Positions 1 through 64,000 of a stretch of 64,000 bases of DNA are shown piece after piece. Every line of letters starts with the position of its first letter. Within the stretch, counting starts at the first letter, position 1. Origin of the DNA: Chitinophaga oryzae (lineage in GTDB: Bacteria; Bacteroidota; Bacteroidia; Chitinophagales; Chitinophagaceae). The translations under genes were made by a program, and so were the position numbers. The stretch spans positions 1,178,001-1,242,000 of the forward strand of contig NZ_CP051204.2 of NCBI RefSeq assembly GCF_012516375.2, written 5' to 3'. The notes under the pieces are model-generated. The model saw nothing but the letters and a program-made list of their open reading frames with translations, had not been told where the DNA came from and searched no databases.

Positions 1-122
1 CTTACCACGAAGGACTCCAGCCGCTGGAACTGCGCTTAATGCAGAAAGGTTCCACCCATGACGGTGAAACCTTTCTGAAAATAAGAAATCAGATTTATCG
101 TTTTGTTTACAACATCAGTTAA
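1..122 (+). CDS. 3' end of an unrecognised gene (partial)
   Basis: From base 3 an open frame of 39 codons runs to TAA at 120-122 and uses the codons favoured elsewhere in the window (CTG, GAA, ACC, GGT). The tail contains QPLELRLMQKG and ends IYRFVYNIS. The 5' part lies outside the window. It converges on the lipoprotein gene of the opposite strand and overlaps its stop codon by 3 nt. I do not recognise the family from so short a tail. The other two forward frames in this stretch both meet stop codons. Confidence 0.55.
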   Translation, partial: YHEGLQPLELRLMQKGSTHDGETFLKIRNQIYRFVYNIS

Positions 123-1561
123 CCTCTTCTGACCCTTTCTCCGTTGCCACTGCCGCCGCCGTTACCGCCACCGGATTCTCCGCCGCGGGAAGGACGGGAC
201 TGTTGCTGCTGTTGTTGTTGCTGTTGTTGCCTTTGCATTTGCTCCTGTTGCTGGCGTTGTGCCCTCTCCATCTGTTGTTGCTGTTGCTGCTGCTGGCGCA
301 TCTGCTGCTGTTGCTGTTCACGCTGTGCCCTTTGCTGTTGTGCCCTTTGCTGTTGTTCCATTTGCTGTTGCCTCATCTGCTGATCGCGCTGCATCTGCTG
401 TTCACGTTGTATCCTCTGCTGTTGTTGCTGTTGTTGCTGTTGTTGCTGTTGTTCCTGCTGCTGCTGGCGGATCTGTTGCTGTTGCTGGTCACGCTGTGCC
501 CTTTGCTGTTGTTCCATCTGCTGCTGTTGCCTGATCTGCTGATCGCGCTGCATCTGCTGGTCCCGTTGTATCCTTTGTTGTTGCTGCTGTTGTTGTATCT
601 GTTGCTGTTGTATCTGTTGCTGATTGTTGTTCGGTACTCTGGACGGACGATCGTATCCGGGCTGAACACCGCCGCGGTTATTGGTGTTGTTATTATTGCT
701 ATTGCCGTTGTTATAGTTCGGCTCACGGGAAACACGGCCGCTGTTGTTGTTATTGTTATTTCCGTTGTTGAAATTTCCGTTGTTGCCATTATTACCGTTT
801 ACTACGCGGCTGGGCCTTCCGGCGTCGCCTCTGTTGAGAGAGGAAGCATCGGGACGGAAAATCTGCAACTGGTTGTTTTGTATCCTGCCTGCGCCGGGTC
901 TGTCGCTATTGGCTACTCTCACAGGTCTTACGCTGCTGCCGGTATAACGCTCCACTTCCCGTACGTTAGGTCCTCTGGATATTCTGCCATTACCATAGTT
1001 ATTGTTGATAATGGTAGTGTTATTGATGATGGTGGTGTTCCGGCTGTTGTTAATATAGTAATTGTTGATCTGCCGGCTGCCGATATATCTCCTGGGAACG
1101 AAGGCCCAGTAGGAAGTCGGCATATTGTAGGATGAGGGGCCCATCGGCGCCCATCCGTAATAATCTCCTCCACTTCTCCAGTCTACCCATGCCGGACCCC
1201 ACTCGTTGCCGGGTATCCACATCCATCCATACATGCCGTCAAACATCCAGCGGCCGTAGTGGAAAGCTGCCCATCCCCAGGAATAGTCAGACATCCAGGT
1301 CCATCCGTAATCGGTGTAAACCCAGTGCCCGCCGGTGTAATAAGGACGAAAGTCCGGTCCCGCGTTAGGTATCCAAACCTGGCTGTAGCCGGGGTAATTC
1401 ACCCAGCGGCCGTAGGGACTCAATTCATCATAGAAGGAAATAGAAGCCCCCACCTGTACCTGTGGCCCCGGGCTGTAGGCCGAATAGGTGCTGGCGCAGC
1501 TGCCCAGGAAGAAGGATATAAGTAAAAGAGATAATCCTGTGTTTTTAATTAATCTGTTCAT
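119..1561 (-). CDS. DUF6600-like lipoprotein with a poly-glutamine C-terminal half
   Basis: A 480-residue protein. Residues 1-22 form a lipoprotein signal with lipobox LGSC, so it is probably anchored in an outer or inner membrane. Residues 40-150 are rich in Trp, Tyr and Gly, with repeated WxxxxYGWxW-type motifs (for example GGHWVYTDYGWTWM and YGRWMFDGMYGWMW), as I know them from DUF6600 proteins. An Asn/Gly/Arg-rich linker follows. Residues of about 320-465 are almost only Gln with scattered Arg, Met, Glu and Asp, then a Gly-rich tail. The Gln tract holds two related copies about 160 bp apart (near 541-585 and 381-428), so it probably grew by duplication. It is a single-gene unit. The function of the domain is unknown; an envelope role is inferred from the signal. 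Confidence 0.85.
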   Translation of the reverse strand: MNRLIKNTGLSLLLISFFLGSCASTYSAYSPGPQVQVGASISFYDELSPYGRWVNYPGYSQVWIPNAGPDFRPYYTGGHWVYTDYGWTWMSDYSWGWAAFHYGRWMFDGMYGWMWIPGNEWGPAWVDWRSGGDYYGWAPMGPSSYNMPTSYWAFVPRRYIGSRQINNYYINNSRNTTIINNTTIINNNYGNGRISRGPNVREVERYTGSSVRPVRVANSDRPGAGRIQNNQLQIFRPDASSLNRGDAGRPSRVVNGNNGNNGNFNNGNNNNNNSGRVSREPNYNNGNSNNNNTNNRGGVQPGYDRPSRVPNNNQQQIQQQQIQQQQQQQRIQRDQQMQRDQQIRQQQQMEQQQRAQRDQQQQQIRQQQQEQQQQQQQQQQQQRIQREQQMQRDQQMRQQQMEQQQRAQQQRAQREQQQQQMRQQQQQQQQMERAQRQQQEQMQRQQQQQQQQQQSRPSRGGESGGGNGGGSGNGERVRRG

Positions 1562-1963
1562 ACTCCTGTTTTTTAGTCCTGATTGGTTTCGCTGTTATTA
1601 GACTTTGCGGAGATTCTATGGCTTGTTTTTACGTGTTCCGGTTTATACTTCAATGATCTGCTACCAGTGTCGTGTGGTGTTTCAAACGCGGTCTAAATGC
1701 AGTTAGTCATTAAGGCGAAATGTTAAACAAAATTGTTAAAATTTTTATAACGCCTTTTCGCTGCAGATAGAGCGTTATAACCGCTATCAGGCAAAAATGA
1801 TTCCAATTTATTTACCTAAATCTAAGTCATACTGGTACAATGTTTTAGGAATTGCGTATTATTGCTGTGTGAATGATTTTCCTAATGTAAGATTTTGTTT
1901 AACTGTCAATGCCCCCTTGTCATATTTTTGAATGCTTTTTTTTACCCAAAAACCTATAATTCC
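1562..1963. other. 402-bp spacer between divergent genes
   Basis: No convincing gene. It holds a 9-bp inverted repeat (TTATAACGC at 1745-1753 and GCGTTATAA at 1772-1780, 18 nt apart), which could be an operator or a short hairpin, and a -7 promoter-like box at 1923-1930. No promoter box is obvious for the leftward lipoprotein gene. Confidence 0.4.
1923..1930 (+). promoter_or_regulatory. -7 box TATTTTTG before the DUF4349 gene
   Basis: Matches the Bacteroidota -7 consensus TAnnTTTG, 34 nt before the chosen ATG. The nearest TTTG upstream (1894-1897) is 25 nt away instead of about 19, so the -33 element is doubtful. Confidence 0.35.
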
Positions 1964-2809
1964 ATGTCTGTTTTGCCAACGTTGAAGTATAAACGAATTT
2001 TCACCTGGCTGGTCCTTGTATTCGTGGTCATGTTCCTGTTCCGTCTGTTATACGGCTATAAGTATTCTCCAAGGGATGAAAATGTCAGTCAGAGCGAGAG
2101 TTTCCTCTCGCAGATACAGCAAAAGAACTATGCCTCTGAGAGAAAAGTACAGATGAAACCAGACGCAGCCCCGATCCCCACAGCTTCCAGTCAGAAATAT
2201 GAAAAAGTGGCGTATGTGAAGTCCCGTTCCGCCAGCTTTACGGAAGATGAAAAGCAATTGCACGGCACCATCCGCCGCTTTGGTGCGATTATTCAGTATC
2301 AACAGGAATCGGGCAATAAAGGCAACCGTGATCTGCGGCTGCTGATCGGCGTATCGCCGGAGAAATTCGATTCCTGCTATTATGCGGTCCAGAAAATCGG
2401 GACCATCAGATCTACCAGCATCACCAAAGTGGATAAGACAAACGAATACCGGAAGCTCAATGCCAGCAAGGTATCTATGGAGAAAAACCTGGCGTCGCTG
2501 AACAGCCTCACTTCTCAGCCCGGTAAGATTGACGAACGTATACTGCTGCACGAAAGAATTGCAGAAGTGGAACGGCAGCTGCAGGAGCTGGGCGTGGAAC
2601 TGGGCAACTTCGATGAAGAAAATGAGTTTTGCACCATACAGTTCAGTATGTATGAAGGCGCGGCGTTGCAGGGCATTCCCTTCTACTCACGGTTGAAAAC
2701 AGCACTCGAGTGGACCGTGAAATATTATGTAATGCTGATGGCCGGTCTGTGCCTGGCATCGCTGGGCGCCTGGCTGTTGCTGAAAGTACTGACCATGATA
2801 AAAACGTGA
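1964..2809 (+). CDS. DUF4349-family membrane protein
   Basis: A 281-residue protein with a transmembrane segment at about residues 13-30 and another near the C-terminus (YYVMLMAGLCLASLGAWLLL). The central region of about 110-250, with an LRLLIGVSPEKFDSCYYAVQ segment and a heptad-like helical stretch (LASLNSLTSQ through RIAEVERQLQEL), is typical of DUF4349, a family of anchored proteins with a coiled coil and unknown function. The ATG at 1964 is chosen. An in-frame TTG 69 nt upstream would add a Cys- and Phe-rich stretch with no likeness to a protein start and would lie before the promoter-like box. It converges on the metallophosphatase gene across a long palindrome. Confidence 0.75.
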   Translation: MSVLPTLKYKRIFTWLVLVFVVMFLFRLLYGYKYSPRDENVSQSESFLSQIQQKNYASERKVQMKPDAAPIPTASSQKYEKVAYVKSRSASFTEDEKQLHGTIRRFGAIIQYQQESGNKGNRDLRLLIGVSPEKFDSCYYAVQKIGTIRSTSITKVDKTNEYRKLNASKVSMEKNLASLNSLTSQPGKIDERILLHERIAEVERQLQELGVELGNFDEENEFCTIQFSMYEGAALQGIPFYSRLKTALEWTVKYYVMLMAGLCLASLGAWLLLKVLTMIKT

Positions 2810-2955
2810 TCATTTACGGATTTTGGGATTTACGGATTTTGGAATTGCTGCATTGATAAAAGCGAAGACCGGAGGGATTAAAATCCGCTCCGGTCTTCGC
2901 TTTTATCGATCTCAAAATCCGTAAATCAAAAAATCCGTAAATCCCAAAATCCCTA
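2810..2955. repeat. Octad-arm palindrome D (ATTTACGG family)
   Basis: Left arm: 8-nt units ATTTACGG, ATTTTGGG, ATTTACGG, ATTTTGGA. Right arm: CAAAATCC, GTAAATCA, AAAAATCC, GTAAATCC, CAAAATCC, CTAAACGG, again spaced by exactly 8 nt and roughly inverted to the left arm. The arms enclose the hairpin at 2855-2907. The element fills the whole gap between two convergent genes, and the stop codon of the leftward gene lies inside its last octad. Related copy at 38087-38215. Confidence 0.75.
2855..2907. terminator. Bidirectional hairpin terminator between convergent genes
   Basis: A perfect 20-bp inverted repeat, GATAAAAGCGAAGACCGGAG at 2855-2874 against 2888-2907. Inside it a further GGATT/AATCC pairing (2875-2879 with 2882-2886) closes the loop. 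A-rich on one side and T-rich on the other, so it can act on both strands. Confidence 0.8.
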
Positions 2956-4185
2956 AACGGTGTACTCGCCGACTTTAGTTCCGTCATCGCGCAGCATAGT
3001 GAGGGTCAGCTGTTGTTGATCGGCTTTTATTTTGATCAGGGTGCGTTTGCCTTCCTGGGGGCCTCCGCCGATGATCAGCGGGTAGTTATGCTGACCGGCG
3101 ACCGGGGCATGCACGCCATAGGTGTGGGTATGGCCGCATACGAGCAGGTCTATTTTGTATTTGTTGAACAGCGGGCCGAAGAGCTGGCGGCAGTGGGAAG
3201 CGCCATGCCAGTCGCCGCCATGATAGTGCGGGATGTGCATCAGCACCACTTTATGCTTCGCCTTTTTATATGCCGGGCTTTGCAGTTGTTTTTCCAGCCA
3301 GCGCGCCTGTTCTTCGCGGTAGTTGTCGAAGTCGGCGATGCCTGCGTATACTGGCGCGCTGTCTTCCTTGTCTTCCCCGGTGTCCAGCACGATGGCGTGT
3401 ACAGGTCCCCAGGTAAAGGAGAAATAGCTGCCATGGCCCGGGTTGTCGAAGTACTGATGCCATTCGCGGGCGTATTTGCCGCGGGTTTCGTGGTTACCTC
3501 TTACATACATAAAAGGCTTCTGTGTGGAAAAAGAGTCGCCGCAGGGGAAGAGCAGGTGGTCAATGATCTGTTGTTCGCCGGACTGATAGTCGAACATATC
3601 GCCGTTGAAGAACACAAAATCATAGTGGTCGTTGCCGTTGAGGCCCATCAGGTGGGGGATGGACTTGGGACGGTCATGAATATCGTTGAGCATGAGCCAG
3701 GATACTTCTTTCGCCTGCGAGTCGGGCGCAGTGAAAGTGTAGGTGTCGCTGGCGAGGGTGTTGCCGTAAGTAAGTTTATAGGGCTGGAAGTCGGTGATTT
3801 CTTTGGAAAGCACGCGGTAGCTGTATTGTTTGCCGGGTTCGAGGTGCGGCAGTTCTATGCGATGGAGTTTGTTATTGGCGTCTACCAGGCCTTTTGTTAC
3901 GCTGTGGGCTTTCTGATTGAGCTGGCCGTGGGTGCCGTATTCCACCCAGCTGTAGCAGGGGCGGGAGGTGAGCCACATGACCGTGATAGCGTCTGGTGCG
4001 GGCATTTGGAGGTAAGGTTTGCAAAGGAAGGCATGGGCGGGTTCATCCGTAAGGGCGGTAGTGGTGTCTGTTTTACGGGCGGCGCCGGCAGCGAGGGGCG
4101 CCAGGCCGGTCACGCCCAGCAGTCCCGCTTTGGACAGGTTGCCCAGGAAGCTGCGGCGGGACAGTTCATTGTTCATTTTTTTCAT
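2953..4185 (-). CDS. Tat-exported calcineurin-like metallophosphatase
   Basis: A 410-residue protein. A twin-arginine motif SRRSFLGN at about residues 9-16, then an Ala/Leu-rich stretch ending in AAGAA, points to Tat export. An Ig/fibronectin-like domain (about 55-155), as in purple acid phosphatases, is followed by a metallophosphoesterase core with every metal-binding motif visible: LNDIHD, FFNGDMFD, RGNHETRG, LMHIPHY and CGHTHTYG. It should hydrolyse phosphate esters in the periplasm; the substrate is not predictable. The ATG at 4185 (MKKMNNELSRR) is chosen over one 45 nt upstream because it places the twin arginines near the N-terminus. An ATG 9 nt further in is equally possible. Monocistronic. 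Confidence 0.85.
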   Translation of the reverse strand: MKKMNNELSRRSFLGNLSKAGLLGVTGLAPLAAGAARKTDTTTALTDEPAHAFLCKPYLQMPAPDAITVMWLTSRPCYSWVEYGTHGQLNQKAHSVTKGLVDANNKLHRIELPHLEPGKQYSYRVLSKEITDFQPYKLTYGNTLASDTYTFTAPDSQAKEVSWLMLNDIHDRPKSIPHLMGLNGNDHYDFVFFNGDMFDYQSGEQQIIDHLLFPCGDSFSTQKPFMYVRGNHETRGKYAREWHQYFDNPGHGSYFSFTWGPVHAIVLDTGEDKEDSAPVYAGIADFDNYREEQARWLEKQLQSPAYKKAKHKVVLMHIPHYHGGDWHGASHCRQLFGPLFNKYKIDLLVCGHTHTYGVHAPVAGQHNYPLIIGGGPQEGKRTLIKIKADQQQLTLTMLRDDGTKVGEYTV

Positions 4186-6031
<1,846 letters not shown>

Positions 6032-6081
6032 TCCGAATGGTCCTCCGGGACCATTTACCAATCACCATTCACGATCATAAC

Positions 6082-6339
6082 ATGCTATTAGAAGTATTAA
6101 CACCAGAAAGAAAATTATATGCAGGCGAAGTGTACGGCGTACAACTGCCCGGCATTGATGGTTCTTTTGAAATACTGGATAAACATGCGCCCTTAATCGC
6201 AGCGCTCGGAAATGGTAAAATGAAAGTGCTGAAAGATAAAAACCACAGCGAATTCTTTACTATCACCGGCGGCTTCGTGGAAGTGCTGCGCAACAAGGCT
6301 ACTGTGCTCGTAGAAGGTGCAGTGGCAATAGGAAAATAA
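6082..6339 (+). CDS. atpC: F1Fo ATP synthase epsilon subunit (short form)
   Basis: An 85-residue protein starting MLLEVLTPERKLYAGEV and covering only the N-terminal beta-sandwich of epsilon, with the motif GIDGSFEILDKHAPLIAAL. The C-terminal helical hairpin, which inhibits the enzyme in longer epsilons (about 135 residues), is absent. The ATG at 6082 is chosen because the 15 codons upstream in frame do not resemble epsilon. It lies in the atpD operon and ends before a strong terminator. The short form is common in this phylum, so it does not look like damage. Confidence 0.92.
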   Translation: MLLEVLTPERKLYAGEVYGVQLPGIDGSFEILDKHAPLIAALGNGKMKVLKDKNHSEFFTITGGFVEVLRNKATVLVEGAVAIGK

Positions 6340-6375
6340 CATATACTCCAGTAGTTATATATCATTTAACGGACA

Positions 6376-6408
6376 GGCCGGGTAAGATTACCCGGCCTTC
6401 GTTTTGTC
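6376..6408 (+). terminator. Intrinsic terminator of the atpD-atpC operon
   Basis: GGCCGGGTAA (6376-6385) pairs with TTACCCGGCC (6388-6397), followed by TTCGTTTTGT. Confidence 0.85.
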
Positions 6409-6409
6409 C

Positions 6410-6856
6410 TAACTATTCCAATCTTAGAAGACCCGTCGAATAAGGTAAGAGTACCCTCCGGGATTTCCGCTAATTCTCACTTCTGTACAATACATCCCCG
6501 CAGGCCCCGCATTGCTGCCGGACCGCGGTTAGGTACGTACATCCATGAGCAGCCCTTTCACAGGCTGTGTATATTACCTAATGAATAATGCGCTTATTAC
6601 TGTTGATATAATTCTTCCTATCGTTGTCTCAGGTAAATTCGGGCGTCTTTCTGTGAAGGTGCAATGTTTTTCATAGGTAGCCTTCATAGGTGTATTCTAT
6701 CGGTTGTTCCTTACCTGGACTATAACGGGTTATTTTGTGTTGTTACTTTAGCAAGATATTTAATTTGTTGCAAAAAAAGTCATTCCTTTTTGTTCATTTT
6801 TGCACAAATAGCCTCTCCTGAAACACATCTGCTTCGCTTTCAGAATATTAGAAAAT
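6410..6856. other. 447-bp spacer with no recognised feature
   Basis: Between the atpC terminator and the 3' end of yqgE. Forward and reverse frames are short or broken by stops. No tRNA-like fold or strong hairpin was seen by eye. A reverse frame across about 6420-6620 reads like protein in places but has three stops in about 70 codons, which is near chance. Confidence 0.35.
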
Positions 6857-7414
6857 TTAATTTAATGAAGGATCGATGGGGAAATTTGCCATCATGGCGA
6901 AATTACTGCCAAGATTTCTCAATGCCTGCTGCCATATTTGCTGCTCCCGCGATTCAAATACCAGCGCCGGCGTGCTCTCGGAAGGTATCCACGATTTCTC
7001 CCGCAGCTCTTCCTCCAGCTGGCCGGTGGTCCAGCCGGAATAACCAATGAAAAATTTGATCTTCTGCAAATCCAGCGCCCCCTGGTTCAACAACTCCACC
7101 ACATCGTCGAACCGGCCGCCCCAGTACACGCCCGGCACCACCTGCACCCCTCCCTGGATCTGATCGGGCAACTGATGCAGAAAATGGATCGTGTCTACCT
7201 GTACCGGCCCCCCGTAATAAACCGGGATGCCCGGATAAATAACGTCAGGGATCAAACTGTCCAGGGTCTGGTCAAATAACCTGTTGATAACGAAGCCAAA
7301 ACTGCCCTTCTCATCGTTCTCACACACAAAAATCACCGTACGGGCAAAATTGGGATCTTTCAGAAACGGATCGGCTATAAGCAAAATACCGGGCGCCAGA
7401 CTAACCATATGCAT
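6857..7414 (-). CDS. YqgE/AlgH family protein
   Basis: A 185-residue protein of the UPF0301 (DUF179) family. Visible family features are LAPGILLIADPFLKDPNFARTV at the N-terminus, the following VIFVCENDEKGSFGFVINR (the conserved G-x-x-G-x-V-I-N-R), VYYGGPV and FIGYSGWTTGQLEEEL. Length and motifs are full. The molecular role is unknown; the AlgH name comes from an old link with alginate regulation that should not be carried over. It starts at ATG 7414; an ATG two codons in (MVSLAPG) is equally good. A TAAATTTG box lies 18 nt upstream on the same strand. Confidence 0.93.
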   Translation of the reverse strand: MHMVSLAPGILLIADPFLKDPNFARTVIFVCENDEKGSFGFVINRLFDQTLDSLIPDVIYPGIPVYYGGPVQVDTIHFLHQLPDQIQGGVQVVPGVYWGGRFDDVVELLNQGALDLQKIKFFIGYSGWTTGQLEEELREKSWIPSESTPALVFESREQQIWQQALRNLGSNFAMMANFPIDPSLN

Positions 7415-7431
7415 ACGTTTTGATCTCTAAC

Positions 7432-7439
7432 CAAATTTA
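7432..7439 (-). promoter_or_regulatory. -7 box of the yqgE gene
   Basis: The reverse strand reads TAAATTTG (TAnnTTTG), 18 nt before the yqgE start. No TTTG at the expected 19-nt spacing; CAAA at 7452-7455 is only 12 nt away. Confidence 0.35.
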
Positions 7440-7523
7440 ATTAATTGATTACAAAGCAGGAAAGAAATAAAAGGAAAAAGAGACCAGTTAGGAAGGATAA
7501 CAAAACTCATTGAAAAAGAAGGA

Positions 7524-7666
7524 AATAAAAAAAGGAGGCTAGATAACCTCCTTACCATTTTATCAACCAAAATCTAAATCGCTTATGGAACGAATCCACG
7601 TCGATGTATGTAGAAAGTTTAATTACTTTGTTATAATTGTTACTAATCAAATTTAGTACCAATTCT
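7524..7666 (-). ncRNA. Candidate small RNA on the reverse strand
   Basis: The reverse strand has a TACCTTTG -7 box at 7680-7673, about 110 nt without a convincing open frame, then a terminator (AAGGAGG at 7553-7547 and CCTCCTT at 7538-7532, followed by seven T residues and ATTT). The predicted transcript is about 140 nt. No good -33 TTTG is present. It could instead be the leader of something not recognised, or contain a very short peptide (MVRRLSS is one frame). Confidence 0.35.
7526..7553 (-). terminator. Intrinsic terminator reading leftward
   Basis: On the reverse strand a 7-bp stem AAGGAGG/CCTCCTT with an 8-nt loop runs directly into T7-ATTT. It lies 110 nt upstream of the yqgE start, so it is not a terminator for any annotated gene. 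Confidence 0.65.
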
Positions 7667-7778
7667 GTAAAGCAAAGGTAAGGAAAGTCGCATTAATAAA
7701 ATCAGACATCCCCCGTTAAAATTACGTTAAAGTAATATTGTATTGATGTTAAGACGCCTCGCTGCCTTTGTAACTATT

Positions 7779-7786
7779 TAATTTTG
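7779..7786 (+). promoter_or_regulatory. -7 box TAATTTTG before the histidine kinase gene
   Basis: Matches TAnnTTTG; transcription would start near 7793, leaving a leader of about 75 nt. No TTTG at 19-nt spacing. Confidence 0.35.
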
Positions 7787-7869
7787 TATCATAGTTGCTA
7801 TAGCAAATATCTTTTTTAACAATGTTTAATATGTCAGGTTAAGTATATTTAAGGCCTGAGCAGAATTTC

Positions 7870-9237
7870 ATGATACCACTAAAGAAAATTTTTCCTGTAA
7901 TCGTCGTCCTGATCACGTTGTCCCTGCTGGGCATTATCTACATCCAGGTAAGCTGGATCAAAAGTGCCATCGCCATCAAAAAAGAACAACGGGTGGAACA
8001 GTCCACCAAAATGATCAGCGAAGTACAGAACGAGATGCTGGCGGCCCGGCAAACGTACGCCATGTTTCGTTTCGACAAAAGAGAACCGTCAACCGTCAAA
8101 GGCTTCGGTCTCGATGTCACCAAAGCGGAAGTGTACCTGCCGCCCATGAGTGAGGTATACACCAATCCGCAGAAATTAAGGAAACTCATCCAGGATAAAA
8201 TGAGGAGTAATCACCTCGATTCGGCGCGTTTTGAATTCGCCATCCTCACCCCGATCCAGGGTATCGGCTCCCAACCCAGGGTGCATTCGGCCAATTTTGA
8301 AGCCGCCTACCGCGAAAACGTGGAAGACAGCGCCAGTGAAAGGAAACGGTACCATATTACCTACATCATGCTGGACGAACTGAATAACCTCGGTCCACAG
8401 ACCGAAACCCTCATGATCATCATGCCGGCGGTAGACGATTCCATCGCCCGGCAACTGGGGATCATGATCACCGGCAGTATCCTGTTCACCATCATCATCA
8501 TTACCGCATTTGCCCTGACCGTTCGCACTCTGCTGAACCAGAAAAAACTGTCGGAAATAAAATCGGATTTCATCAACAACATGACCCACGAACTAAAAAC
8601 GCCCCTGGCTACCATCTCGCTGGCCATCGACGCCATCGGGAATGAAAAAGTGATGAACAACACCGAAAAAATCCGCTACTTCTCCGGTATCATCAAAGAA
8701 GAAAACAAAAGGATGAACAAACAGGTGGAGAGCATCCTGCAATCGGCCCTCCTGGAAAAAGACGAGATAGGCCTGAAACTGCAGGCGATGGACGTACATG
8801 ACGTCATCCGTAACACCACCGACAACCTGCAGCTGCAGCTGGAATCCAAAAACGGCGTGGTGGACCTTCAGCTGGATGCTATCAACCCGGTGATCATGGC
8901 AGACGATGTGCATTTCTCTAATGTGGTGTTCAACCTGCTGGACAACGCCATCAAATACTCCAACGAAAACCTGGAAGTCAAAATACAAACCTATAATACA
9001 CGCAAAAGCCTGTTTATCATCATCTCCGACAATGGTATCGGTATGACCCGGGATACAATTTCCCGTATCTTTGAAAAATTCTACCGCGCCCACACCGGAA
9101 ACGTGCACAACGTAAAAGGTTTCGGCCTCGGCCTCACCTATGTAAAGGCCATCGTAGACGCCCACAAGGGAAAAATAAAAGTGGAAAGCACCGTAGGGAA
9201 AGGCAGTAAGTTCACCCTCGAGTTTCCTCAGGAATAG
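7870..9237 (+). CDS. Membrane sensor histidine kinase (orphan)
   Basis: A 455-residue protein. TM1 is at about residues 7-26 (VIVVLITLSLLGIIYIQVSW) and TM2 at about 200-220; the segment between them (about 170 residues) is extracytoplasmic and probably senses the signal. DHp H-box NNMTHELKTPLATISL has phospho-acceptor His240. The ATPase domain has the N-box VVFNLLDNAIKYS, G1 SDNGIGM, F-box IFEKFYR and G2 GFGLGLTYVKAIV. All catalytic motifs are intact. No response regulator is adjacent; the nearest is at 24373-25149. The organisation resembles RprX-like kinases of Bacteroidota, but I infer that only from the N-terminal pattern. The ThiF-like gene follows after 16 nt and is probably co-transcribed. 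Confidence 0.93.
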   Translation: MIPLKKIFPVIVVLITLSLLGIIYIQVSWIKSAIAIKKEQRVEQSTKMISEVQNEMLAARQTYAMFRFDKREPSTVKGFGLDVTKAEVYLPPMSEVYTNPQKLRKLIQDKMRSNHLDSARFEFAILTPIQGIGSQPRVHSANFEAAYRENVEDSASERKRYHITYIMLDELNNLGPQTETLMIIMPAVDDSIARQLGIMITGSILFTIIIITAFALTVRTLLNQKKLSEIKSDFINNMTHELKTPLATISLAIDAIGNEKVMNNTEKIRYFSGIIKEENKRMNKQVESILQSALLEKDEIGLKLQAMDVHDVIRNTTDNLQLQLESKNGVVDLQLDAINPVIMADDVHFSNVVFNLLDNAIKYSNENLEVKIQTYNTRKSLFIIISDNGIGMTRDTISRIFEKFYRAHTGNVHNVKGFGLGLTYVKAIVDAHKGKIKVESTVGKGSKFTLEFPQE

Positions 9238-9253
9238 ATAAAAGATCCAGCGT

Positions 9254-10066
9254 ATGACATTAAGTGAAAAAGAACTGCAGCATTTTAAGTATCCTATCGC
9301 TGTGCCGGGCGTAGGCATAGACATGCAGGATAAACTGAAAAACGCCCGCGTACTGGTAGTAGGCGCCGGTGGCCTCGGCAGCCCCGTGATGCAATACCTC
9401 AGCGCCAGCGGCGTTGGCGTCATCGGCATCGCCGACTATGGCGTGATCAATGATGAAGACATGCACCGTCAGCCGGTGTATCAAATGCAGGATATCCGCA
9501 AACATAAAGCGAAAATGGCTGCCAGCAGGCTGTGGGCGGTCAACCCGTACACCAAACACTACCCGATGCTGGTGCAGGCCAAACCGGAGAATATCGCCCT
9601 GTTGCTGCCCGGCTTCGACCTGGTGATCGATTGCACCCAGCACCAGCCTACGCACCTTCTGCTCAACGACGCCTGCGTGAAACACGACCTCCCGCTGGTG
9701 ATCGGCGAAGTACACAACTGGCAGGCATGGTACGGTGGTTTTAACATACTGATGCCCGATGGCAGCAGGTCCGCCACCTATCGCTGCGCCCTGCCGCTCA
9801 CGGAAGAATACCGCAACTTCGACGCCGGCGCGCTGGGCGCCACCCATGGTGCCACCGGCATGCATATCGTGCTTGAAGTGATCAAATACCTGATGGACGT
9901 GCCCGGCGGCCTCGCCGGTAAATTATACGGCGTCGACTATCTTCATAACCTCACCACCGTTCACGAACTCACCGTCAATGCCGAAGTGCTGGAAAATACC
10001 CGCACCGCCGGTATTCTTACGGCAGATGAATACGGGCTGGAGATCGTACCGGACGTAGAAGACTAA
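9254..10066 (+). CDS. ThiF/MoeB/HesA-like E1 adenylyltransferase
   Basis: A 270-residue protein with the E1-like ATP-binding fold. Nucleotide motif VLVVGAGGLGSPVMQYLSASG is at about residues 32-52, with an acidic residue in GIADYGVINDEDMHRQPVYQ and the arginine and lysine of RKHKAKMAA. LVIDCTQHQPTHLLLNDACV follows the family pattern. Such enzymes adenylate the C-terminus of a ubiquitin-like sulfur carrier (ThiS, MoaD). Odd: the paired CxxC zinc motifs of E. coli ThiF and MoeB are not seen; only YRCALP remains where the first pair would be, and NFDAGALG replaces the usual CAEAGVLG. No ThiS or MoaD gene is nearby. Substrate unknown. It is 16 nt after the kinase. Confidence 0.82.
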   Translation: MTLSEKELQHFKYPIAVPGVGIDMQDKLKNARVLVVGAGGLGSPVMQYLSASGVGVIGIADYGVINDEDMHRQPVYQMQDIRKHKAKMAASRLWAVNPYTKHYPMLVQAKPENIALLLPGFDLVIDCTQHQPTHLLLNDACVKHDLPLVIGEVHNWQAWYGGFNILMPDGSRSATYRCALPLTEEYRNFDAGALGATHGATGMHIVLEVIKYLMDVPGGLAGKLYGVDYLHNLTTVHELTVNAEVLENTRTAGILTADEYGLEIVPDVED

Positions 10067-10080
10067 ACTGTGATGGTTCA

Positions 10081-10986
10081 TCACAGCTTCAGGGTGCTGC
10101 GTAGTTCACCCACTTTCAGCTCGTGTTTCATACCCAGTTTCAGGGAATAGTTCTCCGGCTGATGCCCGGAAGGGAAGCCGAAACACACGGGGTAGTCGTA
10201 TTCCTTTACCATATTGTGGATGATCTCGTATTCCGTTTGACCGAAGGGGGTAGTGGTTTCCCTGCCATCAGTGAAAGCGCCTACCACCAGGCCGGCAAGT
10301 TTGTCGAGCCAGCCGGCGCGTTTGAGGTTATACATCATCCTGTCGATATTATAGCGGTACTCCCCGATATCTTCGAGCAGGAGGATTTTATCTTTGGTAT
10401 CGATCTGCGATTTGCTGCCGGAAGCATTGGCCAGCAGGGAGAGGTTGCCGCCTACCAGCAGGCCGGAGGCGCTGCCTTCGCGGTTCAGTGTATGCGAAGC
10501 CGTTGTATAGCGGTAGGACTTGCCTTTCAGCACGGCTGCCAGGCTGTTCACATATTCATCCTCAGCAGTTTCCGGCGTGATGCCGCTACACATCAGCGAG
10601 TGAATGGTAGGGATGCCGTAACGCTGATGGATATGGGCGTGCAGGGTGGTCACATCGCTGTAGCCACAGAGCCATTTGGGATGCTTGCGGAAACGGGTAA
10701 AATCGAGCTTGTCAAGTATACATACCATGCCGTAGCCGCCGCGTCCGAACACGATCGCCTTTATTTCGGGATCATCCAGCATGTCCTGAAGCTCTTCGAG
10801 CCGAAGTTCGTCCGGCGCAGAGAAATTATGAAAACTGGTACCCACCGTGATGCCCAGATGCACCCGGTAGCCCCAGGATGAAATTACGCCGGCAGCATAT
10901 TCGGCCGCCTGCAACTCCATTTTACTGCTGGGGCACATTACTCCTATCAGATCGCCTTTTTTCAGATATGGCGGAATTTTTACCAT
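10081..10986 (-). CDS. LD-carboxypeptidase (peptidase family S66)
   Basis: A 301-residue LdcA/MccF-type serine peptidase. LdcA members remove the terminal D-Ala from the tetrapeptide of recycled murein. Family motifs: GDLIGVMCPSS near the N-terminus; FGRGGYGMVCILDKLDF; the nucleophile motif GYSDVTTLHA (Ser in GYSD); the glutamate in LLLEDIGEYRYNIDRM; and a C-terminal histidine in FPSGHQPENYSL. All three catalytic positions seem present. No signal peptide, which agrees with a cytoplasmic recycling role. It converges on the ThiF-like gene with a 14-nt gap. Start ATG at 10986. Confidence 0.92.
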   Translation of the reverse strand: MVKIPPYLKKGDLIGVMCPSSKMELQAAEYAAGVISSWGYRVHLGITVGTSFHNFSAPDELRLEELQDMLDDPEIKAIVFGRGGYGMVCILDKLDFTRFRKHPKWLCGYSDVTTLHAHIHQRYGIPTIHSLMCSGITPETAEDEYVNSLAAVLKGKSYRYTTASHTLNREGSASGLLVGGNLSLLANASGSKSQIDTKDKILLLEDIGEYRYNIDRMMYNLKRAGWLDKLAGLVVGAFTDGRETTTPFGQTEYEIIHNMVKEYDYPVCFGFPSGHQPENYSLKLGMKHELKVGELRSTLKL

Positions 10987-10998
10987 TGTTCTTTTGTT

Positions 10999-11006
10999 TA
11001 CCTTTG
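10999..11006 (+). promoter_or_regulatory. -7 box TACCTTTG before metG
   Basis: Matches TAnnTTTG; it would give a leader of about 100 nt. No TTTG at 19-nt spacing, so only the -7 part is supported. Confidence 0.35.
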
Positions 11007-11114
11007 CAGATTAGTGAATACTTTTACTATTCGCTGACTAAGGTGATAAATTGTTTGGTGATTCCAAAAACAAAAACGAGAAAAGAAATTTATTTAAGCA
11101 TTCTTTAAGATAGT

Positions 11115-13232
11115 ATGGGAAATTTTAACAGATATCTAATAACTGCGGCGCTACCTTATGCCAATGGCCCTGTCCACATTGGACACCTGGCTGGCTGCTA
11201 CCTGCCCGCAGATATTTACGTGCGTTATCTGCGCGCTAAAAAGGCAGATGTAAAATTTATTTGCGGTTCTGACGAACACGGGGTACCTATCACCATCAAG
11301 GCGATGAAAGAGAATGTAACCCCGCAGGACGTCGTAGACCGTTACCACAAAATCATCGGCGACAGCTTCGCCGCCATGGGCATCTCTTTCGATATTTTCG
11401 CACGCACCAGCGCTCCCATACACCATACCACTGCGTCCGACTTTTTCCTGAAGATGTACAATGACGGCCTTTTTGAAGAAAAAGAATCGGAACAGTACTT
11501 CGACCCGGAAAAACAGGTTTTCCTGGCCGACCGCTATATTATCGGCACCTGCCCCAAATGCGGCAACGATAAAGCCTATGGCGACCAGTGCGAACGCTGC
11601 GGCACTTCCCTGAGCCCGGATGAACTGATCAACCCGCACTCAGCCCTCAGCAACGCTGTGCCGGTAAAAAAAGCGACCAAACACTGGTACATGCCCCTTC
11701 AGAACTATGAACCATGGCTGAAGGAATGGCTGCTGGAAGGTCATAAAGACTGGAAGAATAACGTGTACGGCCAGTGCAAAAGCTGGCTGGACGCCGGCCT
11801 GCAAAGCCGCGCCATGACGCGTGACAGCAACTGGGGAATCAAAGTGCCACTGCCCGACGCTGAAGGCAAAGTGCTGTACGTATGGTTTGACGCGCCCATC
11901 GGCTACATCTCCGCCACCAAAGAACTGACACCCGACTGGGCCGACTACTGGTGCAAGGATGACACCAAGCTGGTGCACTTCATCGGGAAAGACAATATCG
12001 TGTTCCACTGTATCATCTTCCCGGCCATGCTGAAGGCCCACGGCGGATTCGTGCTGCCGGAAAACGTACCGGCCAACGAGTTCCTGAACATCGAAGGCGA
12101 AAAAGTATCCACTTCCCGCAACTGGGCCGTATGGATACACGATTATATCAAGGATTTCCCTGACCAGCAGGATGTACTCCGGTACGTACTGTGCGCCACC
12201 GCCCCGGAAACAAAAGACAACGACTTCACCTGGAAAGACTTCCAGACCCGCAATAACAGCGAACTGGTGGCCAACCTGGGCAACTTCGTGAACCGTACCA
12301 TGGTGCTCACTCATAAGTTGTGCGGTGGTAAAGTGCCCCGCCTGCATGAAGAGGTGGCAGATGATACCGATAAAGAAATGCTGGCGGCTTTCCAGGCAAC
12401 GAAAGAAAGCGTGGAAGCCAGCCTGGAAGCTTACCGTTTCCGCGAAGCGCAAGCCGGCATGATGGACCTTGCCGATCAGGGCAATAAATATATGCAGAAA
12501 AAAGAGCCATGGATCCTGGCCAAGGCCATCGAAAATATCAAAGCAGGCAAACCTGCGGGCGATTACACAGAGGCAGACATCCCTGCATTACAGGCTAAAA
12601 TAGACAATTGCCTGCATATATGCCTGCAGCTGATGGCTAATCTGGCGATCCTCAGCAATCCATTCCTGCCCTTCACTTCCCGGAAAATCTGTCATCTCCT
12701 GAAAGTGGTAGACCGTATGCTGGAATGGGAAAACGCAGGCAGCGCCAAACTGGTGAGCGTAGGCTACTCCCTGCGTGAACCGGAACTGCTGTTTAAGAAA
12801 ATTGAAGATGATACCATCGCGGCACAGGTGGAGAAACTGCATGCAGGCCTCGTGAAGCCGGCTGCAGAAGCAGCACCCGTCGCAGCGCAGCCCGCAGCAC
12901 CGGCCAAAGCAGAGATACAGTACGACGATTTCGCCAAACTGGACCTGCGCGTAGGCACCATCATACAGGCGGAGAAAGTGGAAAAAGCGGATAAACTGCT
13001 CAAACTGCTGGTAGACATCGGTACAGAACAGCGTACAGTCGTTTCCGGTATAGCCATGCACTTCAATCCTGCCGACATCATCGGCAAGCAGGTGACCCTG
13101 GTCGCCAACCTGGCCCCCCGTAAAATGCGCGGTATCGAAAGCCAGGGTATGATACTCATGGCGGAAGACAACGGTAAACTGGTATTTGTGAACCCGGCAG
13201 AAACGGTTGCTCCCGGCAGCGGTGTTAGCTGA
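11115..13232 (+). CDS. metG: Methionyl-tRNA synthetase
   Basis: A 705-residue class I synthetase that charges tRNA-Met in the cytoplasm. The HIGH motif is at residues 21-24 ([12 protein letters not shown]). A zinc knuckle, CPKC and CERC, lies at about residues 152-168. The KMSKS loop is present as KVSTS at residues 330-334, a variant with Thr for the second Lys. The anticodon-binding helical domain covers about 400-555. A C-terminal tRNA-binding OB domain (about 600-705; [21 protein letters not shown] and [15 protein letters not shown]) is fused after an Ala/Pro-rich linker. This is the long, dimer-forming type. It ends directly at the start of palindrome A. Confidence 0.97.
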
Positions 13233-13422
13233 TCACGCAAAGGATTATAAGTAAGCAAAGAACGCAAAGGAGCGAAGACCACCTTTCAGATCCTGTGATG
13301 TATGTACGATCTCCGTCATACTCAGACAAATACGATCTGAAAGGTGGTCTTCGCTCCTTTGCGTTCTTAAACTATCAGCAAAAAACTTTGCGTCTTTGCG
13401 AGCCGCCGGTGTCTTTGCGTGA
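13233..13422. repeat. Octad-arm palindrome A (CTTTGCG family)
   Basis: Begins on the base after the metG stop with TCACGCAAAG and ends with CTTTGCGTGA. The left arm has GCAAA units at irregular 8-18 nt spacing; the right arm has CTTTGCGT, CTTTGCGA and CTTTGCGT. It encloses the 35-bp hairpin at 13258-13368. Related elements lie at 27458-27669 and 48860-49354. Confidence 0.8.
13258..13368. terminator. Long hairpin after metG
   Basis: A perfect 35-bp inverted repeat (13258-13292 with 13334-13368), loop 41 nt. No T-tract follows on either strand, so it may protect the mRNA 3' end or block transcription from both sides instead of acting as a classic terminator. Its left stem shares the 10-mer AGCGAAGACC with the hairpin at 2855-2907. 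Confidence 0.6.
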
Positions 13423-13462
13423 AAAAAAATCCTAAATTCAAGGATCATAAAAGGCTAAAGCT

Positions 13463-15862
13463 ATGCAAAGACACATCAACAAAGTAGCCGTCCTCGGCTC
13501 GGGAGTAATGGGATCAAGAATTGCCTGCCACTTTGCAGGTATCGGCGTACAGGTTTTACTGCTGGATATAGCGCCGAAAGAGCTGAATGATACTGAAAAG
13601 AAAAAGAACCTCTCGCTGGAGAGCCCTGCTGTGAAGAACCGGATTGTGAACGATGCGTTGCAAGCTGCCATAAAATCAAACCCCTCGCCGGTATACACCA
13701 AAGATGTGATCAAACGCATTAAAACCGGCAACTTCACCGACGACATGAAACGGATAGCGGATGTGGACTGGATCATCGAAGTGGTCGTGGAAAACCTGAA
13801 CATCAAAAAATCCGTGTTCGAACAGGTGGAGAAATTCCGTAAACCCGGCACCCTCATCACTTCCAATACCTCCGGTATCCCCATCCACCTGATGACGGAC
13901 GGCCGCAGTGAAGATTTTCAGAAACATTTCTGCGGTACCCACTTCTTTAACCCGCCGCGCTACCTGCGCCTGCTCGAAATTATACCCACCCCGCATACAG
14001 ACCCCGCTGTGATCGATTTCCTGATGCACTACGGTGACCTGTACCTCGGCAAAACCACCGTGCTCTGTAAAGACACGCCGGCATTCATTGCCAACAGGGT
14101 AGGGGTATATTCCATCATGGCCATCTTCCATATCATGCAGGAAATGGGCCTGGGCATCGACGAAGTGGATGCGCTGACAGGCCCGGTGATAGGCCGCCCC
14201 AAGTCAGCCACCTTCCGCACGGCAGATGTGGTAGGGATCGATACCCTCGTCAAAGTGGCCAAAGGCGTGAAAGAAAACTGTCCCAACGATGAAGAAGCCG
14301 CTATCTTCGATATCCCTCCCTTCCTTCAGAAAGTGGTGGATAACAACTGGTTGGGTGATAAAACAGGACAAGGCTTTTACAAAAAAACGAAAGGAGAGGG
14401 CGGCAAGGAAATTCTTACGCTCAACCTGCAAACGATGGAATACGGGCCCAAACAGAAGCCCAAATTCGCCAGCATCGATGCCGCCAAACCGGTGGAAGAC
14501 CTGAAACAACGGCTCCGCATGCTGGCAGCCGCCACAGATAAAGCGGGACAGTTCTACCAACAGTTCCATGCCCGCCTCTTCGCTTACGTGTCCCACCGCA
14601 TCCCGGAAATAGCTGACGATATCTACAAAGTTGACGACGCCATGAAAGCCGGCTTCGGCTGGGAGATAGGCCCCTTCGAAAGCTGGGACCTGCTGGGAGT
14701 GGAAGCATCCGTGAAACTGGTGGAAGAAAAAGGCCTCACCGTAGCACAATGGGTGAAAGACATGCTGGGTAAAGGCATCAAAAGCTTCTACAAAGCAGAA
14801 AACGGCAAGAAATTCTACTACGATATCGCTACCCAGGCATATAAAACCGTACCGGGTGAAGGCGAATTCATTATACTGGAAAACTTCTCCAATAACATCG
14901 TCTGGAAAAACAGCGCCTGCAACCTGATAGACATCGGCGACGGCGTGGTGTGCTTCGACTGGAAAACCAAGATGAACACCATCGGCGGTGAAGTACTGGA
15001 AGGACTGAACAAGGCGGTAGACCGCGCCGAGAAAGACTTCCGCGGCCTCGTGGTAGGCAACGAAGGCACCAACTTCTCCGCCGGCGCCAATGTAGGCATG
15101 ATCTTCATGCTGGCTGCCGAACAGGAATACGATGAGCTGGACATGGCGGTACGCCTCTTCCAGCGTTCTACCATGCGCCTGCGCTATTCTTCCATCCCCG
15201 TGGTAGTGGCCCCGCATGCGCTGACCCTCGGCGGCGGCTGCGAAATGGCGCTGCACGCCGATAAAGTACAGGCTGCCGCAGAAACCTACATCGGCCTCGT
15301 GGAACTGGGCGTAGGCCTGATCCCCGGCGGCGGCGGCACCAAAGAAATGGCCCTCCGCGCCAGCCTCGAATTCAAGGAAGGCCGCATCGAGGAAGAACCG
15401 CTGAAAGACTACTTCATGACCGTTGCCACCGCTAAAGTGGCCACCTCCGGTTTTGAAGGCTTCGATATGGGCGTGCTCCGTAAAGGACATGACGAGGTGA
15501 CCATGAACGCCTCCCGCCTGATTGCCGACGCCAAACGCAGCGTGATAGCGCTGGCAGACGAAGGCTATACCCAACCAGTGGAACGGACAGACATCAAGGT
15601 AATGGGCCGCAGCGCACTGGGAGCCCTGCTCGCCGGCGTATATGCCATGCGGTTTGGTAACTACATCTCCGACCACGATCAGAAAGTGGCCAACAAACTG
15701 GCATATGTGATGTGTGGCGGCGACCTCACGGAACCGTCTTTCGTGAGTGAACAATACCTGCTGGACCTGGAAAGAGAAGCCTTCCTGAGCCTCTGCGGTG
15801 AACGCAAAACACTGGAACGCCTGCAAAGCGTGATCAAAACAGGCAAGCCGGTACGTAACTGA
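13463..15862 (+). CDS. 3-hydroxyacyl-CoA dehydrogenase / enoyl-CoA hydratase fusion (FadN-like)
   Basis: A 799-residue beta-oxidation enzyme with the domain order of B. subtilis FadN: dehydrogenase first, hydratase last, the reverse of E. coli FadB. N-terminal NAD-binding site VLGSGVMGSRIACHFAG at about residues 9-25; HFFNPPRYLRLLEIIPT carries the catalytic His; KDTPAFIANRVGVY and a second dehydrogenase C-domain follow. The crotonase part (from about 480) has FSAGANVGMIF and LTLGGGCEMALHADKVQ, then IGLVELGVGLIPGGGGTKEM with the oxyanion and glutamate positions. It should convert enoyl-CoA through hydroxyacyl-CoA to ketoacyl-CoA. No thiolase or acyl-CoA dehydrogenase is adjacent; a terminator follows. 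Start ATG 13463, beginning MQRHINKVAVLGSG. Confidence 0.94.
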   Translation: MQRHINKVAVLGSGVMGSRIACHFAGIGVQVLLLDIAPKELNDTEKKKNLSLESPAVKNRIVNDALQAAIKSNPSPVYTKDVIKRIKTGNFTDDMKRIADVDWIIEVVVENLNIKKSVFEQVEKFRKPGTLITSNTSGIPIHLMTDGRSEDFQKHFCGTHFFNPPRYLRLLEIIPTPHTDPAVIDFLMHYGDLYLGKTTVLCKDTPAFIANRVGVYSIMAIFHIMQEMGLGIDEVDALTGPVIGRPKSATFRTADVVGIDTLVKVAKGVKENCPNDEEAAIFDIPPFLQKVVDNNWLGDKTGQGFYKKTKGEGGKEILTLNLQTMEYGPKQKPKFASIDAAKPVEDLKQRLRMLAAATDKAGQFYQQFHARLFAYVSHRIPEIADDIYKVDDAMKAGFGWEIGPFESWDLLGVEASVKLVEEKGLTVAQWVKDMLGKGIKSFYKAENGKKFYYDIATQAYKTVPGEGEFIILENFSNNIVWKNSACNLIDIGDGVVCFDWKTKMNTIGGEVLEGLNKAVDRAEKDFRGLVVGNEGTNFSAGANVGMIFMLAAEQEYDELDMAVRLFQRSTMRLRYSSIPVVVAPHALTLGGGCEMALHADKVQAAAETYIGLVELGVGLIPGGGGTKEMALRASLEFKEGRIEEEPLKDYFMTVATAKVATSGFEGFDMGVLRKGHDEVTMNASRLIADAKRSVIALADEGYTQPVERTDIKVMGRSALGALLAGVYAMRFGNYISDHDQKVANKLAYVMCGGDLTEPSFVSEQYLLDLEREAFLSLCGERKTLERLQSVIKTGKPVRN

Positions 15863-15883
15863 TAATTCCCGTCTTATCAACAT

Positions 15884-15946
15884 AAAGGGAAATACAGGGG
15901 AGATTTCGCCATAAGATCTTTCACTGTGTTTCCCTTTTCTTTTTTC
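15884..15946 (+). terminator. Intrinsic terminator after the FadN-like gene
   Basis: AAAGGGAAATACAG (15884-15897) pairs with CTGTGTTTCCCTTT (15924-15937) with one mismatch, then a T-rich tail TCTTTTTTC. Confidence 0.7.
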
Positions 15947-15972
15947 ATCATGTTAAAACACCAAAGCCAGCT

Positions 15973-16866
15973 GTGTCTATCCTGTCCTTACAAAATATTT
16001 CAAAGAAATTCGGCGCTGTGCAGGCTTTGTCCGGCGTGTCGTTCGACGTGCCGCAGGGCGCTGTTTACGGTATCCTCGGCCCGAACGGGAGTGGTAAAAC
16101 CACCCTGTTGGGCATCGTGACCGATGTCCTGAAAGCCGACACGGGCAGCTTCACCCTGTTCGATCAACCTGCCGCTGCCCGTCAGCGCCGGCAGATAGGG
16201 ACTTTGCTGGAAACGCCCAATTTTTACCACTATCTCAGCGGATACCGCAACCTGGAGATAGCCGCGGCCATTAAACAACGGGACAAACAGGACATCGGGC
16301 GGGTGCTGGAAATATGCGGCCTTGCCACCCGGCAGCATGCGGCTTTTAAAACCTATTCCCTCGGGATGAAACAACGGTTGGCCATCGCAGCAGTGCTGTT
16401 GGGCGATCCGGAAGTGCTGATACTGGATGAGCCTACCAACGGGCTGGACCCCGCCGGCATTGCGGAAGTAAGGGAACTGGTGCGGGGCCTGGCCAGCGCC
16501 GGTAAAACCATTATCCTCGCCAGCCATCTCCTCGATGAAGTAGAGAAAGTATGCACCCACGTGGCCATCCTGCGCAATGGCAGGCTGCTGCGCTCCGGCA
16601 GCGTAGACGTCGTGATCGCCCGCCATGACTACCTGGAGCTGGCCGCTGCGGATAATGAAACGCTTAAAACAGCACTGCTGGCCTATCCGGGCTGTACCAG
16701 CGTACAGCTCAACGGCAGCGTGGTAACGGCGGTATTTGACACGCCGCCGGAACCGGCGCAGGTCAACAGCTATCTGGCACAGCAGGGCATCTGGCTGCAA
16801 CACCTGCAACTCCGCAAAAAGAGCCTCGAAAAAGCATTCCTGGAAATAACCAACGATCCCGCATGA
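15973..16866 (+). CDS. ABC transporter ATP-binding protein
   Basis: A 297-residue ATPase of the ABC-2 type (CcmA/NatA-like). Walker A GPNGSGKTT is at about residues 37-45, the signature motif is degenerate as YSLGMKQRL, Walker B is VLILDEPTNGLDP and the H-loop is ILASHLLDE. The C-terminal 80 residues beyond the H-loop resemble the regulatory tail of antibiotic or bacteriocin exporters, but no substrate can be named. The start is GTG at 15973 (SILSLQNISKKFG follows); the only nearby ATG is in another frame. The stop overlaps the next ATG by 4 nt (ATGA), so the two genes are coupled. Confidence 0.92.
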   Translation: MSILSLQNISKKFGAVQALSGVSFDVPQGAVYGILGPNGSGKTTLLGIVTDVLKADTGSFTLFDQPAAARQRRQIGTLLETPNFYHYLSGYRNLEIAAAIKQRDKQDIGRVLEICGLATRQHAAFKTYSLGMKQRLAIAAVLLGDPEVLILDEPTNGLDPAGIAEVRELVRGLASAGKTIILASHLLDEVEKVCTHVAILRNGRLLRSGSVDVVIARHDYLELAAADNETLKTALLAYPGCTSVQLNGSVVTAVFDTPPEPAQVNSYLAQQGIWLQHLQLRKKSLEKAFLEITNDPA

Positions 16867-17648
16867 AACAACTACTCTATACCGAATGGCTGAAAGTAAA
16901 GAACTACCGCACTTTCTGGATAATGCTGCTCGTGGCGGTCATTGTGATACCGGCGGGCAATTACGTGCCGGCACAGGTCATGTCCAGCAACGACCTGGAA
17001 CAGGCGGCTAAAATGCTGGGCCAATCCCCTTTCGGGTTCCCGGTCGTCTGGCAAACGGTCGCCAATATCAGCAGTTACATGACTGCCTTGCTGGGACTGA
17101 TGCTCATCATCCTGGTGACGAATGAATATACTTTCCGTACCAACCGGCAAAACATCATCGACGGGTGGGAACGCCGGCAGTTTGTGTACGCCAAACTGAT
17201 ATGGGTGGTGTTGTTGTCGCTGGCAGCGCTGCTGACGGCCGTGCTCACCGCCTTCGTATGCGGCCTGGTGTACGGCAGCAAAAGCTTCAGCCTGGAAGGT
17301 TTCAGTTACATGTGGTATTACTGGCTGCAGGTAGTGCTGGAACTCTGCCTGGCCTTACTGGCGGCTGTATTGGTGAAAAGGGCCGGCTTCGCCATGGCTA
17401 TTTTCCTGGGATACATCATGATGCTGGAACAAACGCTGGTATTGCTGCTGAAGAAATACGCCGGCCCCGTCGGAGGGCTGCTGCCCCTGCAAACAGGCGA
17501 CGAACTGCTGCCTTTCCCCCTGGTGGGAAAAATGGTGAATAATATGTCAGACCGTTACGACGACAGCGTTTACCTGACCTTTCTGCTGGGGTATATCGCG
17601 CTGATCATCTACCTGGTTTTCAGGAAAGTATTAAAGTCGGATTTGTAA
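16863..17648 (+). CDS. ABC-2 type transporter permease
   Basis: A 261-residue membrane protein with about six predicted transmembrane segments (starting TFWIMLLVAVIVIPAGNYV, then TALLGLMLIILVTNEYTF and four more). The motif NEYTFRTNRQNIIDGWERRQF after TM2 is typical of ABC-2 permeases paired with a separate ATPase. It is the partner of the ATPase just upstream (4-nt overlap). Together they would export, or give immunity to, an unknown compound. The next gene, surE, is 85 nt away and has its own -7 box. Confidence 0.87.
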   Translation: MKQLLYTEWLKVKNYRTFWIMLLVAVIVIPAGNYVPAQVMSSNDLEQAAKMLGQSPFGFPVVWQTVANISSYMTALLGLMLIILVTNEYTFRTNRQNIIDGWERRQFVYAKLIWVVLLSLAALLTAVLTAFVCGLVYGSKSFSLEGFSYMWYYWLQVVLELCLALLAAVLVKRAGFAMAIFLGYIMMLEQTLVLLLKKYAGPVGGLLPLQTGDELLPFPLVGKMVNNMSDRYDDSVYLTFLLGYIALIIYLVFRKVLKSDL

Positions 17649-17700
17649 AAAAAGATATATATTTCACATTCTTTTAAAGCGAAATGTTTGCGAGAGAGCG

Positions 17701-17708
17701 TAAATTTG
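17701..17708 (+). promoter_or_regulatory. -7 box TAAATTTG before surE
   Basis: Matches TAnnTTTG; transcription would start about 15-20 nt before the surE ATG. TTTG at 17687-17690 is only 10 nt upstream. Confidence 0.35.
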
Positions 17709-17733
17709 TTGAGCTAAGCAAAAAACGTGAAAT

Positions 17734-18510
17734 ATGGAAAAACAGGAGCGCATCATATTAGTGACGAATGACGATGGTATAACAGCGCCGGGCATACGGG
17801 CTTTGATTGAGGCAGTGCGGCCGTTGGGCAAGGTGGTGGTAGTGGCGCCGGACAGTCCGCAGTCAGGCATGGGGCATGCGATCACTATTGGCGTACCTTT
17901 GCGATTGAACCAGGTAGATATTTTTGAAGATATAGAAGCATGGCAATGTTCCGGTACCCCGGTGGACTGTGTGAAACTGGCGAGAGATAAAATACTGCAC
18001 CGCAAACCGGATATCTGTGTAAGCGGTATCAACCACGGCGCCAATCATTCTATCAACGTAATATATTCAGGCACCATGTCTGCAGCTATGGAAGCGGCCA
18101 TCGAAGGTATCCCTTCGGCTGGTTTTTCTTTCCTGGAATACAGCTACGATGCTGACTTTTCGCTGCCGGCCAGCGTAGCCCGAGAAGTGACGGAAAGGAT
18201 GCTGCGCTCCGATCTGCCCGCCGGTAGCCTCTTCAATGTGAATATACCGATAGTAGATAAAAAGGATTTCAAAGGACTGCGCCTTTGCCGCCAGGCAGAT
18301 GCCAAATGGGTGGAAGAATTCGACGAACGCCGTGACCCGCACGGTAAAAAATATTACTGGCTCACCGGCGAGTTCAAAAACAGGGACGTGGGAGAAGATA
18401 CGGACGTATGGGCGCTGGAAAACAACTATGCCTCTGTAGTACCGGTACAGTTTGACCTGACCAACTACAAGCTGAAGAAGCAGCTGGAGGAATCCTGGAA
18501 GGATCTCTAA
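17734..18510 (+). CDS. surE: 5'-nucleotidase SurE
   Basis: A 258-residue metal-dependent nucleotidase that removes phosphate from nucleoside 5'- and 3'-monophosphates. The catalytic metal site is at the N-terminus (LVTNDDGITAPGI, Asp13-Asp14), with VVAPDSPQSGMGHAIT next and the strongly conserved SGINHGANHSINVIYSGTMSAAMEA loop. Full family length. Probably the first gene of a small run with the membrane protein (33-nt gap) and lpxB (18-nt gap). Confidence 0.96.
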   Translation: MEKQERIILVTNDDGITAPGIRALIEAVRPLGKVVVVAPDSPQSGMGHAITIGVPLRLNQVDIFEDIEAWQCSGTPVDCVKLARDKILHRKPDICVSGINHGANHSINVIYSGTMSAAMEAAIEGIPSAGFSFLEYSYDADFSLPASVAREVTERMLRSDLPAGSLFNVNIPIVDKKDFKGLRLCRQADAKWVEEFDERRDPHGKKYYWLTGEFKNRDVGEDTDVWALENNYASVVPVQFDLTNYKLKKQLEESWKDL

Positions 18511-18543
18511 GAACCAAGGCACTATTGCCACTATTATAACCTT

Positions 18544-18846
18544 ATGTTGAAAAAAGACAATCTTTCGTTAGGAATTGTACTGGGGCTGATAACTCCGCTG
18601 GTAGCATTTTTCCTTTATTATTTTTTCCTTATCAGACCCCATAATAATATAGGGCTGGGACAGTTTTTCAGTATCCTGAAAGACAACCGGCAAATGCTTC
18701 CCAAAATAGTGAGTATCTGCCTGTTGCTGAACGGACTCGTCTTTTTTCTGTATACCAGGACCCGGAAAGATATCACCGCCAAGGGCATCTTCCTGGTGAC
18801 AATGCTGTATGCCATTGTCATCCTGTTACTTAAACTGATCAGATAA
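18544..18846 (+). CDS. Small membrane protein between surE and lpxB
   Basis: A 100-residue protein with three hydrophobic segments: about residues 9-30 (GIVLGLITPLVAFFLYYFFL), 53-70 (KIVSICLLLNGLVFFLY) and 80-98. Basic residues lie at the N-terminus and between helices 2 and 3. I do not recognise a named family. Its tight place between surE and lpxB suggests co-transcription and perhaps an envelope role, which is inference only. Confidence 0.75.
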   Translation: MLKKDNLSLGIVLGLITPLVAFFLYYFFLIRPHNNIGLGQFFSILKDNRQMLPKIVSICLLLNGLVFFLYTRTRKDITAKGIFLVTMLYAIVILLLKLIR

Positions 18847-18864
18847 TTTTTAATAAACACCAGA

Positions 18865-19971
18865 TTGAAATATTACATTATAGCAGGAGAGGCATCCGGT
18901 GATCTGCATGGCAGTAACCTGGTGAAGCAGATGAAGCAGCTGGACACGGCAGCGGATATACGGGGATGGGGAGGCGATATGATGGAAGCCGCCGGCGTGA
19001 ATGTGGTAAAACACTACCGGGAGCTGGCTTTTATGGGCTTCGTGGAAGTGGTTATGAACCTCCGCACGATCCTGCGTAATATGGAGACCTGTAAAAAAGA
19101 CATCGCTGCATTTAAACCCGATGTGCTGGTACTGGTAGACTATCCCGGCTTTAACATGCGTATTGCCGAATGGGCCAGACAGCAGGGAATTAAAATCGTG
19201 TATTATATCTCTCCCCAGGTATGGGCCTGGAAAGAGAATCGCGTAAAGAAGCTCAAACGCGACGTGGACAAAATGTTGTGCATACTGCCTTTTGAGCAGG
19301 ACTTTTACCGTAAATGGAATTACGAAACGGAATATGTAGGCCACCCGCTGGTGGAGGTGGTCAAGAAGGCCAAAGAAGAACCGGCCGATGCTCCGCTGGC
19401 TGACAAGCCTATTATCGCGGTGCTGCCCGGCAGCCGCAAACAGGAAGTCAGCGTGAAACTGCCGATCATGCTCACCATGGCCAAACATTTCCCCGAATAC
19501 CAGTTTGTGGTGGCGCAGGCGCCCAGTCTCGATGATCACTTCCTGGAAAGCCTCACCGGGCAACACCCCAATGTGTCTATGGTAAAAGGCAAAACCTATA
19601 AGCTGCTGCGCCAGGCCGAAGCAGCCCTCGTAACCTCAGGCACCGCCACCCTGGAAACAGCCCTCTTCGGCGTACCGGAAGTAGTATGCTACAAAGGCAA
19701 CCCTATCTCTTATTTCTTCGCTAAAAGACTGATCAAGGTAAAATACATCTCGCTGGTCAACCTGATCATGGACCGGCTGGTGGTAAAAGAGCTGATCCAG
19801 CACGACCTGACAGAAGAAAATCTGCTGAAGGAACTGACCTGCCTGCTGAAAGACGATAAAGCCCGCCGGCAACTGAAAGCCGACTATGCTGAACTATGGC
19901 ATAAACTCGGTGAAAGGGACGCCAGCAGAAGAGCGGCGGAAATCATTGTCGACTATGCTCAAAATAAATGA
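18865..19971 (+). CDS. lpxB: Lipid-A-disaccharide synthase
   Basis: A 368-residue GT19 glycosyltransferase that joins UDP-2,3-diacylglucosamine and lipid X to form the lipid A disaccharide at the inner face of the membrane. Family motifs: IIAGEASGDLHGSNLVK at the N-terminus, LVDYPGFNMRIAEWARQ, YYISPQVWAWKENRVK, LPFEQDFYRK with VGHPLVE, LPGSRKQEV, and the C-terminal SGTATLETALFGVPEVV. The start is TTG at 18865; no ATG or GTG exists that would keep the N-terminal AGEASGD motif with a normal leader. The product tells that the organism makes lipid A. Confidence 0.96.
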   Translation: MKYYIIAGEASGDLHGSNLVKQMKQLDTAADIRGWGGDMMEAAGVNVVKHYRELAFMGFVEVVMNLRTILRNMETCKKDIAAFKPDVLVLVDYPGFNMRIAEWARQQGIKIVYYISPQVWAWKENRVKKLKRDVDKMLCILPFEQDFYRKWNYETEYVGHPLVEVVKKAKEEPADAPLADKPIIAVLPGSRKQEVSVKLPIMLTMAKHFPEYQFVVAQAPSLDDHFLESLTGQHPNVSMVKGKTYKLLRQAEAALVTSGTATLETALFGVPEVVCYKGNPISYFFAKRLIKVKYISLVNLIMDRLVVKELIQHDLTEENLLKELTCLLKDDKARRQLKADYAELWHKLGERDASRRAAEIIVDYAQNK

Positions 19972-19972
19972 C

Positions 19973-20007
19973 CAAATATCAAAATAACTAAATCGTAAAT
20001 GATTTAG
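19973..20007. repeat. Short repeat and hairpin at the 3' end of lpxB
   Basis: CAAATAT, CAAAATA, ACTAAAT, CGTAAAT in succession, then a 7-bp hairpin CTAAATC/GATTTAG (19988-19994 with 20001-20007) between the convergent lpxB and DUF6728 genes. The inverted sequence ATTTAGTTATTTTGATATTTGG resembles the nuoM-nuoN spacer (56424-56451). Confidence 0.45.
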
Positions 20008-20174
20008 TGCTTTCTTATCAGCCTGACAATCAGTATAATCAGTGCAATCAGAAAAACGATGATGGAGATGCGGTTCATGCCGTGCATCATCGCTACATAA
20101 CGTGTTTTAGGCGCGTTGGGATCTCCCTTGCCAATATAGAAGTATCTTAATATTTGTTGCCAGAAACGTTTCAT
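20004..20174 (-). CDS. DUF6728-like small membrane protein
   Basis: A 56-residue protein, MKRFWQQILRYFYIGKGDPN then APKTRYVAMMHGMNRISI and a single transmembrane helix (about residues 36-53), ending in RLIRKH. The pattern of an N-terminal amphipathic WxxxLRYFY, a KGDPNAP segment, a MMHGMNRIS motif and a C-terminal helix matches what I recall of DUF6728, a short family seen in Bacteroidota. The role is unknown. It lies on the reverse strand between lpxB (convergent, 32-nt gap) and the beta-mannosidase gene (divergent, 54 nt). Start ATG at 20174, stop TAA at 20004-20006. Confidence 0.8.
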   Translation of the reverse strand: MKRFWQQILRYFYIGKGDPNAPKTRYVAMMHGMNRISIIVFLIALIILIVRLIRKH

Positions 20175-20198
20175 TTACCAAAGATCGTAAATCAATGT

Positions 20199-20206
20199 TA
20201 TTTTTG
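20199..20206 (+). promoter_or_regulatory. -7 box TATTTTTG before the beta-mannosidase gene
   Basis: Matches TAnnTTTG, 23 nt before the ATG. No TTTG at 19-nt spacing. Confidence 0.35.
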
Positions 20207-20228
20207 AAGCTGGCTGAAAAATCAAGAT

Positions 20229-22820
20229 ATGAAATACACAAGATGGGGTCGATGGCTGGTATCGATCTTTTTTTTAACCTGTTTTACTAAATCGATTTAC
20301 GCGGCGGGAACTGTGACAGACACGCTGATTACCGGATGGGAGTTCTCCCGTGCAGATGAAGGCGTATGGCGTCCGGCCACCGTGCCCGGCACTGTACACA
20401 CCGACCTGCTGGCGCTGGGCCTGATACCCGACCCGTTCGCAGGTACCAACGAAAAAGCAGTGCAATGGGTGGATAAGAAGGACTGGGAATACCGCAAAAA
20501 ATGGAAACTGTCTGCCGCCGATCTGCAATATGATGTGGTGGAGCTGGATTTCAAAGGACTGGACACCTATGCGTCCGTATATGTGAACGGCCAGCTGGTG
20601 CTGCAATCGGCCAATATGTTCATAGAACAGGTAGTCAACGTAAAACGCTGGCTGCGCGAAGGCGACAATGAAGTCCGCGTGCATTTCGACAGCCCCGTCA
20701 AACACGATATGCCGCAGTTCCTGAAAGACCAGGTGATCTATCCTGCCGGTAACGACGCCAGCGACATCCCCCTGAGCATCTATGCCCGGAAAGCGCCCTA
20801 TCACTACGGCTGGGACTGGGGCCCGCGCCTCGTCACCTCTGGTATCTGGAAACCGGTGCTGCTGAAAAAATGGAATAAGGCCGTGATCCGCGAGGTATGG
20901 TGGCAACAGCAGCAACTGACGGCAGCCAGCGCCACGCTCAACGCGGTGGTGACCGTAGAAGCGGTGACACCCGGTACTTACAACCTCCGGCTGGCTGCAC
21001 AGCAGGGCAATACCCCTAAACTGACCACTGCCAAAGTAACCCTGAAACAGGGCAGCAATACTGTACAGGTGCCGGTACAGATACGGCAGCCGCAGCTGTG
21101 GTGGCCCGCAGGACAGGGTGAACAAACCCGCTATGCCATGACGGCGGAGTTGTTGGATAAGGCAGTGACGATCGATAAAAACGAACAATTGATAGGACTG
21201 CGAACAATTGAAGTGGTGAACCAGCCGGACAGCCTTGGGGAGAGTTTTTATGTGAAAGTCAATGGTCGGCCGGTTTTCATGAAAGGCGCCAACTACATCC
21301 CGCAGGACAATTTCCTGCCAAGGGTGTCAGTGTCTAAGTACCAACAGTTGTTTAGCGATATGCGTACCAGTCATTTTAACATGGTCCGTGTATGGGGCGG
21401 TGGTATTTATGAAGACGATCTTTTTTATGATCTGGCAGACGCCAGCGGCATCCTCGTATGGCAGGACTTTATGTTTGCCTGTACCTTATACCCGTCGGAC
21501 ACCGCCTTCCTGGCCAATGTGAAAGCAGAAGCGGATTATAATATCAGGAGACTGCGTCATCATCCGTCGCTGGCGCTGTGGTGCGGCAACAATGAAGTGG
21601 CGGTGGCTATCAAAAACTGGGGCTGGCAGAGTGGTTATGCCTATACAGACGCACAGTGGGACCAGCTGCAGCAAGGATACGATCAGCTGTTCAAAACCTT
21701 ATTGCCGGCAGCGGTAAAGGAAAATGACCCCGGCCGTTTTTATTTTCATTCTTCTCCCATCAGCAACTGGGGTAAGAAAGAAGATTTTACCAAAGGAGAT
21801 AACCACTACTGGGGCGTGTGGCACGGTATGGAATGGTTTGAAGCGTATAACACGCACATTCCGCGGTTCATGAGTGAATACGGTTTTCAGTCCTTCCCTG
21901 AAATGGCCACCATCGATAGCTTCGCCACCAAAGCGGATTATGACATCTACTCCAATGTGATGCAGTCGCATCAGAAGAGCCCTGCCAAAGGCAATACCGC
22001 CATCCGTACCTACATGCTGCACTATTACCAGGCGCCGAAAGATTTTCCGTCTTTTGTGTACCTAAGCCAGGTGTTACAGGCAGAAGGGATGAAAACGGCC
22101 ATAGAAGCCCATCGCAGGGCTATGCCGTATTGCATGGGCACGTTGTACTGGCAGCTGAACGACTGCTGGCCGGGCCCGTCCTGGTCGGGGCGTGATTACT
22201 ACGGACGCTGGAAAGCGCTGCAGTACTATGTAAAAGACGCCTTTGCCCCCTTGCTGCTCTCTGGTGTTATTGAAGACAAACAGCTGGGCCTGTGGGCCAT
22301 ATCCGACGAGGCCCGCCACCGGAAAGCCGATGTGGAACTGACGGTGATTGATCTTGCGGGAAATCCTGTCTGGAAAAAAACACTGTCCGGTGTTGACATC
22401 GCAGCCAATACCAGCCGGAAAATTTTTAGTGCAGATACCGCTGCTATCCTGAAAGGGAGGAATCCTGCTGAGGTAATATGCTATGCAGAACTGCGAATAG
22501 ACGATAAGATTATCAAACGTAATATCATTTATTTTGTCCCGGCGAAGGAGATGCCGCTGGAGAAACCGGCAATAGCCGTCACTTTCGGAAAGCAGGCCGC
22601 ACAGGACGGAAGCGTGCTGATGACTGTCCGTACGGACAAGTTTGCGAGGAATGTTTATTTACAGTTGAACAATGCGGCCCCGGATGAGCGTTTTGAAGAA
22701 AATTACATCGATCTGTTGCCCGGTGAAACCCGCACGGTCAGGATATACACCAGGCGTAATCCGGTAGAGGTCAAAGCAGCGCTGACAATTACCTCTTTGG
22801 TAGATACTTATAAAAATTGA
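20229..22820 (+). CDS. Secreted beta-mannosidase, glycoside hydrolase family 2
   Basis: An 863-residue enzyme that removes terminal beta-mannose from mannosides or N-glycan cores. A signal peptide ends around residue 25 (IYAAG). The GH2 sugar-binding domain is at about 30-200, an immunoglobulin-like domain at about 200-330, and the (beta/alpha)8 catalytic domain follows. The acid/base Glu456 is in WCGNNEVAV and the nucleophile Glu550 in FMSEYGFQSFPE; GNNE and SEYGFQS are the mannosidase versions, distinct from the galactosidase ones. YWQLNDCWPGPSW is also conserved. The fucosidase gene starts 2 nt after its stop, so the two are co-transcribed and probably act on the same glycan. Confidence 0.94.
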   Translation: MKYTRWGRWLVSIFFLTCFTKSIYAAGTVTDTLITGWEFSRADEGVWRPATVPGTVHTDLLALGLIPDPFAGTNEKAVQWVDKKDWEYRKKWKLSAADLQYDVVELDFKGLDTYASVYVNGQLVLQSANMFIEQVVNVKRWLREGDNEVRVHFDSPVKHDMPQFLKDQVIYPAGNDASDIPLSIYARKAPYHYGWDWGPRLVTSGIWKPVLLKKWNKAVIREVWWQQQQLTAASATLNAVVTVEAVTPGTYNLRLAAQQGNTPKLTTAKVTLKQGSNTVQVPVQIRQPQLWWPAGQGEQTRYAMTAELLDKAVTIDKNEQLIGLRTIEVVNQPDSLGESFYVKVNGRPVFMKGANYIPQDNFLPRVSVSKYQQLFSDMRTSHFNMVRVWGGGIYEDDLFYDLADASGILVWQDFMFACTLYPSDTAFLANVKAEADYNIRRLRHHPSLALWCGNNEVAVAIKNWGWQSGYAYTDAQWDQLQQGYDQLFKTLLPAAVKENDPGRFYFHSSPISNWGKKEDFTKGDNHYWGVWHGMEWFEAYNTHIPRFMSEYGFQSFPEMATIDSFATKADYDIYSNVMQSHQKSPAKGNTAIRTYMLHYYQAPKDFPSFVYLSQVLQAEGMKTAIEAHRRAMPYCMGTLYWQLNDCWPGPSWSGRDYYGRWKALQYYVKDAFAPLLLSGVIEDKQLGLWAISDEARHRKADVELTVIDLAGNPVWKKTLSGVDIAANTSRKIFSADTAAILKGRNPAEVICYAELRIDDKIIKRNIIYFVPAKEMPLEKPAIAVTFGKQAAQDGSVLMTVRTDKFARNVYLQLNNAAPDERFEENYIDLLPGETRTVRIYTRRNPVEVKAALTITSLVDTYKN

Positions 22821-22822
22821 CT

Positions 22823-24262
22823 ATGAGAAAATTATGGATGGCATTGGGTTGTGCATGGCTCGCGGTAAATGCGGCCAGCGCGCAAACGGAAGAACCGCCG
22901 TATGTACCGGAAACAGACCCGGTGGTGGTGCAGAAACTGGAAGAGTGGCAGGACTGGAAGTTCGGGATGATCATTCACTGGGGGCCTTATTCCCAGTGGG
23001 GCGTAGTGGAGTCCTGGAGTATTTGCCCGGAAGATGAAGAATGGATTGGGCGCAAATATCCCAAAATGTCTTATTTCGAATACCTGCAAAAATACCAGGC
23101 GTTGGGTAAGACCTTTAATCCTACCGCTTTTGCACCGGAGAAGTGGGCGAAAGCCGCCAGGGAAGCCGGTATGAAATACCTGGTGTTCACCACGAAGCAC
23201 CACGACGGCTACTGTATGTTCGATACCAAACAGACAGACTACCGGGTCACCGCGCCGGATGTGGCTTTCAGTAAAAATCCGCGCGCCAATATCGCGAAGG
23301 AAGTGTTTGAAGCGTTCCGTAAGGAAGGTATTCATGCCGGGGCTTATTTCTCCAAGCCCGACTGGCATTCCGATGCGTACTGGTGGAACTATTTCCCGCC
23401 GCGTGACCGTAATGTGAACTATGATGTAAAAAAATACCCGGAAAGGTGGAACCAGTTCAAGCAGTACACCTACAACCAGATTGAAGAGCTGATGACCGGT
23501 TACGGCAAGCTGGAGATCCTCTGGCTGGATGGCGGCTGGGTAAGGCCTTTGAAGCAGCAGACCAAAGAGTCTTTGTCATGGAGCAAGACCCTGCCGCAGG
23601 ACCAGGACATTGATATGGGACGTATCGCTAAAATGGCCCGCAGTCACCAGCCGGGCCTGATCGTGGTAGACCGCAGCGTGCATGGTCCGTATGAGAACTA
23701 CCGCACGCCGGAGCAGCAGATCCCGGAAAAGCCACTGGCTTATCCCTGGGAGACGTGTATGACCATGGCCAATTCCTGGTCTTATGTGCCGGATGACAAA
23801 TACAAACCCGTTGGTAAACTTATCCACAACCTGGTGGACATCGTGGCGAAGGGTGGCAACTACCTGCTGAATGTGGGCCCTGGTCCCGACGGGGAGCTGC
23901 ACGAGGCGGCTTATACCACCATGAAAGGGATCGGTGACTGGATGAAAGTGAACAGTGCTGCGATTTACGGTACCCGGGCTGTAGCGCCTTATAAAGATGG
24001 TAAAGTGTGTTTCACCCGGAAAAAAGACGGCAGTGTGTATGCCATCTACCTGCTGGACGAGCAGGAGCGGCTACCGTCCACTATCGTTTTTAAAGGCCTG
24101 AAGCCGGCTAAGGGAGCTTCTCTGCAGCTGCTGGGCGCTTCCGGTAAACTGATGTGGAAAACCGAAGGGGACACCGTTGCCGTACATATCCCTGAAAAGC
24201 TCCGGCAGCAGGTCTGGAATTATGCCGTAGCGATCCGTATAGAGGCTGTGGAAAAAGTGTGA
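22823..24262 (+). CDS. Secreted alpha-L-fucosidase, glycoside hydrolase family 29
   Basis: A 479-residue enzyme releasing alpha-linked fucose. Signal peptide of about 22 residues ending in AASAQT. Family motifs: WKFGMIIHWGPYSQWGV, the sugar-binding HH in TTKHHDGYCMFDTKQTDY, and the nucleophile Asp236 in LEILWLDGGWV. LLNVGPGPDGEL closes the catalytic domain; a small C-terminal beta-domain follows. ATG 22823 is chosen; an in-frame TTG 6 nt upstream overlaps the previous stop. A strong terminator follows. Paired with a beta-mannosidase, it suggests trimming of fucosylated, mannose-containing glycans. No SusC/SusD genes are nearby, so this is not a complete polysaccharide utilisation locus. Confidence 0.94.
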   Translation: MRKLWMALGCAWLAVNAASAQTEEPPYVPETDPVVVQKLEEWQDWKFGMIIHWGPYSQWGVVESWSICPEDEEWIGRKYPKMSYFEYLQKYQALGKTFNPTAFAPEKWAKAAREAGMKYLVFTTKHHDGYCMFDTKQTDYRVTAPDVAFSKNPRANIAKEVFEAFRKEGIHAGAYFSKPDWHSDAYWWNYFPPRDRNVNYDVKKYPERWNQFKQYTYNQIEELMTGYGKLEILWLDGGWVRPLKQQTKESLSWSKTLPQDQDIDMGRIAKMARSHQPGLIVVDRSVHGPYENYRTPEQQIPEKPLAYPWETCMTMANSWSYVPDDKYKPVGKLIHNLVDIVAKGGNYLLNVGPGPDGELHEAAYTTMKGIGDWMKVNSAAIYGTRAVAPYKDGKVCFTRKKDGSVYAIYLLDEQERLPSTIVFKGLKPAKGASLQLLGASGKLMWKTEGDTVAVHIPEKLRQQVWNYAVAIRIEAVEKV

Positions 24263-24301
24263 AAATGATGTGAATTAGTGTTAATTTGTAGTGAATAATA
24301 A

Positions 24302-24342
24302 AAACAGGCCGCCGATAACCCAAGGCAGCCTGTTTTTTGTTT
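24302..24342 (+). terminator. Intrinsic terminator after the fucosidase gene
   Basis: AAACAGGC (24302-24309) pairs with GCCTGTTT (24328-24335), with an inner GCC/GGC pairing, then TTTTGTTTT. Confidence 0.85.
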
Positions 24343-24372
24343 TATAGGTAGATATGTCCAAAAAGGTTGACT

Positions 24373-25149
24373 ATGAACATGCAAACCCAAGTGAATAAGA
24401 ACCCCCGGATTTTGCTGGCTGAGGATGATAAGGTACTGGGAGAAATCGTCAAAAAAAACCTGGAGAGCATCGGTTATCAGGTGGAGCACTGTATGGACGG
24501 TGAGGACGCCTGGGAAGAATTCCAGCGCAGACGGTACGATATGCTGCTGCTGGACATTGTCATGCCCCGGAAAAACGGTTTCCAGCTGGCGCGGGAGGTA
24601 CGCAGCAAAAACACGCTGGTGCCTATCTTCTTCCTGTCTGCCGAAAAAACCATGGACGCCGACAGGCTGGACGGTTTCAAGCTGGGCGCCGACGGTTACA
24701 TCGTAAAGCCTTTCAGCCTCCTGGAGCTGCAAAGAAGGGTAAAGGCTTTCCTCAAATGGACCCGGCCCCCCAAAACGGAACTGCTGATCGGCCATGTGGT
24801 GGGCGAACACACGTTCAACTACCGCAAAATGAAAGTGTACCCCAAAGACAGTGAAAAAGCCTATGTAGCCACGTTTTCCCCAACAGAAGCCAAACTGCTC
24901 CGCTACTTCTTCAACCGCCCCAACGTCATCATTAAAAAAGACGAACTGCTGATGAAGCTCTGGGGACGCGACGACGTCACCTCCAGCCGCAGTATGGACG
25001 TATTTATCGGCAAGATCCGCCGGCAGATGAAGCGGGAACCCCGGCTCAACCTGGAAACGATCTTTAACGTAGGCATGCGCCTGAATGTCCCTAAAGACCT
25101 CCTTCTGCAAAAGATCACCATCCCCATCAATAGCCAGGCAAAACAATAG
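24373..25149 (+). CDS. OmpR-family response regulator (orphan)
   Basis: A 258-residue regulator. The receiver domain (about residues 11-128) has acidic pocket AEDD, phospho-acceptor Asp61 in LLLDIVMPRKNG, FLSAEK with the conserved Ser, and the Lys in GYIVKPF. The winged-helix DNA-binding domain (about 145-245) has FSPTEAKLLRYFFNRPNVIIKKDELLMKLWG and SRSMDVFIGKIRRQM. No histidine kinase gene is adjacent; the orphan kinase at 7870-9237 is a possible partner, by inference only. ATG 24373 is chosen; a second ATG 6 nt on (MQTQV) and an upstream TTG are alternatives. It lies between a terminator and the rel gene. Confidence 0.93.
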   Translation: MNMQTQVNKNPRILLAEDDKVLGEIVKKNLESIGYQVEHCMDGEDAWEEFQRRRYDMLLLDIVMPRKNGFQLAREVRSKNTLVPIFFLSAEKTMDADRLDGFKLGADGYIVKPFSLLELQRRVKAFLKWTRPPKTELLIGHVVGEHTFNYRKMKVYPKDSEKAYVATFSPTEAKLLRYFFNRPNVIIKKDELLMKLWGRDDVTSSRSMDVFIGKIRRQMKREPRLNLETIFNVGMRLNVPKDLLLQKITIPINSQAKQ

Positions 25150-25208
25150 CTGCGGCCTTTTGGCGCCCTGTTTCTTTCAGATTATATTAAATCGTAACTT
25201 TAGGCCCA

Positions 25209-27458
25209 ATGGAAACAGCGGCAGTTCAAAAATATAATCTAGACGAAGAGCAGGAAAAAAAAGAAATCGTCCGGCATTACCGCGCCTTGCTGAGGGCGCT
25301 CAAACCCCGTCTGAAAAAAGGCGACAGGGAGCTGGTACGCACTGCTTTTGAAATGGCAGCGGATGCCCATAAGGAAATGCGCCGTAAATCGGGCGAACCC
25401 TATATCCTGCATCCCCTCGCCGTGGCACAGATATGCGTGGAAGAAATCGGCCTGGGCGTACGTTCGGCCATCTGCGCCTTGTTGCACGATACCGTGGAAG
25501 ATACGGAAGTAACCCTCGAAGACGTGGCCCGCGAATTCGGTAACGAAATCGCCCACATCGTGGACGGCCTGACCAAAATATCCACTGTCATCGATTCCAA
25601 TACCAGCACGGCACAGGCGGAAAACTTCAAGAAAATACTCCTCACCCTGGCAGACGACCCAAGGGTGATCCTGATCAAACTGGCCGACAGGTTGCATAAC
25701 ATGCGCACCCTCGACAGCATGAGCCGGGAAAAACAGCTGAAAATAGCCTCTGAGACGGTGTTTATCTATGCCCCCCTGGCACACCGCCTCGGATTGTACA
25801 ATATCAAGTCCGAGATGGAAGACCTGGCCATGAAATACACGGAGCAGCAAACCTACCGTGAAATCGCCCGGCGCCTCAAGGAAACCAAACGTGAACGTAC
25901 CCGGTATATCAACGAATTCATCAAGCCTATCAAGGAAGTGTTGCAGGAGGAAGGATTTAACTTCGATATCTTCGGCCGCCCGAAATCTATCCACTCCATC
26001 CACAACAAAATCAAAACAAAAGGCGTAGCCTTTGAAGAGGTGTACGACCTGTTTGCCATCCGTATCATCCTCGACTCCCCGATAGACAAGGAAAAAGCCG
26101 ACTGCTGGAAAGTATATTCCATTATCACCGACTTTTACCACCCCAGCCCGGAACGTACGCGCGACTGGCTCAGCAACCCCAAATCCAACGGGTATGAAGC
26201 CCTGCACGTAACAGTGATGGGCCCCCAGGGTAAATGGGTGGAAGTACAGATCCGCTCCAAACGCATGAACGACTACGCCGAAAAAGGGGTGGCCGCTCAC
26301 TGGCGCTATAAGGAAGGCGCCCAGAACCCGCAGCAGGAATCCAAATTCGATCAGTGGTTCACCCAGATACGGGAGATCCTCAGCAACCCGGATTCCAATA
26401 CGCTCGACTTCCTCGCCGATTTTAAAAGCAACCTCTTTACCGAAGAGATCTACGTCTATACGCCTAAAGGCGACCTGAAAATACTGCCTGTCAACTCTAC
26501 CGCGCTGGATTTCGCTTACGCCATCCACAGCGCCGTGGGCAACAAGTGTATCGGCGCCAAGGTCAACTATAAACTGGTGCCGCTCAGCCATAAACTGCGC
26601 AGCGGAGACCAGGTGGAGATCATTACCTCCAACAAACAGAAGCCTTCGGAAGACTGGCTCAACTTTGTGCTGACGGCCAAAGCCAAGTCCAAGATCAAAG
26701 ACGCCCTGAAAGAAGAAAAAAGGAAGGTGGCCATGGATGGGAAAGCCGCGCTGGAGCGCAAGCTGGACCATATGAAGATCACCGCCAGCCAGCACAATAT
26801 CAACGAGCTGGTACAGTTCTATAAACAACCGTCGCCGCTCGATCTGTATTACCAGATTGCGGTCAAAAATATCGACCTGAAAGAGCTGAAACAGTTCACC
26901 CTGCTGGGAGACAAGCTGGAACAGCCGAAGCCGGTCAAACAGCCGGAGCATGTACCGGAAGAACATGTCAAACACCAGATCCCGAGCAAAAAAGACGCGG
27001 AACTGATCATTTTCGGCGAAAGCTCCGACAAGATTGCCTATAAACTGGCCAACTGCTGCCGCCCCATTCCGGGTGACGACGTGTTTGGCTTTATCACCGC
27101 CAGCGAAGGCCTGAAAATACACCGCACCAACTGCCCCAATGCCGCCCAGTTGCTGGCCAACTATGGCCACCGTGTGGTGAAAACCAAGTGGGTGAAGAAC
27201 AGGGAAATCTCCTTCCTCACCGGGTTACGGATCATTGGTATGGACGATGTGGGCGTTATCCACAAAATCACCAATATCATCTCCGGTGAGCTGAAAGTCA
27301 ATATCTCCGCGCTCAGCATCGAATCCAAGGAAGGGCTGTTCGAAGGCCTCATCAAAGTATACGTACATGATAAGGAAGAGCTGGATGAGCTGGTAGACCG
27401 GCTGAAAAAGCTGGAAGGCATCCAGTCCGTGCAACGGCTCGAAGAATCACAGTTATAG
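25209..27458 (+). CDS. Bifunctional (p)ppGpp synthetase/hydrolase
   Basis: A 749-residue RelA/SpoT homologue that makes and destroys the alarmone (p)ppGpp. The HD hydrolase domain (about residues 45-195) has RKSGEPYILHPLAVA and the intact metal motif LLHDTVEDTE, so hydrolase activity is expected. The synthetase domain (about 230-350) has GRPKSIHSIHNKI and YDLFAIRIIL, then SNPKSNGYEALHVTVMG. A TGS domain (about 405-465; VYTPKGDLKILPVNSTALDFAYAIH) and a C-terminal ACT domain (from about 670) complete the long form. Gene names rel, relA and spoT are all in use for this type. The gene ends inside the outermost base of palindrome B. Confidence 0.96.
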   Translation: METAAVQKYNLDEEQEKKEIVRHYRALLRALKPRLKKGDRELVRTAFEMAADAHKEMRRKSGEPYILHPLAVAQICVEEIGLGVRSAICALLHDTVEDTEVTLEDVAREFGNEIAHIVDGLTKISTVIDSNTSTAQAENFKKILLTLADDPRVILIKLADRLHNMRTLDSMSREKQLKIASETVFIYAPLAHRLGLYNIKSEMEDLAMKYTEQQTYREIARRLKETKRERTRYINEFIKPIKEVLQEEGFNFDIFGRPKSIHSIHNKIKTKGVAFEEVYDLFAIRIILDSPIDKEKADCWKVYSIITDFYHPSPERTRDWLSNPKSNGYEALHVTVMGPQGKWVEVQIRSKRMNDYAEKGVAAHWRYKEGAQNPQQESKFDQWFTQIREILSNPDSNTLDFLADFKSNLFTEEIYVYTPKGDLKILPVNSTALDFAYAIHSAVGNKCIGAKVNYKLVPLSHKLRSGDQVEIITSNKQKPSEDWLNFVLTAKAKSKIKDALKEEKRKVAMDGKAALERKLDHMKITASQHNINELVQFYKQPSPLDLYYQIAVKNIDLKELKQFTLLGDKLEQPKPVKQPEHVPEEHVKHQIPSKKDAELIIFGESSDKIAYKLANCCRPIPGDDVFGFITASEGLKIHRTNCPNAAQLLANYGHRVVKTKWVKNREISFLTGLRIIGMDDVGVIHKITNIISGELKVNISALSIESKEGLFEGLIKVYVHDKEELDELVDRLKKLEGIQSVQRLEESQL

Positions 27459-27669
27459 GCACGCAAAGGCGTCACGCAAAGGCGCCAAGCAGCAAAGGAG
27501 CAAAGAAAATAATATAGTAATTTTTAATATTTTCTTTGCTCCTTCGCTCTTTCTGCCCTTTGTATTCTTTGTGTTCTTTGTATTCTTCGTATTCTTTGCT
27601 CTCTTTGTACCCTTTGTATTTCTTTGCGCCTTTGCTGCTTAGCGCCTTTGCGTGACGGCTTGGCGTGCC
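27458..27669. repeat. Octad-arm palindrome B (CTTTGCG family)
   Basis: An imperfect inverted repeat from the last base of the rel stop codon (GGCACGC) to GCGTGCC at 27663-27669. Arms 27469-27506 and 27622-27659 match in 35 of 38 positions and consist of 8-nt units (right arm CTTTGCGC, CTTTGCTG, CTTAGCGC, CTTTGCGT). Inside: a 16-bp hairpin (27495-27510 with 27529-27544) and seven 9-nt units of the type CTTTGTATT (27558-27620). Two further CTTTGCG motifs lie just beyond, before the purA promoter. Confidence 0.85.
27495..27544 (+). terminator. Hairpin terminator after rel, within palindrome B
   Basis: AAGGAGCAAAGAAAAT (27495-27510) pairs perfectly with 27529-27544; the loop is AT-rich (18 nt). 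The downstream side is T- and C-rich. Probable terminator for rel. Confidence 0.55.
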
Positions 27670-27756
27670 AGCAGCGTTGCCTTTAGGGGTAATATAATAA
27701 CGCCGGCCTTTGCGGGCTTACAATCCCCGTCTAACTCCGCGCTCTTTGCGAGAAAA

Positions 27757-27787
27757 TTTGATTTTGTGGTATTTCAGCGTAATTTTG
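27757..27787 (+). promoter_or_regulatory. purA promoter, TTTG-N19-TAATTTTG
   Basis: TTTG at 27757-27760, 19 nt, TAATTTTG at 27780-27787; an exact match to the Bacteroidota consensus. Transcription should start near 27794, about 37 nt before the purA ATG. Confidence 0.7.
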
Positions 27788-27830
27788 CCACTTCTTTTAA
27801 AAGCAACCTCCGATAATTAATTAAATCATT

Positions 27831-29102
27831 ATGGTAGACGTTTTGTTAGGCCTGCAATGGGGCGACGAAGGCAAAGGTAAAATTGTGGACTATTTTGCCG
27901 GCAGGTACGACGTGATTGCCCGTTTCCAGGGTGGACCAAATGCTGGCCATACCCTGTATGTAAACGGTCAGAAAGTAGTTTTGCGCACCATTCCTTCCGG
28001 TGTGTTCCATGACAAAACCATTAACCTGATCGGTAATGGTGTAGTGTTGGACCCTGTGGCTTTCAAGAAAGAAAGCGAAGATATCGCTGCCCTGGGCATC
28101 GACCTGACAAAAAACCTGTTTATCGCGGAAAAAACGCATATTATTGTTCCTACGCACCGTGCGCTGGATAAAGCTTCCGAGATCTCCAAAGGTCACGACA
28201 AAATCGGCTCTACCCTGAAAGGTATCGGTCCCGCTTATATGGACAAAACCGGCAGAAACGGCCTGCGTGTGGGAGATGTGATCTCTGCTGATTTTAAAGC
28301 GCTGTACGAAAAGCTGAAGCAGAAACACCTGCAGATGCTGTCCCAATACAATGTGGAAGGACTGGAAGCGGATATCGAAGCCTGGGAAAAAGAATTCTTC
28401 GAGGCGGTACCTTTCCTGCAGAAGATGAACATCGTCAGCGGTGAATACTTCCTGAACGAGAAACTGAAAGCCGGTAAAAAAGTACTGGCGGAAGGCGCAC
28501 AGGGAAGCATGCTGGACGTGGACTTCGGGACCTATCCGTTTGTGACTTCCTCCAATACTATTTCTGCCGGCGTATGCACCGGACTGGGCATTGCTCCGCA
28601 ATGGATCAAGGAAGTGATTGGCGTTACCAAAGCTTATTGCACCCGTGTGGGCAGCGGTCCTTTCCCGACAGAACTGCATGACGCCACCGGTGAACAGTTG
28701 CGTGCCGCCGGTCATGAATTTGGCGCCGTAACCGGCCGTCCCCGCCGCTGTGGCTGGATCGACCTGGTAGCCCTCAACTATACCTGTATGCTGAGTGGCG
28801 TTACCCAGTTGGTAATGACCAAAAGCGACGTACTCGACGAATTTGACGAAATACTCGCCTGCACTGCCTACGACATCAACGGTCAACAGACCAGACAACT
28901 GCCTTTCCAACTCAACGGACTCGAGGTGAAACCGGTATGGGAAACCTTCAAAGGATGGAGCGACAAGACTGCTACCTGCAAGCAGTTCAACGAGTTACCT
29001 TCAGAGATGAAAACTTTTGTGGAAGCAGTAGATAATTATCTGGGCGTTCCCGTGAAATACGTTTCCAACGGGCCGGGACGGGACCAGATACTGGAGCGCT
29101 AA
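27831..29102 (+). CDS. purA: Adenylosuccinate synthetase
   Basis: A 423-residue enzyme that joins IMP and aspartate using GTP, the first step from IMP to AMP. The N-terminal GTP-binding motif LLGLQWGDEGKGKIVDYF holds the catalytic Asp and the P-loop; GGPNAGHT has the catalytic His; later motifs are GIGPAYMDK, EGAQGSMLDVDFGTYPFVTSS and TGRPRRCGWIDLVAL. Length is normal for the bacterial family. It has its own promoter and is probably transcribed alone or with the acidic protein gene 93 nt downstream. Confidence 0.97.
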   Translation: MVDVLLGLQWGDEGKGKIVDYFAGRYDVIARFQGGPNAGHTLYVNGQKVVLRTIPSGVFHDKTINLIGNGVVLDPVAFKKESEDIAALGIDLTKNLFIAEKTHIIVPTHRALDKASEISKGHDKIGSTLKGIGPAYMDKTGRNGLRVGDVISADFKALYEKLKQKHLQMLSQYNVEGLEADIEAWEKEFFEAVPFLQKMNIVSGEYFLNEKLKAGKKVLAEGAQGSMLDVDFGTYPFVTSSNTISAGVCTGLGIAPQWIKEVIGVTKAYCTRVGSGPFPTELHDATGEQLRAAGHEFGAVTGRPRRCGWIDLVALNYTCMLSGVTQLVMTKSDVLDEFDEILACTAYDINGQQTRQLPFQLNGLEVKPVWETFKGWSDKTATCKQFNELPSEMKTFVEAVDNYLGVPVKYVSNGPGRDQILER

Positions 29103-29195
29103 ACCACAAAAATTAAGGAAAAAAAACGGCAAAAAAAATTTGGCTAATCAAAAAAACTGTTAAAACTTTACGGCAAAGAAATAAGTGAACCTATT

Positions 29196-29648
29196 ATGAA
29201 ATCAAAATCTGATAAAGAGAAAGAGACGAAAAAAACTACTTCTCCTAAGACTGCAAAAGACGCTCCTAAAGCTGCGGCCAAGCCTAAGAAAGAGGTGGAT
29301 GAAGATGATGAGGACGACGAGGATGAAGAGGAAACTACATCCAAGAAACCCTCAAAGAAATCAGATAAGTCAGCTTCCAAATCCAAACGCAAAAGCGATG
29401 ACGATGAAGAAGATGACGAAGATGATGATGATATGGATGATATGGATGACGCGTGGGAAAAGGGCGAGGACGATGACTATGATCCGGACTTTGAAGAGTT
29501 TGACATGCCTAAGTCAAAAGGTAAACGCGGCCGCCCTGCTGGTGGCAGCAAGAAATCCGATGACGACGACGACCTGGGCCTGGACGACGACTTCAAGGAC
29601 ATGGACCTGTTCAATGACCGCTTTGACGACGACGACGACGATTTTTAA
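29196..29648 (+). CDS. Highly acidic low-complexity protein with an AT-hook-like motif
   Basis: A 150-residue protein made mostly of Lys and Ser at the N-terminus and Asp/Glu runs from residue 34 on. A short motif GKRGRPAGGSKK at about residues 108-119 has the core RGRP of an AT-hook, a minor-groove DNA-binding motif. The C-terminus repeats DDD with Phe and Leu spaced in (DDFKDMDLFNDRF), as if it were a conserved docking tail. No globular domain is visible. It may be a histone-like or nucleoid-associated acidic protein, but this is inference. The frame is real to judge from codon use and the position between purA and pabB. Confidence 0.75.
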   Translation: MKSKSDKEKETKKTTSPKTAKDAPKAAAKPKKEVDEDDEDDEDEEETTSKKPSKKSDKSASKSKRKSDDDEEDDEDDDDMDDMDDAWEKGEDDDYDPDFEEFDMPKSKGKRGRPAGGSKKSDDDDDLGLDDDFKDMDLFNDRFDDDDDDF

Positions 29649-29720
29649 GGATTAAAAGCGATTAGTATCAGAATATTTCACACTTTTCCGGTCAACGATC
29701 AGAAAGTATTTAAACAACAA

Positions 29721-30962
29721 ATGTTGAATTGGGCTAACCAGTTCAACATTTGTTGTTTATTGGATAATAATAACTATCCCTCTGCTTATCATCGTTTTGA
29801 AGCACTGCTGGCCGCAGATGCGTTGCAAACGCTGGAAGCCCCCGCCGGTAATGCCTTTCCCGCGCTGGAACAGTTCTATGCCACCCACCGCGACTGGCTC
29901 TTCGGGCACCTCGCCTACGACCTGAAAAATGAAACAGCTCCCGGCCTGCGCTCCGATAACCCCGACAGCACCGGCTTCCCGGACCTGCACTTCTTTCAGC
30001 CCCGGATCGTTATCTTCCTGAAAAACAACACCGCACATATCGGCGGCCTCCATTTCTCACACGAAGATGCTATGCGGGTATACCAGGAATGTCTTCGTAT
30101 GCCCGTTGCCGTTATTGCGCCTTCCGCGCCGCGGCTCACCACCCTGCAGGCACGCCTCGATCACACCCGTTATATCAGCGCCGTAAAAAGCCTGCAGGCG
30201 CATATTCTCCGCGGCGATTGTTACGAGGTCAACTTCTGCCGCGAAAACTTTATGGAAGACGCCCGCGTGTATCCGCCGGCGTTGTTTTCACAACTGAATA
30301 CGCTGTCACCCGCGCCGTTTGCAGCCTACTACCGTTTGCAGGACCGTTACCTGATCAGCTCCAGCCCGGAAAGATATCTTCAGAAAACAGGCAGCACGGT
30401 CATCTCCCAGCCCATCAAAGGCACCAGCAAAAAAGACGCTGACCCGGTACAGGACCAGGCGCTGCAGGAAGCGCTGCGCAACAATCCCAAGGAAAGGGCC
30501 GAAAACATTATGGTGGTAGACCTGGTACGCAACGACCTGTCACATACCGCCTTACGGGGCAGCGTACACGTAAAGGAACTGTGCGGCATCTATTCTTTTG
30601 CGCAGGTGCATCAGATGATCTCTACCGTGGCGGCGGAAACAGCCCCCGGCACGCGGTTGACAGACATCCTGAAACATACCTTTCCCATGGGGTCCATGAC
30701 CGGAGCGCCCAAAATCCGCGTGATGCAGCTGATAGAAGAATACGAGCAAAGCCGCCGCGGGCTTTACTCCGGCGCCGTAGGATACATCACGCCGGAAGGG
30801 GACTTCGATTTCAATGTAGTGATCCGCAGCATTATCTATAACGCCACCCGGCAATACCTGTCCTTCCAGACCGGCTCCGCGGTCACCTTCTACAGCGATC
30901 CGGAACTGGAATGGGAAGAATGCCTGCTGAAAGCAGCGGCTATGGTGCGGTTATTTGAATAG
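29721..30962 (+). CDS. pabB: Aminodeoxychorismate synthase component I (PabB type)
   Basis: A 413-residue chorismate-binding enzyme; with a glutaminase subunit it makes 4-amino-4-deoxychorismate for folate. Motifs: GDCYEVNFCREN, SSSPERYLQ, PIKGTSKKDAD, the metal site ENIMVVDLVRNDL, FPMGSMTGAPKIRVMQLIEEYE and GLYSGAVGYI. Anthranilate or isochorismate synthase cannot be fully excluded, but length and the PIKGT motif fit PabB. ATG 29721 is the first standard start. However, the frame is open for a further 20 codons upstream to an ATT at 29661 and reads like coding sequence (IFHTFPVNDQKVFKQQ), so the true N-terminus may lie there. It overlaps the convergent epimerase gene by 12 nt. Confidence 0.88.
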   Translation: MLNWANQFNICCLLDNNNYPSAYHRFEALLAADALQTLEAPAGNAFPALEQFYATHRDWLFGHLAYDLKNETAPGLRSDNPDSTGFPDLHFFQPRIVIFLKNNTAHIGGLHFSHEDAMRVYQECLRMPVAVIAPSAPRLTTLQARLDHTRYISAVKSLQAHILRGDCYEVNFCRENFMEDARVYPPALFSQLNTLSPAPFAAYYRLQDRYLISSSPERYLQKTGSTVISQPIKGTSKKDADPVQDQALQEALRNNPKERAENIMVVDLVRNDLSHTALRGSVHVKELCGIYSFAQVHQMISTVAAETAPGTRLTDILKHTFPMGSMTGAPKIRVMQLIEEYEQSRRGLYSGAVGYITPEGDFDFNVVIRSIIYNATRQYLSFQTGSAVTFYSDPELEWEECLLKAAAMVRLFE

Positions 30963-31862
30963 CTGTGCCATCGCTTCCCCGATAGTAGGATAAGAGAACT
31001 GAAAACCCGTGTTCTGGATCTTTTGCGACGACACGTTCACACTTTTTAATACTTCAATGCTCATTTCACCCAGCGCCAGTTTCAGGGCGAAAGCCGGCAC
31101 ATAGCTGGTAATGAAACTGTTGCCTTTGGCGGCATGGGCCATCGCGAGCATCAGCTCTTTATGCCGTACCGGTTGCGGCGCCACGGCGTTATAGGTGCCT
31201 TCCAGGTGGTCGTTGACGATAGCGTTGAAATACAGCCGTACAAGGTCCTGTATATGAATCCAGCTGATGTACTGATCACCTGAACCGAGCACCGTGGCAA
31301 AACCAAATTTCAGGGGCTTGTAAAATTCTTTGAGGGCGCCGCCTTCCCGGCTCAGCGCTATCCCGGTACGGAAAATCACCAGCTTCTTGTCTAGTGCCTT
31401 TACCGGCGCGATGCTCTGCTCCCAGGCAAGGGTAGTGCTGCCCAGGAAATCGGTGGCAGCCGGGTCTGTTTCTGTAAAGGCATGATCTTTCGTTTCCCCG
31501 TAATAACCGGTAGCGGAAGCGCTGATCACTTTTCTGATTTTATTGGGATGGGTTTGCAGGGATTTTACAATCAGTTCACTGCTTTTGGTGCGGCTCTCAA
31601 GGATCTCCTGTTTCCGGGCCGCTGTCCACCGTTTGTCGCCTACGTTGGCGCCTGCCAGATGGACAATATAATCGGCCTCCTGCAGGGCGTTTACATCCAG
31701 CGTTTGATTGTCCACGTCCCAGGCGGCATAACGGACCGCTGTATTAGTGCCCTTCTCCGGCTTTCTGGTAAGGATGATCACTTTATAGCCGCGCTCCAGC
31801 AGCAGCCGGGTTAGTGCCGTTCCTACCAGTCCCGTGCCACCGGTTATCATAACGGTCTCCAT
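30951..31862 (-). CDS. TIGR01777-type epimerase (SDR39U1-like)
   Basis: A 303-residue extended short-chain dehydrogenase. NAD(P)-binding motif MITGGTGLVGTALTRLL at about residues 5-21, then YIVHLAGANVGDKRW with the LAGA motif of this subfamily and the active-site region SASATGYYGE. The C-terminal domain ends NTGFQFSYPTIGEAM, the DUF1731 region (HPDxxxAL-like tail). No substrate is known for this family, which is related to the SulA/YfcH and SDR39U1 proteins. Monocistronic on the reverse strand; its last 12 nt overlap the end of pabB, so the two mRNAs are antisense at their 3' ends. Confidence 0.92.
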   Translation of the reverse strand: METVMITGGTGLVGTALTRLLLERGYKVIILTRKPEKGTNTAVRYAAWDVDNQTLDVNALQEADYIVHLAGANVGDKRWTAARKQEILESRTKSSELIVKSLQTHPNKIRKVISASATGYYGETKDHAFTETDPAATDFLGSTTLAWEQSIAPVKALDKKLVIFRTGIALSREGGALKEFYKPLKFGFATVLGSGDQYISWIHIQDLVRLYFNAIVNDHLEGTYNAVAPQPVRHKELMLAMAHAAKGNSFITSYVPAFALKLALGEMSIEVLKSVNVSSQKIQNTGFQFSYPTIGEAMAQLFK

Positions 31863-31984
31863 CAGGTATATCTTGCTTTAAAAATATTTTATTAAAAATA
31901 CACAATAAATCCCGCCTTTTGGTATTTAAGTAAAGACGCGGTTTACATCATGTAAATTGCTGTATTAATTTCTGATTTTTAATG

Positions 31985-31992
31985 TAAGTTTG
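31985..31992 (+). promoter_or_regulatory. -7 box TAAGTTTG before the secreted Tyr-rich protein gene
   Basis: Matches TAnnTTTG; transcription from about 31999 would leave a 60-nt leader before the chosen ATG at 32059 and would exclude starts further upstream. No TTTG at 19-nt spacing. Confidence 0.4.
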
Positions 31993-32058
31993 GAAATGAC
32001 GCGGCTGTTCACGTCATCTACCATTTCATTATCAGCATTATTGAAACCACATCAGAGT

Positions 32059-33585
32059 ATGCATACGCTATACCGCATCCAACTGTTACTGATGCTGCTC
32101 TTCGCCGGCAGCGCAGCAGTAGCGCAGAAAATTTCCTATTCCGAACCAGAAAAAGATGATTACAAAAGTACCGAATTTGAAATCATAGGTAAGGTGGGCG
32201 GCAATATACTCGTCTATAAAACCGACAGGGGCGACTACTCCGTGTCTGTTTATGATGCTGATATGCAACTGAAAGAGCGGGTGAAACTGGACTTCCTCCC
32301 CCGGAAAGTTATCAGCATGGACTTTGTGGCTTATTCCGACAAGGTGCTGATGATTTACCAGTTCCAGCGGAAAGATGCCGTATTCAGTTTCTGCGCCACC
32401 ATGTCGCCCGAAGCGCGCTTCAGCGACGCCCCCGTGCTGATCGACTCTACCCGCATCGGCATGTACTCCAAGGAAAACAAAGTGTATTCCATGGAGGTGT
32501 CTGAAGACAAGCGCCGCATCCTCGTCTATAAAATCAACCAGGACAAGGAAGACAACAACGTGTTCTATACCTTCCTGTACGACAGCGCCATGACGCTGGT
32601 CAATAACAGCCGCCTGTCGCTGCCCATGGCCGGCAGGAAGCAGTTTCTCAGCAATTTTAACCTCACCAACGACGGCGACCTGGTGTTAAGTAAACTGGAA
32701 CGTACCTCCAACCGCGATTATGTGGTGAGTGGTAACCTGGTGATGAAACGCGCACTGGTGGACAGCTTTGAGGTATCACCGCTGTCGTTCAAAGGCCAGC
32801 TGCTCGATGAAGTAAAGATGAAGCTGGACAACAGCCGGCATACCGCCCTGATCACCGCCTTTTACTACAAACAGAAGCGGGGCAATGTGGAGGGCATGTA
32901 CCTGTATAAGTTCGACTATCAGAACAACAAGCCGCTCTATGAGAAATCAGTCGTGTTTCCCAACGACCTGAAGATGAATGCCCGCGGGGAGTCCAATACC
33001 GCCAGCGCGTTTAACGACTATTTCATCCGCAGGATCATCAATACTGCCAACGGCGGCTTCCTGCTGACCGCGGAGTCATTTTATACCTCTTCCCGCTACC
33101 AGCCGTGGAACCGCTGGAACTATATGTACGGCGCCCCTTATGGCGGTATGTATTATTCCCCTTACTACTATTCCCCTTATTCCCCGCTGTACTATAACCC
33201 CTGGTACTGGAACAATTCCCAGGGTGTGCGCTATCATTACGATAACGTGGCGGTCCTGTCTTTCGATGAAGAAGGCAATATGCAGTGGAACAACTTTGTC
33301 CGCAAAAGCCAGTACGACGACAATGCAGACCTGTATCTGTCTTACCTGATGGTAAACATCGGCAGTGAGCTGCGTTTCCTGTACAATGAGCTGGACAGGC
33401 GCAATTACCTGCTGACAGACGTCAGCCTGGCGCCGGGCGGAAAAGTAACCCGTATGCCTACGCTGCGCAACCTGGACAAGGGTTTTACCTGGATGCCCCG
33501 GTACGGAAAACAGATCAGCGCCCGGACAGTGTTGGTGCCGTGTGTATATAGAAACTATATTTGCTTTGCTAAAATTGACTTTTAA
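32059..33585 (+). CDS. Secreted protein of unknown function with a Tyr/Pro-rich insert
   Basis: A 508-residue protein with a Sec signal peptide (about residues 1-23, LLLMLLFAGSAAVAQ). The body consists of repeated short beta-strand-like patterns (VYKTDRGDYSVSVYDADMQL, MIYQFQRKDAVFSFCA, FYTFLYDSAMTLV) like a beta-propeller, but I do not recognise a family. Residues of about 380-420 are nearly all Tyr, Pro, Ser, Gly, Asn and Trp (PYGGMYYSPYYYSPYSPLYY). ATG 32059 is chosen because an upstream in-frame start would lie within the promoter box and precede the signal peptide by 23 residues. The DUF6427 gene follows after 15 nt and is probably co-transcribed. Confidence 0.75.
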   Translation: MHTLYRIQLLLMLLFAGSAAVAQKISYSEPEKDDYKSTEFEIIGKVGGNILVYKTDRGDYSVSVYDADMQLKERVKLDFLPRKVISMDFVAYSDKVLMIYQFQRKDAVFSFCATMSPEARFSDAPVLIDSTRIGMYSKENKVYSMEVSEDKRRILVYKINQDKEDNNVFYTFLYDSAMTLVNNSRLSLPMAGRKQFLSNFNLTNDGDLVLSKLERTSNRDYVVSGNLVMKRALVDSFEVSPLSFKGQLLDEVKMKLDNSRHTALITAFYYKQKRGNVEGMYLYKFDYQNNKPLYEKSVVFPNDLKMNARGESNTASAFNDYFIRRIINTANGGFLLTAESFYTSSRYQPWNRWNYMYGAPYGGMYYSPYYYSPYSPLYYNPWYWNNSQGVRYHYDNVAVLSFDEEGNMQWNNFVRKSQYDDNADLYLSYLMVNIGSELRFLYNELDRRNYLLTDVSLAPGGKVTRMPTLRNLDKGFTWMPRYGKQISARTVLVPCVYRNYICFAKIDF

Positions 33586-33600
33586 TCACACCTTTGCACT

Positions 33601-34578
33601 GTGATACGATTTTTCCGTTCAGGCAATCCGCTTACGGTATTGCTGTTGCTGATATACACATTACTGGTTAAGTTTTATTATCTCATACACCCTTCCCCAT
33701 ACATGGCGGATGGGTCTGAAGGCCTTTTGTACAGCCTGCTGGTCAAATGGCTGAAGGTGCTGACCGGCGGCAGCCCTTTCGTGTTTACCGCACTGGCGGT
33801 AATGCTGATGCTGCTGCAGTCGTTGCTGCTGACCAAGATCATCAACCATCACCGGCTGTTTCCAAAGTCTACCTACCTGCCGGCGATGTGTTACCTGCTG
33901 TTCACCTCCCTGCTACAGAGCTGGAACGTTTTTTCCCCCGCGCTGCTGGTGAATGTGATCATGCTGTGGGTGTTTTCCAGTATAACGGAGCTGTACACAC
34001 GGACCTCCGCGCGTGACGTGGTGTTTAACATCGGTTTTGCCCTGGGCATGTGCGGACTGATTTATTTTCCGGCCATTATTTTCTGCCTGTTGCTGCTGGT
34101 AAGCATGCTGATCATGCGGGCGTTCCGGCTGGCGGAGTGGATCATTGCCATCCTGGGATTGATCTGTCCTATCTACCTGATGGGCACTTACCTGTTTCTG
34201 ACCAACCAGATGACGCTGCTGCGGCAGATTCCCAATATAGGATTGTCGCTGCCGCTGATCACCGATTATAAAGTATGGGGCGCGATGATCGCGTGCCTGT
34301 TGTTCTTTGTGCTGGGCTGGCTGCTATTGCAGCGTCCGCTGATGAAAATGCTGATCCAGGGCCGTAAAATATGGGCGGTGCTGATTGTATATGTATTGGT
34401 AGCCATGCTGGTGCCTTTCTTCAATGTGCATTTCTCTCCCGCTTATTGGGTGCTGGCCGTGCTGCCGGTGGCCATGTTTGCCGGTAACGTGTTCTGGTCT
34501 GTCACCAACGAAACCTTCGCCAACGTTATTCACTTCATTGTGCTGGGGTATATGATTGTTATGCAGTATTTCAGCTAA
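33601..34578 (+). CDS. DUF6427-like polytopic membrane protein
   Basis: A 325-residue protein with about ten hydrophobic segments and a start MIRFFRSGNPLTVLLLLIYTL. The FRSxNP N-terminus, the long transmembrane stretches and the length agree with DUF6427, a Bacteroidota membrane family of unknown role. The start is GTG at 33601, 15 nt after the previous stop; no ATG fits as well. No catalytic motif is visible. Confidence 0.75.
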   Translation: MIRFFRSGNPLTVLLLLIYTLLVKFYYLIHPSPYMADGSEGLLYSLLVKWLKVLTGGSPFVFTALAVMLMLLQSLLLTKIINHHRLFPKSTYLPAMCYLLFTSLLQSWNVFSPALLVNVIMLWVFSSITELYTRTSARDVVFNIGFALGMCGLIYFPAIIFCLLLLVSMLIMRAFRLAEWIIAILGLICPIYLMGTYLFLTNQMTLLRQIPNIGLSLPLITDYKVWGAMIACLLFFVLGWLLLQRPLMKMLIQGRKIWAVLIVYVLVAMLVPFFNVHFSPAYWVLAVLPVAMFAGNVFWSVTNETFANVIHFIVLGYMIVMQYFS

Positions 34579-34655
34579 ACCGCTTTTTAAGTAATTGACC
34601 GCCAGTATTTTGTTAAATCAGGATGAGCGGCAATGGAAAATTGCGAATGTAGAAG

Positions 34656-34663
34656 TAATTTTG
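34656..34663 (+). promoter_or_regulatory. -7 box TAATTTTG before purQ
   Basis: Matches TAnnTTTG and would give a leader of about 95 nt before purQ. No TTTG at 19-nt spacing. Confidence 0.35.
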
Positions 34664-34765
34664 TCCTTTCCTGCTCCCCTTGATATAACGGTTTAATATC
34701 ATGCGAATGGCCGGAAAAATCGATTTATAAAATATTATTTACATATAAACACAAAACATTTTCAG

Positions 34766-35458
34766 ATGAAATTTGGCGTTGTCACCTTTCCGGGCTCTAA
34801 CTGTGATCATGATATGATTGATTCTCTGCGCAATGACCTTGGGCAGGAAGTAATAGAGCTGTGGCACAAGGATAAAGACCTGAGCGCATTCAGCACAACA
34901 GATTGTATTGTATTACCGGGTGGTTTTTCCTATGGTGACTACCTGCGTTGCGGCGCTATCGCCAGGTTCAGCCCTATGATGCAGAGCGTGATCGAATTTG
35001 CCAACAAAGGCGGTCGTGTGATCGGTGTATGTAACGGTTTCCAGGTGCTGTGCGAAGCAGGACTGCTGCCAGGCGTGCTGCTGCGTAACCAGAACCAGCA
35101 GTTCATCTGCAAAAACATCTTCCTGAAAAGTGAAAACAACGTGGCTTCCCTCACAAAAGATGTGACCGGCCGCCCGCTGATGATTCCGATCGCCCACGGT
35201 GAAGGCCGTTATTATGCGGACGACGCTACCCTGGACGAGCTGGAAAGAAACAAACAGATCCTCTTCCGTTACTGCGATGAGTTTGGCAACATTATTGAAT
35301 CAGCTAACCATAACGGTGCCATCCGTAACATCGCTGGCATCTGCAATAAAGAAAGAAACGTATTTGGGATGATGCCTCACCCGGAAAGAGCTACCAGCAC
35401 GGCGCTGGGTAACACCGACGGGCAGCTGATATTCCAAAGCCTGATCAACAACAATTAA
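34766..35458 (+). CDS. purQ: Phosphoribosylformylglycinamidine synthase, glutaminase subunit
   Basis: A 230-residue class I glutamine amidotransferase that supplies ammonia to PurL in the fourth step of purine synthesis. Motifs: VVTFPGSNCDHDM at the N-terminus, VLPGGFSYGDYLRCGAIAR, the nucleophile Cys in VIGVCNGFQVL, the PurQ-specific FICKNIFLKSEN and the His-Glu pair in GMMPHPERATS. Full length as a separate subunit; purL and purS are not in this window. The DsbD alpha-domain gene follows after 35 nt of ATCA/ACCA tetranucleotide repeats. Confidence 0.96.
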   Translation: MKFGVVTFPGSNCDHDMIDSLRNDLGQEVIELWHKDKDLSAFSTTDCIVLPGGFSYGDYLRCGAIARFSPMMQSVIEFANKGGRVIGVCNGFQVLCEAGLLPGVLLRNQNQQFICKNIFLKSENNVASLTKDVTGRPLMIPIAHGEGRYYADDATLDELERNKQILFRYCDEFGNIIESANHNGAIRNIAGICNKERNVFGMMPHPERATSTALGNTDGQLIFQSLINNN

Positions 35459-35493
35459 TCAATCAACCAACCAACCAATTAAAAAGAAAAAGC

Positions 35494-35949
35494 ATGAAAA
35501 AATTACTCACAGCACTGGCGCTGTTCGCTCTGCCCATCCTGGCAAGCGCACAGATTGAGAATCCGGTTAAATGGAGCTTTACCTCCAAAAAGGTAAATGC
35601 CACGACTTACGAAGTGCACGCTACCGCTACTATCGAAAGCGGCTGGCACTTATACGCACAGGAAGCAGGTGAAGGCCCGGTACCTACCAGCTTCAAATTC
35701 GCTAAAAACCCGCTGGTAGCCGCCGACGGTAAAGTGAAAGAAAATGGTAAACTGCATAAGTCTTTCGATAAAAACTTCAACTCTGAGCTGAAATACTACG
35801 AAAACACTGTCAACTTCGTACAGACAGTAACCGTTAAAGGTAAAGCAGCTACCAAAGTGAAAGGTACTGTAGAGTTCATGGTATGCGACGACCACCAGTG
35901 TCTGCCTCCGAAAGAAGTGGAATTTGCGGTAAGCGTGGGAGGAAAATAA
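35494..35949 (+). CDS. Periplasmic DsbD alpha-domain protein (stand-alone, Cys pair present)
   Basis: A 151-residue protein with a Sec signal peptide (about residues 1-20, LPILASAQ). The rest is a DsbD N-terminal (alpha) domain: GWHLYAQEAGEGPVPTSFKF, then GTVEFMVCDDHQCLPPKEVEF with the two cysteines that relay electrons from the DsbD core to periplasmic partners. It lacks any membrane or thioredoxin part. It is followed after 103 nt by a full-length DsbD whose own N-terminal domain has lost both cysteines (see there), so this protein may carry that redox step. Likely periplasmic. Confidence 0.85.
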   Translation: MKKLLTALALFALPILASAQIENPVKWSFTSKKVNATTYEVHATATIESGWHLYAQEAGEGPVPTSFKFAKNPLVAADGKVKENGKLHKSFDKNFNSELKYYENTVNFVQTVTVKGKAATKVKGTVEFMVCDDHQCLPPKEVEFAVSVGGK

Positions 35950-35984
35950 TTGCGCACCATCACCAAAAATATGTCTATACGATG

Positions 35985-36010
35985 AACGAGTTCCTCCAGG
36001 GGGACTCGTT
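35985..36010 (+). terminator. Hairpin between the two DsbD-like genes
   Basis: AACGAGTTCC (35985-35994) pairs with GGGACTCGTT (36001-36010), one T-G wobble, 6-nt loop. Only a weak T-run (GTCGTTTAA) follows, so it could act as a partial terminator or an mRNA stabiliser that sets the ratio of the two proteins. Confidence 0.4.
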
Positions 36011-36052
36011 GTCGTTTAACCTACTGTATATTCTTTAAAGCCTATTGACTAT

Positions 36053-38086
36053 ATGAAGCATTTGCTTTCATTGCTGATACCGGTCTTCCTGCTGTTCGCC
36101 TTCCGTGCCGGCGCACAAGACCAGAGCCCTAAGCCTGTTAAATGGGAGTTCTCCACCGAAAAGAAAAACGATCAGGAATACGTACTCCATGCCAGGGCAA
36201 CGATAGAGAAAGGAGCGCTGTTGTTTTCCACCACCATGGGCAACGACGACCCGAATACCCGCATCGTTCCCGATAGCAGCACCAAACTTACGCTGGGCAA
36301 CATTACCGAAAAAGGTCAGCTCCAACAGCGCAAAGAACCGCTGTTCGACAACCTGGAGATCAAATACTTTGAAAATGAAGTGGAGCTGACGGCCGAGCTG
36401 AAAGGCTCGCCCGCTAACGGCAAAATCAAAGGTAACATCACCTACATGGTGCTGAAAGGAGAAGAAGTCCTCCCGGAAGAGGCTGCTTTTGACCTGAAAG
36501 CAGCGCCTGCCGCCGCCAACGGCAGCACGGTAGCGCCGGCTGCTGATGGCGCCACCACCGCCAACGACGTAGCCGAAGACGATGCTTCCAACAAGTCGCT
36601 GATGTGGATCTTCCTGGCCAGCTTCGGTGGCGGCTTCATTGCGCTGATCACCCCGTGCGTGTTCTCCATGATCCCCATCACGGTGAGCTTCTTCACCAAG
36701 CGTAGCGGAACTAGAGCGCAGGGCATCAAAAACGCCTTCCTCTATTCCCTGTCTATTATCGTGATTTATACCCTGCTGGGCTTCCTGATCACCAAGATAT
36801 TCGGCGCCAGTGCGCTCAACTCGCTTGCGAGCAACGGTATCGCCAACATGATTTTCTTTGTGATCTTCCTGTTGTTTGCCTTCTCGTTCCTCGGAGCGTT
36901 CGAGATCTCACTGCCCAGCTCCTGGGCCAACGTGTCTGACTCCAGGGCAGGCATGGGCAGCTTCCTGGGTATCTTCTTCATGGCCCTCACGCTGGCTATC
37001 GTATCTTTCTCCTGCACCGGTCCCATCCTGGGCAACCTGTTGGTACTGGCGGCGAAAGGCGGTAATTCCGGCCCGCTGGTGGGTATGTTCGGTTTCTCGC
37101 TGGCACTGGCCATTCCTTTCTCCCTCTTTGCGCTGTTCCCCAGCCTGCTGAATAAAATCGGTAAATCCGGCGGATGGCTCAACGCGGTGAAAGTGACCCT
37201 TGGCTTCGTGGAACTGGCGCTGGCCCTCAAGTTCCTGTCCAACGTAGACATGGCTTACCACTGGAACCTGCTGGACCGTGAGATATTCCTCGCCCTCTGG
37301 ATCGCGATCTTCGCACTGCTGACACTGTACCTGATCGGTAAGCTGAAATTCAGCCACGACAGCGATGTGCCGTTCCTCTCCGTGACCCGCCTCTGCTTTG
37401 CGATCGCTACCTTCACCTTTGTGATCTACATGGTCCCGGGCATGTGGGGCGCTCCGCTCAAAGGCATCAGTGGCTTCCTGCCGCATGAAGGCTCACAGGA
37501 CTTCAACCTGAGCAAATCATTGACAGACATACAGGTATCGCTGGAAAGCGGCGGTGGCGGCGGTGGAAACACCGGTGGCCATACCAATACCATCAAACCG
37601 CAAAAGCTGGTGGACATCCTGCATTCTGAAATTCCGGGTGTGGAAAACGTGTTCTTTGATTACGACGAAGCGCTGGCAGCAGCCAAAGCGGCCAACAAAC
37701 CGCTGATGCTCGACTTTACCGGCCACACTTGTGTGAACTGCCGTAAGTTCGAAAAATCAGTGCTGTCCAATCCGGCGGTGATGAAGATCCTGCGTAATGA
37801 TTTTATCGTAGCGTCTTTGTATACCGACGAGAAAACGTCCCTGCCGGAAGCGGAACAATATGTTTCCAAATTCGACGGCACGAAAATCAAAAACGTGGGC
37901 CAGAAAAACCTGGACCTTGAGGCTACCCACTTCAAGCGTAACTCCCAGCCGTATTACATTCCGGTAGACCTGGAAGGTAATGCCCTGGTGAACAAGGGCT
38001 ATGGATATGATCCAAAAGAAGATGCCAACGCCTTTATCCAGTACCTGGAAAATGCGAAAGCGGAATTTGCCAAAAGAAAGAAATAA
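36053..38086 (+). CDS. Thiol:disulfide interchange protein DsbD (alpha domain without cysteines)
   Basis: A 677-residue inner-membrane electron carrier. Signal peptide (about 1-21). Residues 25-155 form an alpha-like domain, but at the position of the Cys pair it reads YMVLKGEEVLPEEAAF; both cysteines are gone. An Ala-rich linker follows, then the CcdA-like membrane domain with its two cysteines in LITPCVFSMIPI and SFSCTGPILGN, about eight helices. A Gly-rich linker (about 500-510) leads to a C-terminal thioredoxin-like domain with CVNC in FTGHTCVNCRKFEKS. It moves electrons from cytoplasmic thioredoxin to the periplasm. The gene name dsbD is reasonable, though the missing alpha cysteines set it apart. 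Confidence 0.92.
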   Translation: MKHLLSLLIPVFLLFAFRAGAQDQSPKPVKWEFSTEKKNDQEYVLHARATIEKGALLFSTTMGNDDPNTRIVPDSSTKLTLGNITEKGQLQQRKEPLFDNLEIKYFENEVELTAELKGSPANGKIKGNITYMVLKGEEVLPEEAAFDLKAAPAAANGSTVAPAADGATTANDVAEDDASNKSLMWIFLASFGGGFIALITPCVFSMIPITVSFFTKRSGTRAQGIKNAFLYSLSIIVIYTLLGFLITKIFGASALNSLASNGIANMIFFVIFLLFAFSFLGAFEISLPSSWANVSDSRAGMGSFLGIFFMALTLAIVSFSCTGPILGNLLVLAAKGGNSGPLVGMFGFSLALAIPFSLFALFPSLLNKIGKSGGWLNAVKVTLGFVELALALKFLSNVDMAYHWNLLDREIFLALWIAIFALLTLYLIGKLKFSHDSDVPFLSVTRLCFAIATFTFVIYMVPGMWGAPLKGISGFLPHEGSQDFNLSKSLTDIQVSLESGGGGGGNTGGHTNTIKPQKLVDILHSEIPGVENVFFDYDEALAAAKAANKPLMLDFTGHTCVNCRKFEKSVLSNPAVMKILRNDFIVASLYTDEKTSLPEAEQYVSKFDGTKIKNVGQKNLDLEATHFKRNSQPYYIPVDLEGNALVNKGYGYDPKEDANAFIQYLENAKAEFAKRKK

Positions 38087-38215
38087 TATTCAGGGATTTT
38101 TTGATTTACGGATGTTCTGATTTCGTAGATTGATAAAAAAAGAGAAAACCGAAGCGAGTATGAATTGCTTCGGTTTTCTCTTTTTTATTCGCAAAATCAC
38201 AAAATTCGTACATCA
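38087..38215. repeat. Octad-arm palindrome E (ATTTACGG family)
   Basis: Left arm units at 8-nt spacing of the form (G/T)GATnTnn (GGATTTTT, TGATTTAC, GGATGTTC, TGATTTCG). Right arm units CGCAAAAT, CACAAAAT, TCGTACAT, CAGGAAAT, CCCAAAAT at exactly 8 nt, inverted relative to the left arm. The last two units run into the end of hisS, so the hisS stop codon and final codons (FGIS) lie within the repeat. Core hairpin 38136-38186. Related to 2810-2955. Confidence 0.75.
38136..38186. terminator. Bidirectional terminator between dsbD and hisS
   Basis: A perfect 20-bp stem (38136-38155 with 38167-38186), loop 11 nt, with six A residues at one foot and six T residues at the other. Suits both converging genes. 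Confidence 0.85.
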
Positions 38216-39568
38216 GGAAATCCCAAAATATTCCGGCAGTGCTTCGAGCTTGATCTTCTCCTGCTGGCCGGTGCTGAAGTTTTTCACGCTGACCAGGCCT
38301 TCCTGCAGTTCTGCTTCGCCCAGGATCACTACGTAGGGAATGCCTCTTTTATTGGCGTATTTGAGCTGTTTGTCCATCTTGGCGTTTTCGTGGAACAGTT
38401 CTGCCGCGATGCCTTTGGTGCGGAGCTGCATCATGTAGTTGAAGCAGGTACGGGCGCTTTCGTCGCCAAGGTTCAGGAACAGCACTTTGGTAGACTGTTG
38501 TGCTTCCTGGGGGAACAGCTGCAGTTCTTCCAGTACGTCGTAGATGCGGTCCACGCCGAAGGAGATACCTACGCCGGAGATGCCTTTGAGGCCAAAGAGG
38601 CTGGTAAGGTCGTCGTACCGTCCGCCGCCGCCGATGCTGCCCATTTTCACGGTGGGAGGAGCTTTCACTTCCACGATCATGCCGGTGTAGTAGTTGAGGC
38701 CGCGGGCCAGGGTAACGTCTATTTCCGGTGTGGTATTGAAGGTGCCGAAGCCGGAGTTGAGCACGTAAGAGAGTTCTTCGATGCCTTTGAGGGCGGTGGG
38801 GGAAGACTGGAGCAGGGTTTTGAGCTGCGTCAGTTTTTCCTCGCTGGTGCCGCTGATGGCCAGGAAGTTTTCGATGGTGGCGATGTCCGCATCGGTGAGG
38901 CCTCTGGCGGCCAGTTCTTTGCGTACGCCTTCCGCGCCGATTTTATCCAGTTTATCGATGGAGATGGTGATATCTGTGAGCAGTTCGGGTTTGCCGATTA
39001 CTTCCGCGAGGCCGCTGAGGATCTTGCGGTTGTTGATGCGCAGTTCATAGCCTTGCAGTCCCAGTTTGGTAAGTACGGTATCGTAGATGAGGAGCAGTTC
39101 CACTTCATTGAGGAGGGAGTTGCTGCCCACCACGTCGGCGTCGCACTGGTAGAATTCGCGGTAGCGGCCGCGTTGTGGTTTATCGGCGCGCCATACCGGC
39201 TGCATCTGGTAGCGTTTGAAGGGCAGGGCGAGGTCGTTCTGGTTCATCACCACGTACCGGGCGAAGGGGATGGTGAGGTCATAGCGGAGGGCTTTTTCTG
39301 TTATGGCGGCTACCAGTGACTTGTTGTCGGTGGCAGCTTGCGCTTTGGGGAATATTTCTCCGTTGTTGAGTATTTTAAACATGAGTTTATCGCCTTCCTC
39401 GCCGTATTTGCCGGTGAGGGTGGAGAGATTCTCCATGGCGGGTGTTTCGAGCGGCTGGAAGCCGAATACTTCAAATGTTTCGCGGATGGTCCGGAAAATA
39501 TAGTTGCGTTTTCTGACTACAACAGGGCCGAAGTCGCGGGTTCCGTTGGGAATACCGGGTTTTATCAT
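38213..39568 (-). CDS. hisS: Histidyl-tRNA synthetase
   Basis: A 451-residue class II synthetase. Motif 1 region near the N-terminus, motif 2 in QMQPVWRADKPQRGRYREFYQCDAD, the histidine-specific LARGLNYYTGMIVEV and GGGGRYDDL, motif 3 in GVGISFGVDRIYDVLE. The C-terminal anticodon-binding domain (about residues 345-451) ends LPEYFGIS within palindrome E. Length is slightly above the 420-430 typical of many bacteria and normal for this phylum as far as I recall. The phosphatase gene lies 33 nt upstream on the same strand, so the two may form an operon. Confidence 0.97.
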   Translation of the reverse strand: MIKPGIPNGTRDFGPVVVRKRNYIFRTIRETFEVFGFQPLETPAMENLSTLTGKYGEEGDKLMFKILNNGEIFPKAQAATDNKSLVAAITEKALRYDLTIPFARYVVMNQNDLALPFKRYQMQPVWRADKPQRGRYREFYQCDADVVGSNSLLNEVELLLIYDTVLTKLGLQGYELRINNRKILSGLAEVIGKPELLTDITISIDKLDKIGAEGVRKELAARGLTDADIATIENFLAISGTSEEKLTQLKTLLQSSPTALKGIEELSYVLNSGFGTFNTTPEIDVTLARGLNYYTGMIVEVKAPPTVKMGSIGGGGRYDDLTSLFGLKGISGVGISFGVDRIYDVLEELQLFPQEAQQSTKVLFLNLGDESARTCFNYMMQLRTKGIAAELFHENAKMDKQLKYANKRGIPYVVILGEAELQEGLVSVKNFSTGQQEKIKLEALPEYFGIS

Positions 39569-39601
39569 CTTGAAAAAATATTATAATTAAAGTGGTGGTG
39601 A

Positions 39602-40036
39602 TTATTCCTGATCGGTGATGTTTTTGCAGGCATCGTAGATCAGTTGATATACGGGGGCGAAGAGGGCGTCGTCGAACCAGGGGTCGGGCACGTCCTGATC
39701 ATCATCCAGCAGATGTCGTACTTTGGCCTTATCCGCTTCGTTACGGGCTTTTTTCAGCACATCGCGATGGTTGTTACGGTCCATCACGTAGATGCGGTCA
39801 AACCGGTCGAAATCGGCGGTTTCAAACTGCCGGGCGGCGAGGCCGGAGATATCCACGCCCTGACGGCGGGCTTCCCGGATGGCGCGGTGGTCCGGTGAGT
39901 GGCCGATATGCCAGTTGCCCGTACCTGCCGAGTCTATTTGCCAGTCCAGCCCCTTTTCTTTAGCAAGATGCCGCATAATACCTTCCGCAAGGGGTGAGCG
40001 GCAGATATTACCGAGGCATACCATCAGTATTTTCAT
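39602..40036 (-). CDS. Low-molecular-weight protein-tyrosine phosphatase
   Basis: A 144-residue cytoplasmic phosphatase. The P-loop CLGNICRSPLAEG at residues 7-19 is the CX5RS signature, with Cys7 as nucleophile and Arg13. The general acid is the Asp in the DVPDPWFDD motif near residue 118. ATG 40036 (MKILMVCLGNIC) is chosen; a start 30 nt upstream would add residues not seen in the family. In other bacteria such enzymes act on protein tyrosine kinases of capsule export; no such gene is adjacent here. A TAGGTTTG box lies 28 nt upstream. Confidence 0.94.
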   Translation of the reverse strand: MKILMVCLGNICRSPLAEGIMRHLAKEKGLDWQIDSAGTGNWHIGHSPDHRAIREARRQGVDISGLAARQFETADFDRFDRIYVMDRNNHRDVLKKARNEADKAKVRHLLDDDQDVPDPWFDDALFAPVYQLIYDACKNITDQE

Positions 40037-40348
40037 CGTTTCAGAGAATTGCGTATCAGGCCGCAAACCTACAAGTTATTATGGAAATGTTCATCTATTT
40101 GCATCTTTTAGTCAACAAAAGCAGTCGGAGCGGCTGTTTTTGCTTCGATACAGGATATGCTTATGTCAACTATAAACACCGGGAAATGATTAAATTTTAA
40201 ATCAAAAAATAACAACATGTTGAAAAAATGCCTCAAATTGCGCTTCAGCGGGCATCCGGTAAGGGTTTTGCAGCTTTTTTTTAACATTCCTCTAAAATTC
40301 CCAATTCAAGTTTAAAAAATATTTTTTTGTATAATTGTAATTCGCAAG
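40037..40348. other. 312-bp AT-rich spacer between divergent genes
   Basis: Apart from the -7 box at 40064-40071, I see no gene, strong hairpin or repeat. The stretch before the next gene is T-rich (ATATTTTTTTGTATAATTG) and probably holds its promoter, but no clear TAnnTTTG at a good spacing. Confidence 0.35.
40064..40071 (-). promoter_or_regulatory. -7 box of the phosphatase-hisS unit
   Basis: The reverse strand reads TAGGTTTG (TAnnTTTG), 28 nt before the phosphatase start. No -33 TTTG at 19 nt. Confidence 0.35.
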
Positions 40349-40591
40349 ATGGAAATGCAAGACGAACAAACAAACGGGCTACGGGAAAACCGGTACAGGC
40401 CTATGGGTGAACTGATAAGAGGTATCTTCTTTATCCTTTTCGGGCTTTTCGCAATTTTTGCGCAGAAGCTTGGACTGGGTGAATTCCGCATATCCCCGCA
40501 ATGGATGCTGGTATTAGGCATTGTATTGATGCTTTATGGTATTTTCAGGGTATATAATGGTATCCGCAAGTTATTTTTTAACAGGAACTAA
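40349..40591 (+). CDS. Small membrane protein, first of a three-gene run
   Basis: An 80-residue protein with a charged N-terminus (MEMQDEQTNGLRENRYRPMG) and two transmembrane helices, about residues 23-42 and 52-71, ending RKLFFNRN. No family recognised. It lies 13 nt before the PstS-like lipoprotein gene and is probably co-transcribed with it and the TPR gene. Role unknown. Confidence 0.72.
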   Translation: MEMQDEQTNGLRENRYRPMGELIRGIFFILFGLFAIFAQKLGLGEFRISPQWMLVLGIVLMLYGIFRVYNGIRKLFFNRN

Positions 40592-40604
40592 AGGAAGGGA
40601 AGAT

Positions 40605-41516
40605 ATGTTTTTCAGGATTACTAAAAAGTATGCTGTATATTTAACAGCCTTGACATTACTGGCGGCCTGCGGCAACAACCAGAATGCGAAAAAACTGGAT
40701 ACCGCCACAGAAGGGGAGATACGTATCAGCGTGGATGAAACGTATAAACCGTTGCTGGATTCGGAGATCAAGGTTTTTGAATCGCTGTATCCGAAGGCGC
40801 ACATCGTGCCCTCTTACAAGCCGGAAGCGGAGTGTTTCAGAGATCTTTTAAATGATAGTGCACGCATGGTCATCGTGACCCGCGATTTCAATGCAGCCGA
40901 ACGTGATTATTTTAAGAAGATAAAAATTACACCGCAAAGCCTGATGCTGGCGTGGGATGCGCTGGCGCTGGTGGTGAACCACGACAATCCTGATTCCATC
41001 CTGACGATGGACCAGGTGCGCGGTATCATGGATGGCACCAATAAAGAAAGAAAATGGCAACTGGTGTTTGATAATGCCAACTCGAGCACCGTACGTTATA
41101 TCCAGGATTCCATTAATAAAGGTAAACCTTTGCCAGCCAATACCATGGCAGCCAAGACTAACCCGGAAGTGATAGATTACGTCGCCAAAAACAAGGACGC
41201 AATCGGCGTGATAGGCGTGAGCTGGATCTCTGATCCCAGCGATTCACTGGCCCTCGCATTCACCAACAAAGTGTCCGTTGTAAAGCTGAGAGCGGATAAT
41301 GGTTCGGAATTTGTATTGCCATATCAGGCTTACATTGGTATCGGATCCTATCCATTAAAACGTGGCTTCTACTTTTGTCTGAAAGAGCCTTACCATGGTT
41401 TAGGCTCGGGATTTGCTACCTTCCTTGGTAGTTATGAAGGACAGCTTGTGATCAAGCAGTTCCGCTTATTCCCGGCGAGATTGAATGTAGTATTCAGGGA
41501 AGCCAACCTTAAATAG
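40605..41516 (+). CDS. PstS-like substrate-binding lipoprotein
   Basis: A 303-residue protein with a lipoprotein signal (lipobox LAACG, Cys at about residue 22). The rest is a PBP-like (phosphate-binding PstS type) domain: GEIRISVDETYKPLLDSEIKVFE, then RDLLNDSARMVIVTRDF, LALVVNHDNPDSILTMDQVRGIM, and NSSTVRYIQDSI with the Ser/Arg of the anion site. Real PstS proteins work with PstA, PstB and PstC; none are here, so it may bind another anion or serve as a sensor or scaffold. ATG 40605 puts the lipobox at the right distance. The TPR gene follows after 37 nt. Confidence 0.85.
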   Translation: MFFRITKKYAVYLTALTLLAACGNNQNAKKLDTATEGEIRISVDETYKPLLDSEIKVFESLYPKAHIVPSYKPEAECFRDLLNDSARMVIVTRDFNAAERDYFKKIKITPQSLMLAWDALALVVNHDNPDSILTMDQVRGIMDGTNKERKWQLVFDNANSSTVRYIQDSINKGKPLPANTMAAKTNPEVIDYVAKNKDAIGVIGVSWISDPSDSLALAFTNKVSVVKLRADNGSEFVLPYQAYIGIGSYPLKRGFYFCLKEPYHGLGSGFATFLGSYEGQLVIKQFRLFPARLNVVFREANLK

Positions 41517-41553
41517 TCAAAAAAACACAACTAAAACTAAAACCAGATTGCAA

Positions 41554-43293
41554 ATGAACAGACGGAAAAGTTTACTCGTAGCATTGCTGTGCGCCGCCTC
41601 CGGCAGTGTGATGGCTCAATCTGTGCAGGATGGATTGAAAGACCTGTATTATGGTAAAAACCTGTCCGCCAAACAGACTTTTGAAAAAGTAATTGCTGCG
41701 AAACCAACTGAAGACAAAGCTTATTACTACATGGGTATAGCACAACTCGCCATGGAAGACGTAGCCGGCGCTACTGCCACCTTCCAGAAGGGTTTGCAGG
41801 CCGTTCCGACTTCTGCTTTACTGCAGGCGGGCATGGGCCGTATCGATCTGCTCAAAGGCGATGCTGCTGCTGCCAAAGCTAAGTTTGAAGCTGCCAGCGC
41901 TGCTACCCAGGGTCGTGATGGCGACGTTGCCCGTGCCATTGCCGACGCTAACACAGAAGTGAAAGGTGGTGACCGCGCTTATGCCCTCACCGTAATGGAC
42001 AAGCTGCTGAACAACGAAGGCCGCAAGAAAAAAGAAATGTACACAGCTACTCCGGCTGACTATATCGAACAAGGTGACGCCTATCGTTACCTCGGTGGCG
42101 AAAACGGCGGTAAAGCCATCGCTGCCTACGAAAAGGCACTGGAGCTGGACGCCAACAGCGCTGAAGCGGTGATGAAACAAGGTCTCGTAAACTACAACGC
42201 GAGACTGAAAGCCGAAGCAGTGGCCGACTGGACCAAAGCGACCAATATGGACCCGAACTATGCTCCTGCTTTCAATGAGCTGTTCCTGTTCTACACCACA
42301 CCGAAAAAAGATCAGCTGTCCTGGGAGAAAGCAGCTGAATACCTCGAAAAATACATGGCGATCGCCGACCCTGCGGATAAAACCAAAAACGAATACCTGG
42401 CCGCTTCCGTAGCTTTCTTCAAAAAAGACTATGACGGCGCTATCGCTAAAGGCCAGGCTGCAATGGCCGGTGCCAACGAAATGTACAAAAACAAATTCAG
42501 CCTGCTGATAGGTGATGCTTACCTGCAGAAAGGGGACTCCCTGAATGCGAAAAAGGTAATGGATGATTATGCACAAGCTGTAGGCGAAGCTAAACTGGAC
42601 TCCAGCGACTTCAAACTGCTGAGCACTATCTACCTCCGTCTGAAATCTTCCGACTCCGCTACACAGAGCCAATACACTGACAAGGCGCTGGGCTACCTGG
42701 AGAAGTTCGCTTCTTCCACCACCGCTAAAGATCCGGAAACTTACATCCAGATCGCTGAAGCGCTGAAATCCGCCAGGAAATATGAGCAGGCCGGTGACTG
42801 GTATGAAAAAGCCAATGAACTGCGTCTGGCCAATAAAGAAACACTGGGCGCTATCGACTACTTCAACGTAGGTCTTAACTACTACTATGCAGGTATCGGT
42901 GCTAAACCGGTAGATACGGCGCTGATCAACAAAGCAGACGCTGCATTCCAGAAAGTAATTGAGGCGAAACCAGAACTGGGTACCGGTTATTACTGGAGAG
43001 GCCAGGCTAACTTTGCCAAAGACCAGCAGGCTCAGACCGGTGTAGCTAAACCTTTCTATGATAAATACATAGAAATCACCGAGCCTAATGGTGCTGACAA
43101 AAACAAAAACACACTGACTTACGCTTATACTTATGAGCTGTTGTACTACTACTTCAAGGAAGATAAGGCGAATGTGCAGGTGTATGCCGATAAGCTGACC
43201 GCTATTGATCCGAATAACATCACTGTTAAACAGATCAAGGAAAACATGGCCAGCCGTGAAAAACCTGCTAAGCCAGCGGCTAACAAAAAATAA
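41554..43293 (+). CDS. Secreted TPR-repeat protein
   Basis: A 579-residue protein with a Sec signal peptide (residues 1-22, ending VMAQ). From about residue 35 onward it is made of tetratricopeptide repeats, for example KAYYYMGIAQLAMEDVAGAT, AIAAYEKALELDANSAEAVM and AGDWYEKANELRLAN, ending in a Lys/Pro/Ala-rich tail. Such proteins act as periplasmic scaffolds. No partner is evident except the PstS-like lipoprotein upstream. ATG 41554 (MNRRKSLL) is chosen over a TTG 6 nt upstream. A strong terminator follows. Confidence 0.88.
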   Translation: MNRRKSLLVALLCAASGSVMAQSVQDGLKDLYYGKNLSAKQTFEKVIAAKPTEDKAYYYMGIAQLAMEDVAGATATFQKGLQAVPTSALLQAGMGRIDLLKGDAAAAKAKFEAASAATQGRDGDVARAIADANTEVKGGDRAYALTVMDKLLNNEGRKKKEMYTATPADYIEQGDAYRYLGGENGGKAIAAYEKALELDANSAEAVMKQGLVNYNARLKAEAVADWTKATNMDPNYAPAFNELFLFYTTPKKDQLSWEKAAEYLEKYMAIADPADKTKNEYLAASVAFFKKDYDGAIAKGQAAMAGANEMYKNKFSLLIGDAYLQKGDSLNAKKVMDDYAQAVGEAKLDSSDFKLLSTIYLRLKSSDSATQSQYTDKALGYLEKFASSTTAKDPETYIQIAEALKSARKYEQAGDWYEKANELRLANKETLGAIDYFNVGLNYYYAGIGAKPVDTALINKADAAFQKVIEAKPELGTGYYWRGQANFAKDQQAQTGVAKPFYDKYIEITEPNGADKNKNTLTYAYTYELLYYYFKEDKANVQVYADKLTAIDPNNITVKQIKENMASREKPAKPAANKK

Positions 43294-43307
43294 TATAACT
43301 GCTTGTC

Positions 43308-43350
43308 ATATAAAAAGCCCCGGGCCATCTTGGTCCGGGGTTTTTTATAT
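43308..43350 (+). terminator. Intrinsic terminator after the TPR gene
   Basis: CCCCGG (43318-43323) pairs with CCGGGG (43335-43340); the stem extends inward (G-T, CCA/TGG) and outward through AAAAA/TTTTT. Run of six T residues. Confidence 0.9.
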
Positions 43351-43862
43351 GGTGCACCCCCTGTGCCGGAAATAAATCTTCCGGGTTTGCTGTCAGATTG
43401 ACACTTTGATCTTTCCGGTAAGTTGTTTTTATCAGGCAGCCAACGAGGCGGTGGGGAAGGGCCGGCGGCGGAACCGGCGGCCGAACCGGGAGCAGCAGGG
43501 TGTTGCGGGTCCGCCGCCAACGGTGCAGGGGAGCAGTCCTGCTTATTATCGGCCCGGGGGATCAGTTGCCGGTACAATCTTGACAAAATGGCCGGTTGAC
43601 TGCGATGTAAAAAATGTATTTATATTTTATTTATTATTTATATTTAACGATTGGTCAGGATTCTCTCCCGGGATTCATTGTGTAAAAAACACAAAAAGGC
43701 TTTACATGCTCGATTTGCGGTGAGTGAACCGGGGATCGCGGGAATGGTTTCCCTGGTTTCCGGTTGGCAAAAAAAGATAATATTTTAACCTTCAAATAGA
43801 TTTGATATTTGGTTTAGTTACAGTATTTTTGCGAATTCGGACAATGTTTTATCGGGAAGCTT
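43351..43862. other. 512-bp spacer upstream of nuoA
   Basis: No recognised gene. Its first half has a GC-rich block with a 12-nt tandem pair (CCGGCGGCGGAA at 43462-43473, CCGGCGGCCGAA at 43474-43485); the middle (about 43610-43650) is extremely AT-rich (TTTATATTTTATTTATT). The nuoA promoter is at 43801-43831. Confidence 0.4.
43801..43831 (+). promoter_or_regulatory. nuo operon promoter, TTTG-N19-TATTTTTG
   Basis: TTTG at 43801-43804, 19 nt, TATTTTTG at 43824-43831; exact consensus. Transcription should begin near 43838, a leader of about 25 nt before nuoA. Confidence 0.72.
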
Positions 43863-44258
43863 ATGTATACAGATACTGTATTTTTGTCAGCAACGACTAC
43901 TCCTTTTAGCTATTTCCCTATAGTACTGCAATTACTTGCTGCTTTAGGTTTTGTTGGGATCACCATGCTAGCCACCCACTTTCTGGGGCCCAAACGTAAA
44001 ACAAGTGATAAGCTTATTAACTTCGAGAGCGGCATTGAGCAGCGCGGGAATGCGAGGCAGCCGGTAGCGATCAAGTACTTTCTGACGGCTATTCTCTTCG
44101 TGTTATTTGATGTGGAAGTGATCTTTTTCTACCCGTACGCTGTTAATTTCAGGTCACTGGGTTGGGAAGGGTTCGCTGCTGTGCTGATGTTTGTGGGCTT
44201 CTTCCTGTGCGGGTTTATCTACATCGTGAAGAAGGGAGCCCTGAAGTGGGAAGACTAA
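43863..44258 (+). CDS. nuoA: NADH-quinone oxidoreductase subunit A
   Basis: A 131-residue membrane subunit of complex I with three helices (about 18-38, 77-97, 103-123). Family motif KLINFESGIEQRGNARQPVAIKYFLTAILFVLFDVEVIFFYPYA contains the loop between TM1 and TM2 and the acidic FDVEVIF. First gene of the operon, 26 nt before nuoB. Confidence 0.96.
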   Translation: MYTDTVFLSATTTPFSYFPIVLQLLAALGFVGITMLATHFLGPKRKTSDKLINFESGIEQRGNARQPVAIKYFLTAILFVLFDVEVIFFYPYAVNFRSLGWEGFAAVLMFVGFFLCGFIYIVKKGALKWED

Positions 44259-44283
44259 TCTTAAACCTTTAAATCTTAATCCA

Positions 44284-44847
44284 ATGGCTCGTCCGGTTCA
44301 ATATAATACCAATGTGAAGATGGTGGAAGTCCCTGAGGGATATTCCGGTGAAGGGTTTTATGCCACCTCATTTGATAAGGCCATCGGTTTGGCGCGTAAA
44401 AACTCCATCTGGCCTTTACCATTCGCTACCTCCTGCTGTGGTATCGAATTTATGGCTACGATGGCCGCCACTTACGATCTGGCACGTTTCGGCGCGGAAC
44501 GTATGGCATTTACCCCCCGTCAGTGCGACCTGCTGATGGTAATGGGCACTATTTCCAAGAAAATGGGCCCTATCGTGCGCCAGGTGTACCTGCAGATGGC
44601 GGAGCCCCGCTGGGTAATGGCAGTAGGCGCCTGTGCCTGCAGCGGTGGTATATTTGATACTTATTCTGTTTTACAAGGAATTGACCAGGTGATTCCGGTA
44701 GATGTGTATGTTCCGGGATGCCCTCCCAGGCCGGAAGGCATTATCGACGGATTCATGAAAATACAACAGCTGGTGGGCAATGAAAGCCTGCGTCGCCGTA
44801 ACTCCGACCGTTATAAGGAACTGATGGAGTCTTACGGTATCAAATAG
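44284..44847 (+). CDS. nuoB: NADH-quinone oxidoreductase subunit B
   Basis: A 187-residue subunit that carries cluster N2, the last Fe-S centre before quinone. The ligands are visible: tandem Cys51-Cys52 in FATSCCGIEFMA, one Cys in VGACACSGGIF and the last in YVPGCPPRPEGI. The N-terminal extension of about 40 residues is common in this phylum. It is followed by nuoC after 42 nt. Confidence 0.97.
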   Translation: MARPVQYNTNVKMVEVPEGYSGEGFYATSFDKAIGLARKNSIWPLPFATSCCGIEFMATMAATYDLARFGAERMAFTPRQCDLLMVMGTISKKMGPIVRQVYLQMAEPRWVMAVGACACSGGIFDTYSVLQGIDQVIPVDVYVPGCPPRPEGIIDGFMKIQQLVGNESLRRRNSDRYKELMESYGIK

Positions 44848-44889
44848 GGTGTGAATGGTAACTTGTAACTCGTAAATCACTTATTGTTA

Positions 44890-45405
44890 ATGTCTTTAAC
44901 AAACGAACGCATACAACAACGCCTGACGGAGAAGTTCGGGGATGTACTGACCGGTTTTGAAGAGCCGTTTGGAATGCTCACCTTCACCGCACAGAAAGAT
45001 TATAACCTGAAAGTAATGCAATTCCTGTTCGATGATGAGGAATTGCGTTTTCGTTTTCTGACAGACATCACCGCCGTGCATTATCCCGAACGGAAAGGGG
45101 AGGAGCTGTGCGTGGTATACCATCTGCACAACTTCGTGGACAATGTAAGGCTGCGCCTGAAAGTATATACGCCGGTGGCTTCACCGAAAGTATTTACCGC
45201 TACCAGCCTGTATGAATCTGCCAACTGGATGGAGCGTGAAACCTATGATTTTTTCGGGGTGGATTTCGTAGGGCATCCTAACCTGATCCGTATTCTCAAC
45301 GTGGATGAAATGACCTATTTCCCCATGCGCAAGGAATTCCCGCTGGAAGATCCCATGCGTACAGACAAAGACGACGAAATGTTCGGCAGGGGCGGTCACT
45401 TTTAA
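44890..45405 (+). CDS. nuoC: NADH-quinone oxidoreductase subunit C
   Basis: A 171-residue peripheral subunit (30-kDa type), separate from NuoD here and not fused as in E. coli. Motifs: LTDITAVHYPERKGEELCVVYHL, and the signature ANWMERETYDFFGVDFVGHPNL with RKEFPLEDPMRTDKDDEMFGR at the end. ATG 44890 is chosen; TTG 6 nt upstream is an alternative. The spacer before it has degenerate 7-nt units (GTAACTT, GTAACTC, GTAAATC). Confidence 0.95.
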   Translation: MSLTNERIQQRLTEKFGDVLTGFEEPFGMLTFTAQKDYNLKVMQFLFDDEELRFRFLTDITAVHYPERKGEELCVVYHLHNFVDNVRLRLKVYTPVASPKVFTATSLYESANWMERETYDFFGVDFVGHPNLIRILNVDEMTYFPMRKEFPLEDPMRTDKDDEMFGRGGHF

Positions 45406-45416
45406 TCAATTAGGCT

Positions 45417-46637
45417 ATGTTAGACCAGAAACAACATATAAAACTGCCGGAAGGCTCCATAGAAAAAAATACGACCACGCTGAACCTGGGTCCTACCCAC
45501 CCGGCTACACACGGCGTATTCCAGAATATCCTGGAAATAGACGGCGAAAGAGTAGTGAGCGCCGTATCCACTGTAGGATACATCCACCGCGCCTTTGAAA
45601 AGATCGCAGAACGCCGTCCCTATTACCAGATCACTCCGCTCACAGACAGGCTGAACTACTGCTCTGCCCCCATCAACAACATGGGCTGGATCATGACGGT
45701 GGAAAAACTGCTGGGACTGGAAATTCCCAAGCGTGTTGACTACCTGCGGGTGATCATCATGGAGCTGGCCCGTGTTGCAGACCACCTGATCTGTAATGCG
45801 GTAATGGGAGTAGATACCGGCGCACTGACCGGTTTCGTGTACCTCATGACCTACCGTGAACTGATATACGAAATTTACGAAGAGATCTGCGGTTCCCGTC
45901 TGACGACCAACATCGGCCGTATCGGCGGTTTCGAAAGAAACTTCACCCCTGCGGCCTTCGAAAAAATAGAACGTTTCCTGAAAGAATACCCGGAAGCACT
46001 GAAAGAATTTGAAACCCTGCTGACCCGCAACCGAATCTTTATGGAACGTACGCAGGGCGTAGGCGCCATCAGCGCGGAAAGAGCCATGAGCTACGGCTTT
46101 ACCGGTCCTAACCTGCGTGCCGCGGGCGTGGATTACGACGTGCGCGTGGCCAGTCCGTATTCCTCTTACCAGGATTTCGACTTCTCAGTACCCGTGGGCA
46201 CTACCGGCGATTGCTACGACCGTTACCTGGTACGCAACGCGGAAATGTGGGAAAGCATCAGCATCATCCGTCAGGCGATGGAGAAGCTGAAAGGCTTGCC
46301 GGACGACGTATACCATGCAGACGTTCCGGCTTATTACCTGCCTGAGAAAAAAGACGTTTACACAAAAATGGAAGCGCTCATCTATCACTTTAAGATCGTG
46401 ATGGGTGAAACAGAGATACTGCCCGGCGAGGTGTACCACTCCGTAGAAGGGGCCAACGGTGAACTGGGCTTCTACCTGATCAGCGATGGTGGCCGCAGCC
46501 CCTACCGGTTGCATTTCCGCCGTCCCTGCTTTATCTACTACCAGGCTTACCCTGAACTAATCAAAGGCGCCATGCTGAGCGACGCGATCGTGTGTATGAG
46601 TAGTCTTAACCTGATTGCCGGTGAACTGGATGCATAG
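45417..46637 (+). CDS. nuoD: NADH-quinone oxidoreductase subunit D
   Basis: A 406-residue 49-kDa-type subunit that forms the quinone site with NuoB. Motifs: LNLGPTHPATHGVFQNIL with the His of the quinone pocket, RPYYQITPLTDRLNYCSAP, IRPTNIGRIGG-like TTNIGRIGGFERNF and a C-terminal RLHFRRPCFIYYQAYPELIKG. Complete. A hairpin follows before nuoE. Confidence 0.97.
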   Translation: MLDQKQHIKLPEGSIEKNTTTLNLGPTHPATHGVFQNILEIDGERVVSAVSTVGYIHRAFEKIAERRPYYQITPLTDRLNYCSAPINNMGWIMTVEKLLGLEIPKRVDYLRVIIMELARVADHLICNAVMGVDTGALTGFVYLMTYRELIYEIYEEICGSRLTTNIGRIGGFERNFTPAAFEKIERFLKEYPEALKEFETLLTRNRIFMERTQGVGAISAERAMSYGFTGPNLRAAGVDYDVRVASPYSSYQDFDFSVPVGTTGDCYDRYLVRNAEMWESISIIRQAMEKLKGLPDDVYHADVPAYYLPEKKDVYTKMEALIYHFKIVMGETEILPGEVYHSVEGANGELGFYLISDGGRSPYRLHFRRPCFIYYQAYPELIKGAMLSDAIVCMSSLNLIAGELDA

Positions 46638-46638
46638 T

Positions 46639-46670
46639 AGTACCTGCCCCTGCGGGTACTATTTGTTTTT
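46639..46670 (+). terminator. Hairpin with T-rich tail between nuoD and nuoE
   Basis: AGTACCTGC (46639-46647) pairs with GCGGGTACT (46652-46660), one T-G wobble, tetraloop CCCT, then ATTTGTTTTT. It looks like a partial terminator or attenuator inside the nuo operon. Confidence 0.55.
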
Positions 46671-46718
46671 ATGAGAGCGTCTAAAGAATAAAAAAGCTTA
46701 CTTAAACATAATTTTTTA

Positions 46719-47216
46719 ATGGCTGTGGTTCAATTTTCTGAAGAGAAACTGAATAAAGTAAAAGAGATCATCGCACGCTACCCGGAAGGGAAGCAGAAGA
46801 GTGCGCTGATACCTGTGCTGCATCTGGCGCAGGAGGAATTTGGCGGTTGGCTGAGTGCAGAAACCATGGACTACGTGGCAGGCTTACTGCAGATAACGTC
46901 CATCGAGGTATACGAAGTGGCCACCTTCTACAGCATGTTCAACCTGAAACCGGTGGGCAAATACCTGTTTGAAGTATGCCAGACAGGTCCCTGCATGGTA
47001 AGTGGTTCGGATCAGATCATTGACTATATTAAGAACAAACTGGGTATCGGCGTGGGTGAAACTACGCCTGACGGCATGTTCACCCTTAAAACGGTAGAAT
47101 GCCTCGGTGCCTGTGGTTATGCGCCCATGATGCAACTGGGTAAACATTTCCGCGAACACCTGACCCCTGCCAAAGTGGATGAAATCATCGCGGAATGCAG
47201 GGCTAAAGCTAATTGA
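46719..47216 (+). CDS. nuoE: NADH-quinone oxidoreductase subunit E
   Basis: A 165-residue 24-kDa-type subunit with the [2Fe-2S] cluster N1a. Thioredoxin-like fold with ligands in CQTGPCMVSG (Cys-x4-Cys) and VECLGACGYAPM (Cys-x3-Cys). Upstream helical part with EVYEVATFYSMFNLKPVG. The stop TGA shares a base with the ATG of the next small gene. Confidence 0.96.
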   Translation: MAVVQFSEEKLNKVKEIIARYPEGKQKSALIPVLHLAQEEFGGWLSAETMDYVAGLLQITSIEVYEVATFYSMFNLKPVGKYLFEVCQTGPCMVSGSDQIIDYIKNKLGIGVGETTPDGMFTLKTVECLGACGYAPMMQLGKHFREHLTPAKVDEIIAECRAKAN

Positions 47217-47428
47217 TGCATCAGCAAAAGAATATAGTCATGCGTATTGGGTTATTCATCTATCAGCACCGGCAGACCATCATCGAAGCGGGATTGTTGA
47301 TAGCAGCACTGGCAGGACTGTGGCGGGTGAACAACTGGTTCCTCTCCTTTATCTGCGGCGTGGCCTCCGGGTACCTGTTTTTCCGGCTGGCAGAGCGGGT
47401 AGCGCAGCACCGGATACGCAAGGCATAA
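47216..47428 (+). CDS. Small membrane protein encoded between nuoE and nuoF
   Basis: A 70-residue protein starting at an ATG that overlaps the nuoE stop (TGATG), which points to translational coupling. It has two hydrophobic helices, about residues 24-40 (EAGLLIAALAGLWRV) and 43-58 (WFLSFICGVASGYLFF), and basic ends (HRIRKA). I recognise no family. Codon use is like that of the neighbours. Its place inside the operon suggests an accessory or assembly factor for complex I, which is inference. An internal ATG at 47240 is an alternative start. Confidence 0.65.
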   Translation: MHQQKNIVMRIGLFIYQHRQTIIEAGLLIAALAGLWRVNNWFLSFICGVASGYLFFRLAERVAQHRIRKA

Positions 47429-47495
47429 AAGATATATCATACAAATCTGTTGATGGTGCTGGTTTACCTATCACCATTAAACCATAAGGAAGACA

Positions 47496-48860
47496 ATGGG
47501 ACGCAAATTACTGTTAGACAAAGCACACATAGAAGGTATCCGGTATTACGACACTTACCGGGCTAACGGCGGTTATGCTGCGGCGGAGAAAGCCCTGAAA
47601 TCCATGGGCCCCGATGCTGTAGTGGAAGAAGTCAAGAAGAGTGGCCTGAGAGGCCGTGGTGGCGCAGGTTTCCCTACCGGCCTGAAATGGAGCTTCATCG
47701 CCAAACCGGAAGGTGTTCCGCGTTACCTCGTCTGCAATGCGGACGAATCAGAACCGGGCACATTCAAAGACCGTTACCTGATGGAGTTCATCCCTCACCT
47801 GCTGGTGGAAGGCCTGCTGATCTCCAGCTTCGCCCTGGGCGCTAACAGAGCCTATATCTATATCCGCGGCGAATACGCCTGGATACCGGACATCCTGGAA
47901 CAAGCCATCGCCGAAGCCAAAAACAAAGGCTGGCTGGGAAAAAACATCCTCGGTACCGGTTACGATCTCGAAATATTTGTACAACGCGGCGCCGGCGCCT
48001 ATATCTGCGGTGAAGAAACAGCCCTGCTGGAATCACTGGAAGGCAAACGCGGCAACCCCCGCATCAAACCACCATTCCCGGCCGTAAAAGGCCTGTGGGG
48101 ATGCCCTACGGTGGTAAACAACGTGGAAACCATTGCTGCGGTAGTGCCCATCGTTAACATCGGCGGCGATGAATACATCAAATTCGGTATCGGCAAATCC
48201 ACCGGTACCAAACTGATCTCCGCCTGCGGTAATATCAACAAACCCGGCGTTTATGAGATCGAAATGAACATCTCTGTAGAAGAATTTATTTACTCTGACG
48301 AATACTGCGGAGGCATCAAAGGTGGTAAACGCCTGAAAGCCTGTATCCCGGGCGGTTCTTCCGTACCGGTGCTGCCGGCCAACCTGCTGCTGAAAACAGC
48401 CAAAGGCGAAACCCGGATGATGACCTACGAAAGCCTCAACGACGGCGGTTTCGCTACCGGCTCCATGTTGGGCTCCGGTGGCTTTATCGTGATGGACGAA
48501 GACCAGTGTATTGTGCGCAATACCCTTACCTTCGCCCGTTTCTACCACCACGAGAGCTGCGGCCAGTGCAGCCCGTGCCGCGAAGGTACCGGCTGGATGA
48601 AAAAAGTGCTGCACAACATCGAATACGGAAAAGGTAAAATGAGTGATATCGACCTGTTGTGGGACATCCAGCGCAAAATCGAGGGCAATACCATCTGCCC
48701 GCTCGGCGACGCCGCCGCATGGCCTGTGGCTGCTGCCATCCGTCACTTCCGCGACGAGTTCGAATGGCACGTGACACACCCGGACGAAGCGCTGACACGC
48801 AACTTCGGCCTGGCGCACTACGCCGATCCGCTGCCTGCACCGGCACCAGCCGCTGTCTAG
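47496..48860 (+). CDS. nuoF: NADH-quinone oxidoreductase subunit F
   Basis: A 454-residue 51-kDa-type subunit where NADH is oxidised. The NADH/FMN-binding motifs are SGLRGRGGAGFPTGLKWSF and NADESEPGTFKDRYLME, with YIRGEYAWIPDILEQA and GAGAYICGEETALLESLEG. Cluster N3 ligands are in ESCGQCSPCREGT and a later Cys in NTICPLGDAAA. Complete. It ends with an Ala/Pro tail directly followed by the left arm of the CTTTGCG-type repeat. Confidence 0.97.
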   Translation: MGRKLLLDKAHIEGIRYYDTYRANGGYAAAEKALKSMGPDAVVEEVKKSGLRGRGGAGFPTGLKWSFIAKPEGVPRYLVCNADESEPGTFKDRYLMEFIPHLLVEGLLISSFALGANRAYIYIRGEYAWIPDILEQAIAEAKNKGWLGKNILGTGYDLEIFVQRGAGAYICGEETALLESLEGKRGNPRIKPPFPAVKGLWGCPTVVNNVETIAAVVPIVNIGGDEYIKFGIGKSTGTKLISACGNINKPGVYEIEMNISVEEFIYSDEYCGGIKGGKRLKACIPGGSSVPVLPANLLLKTAKGETRMMTYESLNDGGFATGSMLGSGGFIVMDEDQCIVRNTLTFARFYHHESCGQCSPCREGTGWMKKVLHNIEYGKGKMSDIDLLWDIQRKIEGNTICPLGDAAAWPVAAAIRHFRDEFEWHVTHPDEALTRNFGLAHYADPLPAPAPAAV

Positions 48861-49354
48861 CTCACGCAAAGTAGCAAAGCAGCCAAGGCGCAAAGATTAT
48901 TTTCTGGAATTGTTAACCCAAAATATTTTCATCCATGACAGAAAATGAAATCTCTAAGGAGGTTGTCGACGCATGCTTTGTAATACACACTAAGTATGGA
49001 CCAGGATTGTTTGAGTCGGTTTATGAAGAATTACTGAGTTATGAACTGATAAAGAGAAATCTGAAGATTGCAAGGCAGGTTGGGGTGAATTTGGTTCATG
49101 ACGATATAGTTCTTAAAAAAGCATTCAGGGCGGATTTGATTGTTGAAAACAAACTAATTGTTGAAATAAAATCTGTAGAAGAGTTGAAGGACATGCATTA
49201 CAAGCAGCTTTTTACATACATGAAGCTTGCAAATGTGAAACTCGGATTACTGGTTAATTTTAACGTTGCTCTGATAAAAAATGGCATTCATAGAATAGTA
49301 AACAAATTATAAAATATAACCTTTGCTCCTTTGCTGCTTAGCGGCTTTGCGAGC
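48860..49354. mobile_element. Candidate GxxExxY cassette between nuoF and nuoG
   Basis: Left arm (about 48860-48903) of 8-nt units ending in GCAAA: CACGCAAA, GTAGCAAA, GCAGCCAA, GGCGCAAA, G-ATTATTTT. Right arm (about 49311-49354), inverted: AAAATATAA, CCTTTGCT, CCTTTGCT, GCTTAGCG, GCTTTGCG, AGC. The arms pair imperfectly over about 44 nt and flank the AT-rich gene at 48935-49312. The right arm shares CTTTGCTGCTTAGCG with palindrome B. The left end touches the nuoF stop, the right end lies 15 nt before the nuoG ATG. No target-site duplication or transposase is visible, so mobility is inferred. Confidence 0.6.
48935..49312 (+). CDS. GxxExxY protein with PD-(D/E)XK nuclease signature
   Basis: A 125-residue protein. 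GLFESVY at residues 24-30 is the GxxExxY motif. Asp67, Glu77 and Lys79 in FRADLIVENKLIVEIKS, with Gln91 downstream, fit the PD-(D/E)XK nuclease fold to which the family is assigned. Activity is not known for certain. By my count, 94 of 292 bases (about 32%) in 49021-49312 are G or C, far below the neighbouring nuo genes, a sign of separate origin. It interrupts the nuo operon and is enclosed by inverted octad arms. Start ATG 48935 (MTENEISKEVVDACF) is the usual start for the family. Confidence 0.9.
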   Translation: MTENEISKEVVDACFVIHTKYGPGLFESVYEELLSYELIKRNLKIARQVGVNLVHDDIVLKKAFRADLIVENKLIVEIKSVEELKDMHYKQLFTYMKLANVKLGLLVNFNVALIKNGIHRIVNKL

Positions 49355-49369
49355 AAAAAATATATCAAG

Positions 49370-50458
49370 ATGGCGGAGGAAAAAAAATTATTCAAGGTTA
49401 AGATCGATAACATCTCCGTAGAGGTCGAACCTGGTACTACGATACTGAATGCGGCCCGGACGATAGGAGGGGATGTGGTACCGCCGGCTATGTGCTACTA
49501 CTCCAAGCTGCAGGGCAGCGGTGGTAAATGCCGTACCTGCCTGGTAAAAGTAACCAAAGGCTCCGAGGCCGACCCGCGCCCGATGCCTAAACTGGTGGCC
49601 AGCTGCCGTACCACCGTGATGGACGGTATGGAAGTGGCTAACATCACTTCTCCGGAAGTACAGGAAGCCCGTAAAGGCGTGGTGGAATTCCTGCTGCTCA
49701 ATCACCCGCTGGATTGCCCCGTTTGCGACCAGGCCGGTGAATGCGACCTGCAGAACCTGAGCTATGAACACGGCGCTGAAGCTACCCGCTACGAATTCAA
49801 ACGCAGAACTTTCGAAAAAATCGATATCGGCGACAAGATCCAGCTGCACATGACCCGTTGCATCCTCTGCTACCGCTGCGTATTCACTGCCGATCAGCTC
49901 ACGGAAAAACGCGAACACGGCGTACTCGGCCGTGGCGACGCTTCTGAGATCAGCACCTATATTCATCAGTCACTCGACAATAACTTCATCGGCAACGTGA
50001 TCGACGTTTGCCCGGTAGGCGCCCTCACCGATAAAACTTTCCGTTTCAAAAACCGCGTATGGTTCCTGAAACCGGTAGACGCCCACCGTGACTGCGAAGA
50101 CCCGAAATGTTGCGGTAAAACTGTTCTGTGGATGCGTGGCGATGAAGTGTTCCGCGTAACCGCCCGTAAAGACAAATACGGCGAAGTGGAAAACTTTATC
50201 TGCGATACCTGCCGTTTCGATAAAAAAGAAAAATCAGACTGGATCATCGAAGGCCCCCGCAAAATAGACCGTCACAGTGTTATTTCCCAGGGCCATTACG
50301 TGAATACCGTTAAACCGAAAGATCCGCTGGTGGAAGTACTGGACGGAAGGCAGCCCAAACTGCTGTTCGATATCCACTCTACAAGTGAGGTAAACCGGCC
50401 GGAAATAGATCTCTCTAAGATCGACGGTCCTGCCCATTCGGACGATTTTAATAAGTAA
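49370..50458 (+). CDS. nuoG: NADH-quinone oxidoreductase subunit G (short form)
   Basis: A 362-residue subunit with the Fe-S part only. An N-terminal ferredoxin domain holds Cys42, Cys54, Cys57 and Cys79; next come the His-Cys3 motif HPLDCPVCDQAGECDLQ and the [4Fe-4S] set CILCYRCVF with DVCPVGALTDK. The molybdopterin-oxidoreductase-like domain of the 700-900-residue E. coli type is missing; the frame ends with a short tail (DGPAHSDDFNK). The short form is common in Bacteroidota, so I do not regard it as broken. ATG 49370 is chosen; an upstream in-frame ATG at 49331 would start inside the repeat arm. Confidence 0.94.
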   Translation: MAEEKKLFKVKIDNISVEVEPGTTILNAARTIGGDVVPPAMCYYSKLQGSGGKCRTCLVKVTKGSEADPRPMPKLVASCRTTVMDGMEVANITSPEVQEARKGVVEFLLLNHPLDCPVCDQAGECDLQNLSYEHGAEATRYEFKRRTFEKIDIGDKIQLHMTRCILCYRCVFTADQLTEKREHGVLGRGDASEISTYIHQSLDNNFIGNVIDVCPVGALTDKTFRFKNRVWFLKPVDAHRDCEDPKCCGKTVLWMRGDEVFRVTARKDKYGEVENFICDTCRFDKKEKSDWIIEGPRKIDRHSVISQGHYVNTVKPKDPLVEVLDGRQPKLLFDIHSTSEVNRPEIDLSKIDGPAHSDDFNK

Positions 50459-50462
50459 GCAT

Positions 50463-50489
50463 CGTATTCGTAATTCGTAATTCGTAATT
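50463..50489. repeat. CGTAATT heptad array before nuoH
   Basis: CGTATT then three exact CGTAATT units (50469-50489); the array ends 5 nt before the nuoH ATG, where a ribosome would bind. The same unit occurs before nuoK. Confidence 0.8.
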
Positions 50490-50494
50490 GGAAA

Positions 50495-51538
50495 ATGACG
50501 TTATTAAGCATAGACTGGTTTTTTATTCTTGAGAAAATACTGCTGATATCCGCAGTGTTGGTGCTGTCACTTGTAGTGGCCATGTACTCTACCTGGGGCG
50601 AAAGAAAGGTGGCTGCCTGGATCCAGGACCGTCTTGGCCCGAACCGCGCCGGTCCGATGGGACTGCTGCAACCGCTGGCCGATGGTGGTAAACTCTTCTT
50701 CAAGGAAGAGATCATCCCTACCAACTCCAACCGGTTCCTCTTTATCCTCGGCCCGTCTATTGCCATGTTGGTGGCCTGTATGACCAGCGCCGTAATTCCC
50801 TGGGGCGATACGCTGACCATCGCCGGCCGTACCATATCCCTGCAGGTGGCCGATGTCAACATCGGTATCCTGTTCATTTTCGGGGTATTGAGCGTGGGCG
50901 TATACGGTATCATGATCGGTGGCTGGGCTTCGAACAACAAATACTCCCTGCTGGCGTCCGTAAGGGCTGCCTCCCAGATCATCTCCTACGAGCTGCCGAT
51001 GGGGCTCGCACTGATCGCGCTGCTGATGCTCACCGGTACGCTGAGCCTGAAAGAGATCGTGGAGCAACAACGCCATGACCTCTGGAACGTAGTATACCAG
51101 CCGCTGGGCTTCTTTATCTTCCTGGTGTGCGCTTTTGCAGAATGTAACCGCGCTCCTTTTGACCTGCCGGAAGCAGAGAACGAGCTGAATGGCGGTTACC
51201 ACCTGGAATACTCTTCCATGAAACTGGGCTTTTACCTCTTTGCAGAATATATCAACATGTTCGTCAGCTCAGCGCTGATGGCCACCATGTACTTCGGCGG
51301 ATACGCTTTCCCGGGTATGGACAGTCTGGGCGTTAGTCCCAACCTGCTCACCATCCTGGGCTTCCTTGCGCTGTTCATTAAAATACTGGTGTTTATATTC
51401 TTCTTTATGTGGGTACGGTGGACGGTACCAAGGTTCCGCTATGATCAGCTGATGCGCCTGGGCTGGAAAGTAATGATTCCGCTGGCGCTGGTGAACATGC
51501 TGATCACCGGTGCTATTGTACTGTTCCGTCAACACTAA
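50495..51538 (+). CDS. nuoH: NADH-quinone oxidoreductase subunit H
   Basis: A 347-residue membrane subunit with about eight helices that links the quinone site to the proton-pumping arm. Conserved WGERKVAAWIQDRLGPNRAGP, then AECNRAPFDLPEAENELNGGYHLEYSSMKLGFYLFAEY and FMWVRWTVPRFRYDQLMRLGWK. Complete. It starts 36 nt after nuoG, just behind a heptad array. Confidence 0.97.
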   Translation: MTLLSIDWFFILEKILLISAVLVLSLVVAMYSTWGERKVAAWIQDRLGPNRAGPMGLLQPLADGGKLFFKEEIIPTNSNRFLFILGPSIAMLVACMTSAVIPWGDTLTIAGRTISLQVADVNIGILFIFGVLSVGVYGIMIGGWASNNKYSLLASVRAASQIISYELPMGLALIALLMLTGTLSLKEIVEQQRHDLWNVVYQPLGFFIFLVCAFAECNRAPFDLPEAENELNGGYHLEYSSMKLGFYLFAEYINMFVSSALMATMYFGGYAFPGMDSLGVSPNLLTILGFLALFIKILVFIFFFMWVRWTVPRFRYDQLMRLGWKVMIPLALVNMLITGAIVLFRQH

Positions 51539-51590
51539 TTTTTATCCGTTAATTTATACACACCGCAGGTGTGGACTAAATAAAGCATTT

Positions 51591-52097
51591 ATGCAAGCAT
51601 TAACAAACAGGTCAAAACCGGTGGACCGCAGTCCATTAACCTTCCTGGAAAAGATGTATGTTCCTGCCATTGCCAAAGGCATGGGCATCACCTTCAAACA
51701 TATCTTCAAACGGAAAGCTACCGTTAGCTTCCCCGAACAGCGCCGTCAGTTCAGCCCTGTGTTCCGTGGATTGCACATCCTGAACCGGGACGAAGAAGGC
51801 CGTGAAAGATGCACCGCCTGTGGCCTGTGTGCAGTGGCCTGCCCTGCAGAAGCCATCACCATGGAGGCGGCAGAAAGGAAACCGGGAGAGGAACACCTGT
51901 ACCGTGAAGAGAAATATGCGGCCCGTTATGAAATCAACATGCTGCGTTGTATTTTCTGTGGATTCTGCGAAGAGGCTTGTCCCAAAGATGCGATCTACCT
52001 GTCTGAAACCTTTGCGCCGTCCAACTATCAGCGTAAAGGCTTTATCTATGGCAAACCGGACCTGCTGATCCCTGATCCGAAACAATCGTCCAAATAA
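51591..52097 (+). CDS. nuoI: NADH-quinone oxidoreductase subunit I
   Basis: A 168-residue subunit with two [4Fe-4S] clusters (N6a, N6b) bound by CTACGLCAVACPAEAI and CIFCGFCEEACPKDAI. N-terminal amphipathic region, then GITFKHIFKRKATVSFPEQ and RFRGLH-like FRGLHILNRDEEGRERC. ATG 51591 is chosen; an in-frame TTG 81 nt upstream would reach into nuoH. Confidence 0.96.
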   Translation: MQALTNRSKPVDRSPLTFLEKMYVPAIAKGMGITFKHIFKRKATVSFPEQRRQFSPVFRGLHILNRDEEGRERCTACGLCAVACPAEAITMEAAERKPGEEHLYREEKYAARYEINMLRCIFCGFCEEACPKDAIYLSETFAPSNYQRKGFIYGKPDLLIPDPKQSSK

Positions 52098-52146
52098 TTA
52101 TTCACAGTACGCATTAGCTAAAAATACATAGTCAAACATAGCAGAG

Positions 52147-52647
52147 ATGGGAATGAGTATACAACAAATAATTTTCATGGTGCTTTCCGTCATCGCCCTG
52201 GTGTCGGCGCTGGGGGTGGTATTGAGTAAGAATCCCGTGACGAGCGTATTGTGTCTGATCGTAACCTTCTTTACCATTGCAGGCCATTACATTATGCTGA
52301 ACGCCCAGTTCCTGGCTGTCGTGCATATCATCGTATATGCCGGCGCTATCATGGTATTGTTCCTTTATGTGATGATGCTGATGAACCTGAACGCGGAGCT
52401 GGAGCCTCAGAAGCGCAACTGGCTGAAATATGCCGGCGCTATCAGCGGCGGCGCTCTACTGGTGGTACTGGTGGCCGCCCTGCGCGACGCCAGCATGCCG
52501 ACGGTAGGTGCGGAAGCCAATGAGATCGGGTTGATCAAAAACCTGGGGCAGATGTTATTCACACAATATGTGGTACCGTTTGAAGTGAGCAGCATCCTGT
52601 TCCTCAGCGCAATGGTAGGTGCCGTTGTTATCGGTAAAAAAGACTAA
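52147..52647 (+). CDS. nuoJ: NADH-quinone oxidoreductase subunit J
   Basis: A 166-residue membrane subunit with five helices, FMVLSVIALVSALGVVLSKN first. Motif QFLAVVHIIVYAGAIMVLFLYVMMLMNL is the conserved TM3 (pi-bulge) region. An ATG two codons in (MSIQQ) is an alternative start. Confidence 0.94.
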   Translation: MGMSIQQIIFMVLSVIALVSALGVVLSKNPVTSVLCLIVTFFTIAGHYIMLNAQFLAVVHIIVYAGAIMVLFLYVMMLMNLNAELEPQKRNWLKYAGAISGGALLVVLVAALRDASMPTVGAEANEIGLIKNLGQMLFTQYVVPFEVSSILFLSAMVGAVVIGKKD

Positions 52648-52670
52648 TTAAGCGGATACGGGACTTCCTT

Positions 52671-52698
52671 CGTAATTCGTAATTCGTAATTCGTAATT
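52671..52698. repeat. CGTAATT heptad array before nuoK
   Basis: Four exact CGTAATT units in tandem; the array ends 7 nt before the nuoK ATG. Same unit as before nuoH. Confidence 0.85.
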
Positions 52699-52705
52699 CA
52701 TTTTT

Positions 52706-53023
52706 ATGCCTGTTCAATATTACATATTCCTGAGTATCGCCCTGTTCTGCATTGGTGTGATGGGGGTGCTGATGCGCCGTAACGCCATCATCATTTTTAT
52801 GTGCATAGAGCTGATGCTGAACGCCGTCAACCTGCTGCTGGTAGCATTTTCCAAAATGTGGGCGGATGCCGGAAAAGTGGATGCGGGATCAGCGCAATTG
52901 TTTGTATTCTTTATTATGGTGGTGGCTGCTGCGGAAGTAGCGGTGGGCCTGGCTATCATTACAATGGTCTACAGAAATACACACTCGGTAGATATAAACA
53001 TTCTTAACAGGCTGAAAAATTAA
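52706..53023 (+). CDS. nuoK: NADH-quinone oxidoreductase subunit K
   Basis: A 105-residue membrane subunit with three helices. The conserved glutamate of TM2 is in [22 protein letters not shown]3 contains the second glutamate in [19 protein letters not shown]. Complete. nuoL follows after 54 nt. Confidence 0.95.
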
Positions 53024-53077
53024 TAATTCATCCTCTTTAATTATTAATTGTTTCGACGTCGTAAATAGAATTGATAA

Positions 53078-54973
53078 ATGATTAAACTAGTTTGGCTGGT
53101 ACCATTTTTACCATTATTAGGGTTCCTGGTGAATGGTTTGGGGCGCAGATTTTTATCCAAGTCCCTGGTAGGATTTATCGGAAGCGGTACTGTACTGGCT
53201 TCCTTTGTGGTGAGCTTATTAGCATTTTTTGAAGTAAAAGCCCCGGGATTTCAGGCGCAGGTGGTACACCTGTTTAACTTCATTTCCGTTGGCAGCCTTC
53301 ATATTCCTTTCGCATTCCAGGTAGATCAACTGAGTGCATTGTTCCTTCTGATCATCACCGGTGTAGGTACCCTCATCCACATTTACTCCACTTCTTACAT
53401 GCATGACGAAAGCGACGAGAGCTTTGCGAGATATTTCGCTTATCTCAACCTCTTCGTGTTTTCCATGCTGATACTGGTGCTCGGCGCTAACTATGTGATG
53501 ATGTTCATCGGGTGGGAAGGCGTTGGTCTCTGTTCCTACCTGCTGATCGGGTTCTGGTTTAAAAACACCAGTTATAATAATGCCGCCAAGAAAGCATTCG
53601 TGATGAACCGCATCGGCGACCTCGGTTTCCTGCTCGGTATCTTCTTCATGATCATGCAGTTTGGTACGGTTACTTTCCCCGACGTATTTGCCAAAGCGGC
53701 GCCGCTGGGCATGAACAACCCCACGCTGGCGGCTATTGCCATGCTGCTGTTTGTAGGCGCTATGGGTAAATCCGCTCAGATACCCCTGTATACCTGGCTG
53801 CCCGACGCGATGGCCGGTCCAACCCCGGTGTCTGCCCTGATCCACGCGGCGACGATGGTGACTGCCGGTATCTACATGATTGCCCGCAGCAACGTAATCT
53901 ATACATTGTCTCCCTCCATCCAGATGGTGGTTGCGGTGATTGGTGTGGCTACCGCCCTGTTTGCCGCTTCTATTGCACTGAAACAAAACGATATTAAAAA
54001 AGTACTGGCTTACTCCACCGTGAGCCAGCTGGGATATATGTTCCTCGCACTGGGCGTAGGCGCTTATTCTGCCGCCGTTTTCCACGTGATGACGCACGCT
54101 TTCTTCAAAGCGCTGCTGTTCCTCGGTTCCGGCTCCGTGATCCATGCGATGGGCGGTGAGCAGGATATCCGTAAAATGGGCGGGCTGAAAAAATACATGC
54201 CTACCACCAACTGGACATTCCTCGTAGGATGCCTGGCCATTGCCGGTATCCCGGGTTTATCCGGTTTCTTCTCCAAAGATGAAATCCTGGCCAGCGCTTA
54301 TGCCCACAACCCCGTACTGTATGCACTGGGACTGCTTGGAGCGCTGATGACCGCTTTCTATATGTTCCGCCTGTACTACATCACTTTCTCCGGAAAGTTC
54401 CGTGGTACCCACGAACAGGAACACCACCTGCACGAAAGCCCTTCCGCGATCACTATCCCGCTGATGATCCTGGCGGTATTGTCCGTGTTCGGCGGTTATG
54501 TGGGCCTGCCGGAGGTATTTGGTAAAAACCTGCTGGCAGAATACCTGTCACCGGTGTTTGCACCATCTGCGCCTTTTGTGACAGAACATCATCTGTCTCA
54601 CAGCACAGAATGGATGCTGATGGGACTGAGCAGCGTGCTGGTGATTGTCTTCATCCTGATTGCCCGTCAGAAATTCGCGGCATATGAAGATACCGGCAAA
54701 GAGAATGCAGGTCTGGCGAAAGTGCTGGAAAACAAATGGTATATCGATGAGCTGTATGATGCCATCATCGTAAAACCGTTGCAGGAGCTTTCCCGTTTCT
54801 TCCGTGACACTGTTGAAAAAGCAGGTATCGATAAACTGGTAAATGGTGTTGGCCGCAGCGTTCAGTGGAGCAGCCAGCAGATCCGCCTTATCCAGAGCGG
54901 GCAGGTAGGCTTCTACATCTTTGCCATGGTGATCGGTATGATCGTATTATTTGTGATCGGATTCTTATTATAA
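53078..54973 (+). CDS. nuoL: NADH-quinone oxidoreductase subunit L
   Basis: A 631-residue antiporter-like proton-pumping subunit at the end of the membrane arm, about 16 helices. Motifs: FIGWEGVGLCSYLLIGFW with the essential Glu, PLYTWLPDAMAGPTPVSALIHAATMVTAGIYMI, and KKVLAYSTVSQLGYMFLALG with its Lys. The C-terminal lateral helix region follows (KVLENKWYIDELYDAIIVKP). Complete. Confidence 0.97.
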   Translation: MIKLVWLVPFLPLLGFLVNGLGRRFLSKSLVGFIGSGTVLASFVVSLLAFFEVKAPGFQAQVVHLFNFISVGSLHIPFAFQVDQLSALFLLIITGVGTLIHIYSTSYMHDESDESFARYFAYLNLFVFSMLILVLGANYVMMFIGWEGVGLCSYLLIGFWFKNTSYNNAAKKAFVMNRIGDLGFLLGIFFMIMQFGTVTFPDVFAKAAPLGMNNPTLAAIAMLLFVGAMGKSAQIPLYTWLPDAMAGPTPVSALIHAATMVTAGIYMIARSNVIYTLSPSIQMVVAVIGVATALFAASIALKQNDIKKVLAYSTVSQLGYMFLALGVGAYSAAVFHVMTHAFFKALLFLGSGSVIHAMGGEQDIRKMGGLKKYMPTTNWTFLVGCLAIAGIPGLSGFFSKDEILASAYAHNPVLYALGLLGALMTAFYMFRLYYITFSGKFRGTHEQEHHLHESPSAITIPLMILAVLSVFGGYVGLPEVFGKNLLAEYLSPVFAPSAPFVTEHHLSHSTEWMLMGLSSVLVIVFILIARQKFAAYEDTGKENAGLAKVLENKWYIDELYDAIIVKPLQELSRFFRDTVEKAGIDKLVNGVGRSVQWSSQQIRLIQSGQVGFYIFAMVIGMIVLFVIGFLL

Positions 54974-55006
54974 ACCAATAGCGGAAGTTACAAGCGCAGA
55001 TAAATT

Positions 55007-56422
55007 ATGTTGACAGTTTTATTAATACTGATTCCTTTCATAGCGGGCCTGATCGCATTCGGCCTGAAGGGGTCCGGGCCAAAGGTGCTGGGCATGATTG
55101 CGTCCCTGGCGTCGGTAGCCACAGCCATCGGAACCGTCTGCACCCTGCAGGCCGATCCGAAGAAACTTTCTTTTGTTACCAATTGGATACCTCAGCTGGG
55201 CAGCCAGTTCAGGGTAGGCCTGGACGGTATGGGCACGATGCTGTGTTTATTGACAGCGATCGCTTTCCTCCTGGTTTTTATCACCATCTATAACCGCGAC
55301 ATCGAGCGGCCTAACAGCTTTTACGGGCTGATGTTGCTCTCACAGGCCGGCCTGGTAGGTGTTTTCACCGCCTTCGACGCCCTGCAGTTTTATGTGTTCT
55401 GGGAACTGGCGCTGATACCGGTATATTTTCTCTGCTCCATGTGGGGCGGCGAAAAACGTATACCCGTTACGTTTAAGTTCTTCGTTTATACTTTCCTTGG
55501 TTCCCTGTTAATGCTGGTAGGTATTATCTACCTGTATTTCCAGACGCCGGACCATTCCTTTAGCTGGACATCCTTCACCAGCCTGCAGCTGAGCATGGGT
55601 GACCAGAAATGGCTGTTCTGGCTGTTCTTCGTGGCATTCGCCATCAAGATGCCGGTGTTCCCGTTCCATACCTGGCAGCCGGACACTTACGAACAATCGC
55701 CTACACCGGTGACGATGATCCTCTCCGGTGTGATGGTGAAAATGGGCCTGTTCGGCGTACTGCGCTGGCTGGTACCCGTGCTGCCGGAAGGCGCTTCCAT
55801 GTGGACAGACGTGGCCATCGTGCTGTCTGTCATCGGTATCATCTATGCTTCCTGCATTGCCATGGTACAGAGCGACCTGAAACGACTGATCGCCTACTCT
55901 TCCATTGCGCATATCGGCCTGATGAGCGCCGCTATTTTTGCACACAATGAACAAGGCACCCAGGGTGTGTTGCTCCAGATGTTCAACCACGGTATCAACA
56001 TTATCGGTTTGTGGATTATCGTGGAAGTGATACAGAACCGCCTGGGAGTCAAGAATATGGACCAGATGGGCGGCATCGCCCGCAAGGCGCCCCGGATGGC
56101 TATCTTCCTCGTGATCATCAGCCTGGCGAACATCGGTTTACCGCTTACCAACGGATTTATCGGTGAATTCCTGATGTTCAGCGGCCTGTTCCAGTATAAC
56201 CACTGGTTCATGGCGTTCGCCGGACTGGGTATCATTCTCGCTGCAGTATATACGTTGAATATGATTCAGAAAGTGATTTTCGGTGAAGGCAATACCCTGA
56301 CAGACACCACTACAGACCTGCAACCCGGTGAAACGGTGGCACTGAGCCTGGTAGTGATCATGATCTTCGTATTGGGTGTTTATCCGCAGCCGATGCTGGA
56401 TCTGGTAAGCAAGGCATTTTAA
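55007..56422 (+). CDS. nuoM: NADH-quinone oxidoreductase subunit M
   Basis: A 471-residue antiporter-like subunit. FYVFWELALIPVYFLCSMWG has the TM5 Glu; FPFHTWQPDTYEQSPTPVTMILSGVMVKMGLFG and KRLIAYSSIAHIGLMSAAIF follow. Somewhat short against about 500 residues in other bacteria but with all helices of the core. Gap of 33 nt after nuoL. Confidence 0.96.
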   Translation: MLTVLLILIPFIAGLIAFGLKGSGPKVLGMIASLASVATAIGTVCTLQADPKKLSFVTNWIPQLGSQFRVGLDGMGTMLCLLTAIAFLLVFITIYNRDIERPNSFYGLMLLSQAGLVGVFTAFDALQFYVFWELALIPVYFLCSMWGGEKRIPVTFKFFVYTFLGSLLMLVGIIYLYFQTPDHSFSWTSFTSLQLSMGDQKWLFWLFFVAFAIKMPVFPFHTWQPDTYEQSPTPVTMILSGVMVKMGLFGVLRWLVPVLPEGASMWTDVAIVLSVIGIIYASCIAMVQSDLKRLIAYSSIAHIGLMSAAIFAHNEQGTQGVLLQMFNHGINIIGLWIIVEVIQNRLGVKNMDQMGGIARKAPRMAIFLVIISLANIGLPLTNGFIGEFLMFSGLFQYNHWFMAFAGLGIILAAVYTLNMIQKVIFGEGNTLTDTTTDLQPGETVALSLVVIMIFVLGVYPQPMLDLVSKAF

Positions 56423-56423
56423 T

Positions 56424-56480
56424 ATTTAGTTATTCTGATATTTAGCCATTTGAAATGACTAAATATCAAAATATCCAAAT
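56424..56480. repeat. Palindromic AT-rich repeat between nuoM and nuoN
   Basis: TGATATTTAGCCATTT (56436-56451) and AAATGACTAAATATCA (56453-56468) are inverted with one mismatch, and the flanks continue the pattern (ATATTTAGTTATTC left, AAAATATCCAAATGA right). Similar to the spacer after lpxB (19973-20007). Confidence 0.6.
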
Positions 56481-56515
56481 GAGAAAATTTTAAACGGGTT
56501 TTGTAACGAAACAAT

Positions 56516-57889
56516 ATGAATGCACTAATTTCTACTGCTTTATCGGGCGTTTTTCTGATGTTTGTCGGTTTATTTGTACGCAATAAGCAGCATATTAAAT
56601 TTTTCGCCATCGCGGCCATCATCATATCATTTATCGCCAACCTGGCACTGTATCCTACAGTGCAGCTGGGCGGCTATATCCAGTTTGGTATGATTGAAGT
56701 ATCAAAGTTCAGTGTGTTGTTTAATGCAGTGGCTTTAGGTGCAACCCTGATATATTTCCTGTTATCGGGGAGTGAGTTTGAAAAAGTAGGTGAGCATGTG
56801 GGAGATTACTTTGCCCTGATCTTCTTTATACTGGCAGGTGTCACGCTGGCCTCCTCCTTCAGCAACCTGCTGATGTTGTTCCTGGCGATCGAGATCATGT
56901 CTATTCCGCAGTATGTGCTGGCAGGGGCCGACCGTAAAAGCCTGAAAAGCAACGAGGCGTCGCTGAAGTACTTCCTGATGGGTTCTTTCTCTACCGGTAT
57001 CCTGCTGATGGGCATCGCCCTGATTTACGGTGCCGCCGGTACCTTCAACATTACCGAGCTGGGACTGGGTGCAGATCCTGTACATCCGCTGGCGCTGTGC
57101 GGTATTATCCTGATGGCTTTTGCCCTCGCTTTCAAAGTGTCTGCGGTACCGTTCCATTTCTGGACGCCCGACGTATACGACGGTTCCCCTACCGTATTCA
57201 CTTCTTTCATGGCCACCGTGGTGAAAGCCGGCGGTTTTGTCGCTTTTCTGCGTATGTTCCATGTGGCTTTCGCCGGTGGCGCTATCAGCCATCACTGGAC
57301 GCTGATCCTGTCCATTATCACCGCTGCCACCCTTATCCTGGGTAACTTCAGCGCGGTGTTCCAGCAGAGCGTAAAACGGATGCTGGCTTACTCAAGTATT
57401 GCACAGGCAGGCTTTATGCTGTTTGCAGTGATTGCGATCAACCAGTTTGCCACGCAGGGCATTATCCTGTATGCCGCTGCCTACAGCCTTGCTACCATCG
57501 GTGTGTTTGCCGTACTGCTGAAACTGAAGGACTATACTTTTGAAGGATTTAACGGCCTTACCCGTAAACAGCCGCTGCTGGCGCTGGCAACGACCATCTT
57601 CCTGTTCTCCCTGGCCGGTATCCCGGTAACAGCGGGTTTCTTTGCCAAATACTTCGTACTGTCTGCCGCTATCCAGCATGGTCATCTCCTCTGGCTGGTG
57701 ATTGTGGGCGTACTGTGTGCCGCGATCAGCGTATACTACTATTTCCGCGTGATCATGGCGATGTATTTCAAACAGGGCGATCCGGAAGTAGAACCGGTTT
57801 CCGGCGGTTTCAAAGTGGCGCTGGTGCTCACCATCATCCTGGTGCTGGCACTGGGCCTGTTCCCCAACCTGCTGATTGGTTGCCTGTAA
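56516..57889 (+). CDS. nuoN: NADH-quinone oxidoreductase subunit N
   Basis: A 457-residue antiporter-like subunit. LMLFLAIEIMSIPQYVLAGAD has the Glu of TM5, FHFWTPDVYDGSPTVFTSFMATVVKAGGFVAFLR the discontinuous helix and Lys, and KRMLAYSSIAQAGFMLFAV the second Lys region. Last gene of the operon; a strong terminator follows at 57918. Confidence 0.96.
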   Translation: MNALISTALSGVFLMFVGLFVRNKQHIKFFAIAAIIISFIANLALYPTVQLGGYIQFGMIEVSKFSVLFNAVALGATLIYFLLSGSEFEKVGEHVGDYFALIFFILAGVTLASSFSNLLMLFLAIEIMSIPQYVLAGADRKSLKSNEASLKYFLMGSFSTGILLMGIALIYGAAGTFNITELGLGADPVHPLALCGIILMAFALAFKVSAVPFHFWTPDVYDGSPTVFTSFMATVVKAGGFVAFLRMFHVAFAGGAISHHWTLILSIITAATLILGNFSAVFQQSVKRMLAYSSIAQAGFMLFAVIAINQFATQGIILYAAAYSLATIGVFAVLLKLKDYTFEGFNGLTRKQPLLALATTIFLFSLAGIPVTAGFFAKYFVLSAAIQHGHLLWLVIVGVLCAAISVYYYFRVIMAMYFKQGDPEVEPVSGGFKVALVLTIILVLALGLFPNLLIGCL

Positions 57890-57917
57890 AAATCGTTACA
57901 AGACAAATTCCTGTATA

Positions 57918-57956
57918 AACAAAGGAAACGGGCAACCGTTTCCTTTGTTATTTTTA
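57918..57956 (+). terminator. Terminator of the nuo operon
   Basis: A perfect 14-bp stem (57918-57931 with 57936-57949) closed by the tetraloop GCAA, a stable GNRA loop, then ATTTTTAG. Confidence 0.9.
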
Positions 57957-58039
57957 GCCCCACGACCGCTCAAACGGCATAGTGCACGTTCCTTCACTTT
58001 TTATTTTGTGCCTGTCTGAACTTCCATTAACTTTATTAC

Positions 58040-59317
58040 ATGCGGTTTTTAGATATATTTTCCCTTGCTTATCGTTCCGTGAGCGGCAACAGGCTGCGCA
58101 CCGGTCTTACTGTTTCTATTATTGCTGTGGGTATCACGGTACTGGTGGGCATCCTGACCGCCATCGACAGCATGAAAAACAGTATTTACTCCAGCTTCGC
58201 CAGTATGGGGGCCAACAGCTTTTCCCTGAGAAACCGCGATATGCAGGTGCATATCGGGAATGACGGTGATAAGGCCTCCAAGGGAAATAAAAACATCAAA
58301 AAGGTCAGGAAGTCCATCAGCAATAAACCCATCTCTTACCAGGAAGCGGTACAGTTTAAAGACCGGTACCATTTCCCTGCCACGGTGAGCATTAATTTCA
58401 GGGCCAGTGGCATCGCTACCGTATATAAAGACGACAAGAAGACCAACCCCAACGTGACGGTTATCGGCGGTGACGAGAACTATCTCGATATCTCCAGCTA
58501 TACCATTCGCGACGGCCGCAATTTTAACGCACTGGACGTGTCGTCCGGGCGTAACGTGGCTATCCTGGGTAAGGACGTGGCGGAGAAGCTGTTTGGCCGC
58601 AAAATGAAGAATGTGGTGAACAATACCATCCGTGTGGGAGATGTGCGTTACCGCGTGATAGGCGTGCTGGAAAGCAAAGGCAGCAGTAACCTGATGAGTG
58701 CGGACAATGTGGTGATTACTACGGTCAACAACACACGAAGAATTTTCAACCGGCCCAATGCTTCCTATCAGATAGGCGTGTCGGTAAAAGATATTAAGCA
58801 GATGGAAGCCGCACAGGGAGAGGCCATTGGCACCTTCCGGGTAGTACGGCAGCTGGCGCTGAACGATGAAGATAACTTTACGCTCAGCAAGAGCGACAGT
58901 ATCGCAGAGATGTTGTTCCAGAGTTTGGGCACGGTGAACCTGTTCGCCGTGGCTATTGCCGCTATCACCCTTTTCGGTTCCGCTATCGGGCTGATGAACA
59001 TCATGCTGGTGTCTGTGGCTGAAAGGACCCGTGAAATAGGCGTTACCAAGGCTTTGGGCGCGACCAGCAAAACTATCCGCAAACAATTCCTTTACGAAGC
59101 CATCATCATCAGCACCATGGGAGGGCTCTTCGGCGCCCTGGCGGGCATGTTGCTCGGCAACATCGTGTCTATATTACTGAAATCTTCTTTTGTGGTACCC
59201 TGGGCGTGGATTTTAACCGGCGTTGGCCTCTGTGCTGCTGTAGGACTGGTTTCCGGTATATATCCTGCCTACAAGGCCTCTAAACTGGACCCTATCATCG
59301 CTTTGCGTTACGAGTAG
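58040..59317 (+). CDS. MacB/FtsX-type ABC transporter permease
   Basis: A 425-residue membrane protein. TM1 at about residues 19-40 (GLTVSIIAVGITVLVGIL), a large extracytoplasmic MacB-like domain (about 45-290), then three helices (FAVAIAAITLFGSAIGLMNI, STMGGLFGALAGMLLGNIV and a last one) with the signature VSVAERTREIGVTKALGAT and the end YPAYKASKLDPIIALRYE. Such permeases export peptides or lipids, or transmit force; each needs an ATPase, and none is adjacent. It stands between the nuo terminator and the permease cassette, with 49 nt to the latter. Confidence 0.93.
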   Translation: MRFLDIFSLAYRSVSGNRLRTGLTVSIIAVGITVLVGILTAIDSMKNSIYSSFASMGANSFSLRNRDMQVHIGNDGDKASKGNKNIKKVRKSISNKPISYQEAVQFKDRYHFPATVSINFRASGIATVYKDDKKTNPNVTVIGGDENYLDISSYTIRDGRNFNALDVSSGRNVAILGKDVAEKLFGRKMKNVVNNTIRVGDVRYRVIGVLESKGSSNLMSADNVVITTVNNTRRIFNRPNASYQIGVSVKDIKQMEAAQGEAIGTFRVVRQLALNDEDNFTLSKSDSIAEMLFQSLGTVNLFAVAIAAITLFGSAIGLMNIMLVSVAERTREIGVTKALGATSKTIRKQFLYEAIIISTMGGLFGALAGMLLGNIVSILLKSSFVVPWAWILTGVGLCAAVGLVSGIYPAYKASKLDPIIALRYE

Positions 59318-59366
59318 AATTCCCGGAATCAATTTGTTATCTTGTTCTTTCCAAAAGAAAGAGCAT

Positions 59367-60680
59367 ATGCCTTTATTGATCGTTATTGTTGCTATTCTCC
59401 TATTGGTGGTACTGGTTACCTGGTGTAAGATAAATACCTTCCTGTCTTTTCTCATTGTTTCCCTGCTCATGGGCCTCGCCCTGCGCATGGACATAGGAGC
59501 CATTACCCAATCTATACAGACCGGTATCGGCAAAACCCTGGGTTCGCTGATCGTGGTCATTGTTTTCGGCGCCATGCTGGGTAAGCTGGTGGCCGAAAGC
59601 GGCGCTGCGCAACGGATCGCAGGTGGACTGATGCGTTTGCTGGGCCCGCGTTACATCCAGTGGTCGCTGATGCTGACCGGCTTTATTGTGGGCATACCGC
59701 TGTTTTACAACATCGGGTTTGTACTGATGGTACCGCTGATCTTTACAGTCGCTGCGCAAACCCGTTTACCAACGGTGTACCTGGGCATCCCTATGCTGGC
59801 AGCGCTGTCAGTTACCCATGGTTACCTGCCGCCGCATCCATCGCCTACTGCGCTGGTGCAGCAATATCATGCCAGCATGGGCCTTACGCTGCTCTATGGT
59901 ATTTTGCTGGCTGTACCGGCTATTGTTCTGGCCGGACCGGTATTTTCCCGGTACCTGAAGCGGTATACCAGCGAACCGGGGAAGATGTTTGTGGCGCCGC
60001 CCCTGCCGGAAGCGGAGCTGCCGGGCATGTTCGCGAGCCTGCTGGCCGCCATGCTGCCGGTGCTGTTGCTGGCAGTGACGGCGTTGCTGAAGTTGTGGCT
60101 GCCTGCAGGGGAATTGCCATATAAGATCATCACCTGGCTGGGAGACCCGCTGATCGTGATGTTGCTGGCGGTATTAAACGGGATGTACCTGCTGGGTACC
60201 CGCCGTGGCATGCCGTCCAAAAAACTGCTGGGCCTGATGGATGATGCCGTGAAAGATGTAGCCGTGATCATCCTCATTATCGGCGGCTCCGGCGCGCTCA
60301 CACAGCTGTTGCATGACAGCAAGGTGAGCGATTATATCGCTGAGACGCTGCGGAACATGCATATGCATCCGCTATTACTGGCGTGGGGCATTGCTGCCAT
60401 TATCCGCGTCTGTATCGGTTCGGCCACGGTAGCGGGACTAACAACTGCAGGCATCGTAGCGCCGCTGATCGCCAGTTCGGGCGTAAACCCCAACCTGATG
60501 GTGCTGGCTACCGGCGCCGGCAGCCTGATGTTCTCGCATGTCAACGACGCCGGGTTCTGGATGTTCAAAGAATACTTTAACTTGTCAGTGAAAGATACTA
60601 TCAAAACATGGTCAGTAATGGAAACCATCGTTTCGGTAACAGGACTTATCGGTAGTTTGTTGCTGAGCATGATTGTCTAA
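59367..60680 (+). CDS. GntP-family permease (DsdX-like candidate)
   Basis: A 437-residue transporter with about 12 helices, of the GntP (gluconate:H+ symporter) family, which also includes E. coli DsdX, a D-serine permease. Conserved regions: KTLGSLIVVIVFGAMLGKLVAESGAAQRIA, FIVGIPLFYNIGFVLMVPL, VTHGYLPPHPSPTALVQQYHA and the C-terminal IRVCIGSATVAGLTTAGIVAP with MFSHVNDAGFWMFKEY. ATG 59367 (MPLLIVIVAIL) is chosen; a TTG 33 nt upstream would add residues before TM1. The RidA and D-serine-type enzyme genes follow within 20 and 11 nt, which suggests a D-amino acid substrate. Confidence 0.92.
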   Translation: MPLLIVIVAILLLVVLVTWCKINTFLSFLIVSLLMGLALRMDIGAITQSIQTGIGKTLGSLIVVIVFGAMLGKLVAESGAAQRIAGGLMRLLGPRYIQWSLMLTGFIVGIPLFYNIGFVLMVPLIFTVAAQTRLPTVYLGIPMLAALSVTHGYLPPHPSPTALVQQYHASMGLTLLYGILLAVPAIVLAGPVFSRYLKRYTSEPGKMFVAPPLPEAELPGMFASLLAAMLPVLLLAVTALLKLWLPAGELPYKIITWLGDPLIVMLLAVLNGMYLLGTRRGMPSKKLLGLMDDAVKDVAVIILIIGGSGALTQLLHDSKVSDYIAETLRNMHMHPLLLAWGIAAIIRVCIGSATVAGLTTAGIVAPLIASSGVNPNLMVLATGAGSLMFSHVNDAGFWMFKEYFNLSVKDTIKTWSVMETIVSVTGLIGSLLLSMIV

Positions 60681-60699
60681 CGTAAACCATTAAACGAAA

Positions 60700-61161
60700 A
60701 TGACACCAACGGAGAATTTCACGGCACTGGGCCTCACGCTGCCACCGGCGCCTGCGCCGCTGGGCGTGTACAAGCCACTGCTGACAGACGGAAAACATGT
60801 GTACGTTTCGGGGCATGGTACCGTGCAGGACGACGGCAGCCTCATCATAGGCCGCATCGGCAGAGACCTGACACCCGAAGAAGGCAAACTGGCCGCACGG
60901 CAGGTGGGACTGGCCATCCTGTCTACCCTGGTAACGAACCTGGGTAGCCTGGACAAGATCAAGAGAGTCATCAAAGTACTGGGAATGGTCAACTGCGTAC
61001 CGGAGTTTGAACGGCACCCATACATCATCAACGGCTGCAGCGAATTGTTTGCAGCGGTATGGGGACAGGAGAACGGCGTAGGCGTGCGCAGCGCCGTTGG
61101 TTTCGGTTCGCTGCCGGACAATATCCCGGTAGAAATAGAAGCATTGTTCGAATTGCATTAA
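60700..61161 (+). CDS. RidA-family (YjgF/YER057c) protein
   Basis: A 153-residue Rid protein. The fold's conserved end GVGVRSAVGFGSLPDNIPVEIEALFEL contains the arginine (VRSAV) that in true RidA activates water to hydrolyse 2-aminoacrylate and other imines, and the paired Glu. Size and sequence fit the longer, COG0251-type members. Between a GntP-type permease and a D-serine-type PLP enzyme its likely job is to clear reactive enamine released by the latter. It starts 19 nt after the permease and ends 11 nt before the next gene. Confidence 0.92.
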   Translation: MTPTENFTALGLTLPPAPAPLGVYKPLLTDGKHVYVSGHGTVQDDGSLIIGRIGRDLTPEEGKLAARQVGLAILSTLVTNLGSLDKIKRVIKVLGMVNCVPEFERHPYIINGCSELFAAVWGQENGVGVRSAVGFGSLPDNIPVEIEALFELH

Positions 61162-61172
61162 TGATATAACCT

Positions 61173-62273
61173 ATGGAATGGTATCAACTTAAAACACCGG
61201 AACAGGTGGACTCTCCGGCGCTGCTGGTGTATAAAGAGAGGATCAGGGAAAACATCAGCCTGCTAAAAACGATGATCGATGATGTACAACGGTTACGCCC
61301 ACACGTAAAAACAAGTAAGATAGCAGAAGTGGTACAGATGATGCAGTCGGCCGGTATACAGAAATATAAATGCGCCACCATCGCGGAAGCAGAAATGCTG
61401 GGCATGGTAAAAGCCCGGGACGTATTGCTGGCTTATCAGCCGGTAGGACCCAAAGCGGTACGCCTGCTGGAGCTGGTGCAACAATATCCCGATACGGATT
61501 TCGCCTGCCTGTTGGATAACAAGGCTGCCGCCGAAGCGATCAGCAGCCTGTTTGCCGCGGCGGGAAAACAACTGCGGGTATATCTCGATCTGAACGTAGG
61601 CATGAACCGTACCGGCATTAAGCCCGAAGGAGCGCTGGATTTGTATCAGCACCTGCATATGCTGCCGGGTATACAGCCGGTAGGCATACACGTTTATGAC
61701 GGACATCTGCATGATACGGACATGGCTACACGAAAAAAACGTTGTGACGAAGCATATGGACCCGTGCCGGTATTACAGCATGCTATTGTAGCCTGCGGGC
61801 TGCCGGAGCCGGTGATCGTAGCCGGTGGTTCTCCTACCTTTCCCATACATGCTGCCAGGCCGGTGATAGAATGCAGTCCGGGGACTTTCGTTTTCTGGGA
61901 CTGGGGCTATGGTAAAAATCTGCCGGAGCAGCCCTTTCAATGGGCGGCGCTGGTATTGTCAAGGGTTGTTTCAGTTATTGACGGACAGCTGTTGTGCCTT
62001 GACCTGGGACATAAATCGGTGGCAGCCGAAAACCCGCAGCCACGGGTGCATTTTATCAATGCGCCGGAGGCGCAGCCGGTATCCCAGAGCGAAGAACACC
62101 TGGTGCTGAAAGTGGCAGATACGGCCGCTTATCCCGTGGGCACGGAGTTCTACGGCGTGCCGTTACATATTTGCCCTACGGTGGCGCTATATGAACGTGC
62201 CTATGTGGTGGAAGACCATGCGTGTACAGGCACGTGGAAAGTGATCGCCAGGGACAGGATGATTGCACATTAA
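61173..62273 (+). CDS. DSD1-type PLP enzyme: D-serine dehydratase or D-threonine aldolase
   Basis: A 366-residue fold-type III PLP enzyme (alanine-racemase-like N-terminal barrel). The PLP lysine is in LRPHVKTSKIAEVVQ (about residue 49). LDLNVGMNRTGI and GIHVYDGHLHD line the active site; VAGGSPTFP binds the phosphate. The metal site near the C-terminus is HICPTVALYE: His-x-Cys, as I recall for eukaryotic D-serine dehydratase (zinc), whereas D-threonine aldolase has His-x-Asp. So D-serine dehydration to pyruvate and ammonia is favoured, not proven. Third gene of the permease-RidA-DSD cassette. Confidence 0.88.
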   Translation: MEWYQLKTPEQVDSPALLVYKERIRENISLLKTMIDDVQRLRPHVKTSKIAEVVQMMQSAGIQKYKCATIAEAEMLGMVKARDVLLAYQPVGPKAVRLLELVQQYPDTDFACLLDNKAAAEAISSLFAAAGKQLRVYLDLNVGMNRTGIKPEGALDLYQHLHMLPGIQPVGIHVYDGHLHDTDMATRKKRCDEAYGPVPVLQHAIVACGLPEPVIVAGGSPTFPIHAARPVIECSPGTFVFWDWGYGKNLPEQPFQWAALVLSRVVSVIDGQLLCLDLGHKSVAAENPQPRVHFINAPEAQPVSQSEEHLVLKVADTAAYPVGTEFYGVPLHICPTVALYERAYVVEDHACTGTWKVIARDRMIAH

Positions 62274-62284
62274 CATTATGAAAG

Positions 62285-62332
62285 ACAATAAAAAAGTCCG
62301 TCAATTAGCTATTGACGGACTTTTTTTATTGT
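62285..62332. terminator. Bidirectional terminator between convergent genes
   Basis: ACAATAAAAAAGTCCGTCAAT (62285-62305, given in part) pairs with 62311-62332, one bulged T, loop TAGCT. A-rich on one side, T7 on the other. Confidence 0.9.
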
Positions 62333-62342
62333 TACAACAATA

Positions 62343-64000
62343 TCACGGATGTTGTATTACTTTCAGATTATCGATTTCACCTTTGAACGCATTTACACTG
62401 TCGCCGATTGTCTGTAAAGGAAATACCAGCGTCTGGATGATCGCATTTTTGCCTTTGGTGTTGGGAAACGACCGCATGGCGCCTTCCAGTTTTTCGACCA
62501 GCTGCCCGTTTATAAAAAGAGATGTCCCTTTGTTGTCACCGGCGATTTTTACATGTGCCACCTTACTGGCGGAGAAACTGTAATTGAAGTGGTAATGATA
62601 ACCTTCGCGGGAGAACCCTAACTTGCCACCATCATACTTTACCACGGCGTGTGGAGAAGAAAAAAGCACAGCTCCCGGCTGGTTATCTGCAGCTGGTTTA
62701 AGATCGAATTCAATGCTGTAGGGATAACCCACTTCGGTTAGCGGCGTGTTTAAATAACTGTTGCCACCATGCAATACCAGTGTTTTCTGCGGAGAGATGC
62801 TTACCTGGTGTTGTTGACCCGCTGTTCTGTTGTTGCCGCTGATATCAATGATGTTGTTGGCGGAGAAATCATATTGCAGGGCAACCGAATCGCGGCTGGT
62901 AATTTTAGCGCGCATATTGAGCCCGGGGCCTTCTCCGATCAACCGGCTACGGGTGGAAAATTGTTGATAGTCGCTCTGCGGAGTATGGCCGTTCCACATT
63001 TTTTCCGCCAGTACCTGCATGGAGGGGAATACGCGGTCATGCACGTCCTGTTCGGTGATACCGTTGCCCGAATGATCGTTCCATACTGCGAAAGCGCCGC
63101 CTTTTATCTGTGGATGGCCCATCGGGAATACAGCTTCTCCGATCATATTAGGTTCCCATTGCTGATAAATTTTTGCGACGTCGAGATAGTCGTAGTAATA
63201 CCCTGCTGCCGGAACGATATATAGCCATCCGTCGGGCGTGCTGATGAGATCATATCCCTGGCGCATCATGTCTGCCGGATCGGCGTAGCCGTTGTACCAT
63301 GCGTTCATGGTCACACCAGCCGATTTTACAGGCGTGGTGCCCTGTGCATGGGTGAGGGAGCCCCACATCCGCACTTTTTTACCAAAGCTTTCCACATAAC
63401 GGATATAATGGTCCGTAAACGCCCTGAATTTCTCTGCTTCTTTTTTGGAATACTCATCGGTGCCGATATGCACTTCATCGCCTTTAAACACCGGTTCCGG
63501 CCCTTGCAGGTATTCCCGGAACACTTTATCGATCATATCATAGGAAGCGCTGTCAAGATTGAGGTGGTCCTTTCCATATAAAAGGCTGGCGGTCTGCGGA
63601 ACGGCTTTCGTAAAAGCCAGCGAGTGTGCCGGTACGTCAATCTCTGGAATAATTTTTACGGCGCAGCTGTCAGCCAGGTCCTGCAAAGCGATGAAGGCTT
63701 TTTTGGAGTAGCTGCCGTCTTTTGCCGTAAGGCCGGGGAAAGTATTGTTTTCCAGTCTGAACGCAGCATAGGTGCTGTCCCAGTTGTCGCCGAAAAACTG
63801 TTTAAAGGCGTTATCATTGAGATGAACATGGAAGTCATTCATCTTGTAGTAGGCCATGAATTTGACATAATGCCGGAGGAATTCCATAGAGAAGAACTTA
63901 CGGCCTACATCGAGTACGAAACCACGAACTGCATATTTTGGATAATCACGTGTGATACCTTGCGGGATATGACGATGCTGCCGGTCCTGCTCCAGTATCT
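62343..64000 (-). CDS. Glycoside hydrolase family 20 beta-N-acetylhexosaminidase (partial)
   Basis: The 3' 550 or so codons; the start is beyond the window. From the edge the frame reads DYPKYAVRGFVLDVGRKFFS, the first strand of the GH20 barrel, then MAYYKMNDFHVHLND, and the catalytic Asp-Glu pair in GDEVHIGTDEYSKKEA; the substrate-assisted mechanism uses the acetamido group of GlcNAc. WPNMIGE-like EPNMIGEAVFPMGHPQI and ISTPDGWLYIVPAAGYYYDYLD follow. The last 160 residues form a LamG/concanavalin-type beta-sandwich (NSYLNTPLTEVGYPYSIEFD, GAMRSFPNTKGKN). It should release GlcNAc from chitin fragments or glycans. Confidence 0.93.
   Translation of the reverse strand, partial: ILEQDRQHRHIPQGITRDYPKYAVRGFVLDVGRKFFSMEFLRHYVKFMAYYKMNDFHVHLNDNAFKQFFGDNWDSTYAAFRLENNTFPGLTAKDGSYSKKAFIALQDLADSCAVKIIPEIDVPAHSLAFTKAVPQTASLLYGKDHLNLDSASYDMIDKVFREYLQGPEPVFKGDEVHIGTDEYSKKEAEKFRAFTDHYIRYVESFGKKVRMWGSLTHAQGTTPVKSAGVTMNAWYNGYADPADMMRQGYDLISTPDGWLYIVPAAGYYYDYLDVAKIYQQWEPNMIGEAVFPMGHPQIKGGAFAVWNDHSGNGITEQDVHDRVFPSMQVLAEKMWNGHTPQSDYQQFSTRSRLIGEGPGLNMRAKITSRDSVALQYDFSANNIIDISGNNRTAGQQHQVSISPQKTLVLHGGNSYLNTPLTEVGYPYSIEFDLKPAADNQPGAVLFSSPHAVVKYDGGKLGFSREGYHYHFNYSFSASKVAHVKIAGDNKGTSLFINGQLVEKLEGAMRSFPNTKGKNAIIQTLVFPLQTIGDSVNAFKGEIDNLKVIQHP

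Follow-up and report, generated by a model that had tools for sequence, protein, structure and literature searches.

The GxxExxY gene inserted between nuoF and nuoG of Chitinophaga oryzae can be considered, together with the inverted arms that enclose it, a site-specific, homing-like selfish nuclease cassette that would read its own arms; this reading, in which binding, cleavage and homing are all inferred, is given moderate confidence. Such a compact selfish cassette would consist of a PD-(D/E)XK-type gene (GxxExxY) and an inverted pair of arms made of C[G/A]CANNG units, and each protein lineage would keep to a single junction of housekeeping genes that run in the same direction, here nuoF/nuoG. 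The nuclease would bind the units of its own arms, partly by its C-terminal tail, as covariation suggests, DNA would be cut at or near the junction, and the cassette would spread by repair of the cut. By replacing what occupies the same junction in other strains, or by entering it, arms and gene would travel together like a freestanding homing endonuclease; loss by decay would leave relics of the right arm and the 3' end of the gene, and gene-less arm pairs may be copies moved in trans. Sequence comparison demonstrates that gene and arms form a unit, that lineages stay with one site and exchange has taken place there, that the protein tail covaries with an arm letter, and that the gene is under selection.

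In the window, i.e., the whole analysed stretch of 64,000 nucleotides, nuoF (47496..48860, plus strand; TIGR01959, E=8.4e-178) ends with its stop at 48860, and the last base of this stop is the first base of the left arm, GCTCACGCAAAGTAGCAAAGCAGCCAAGGCGCAAAG (48860..48895, plus strand), which is composed of the octad units GCAAAGNN and matches the right arm in inverted orientation. An A+T-rich leader (48896..48934, plus strand) extends from the left arm to the start codon of the GxxExxY gene (48935..49312, plus strand; PF13366, TIGR04256), which encodes 125 aa with the C-terminus RIVNKL. The right arm, CCTTTGCTCCTTTGCTGCTTAGCGGCTTTGCGAGC in plus-strand letters, is an inverted copy of the left one (49320..49354, minus strand), and 15 nt beyond it, at 49370, lies the ATG of a short form of nuoG (49370..50458, plus strand), an ORF recognized by TIGR01973 with E=1.2e-84 and 285 bits, below the curated cut-off of 470. 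These coordinates agree with the initial annotation, in which the cassette abutted the nuoF stop and ended 15 nt before the nuoG start; its arms of about 44 nt are indeed inverted octads, the octads proper spanning about 35 nt. The low G+C content attributed there to the gene is also borne out: it amounts to 34.1% versus 50.4% for the whole window, with 7 of 1273 equal-sized windows as low, and the inverted match of the arms scores 25 over 39 columns, a value equalled by none of 5000 dinucleotide-model pairs (maximum 18).

The window protein matches PF13366 (PDDEXK_3; E=1.7e-37, 128.8 bits versus a curated cut-off of 22) and TIGR04256 (GxxExxY; E=3.5e-38, 130.5 bits versus a cut-off of 35). 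PF13366 was its sole match in Pfam, where no known transposase family, no S23/IVP and no Y1 REP transposase was hit. E27, Y30, D67, E77 and K79 are among the residues invariant in an alignment of 50 sequences. In a Foldseek search with the AlphaFold2 model (pLDDT 95.6) the top PDB match was 4ic1 (SSO0001, a Cas4; probability 0.99, E=3.4e-3), with lambda-type exonucleases and, weakly, I-Bth0305I also matched; no match fell under E=0.001, and a sequence search for solved relatives gave no credible one (best E 0.36). The earlier assignment to the PD-(D/E)XK fold thus agrees with the invariant D67, E77 and K79 and with the top structural match: the modelled protein has the core of that fold, a D and an E-x-K on an alpha-beta scaffold, and nuclease activity is predicted. 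Residues 122, 124 and 125 are placed by the model at the end of the last strand. Genes of this family occur in 96 of 147 sampled genomes of the bacterial family, in up to 15 copies per genome.

In a tree of 198 proteins, 3 site changes suffice for the 32 located between nuoF and nuoG, versus a shuffled mean of 30. Other sites also recur: between a HemW-like radical-SAM gene and a cyclase (10 loci), between a BatD-like and a TPR gene (5), in a split metH (4), at thiG/thiH (2–3), at sdhA/sdhB (2), at a cyanobacterial gene pair (3), and at others, the neighbours having been named by eye with domains checked for some; some of these groups comprise a single genus and may reflect plain descent. By simple ORF calling, 47 unique sites have both neighbours co-directional with the gene, versus 8 with both opposed (p=8e-8), so the gene, read in the direction of the operon, probably borrows host transcription. 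Lineages tied to one junction are more like homing than free transposition; the pattern that marks homing endonucleases, one lineage at one conserved site with a spread that departs from the host tree, is found here, with a vertical part within the genus.

A survey of this junction in the family covered 120 of 141 nuoF-bearing genomes, of which 113 had a nuoG match, giving 114 junctions with the window. GxxExxY genes are present in 22 of them (two broken) and S23-type genes, assigned by the look of the sequence with one run against Pfam, in 15 (several broken), mostly within arms of AAAAGTC-like 7-nt units. At one junction (L213, genome G071) the occupant is a DUF559 gene with inverted ends of the CCCCCTAAAGGGGG type, perhaps a third cassette class; L251 carries a gene-less octad hairpin, L189 another short one, and several junctions show apparent scars. 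Judged from these sequences, nuoF–nuoG is a shared landing site for GxxExxY, S23-type and DUF559 genes. Within the genus, GxxExxY occupies it in 13 of 79 genomes. The initial annotation had stated that a vertically inherited cassette at the same site in all relatives would speak against mobility; the outcome is mixed, since the cassette is absent from most relatives, both in the genus and in the family, but several empty junctions near the window look like decayed relics and a vertical component, described below, exists within the genus.

Exchange at the site is seen in the comparison of the window with G159, the nearest of the 79 genus genomes. While nuoF is 96% and nuoG 96–97% identical between the two, identity is 75% in the left arm, 70% and 72% in the two halves of the gene and 78% in the right arm; with the farther G220 it is 90–93% over the cassette and 91–97% in the genes outside. 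The drop versus G159, confined to the stretch from arm to arm, indicates that a different cassette, arms included, lies at the same site, with its borders at the arms. Also found were two pairs of species of one genus, one member carrying GxxExxY and its partner an S23-type gene (L264/L268, L260/L266). Across genera, the clade of 15 nuo-located proteins (SH-aLRT 97) shows 15 changes on the nuoFG tree, four rows of which have almost no nuoG, versus a shuffled mean of 14.3, and its protein distances do not follow the nuoFG distances (Mantel r=0.14, 791/5000). Within the genus of the window the gene partly tracks nuoF (Mantel r=0.57, 1/5000). Of the mobile or domesticated unit proposed in the initial annotation, the exchange of gene and arms as one unit is therefore upheld by the G159 comparison, and the congruence within the genus leaves a vertical part.

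That the cassette is an accessory gene domesticated within the complex I operon, inherited vertically and often lost, is considered very unlikely. It would agree with this congruence, with the strong purifying selection on the gene (dN/dS 0.04 for G000 versus G220, indicating that the intact gene is kept) and with the apparent relics in close relatives, but it is contradicted by the incongruence with the nuoFG tree across genera, the different cassette in the nearest species, the patchy occurrence, and the presence of the GxxExxY family in unrelated operons. As for the relics, all assessed by eye, the empty junction of G205 keeps the last codons (IHRIVNKL and the stop) and part of the right arm, and at the nuo junction of G164 the last codons are nearly kept along with part of the right arm; other junctions hold arm-like remains only, and in the empty junctions of G153, G182 and G150 no trace is visible. 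The empty junctions nearest to the window look like decayed relics, and cassette loss seems to proceed by decay. A target-site duplication was not seen by eye at the compared junctions, among which no clean pair of closely related occupied and empty sites occurs. Two further roles were rejected. A phage or plasmid as the main vehicle had one relative in an IMG/VR scan and 7 of 72,556 plasmid records, and an anti-phage defence gene had a PADLOC match to 0 families.

In the arms of GxxExxY loci, C[G/A]CANNG units are repeated as an array, in most cases at a spacing of 8 or 9 nt. Inverted arms at z>3 flank 62 of 76 relatives with full flanks, versus 12 of 179 non-adjacent control ORFs from the same loci; the relatives were drawn from the best 80 of 572 confirmed ones and are hence close to the window protein, the hosts of these best 80 being Bacteroidota, Cyanobacteria, Acidobacteria, Verrucomicrobia, Lentisphaerae, Planctomycetes, Chloroflexi, Nitrospira-like bacteria and others. 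In the set of 126 loci used for the tree, which left out L115 (203 aa), L202 and L217 (broken frames), and W and L186–L188 (the same loci as L001, L019, L011 and L014), at least four C[AG]CANNG units were found at 96 loci, versus 1 of 126 after shuffling. GxxExxY genes are thus regularly accompanied by inverted arms, as the initial annotation had supposed, yet 30 of the 126 loci have fewer than four units, some subfamilies having other inverted ends, e.g., GTTCAGACAA (by eye), and some none that could be seen. In a second group of nuo-tied GxxExxY genes (L182, L183, L186–L188, L202) the inner arms have reversed polarity, with CTTTGCG before the gene and CGCAAAG after it. A distant subfamily with longer tails (L312–L316, L327, L328, L333, L335, L342, L350, L351) has different inverted ends at several loci, which resemble TGTCTGAAC and GTTCAGACA and surround units rich in GATT (by eye).

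The two arms of a locus match each other best, none of 5000 re-pairings being as good for 124 loci and none of 10000 among the 15 nuoF–nuoG copies alone. Mismatch between arms is 2–3% at C0, C2 and G6, 6% at R1, 10–20% at positions 3–5 and 34–42% in the spacer, rates obtained by a local alignment that favours matching letters. An element acting at the RNA level, in which pairing of the arms would give the transcript a stalk for processing or for insulation of the operon, in the manner of the S23 intervening sequences of 23S rRNA, would account for the preference for the operon sense (47 sites versus 8) and for S23-type genes with inverted arms at the same site. Against it, pairing in the spacers is loosely kept, and sense-strand G.U mismatches are not significantly commoner than A.C (189 versus 175 in 103 of the 126 loci; in S23 loci 35 to 26 in the family and 3 to 4 at nuo, where numbers are small). 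A paired RNA stem was rejected for want of a G.U bias, and the RNA-level explanation as a whole is regarded as improbable. Since the fixed letters are kept, the spacers are loose and G.U is not preferred, the arms look like DNA recognition sites and fit a row of inverted putative binding sites better than a paired RNA stem.

The reading of these sites by the nuclease finds a counterpart in the protein tail. Arm type could be assigned (at least 3 units, 60% majority) at 119 of 179 loci, the latter being the 186 obtained after adding 60, minus seven with in-frame stops or unsuitable length. Among loci with CGC arms, 76 of 78 have V or A at residue 122, versus 12 of 41 among those with CAC arms; the last residue, L, and residue 124 follow the arm type likewise, and columns 125, 122 and 124 are the best three of 106 alignment columns for the second unit letter. 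For position 122, the independent pairs counted over all branches number 10.2 with the arm letter, 0.0 against it and 3.8 without difference; supported branches leave 5 pairs, in the same direction and too few for significance. Among 150 traits simulated on the tree with about as many changes, none was as strong in any of 308 features (maximum 0.55, observed 0.73). The arm type itself follows the protein tree, with 13 changes versus 21.3 expected (0/400 shuffles, also 0/400 when shuffled within host class, and 4/400 in the family alone), a result that joint inheritance of the gene with its arms would be enough to produce. The NN letters follow the tree at 1/400 in both the full set and the family set, and not significantly in the stratified set of genome contigs (158/400) or at nuo alone (71/400); the best columns for letters N4 (8, 43, 7) and N5 (11, 114, 15) are weaker. 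The covariation between tail and arm is what the earlier proposal that the nuclease recognises its arms predicts, and in that respect the proposal stands; it is a correlation and not binding. The nuclease probably reads the arm units, partly via its C-terminal tail.

Arms also occur without a gene. In the window, the copy at 27458..27669 (strand not assigned), whose recurrence had been noted in the initial annotation and is confirmed, has arms of the same octads at 27458–27508 and 27619–27669 (51 nt each, 92% complementary) around 110 nt, and lies upstream of a purA-like gene (named by eye). Several gene-less octad elements (L034–L061 and the copy in the window) contain a terminator-like hairpin, GCAAAGGAGCGAAGATC...GATCTTCGCTCCTTTGC, inside the arms. 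Inspection of the purA-side site by eye showed octad arms in common among close relatives; in more distant ones the arms are of other types or a hairpin is lacking, and none of the relatives compared revealed a clean insertion. The 8.36 Mb genome holds 62 forward and 61 reverse matches to the arm pattern (up to 3 mismatches), whereas the reversed control gives 1. Among the matches listed, many are arranged as inverted pairs, about 40–210 nt apart, with no gene inside.

Arm number follows the gene in the genus: at least 10 matches are present in 15 of 21 gene-bearing genomes and in 5 of the 58 others (p=9.7e-8, uncorrected for kinship; G180, with a weak match of E 1.4e-4, being scored as lacking the gene), and, for the gene at nuo only, in 11 of 13 versus 9 of 66 (p=1.1e-6, likewise uncorrected). 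Arms without a gene were found in G184, G203, G204, G205 and G221. Six of the 21 gene-bearing genomes have fewer than 10 matches, among which G169 and G202 carry the gene at nuo, and the arm-rich G164, G165, G174 and G222 (18, 13, 64 and 84 matches) have GxxExxY elsewhere, without arms of the octad type. In the family, at least 10 matches occur in 19 of 96 gene-bearing genomes versus 2 of 51 others (p=0.012; p=0.002 without G139). This family-wide excess is confounded, because the correlation of arm counts with S23 copy number (rho 0.45) is at least as good as that with GxxExxY (rho 0.35; 98 family genomes with both), and the genus test is the cleaner one. G139, which has no GxxExxY, gives 138 arm-pattern matches and 205 reversed-control matches; its pattern is probably an unrelated low-complexity repeat.

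These counts bear on a further explanation, in which the arms would be repeats belonging to the host, either hairpins of the REP or MITE kind that another enzyme mobilises or sequences kept alike by template switching, and the nuclease gene would be a passenger sitting in them. The 123 arm matches versus the single GxxExxY gene in the whole genome speak for it, as do the genomes that are arm-rich without the gene or with a gene bearing other arms, and the correlation of arm counts with S23 copies; moreover, quasi-palindrome correction could make both arms of one locus match. Template switching, however, would homogenise the spacers too, which differ at 34–42% while the fixed letters differ at 2–3%, and host repeats leave unexplained both the covariation of tail and arm and the exchange block that ends at the arms. 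This explanation is considered unlikely, though not negligible. Under the homing-like cassette model the arm pairs without a gene are probably MITE-like, non-autonomous copies that the cassette makes or maintains in trans.

The S23-type cassettes are the weak point of this model. Their protein lacks nuclease features, yet it occupies the nuoF–nuoG junction too and has its own arms; what makes this junction a target may thus be something other than nuclease homing, and either a host feature located there is met by both classes or the homing model needs completing. Inverted arrays whose units measure 7 nt (AAAAGTC, GTCATTT, GGGAACA, GGGAGCA and others) lie on both sides of S23/IVP (PF05635) genes. 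Inverted arms at z>3 were found in 31 of 39 S23 loci (including L406–L417 and L062–L091), with a self-match of 0.60 at lag 7, and in cyanobacteria 10 of 13 loci from four genomes (13 of 17 matches used) have the S23 gene between inverted heptad arrays. In appearance they resemble the tandem arrays of short heptads that have been known from cyanobacteria for a long time. The heptads of cyanobacteria and Xanthomonas are described, in the part of PMC4692102 that concerns them, as generally not associated with mobile elements. A wider and more tentative proposal, which we consider possible but rather doubtful, is that minimal 'array-arm' selfish cassettes form a class present throughout bacteria, comprising GxxExxY, the S23 four-helix bundle and perhaps DUF559, with a word period of 8–9 for GxxExxY and 7 for S23. 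Such cassettes would use a simple code, in which the C-terminal tail would serve the second letter and an N-terminal helix perhaps the fifth and sixth, each lineage would home to a single junction within an operon, and in many bacteria the intergenic repeats of octad and heptad type would represent their arms and gene-less remains.

In the full-text literature, with subscription journals mostly outside it, no description of GxxExxY or S23 array-arm cassettes was found, and a search of the same scope by name and family (GxxExxY, PF13366, TIGR04256) found no paper on function. If these are site-specific cassettes with their own recognition word, the arms are a substrate testable at once, and the natural CGC/CAC pairs would be a ready test of specificity. 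The same idea offers a source for the short-unit intergenic repeats left open by earlier work, and a 125-residue nuclease with a short DNA word would interest protein engineers.

Among known systems, freestanding homing endonuclease genes share with the cassette a small nuclease gene, a single site beside conserved genes, a patchy occurrence and exchange at that site, and I-Ssp6803I is a homing nuclease of the PD-(D/E)XK type. Inverted short-unit arrays, covariation of tail and arm, and gene-less arm copies set the cassette apart from them, and its cleavage of the empty allele is inferred. Like insertion sequences and MITEs it has a gene between terminal inverted repeats and gene-less copies with like arms; unlike them it shows no known transposase family, arms that are arrays of 8–9-nt units, no target duplication by eye, and lineages of a single junction. 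Similar to it are also REP/BIME elements with RAYT, dispersed intergenic palindromes related to the flanks of one gene, a Y1 transposase, whereas the GxxExxY protein is of the PD-(D/E)XK type and its arms are unit arrays, not one palindrome. The 23S rRNA intervening sequences (S23/IVP, PF05635) likewise place a small ORF between inverted arms, and S23-type cassettes occur at nuoF–nuoG too, but the GxxExxY protein is unrelated, its units are of 8–9 instead of 7 nt, and its cassette lies between nuoF and nuoG and not in 23S rRNA. Finally, the heptad repeats of cyanobacteria and Xanthomonas, as presented in the relevant part of PMC4692102, are also arrays of short units, often in inverted pairs; they are described there without an associated gene, whereas in the cyanobacterial loci compared here such heptads flank S23 genes.
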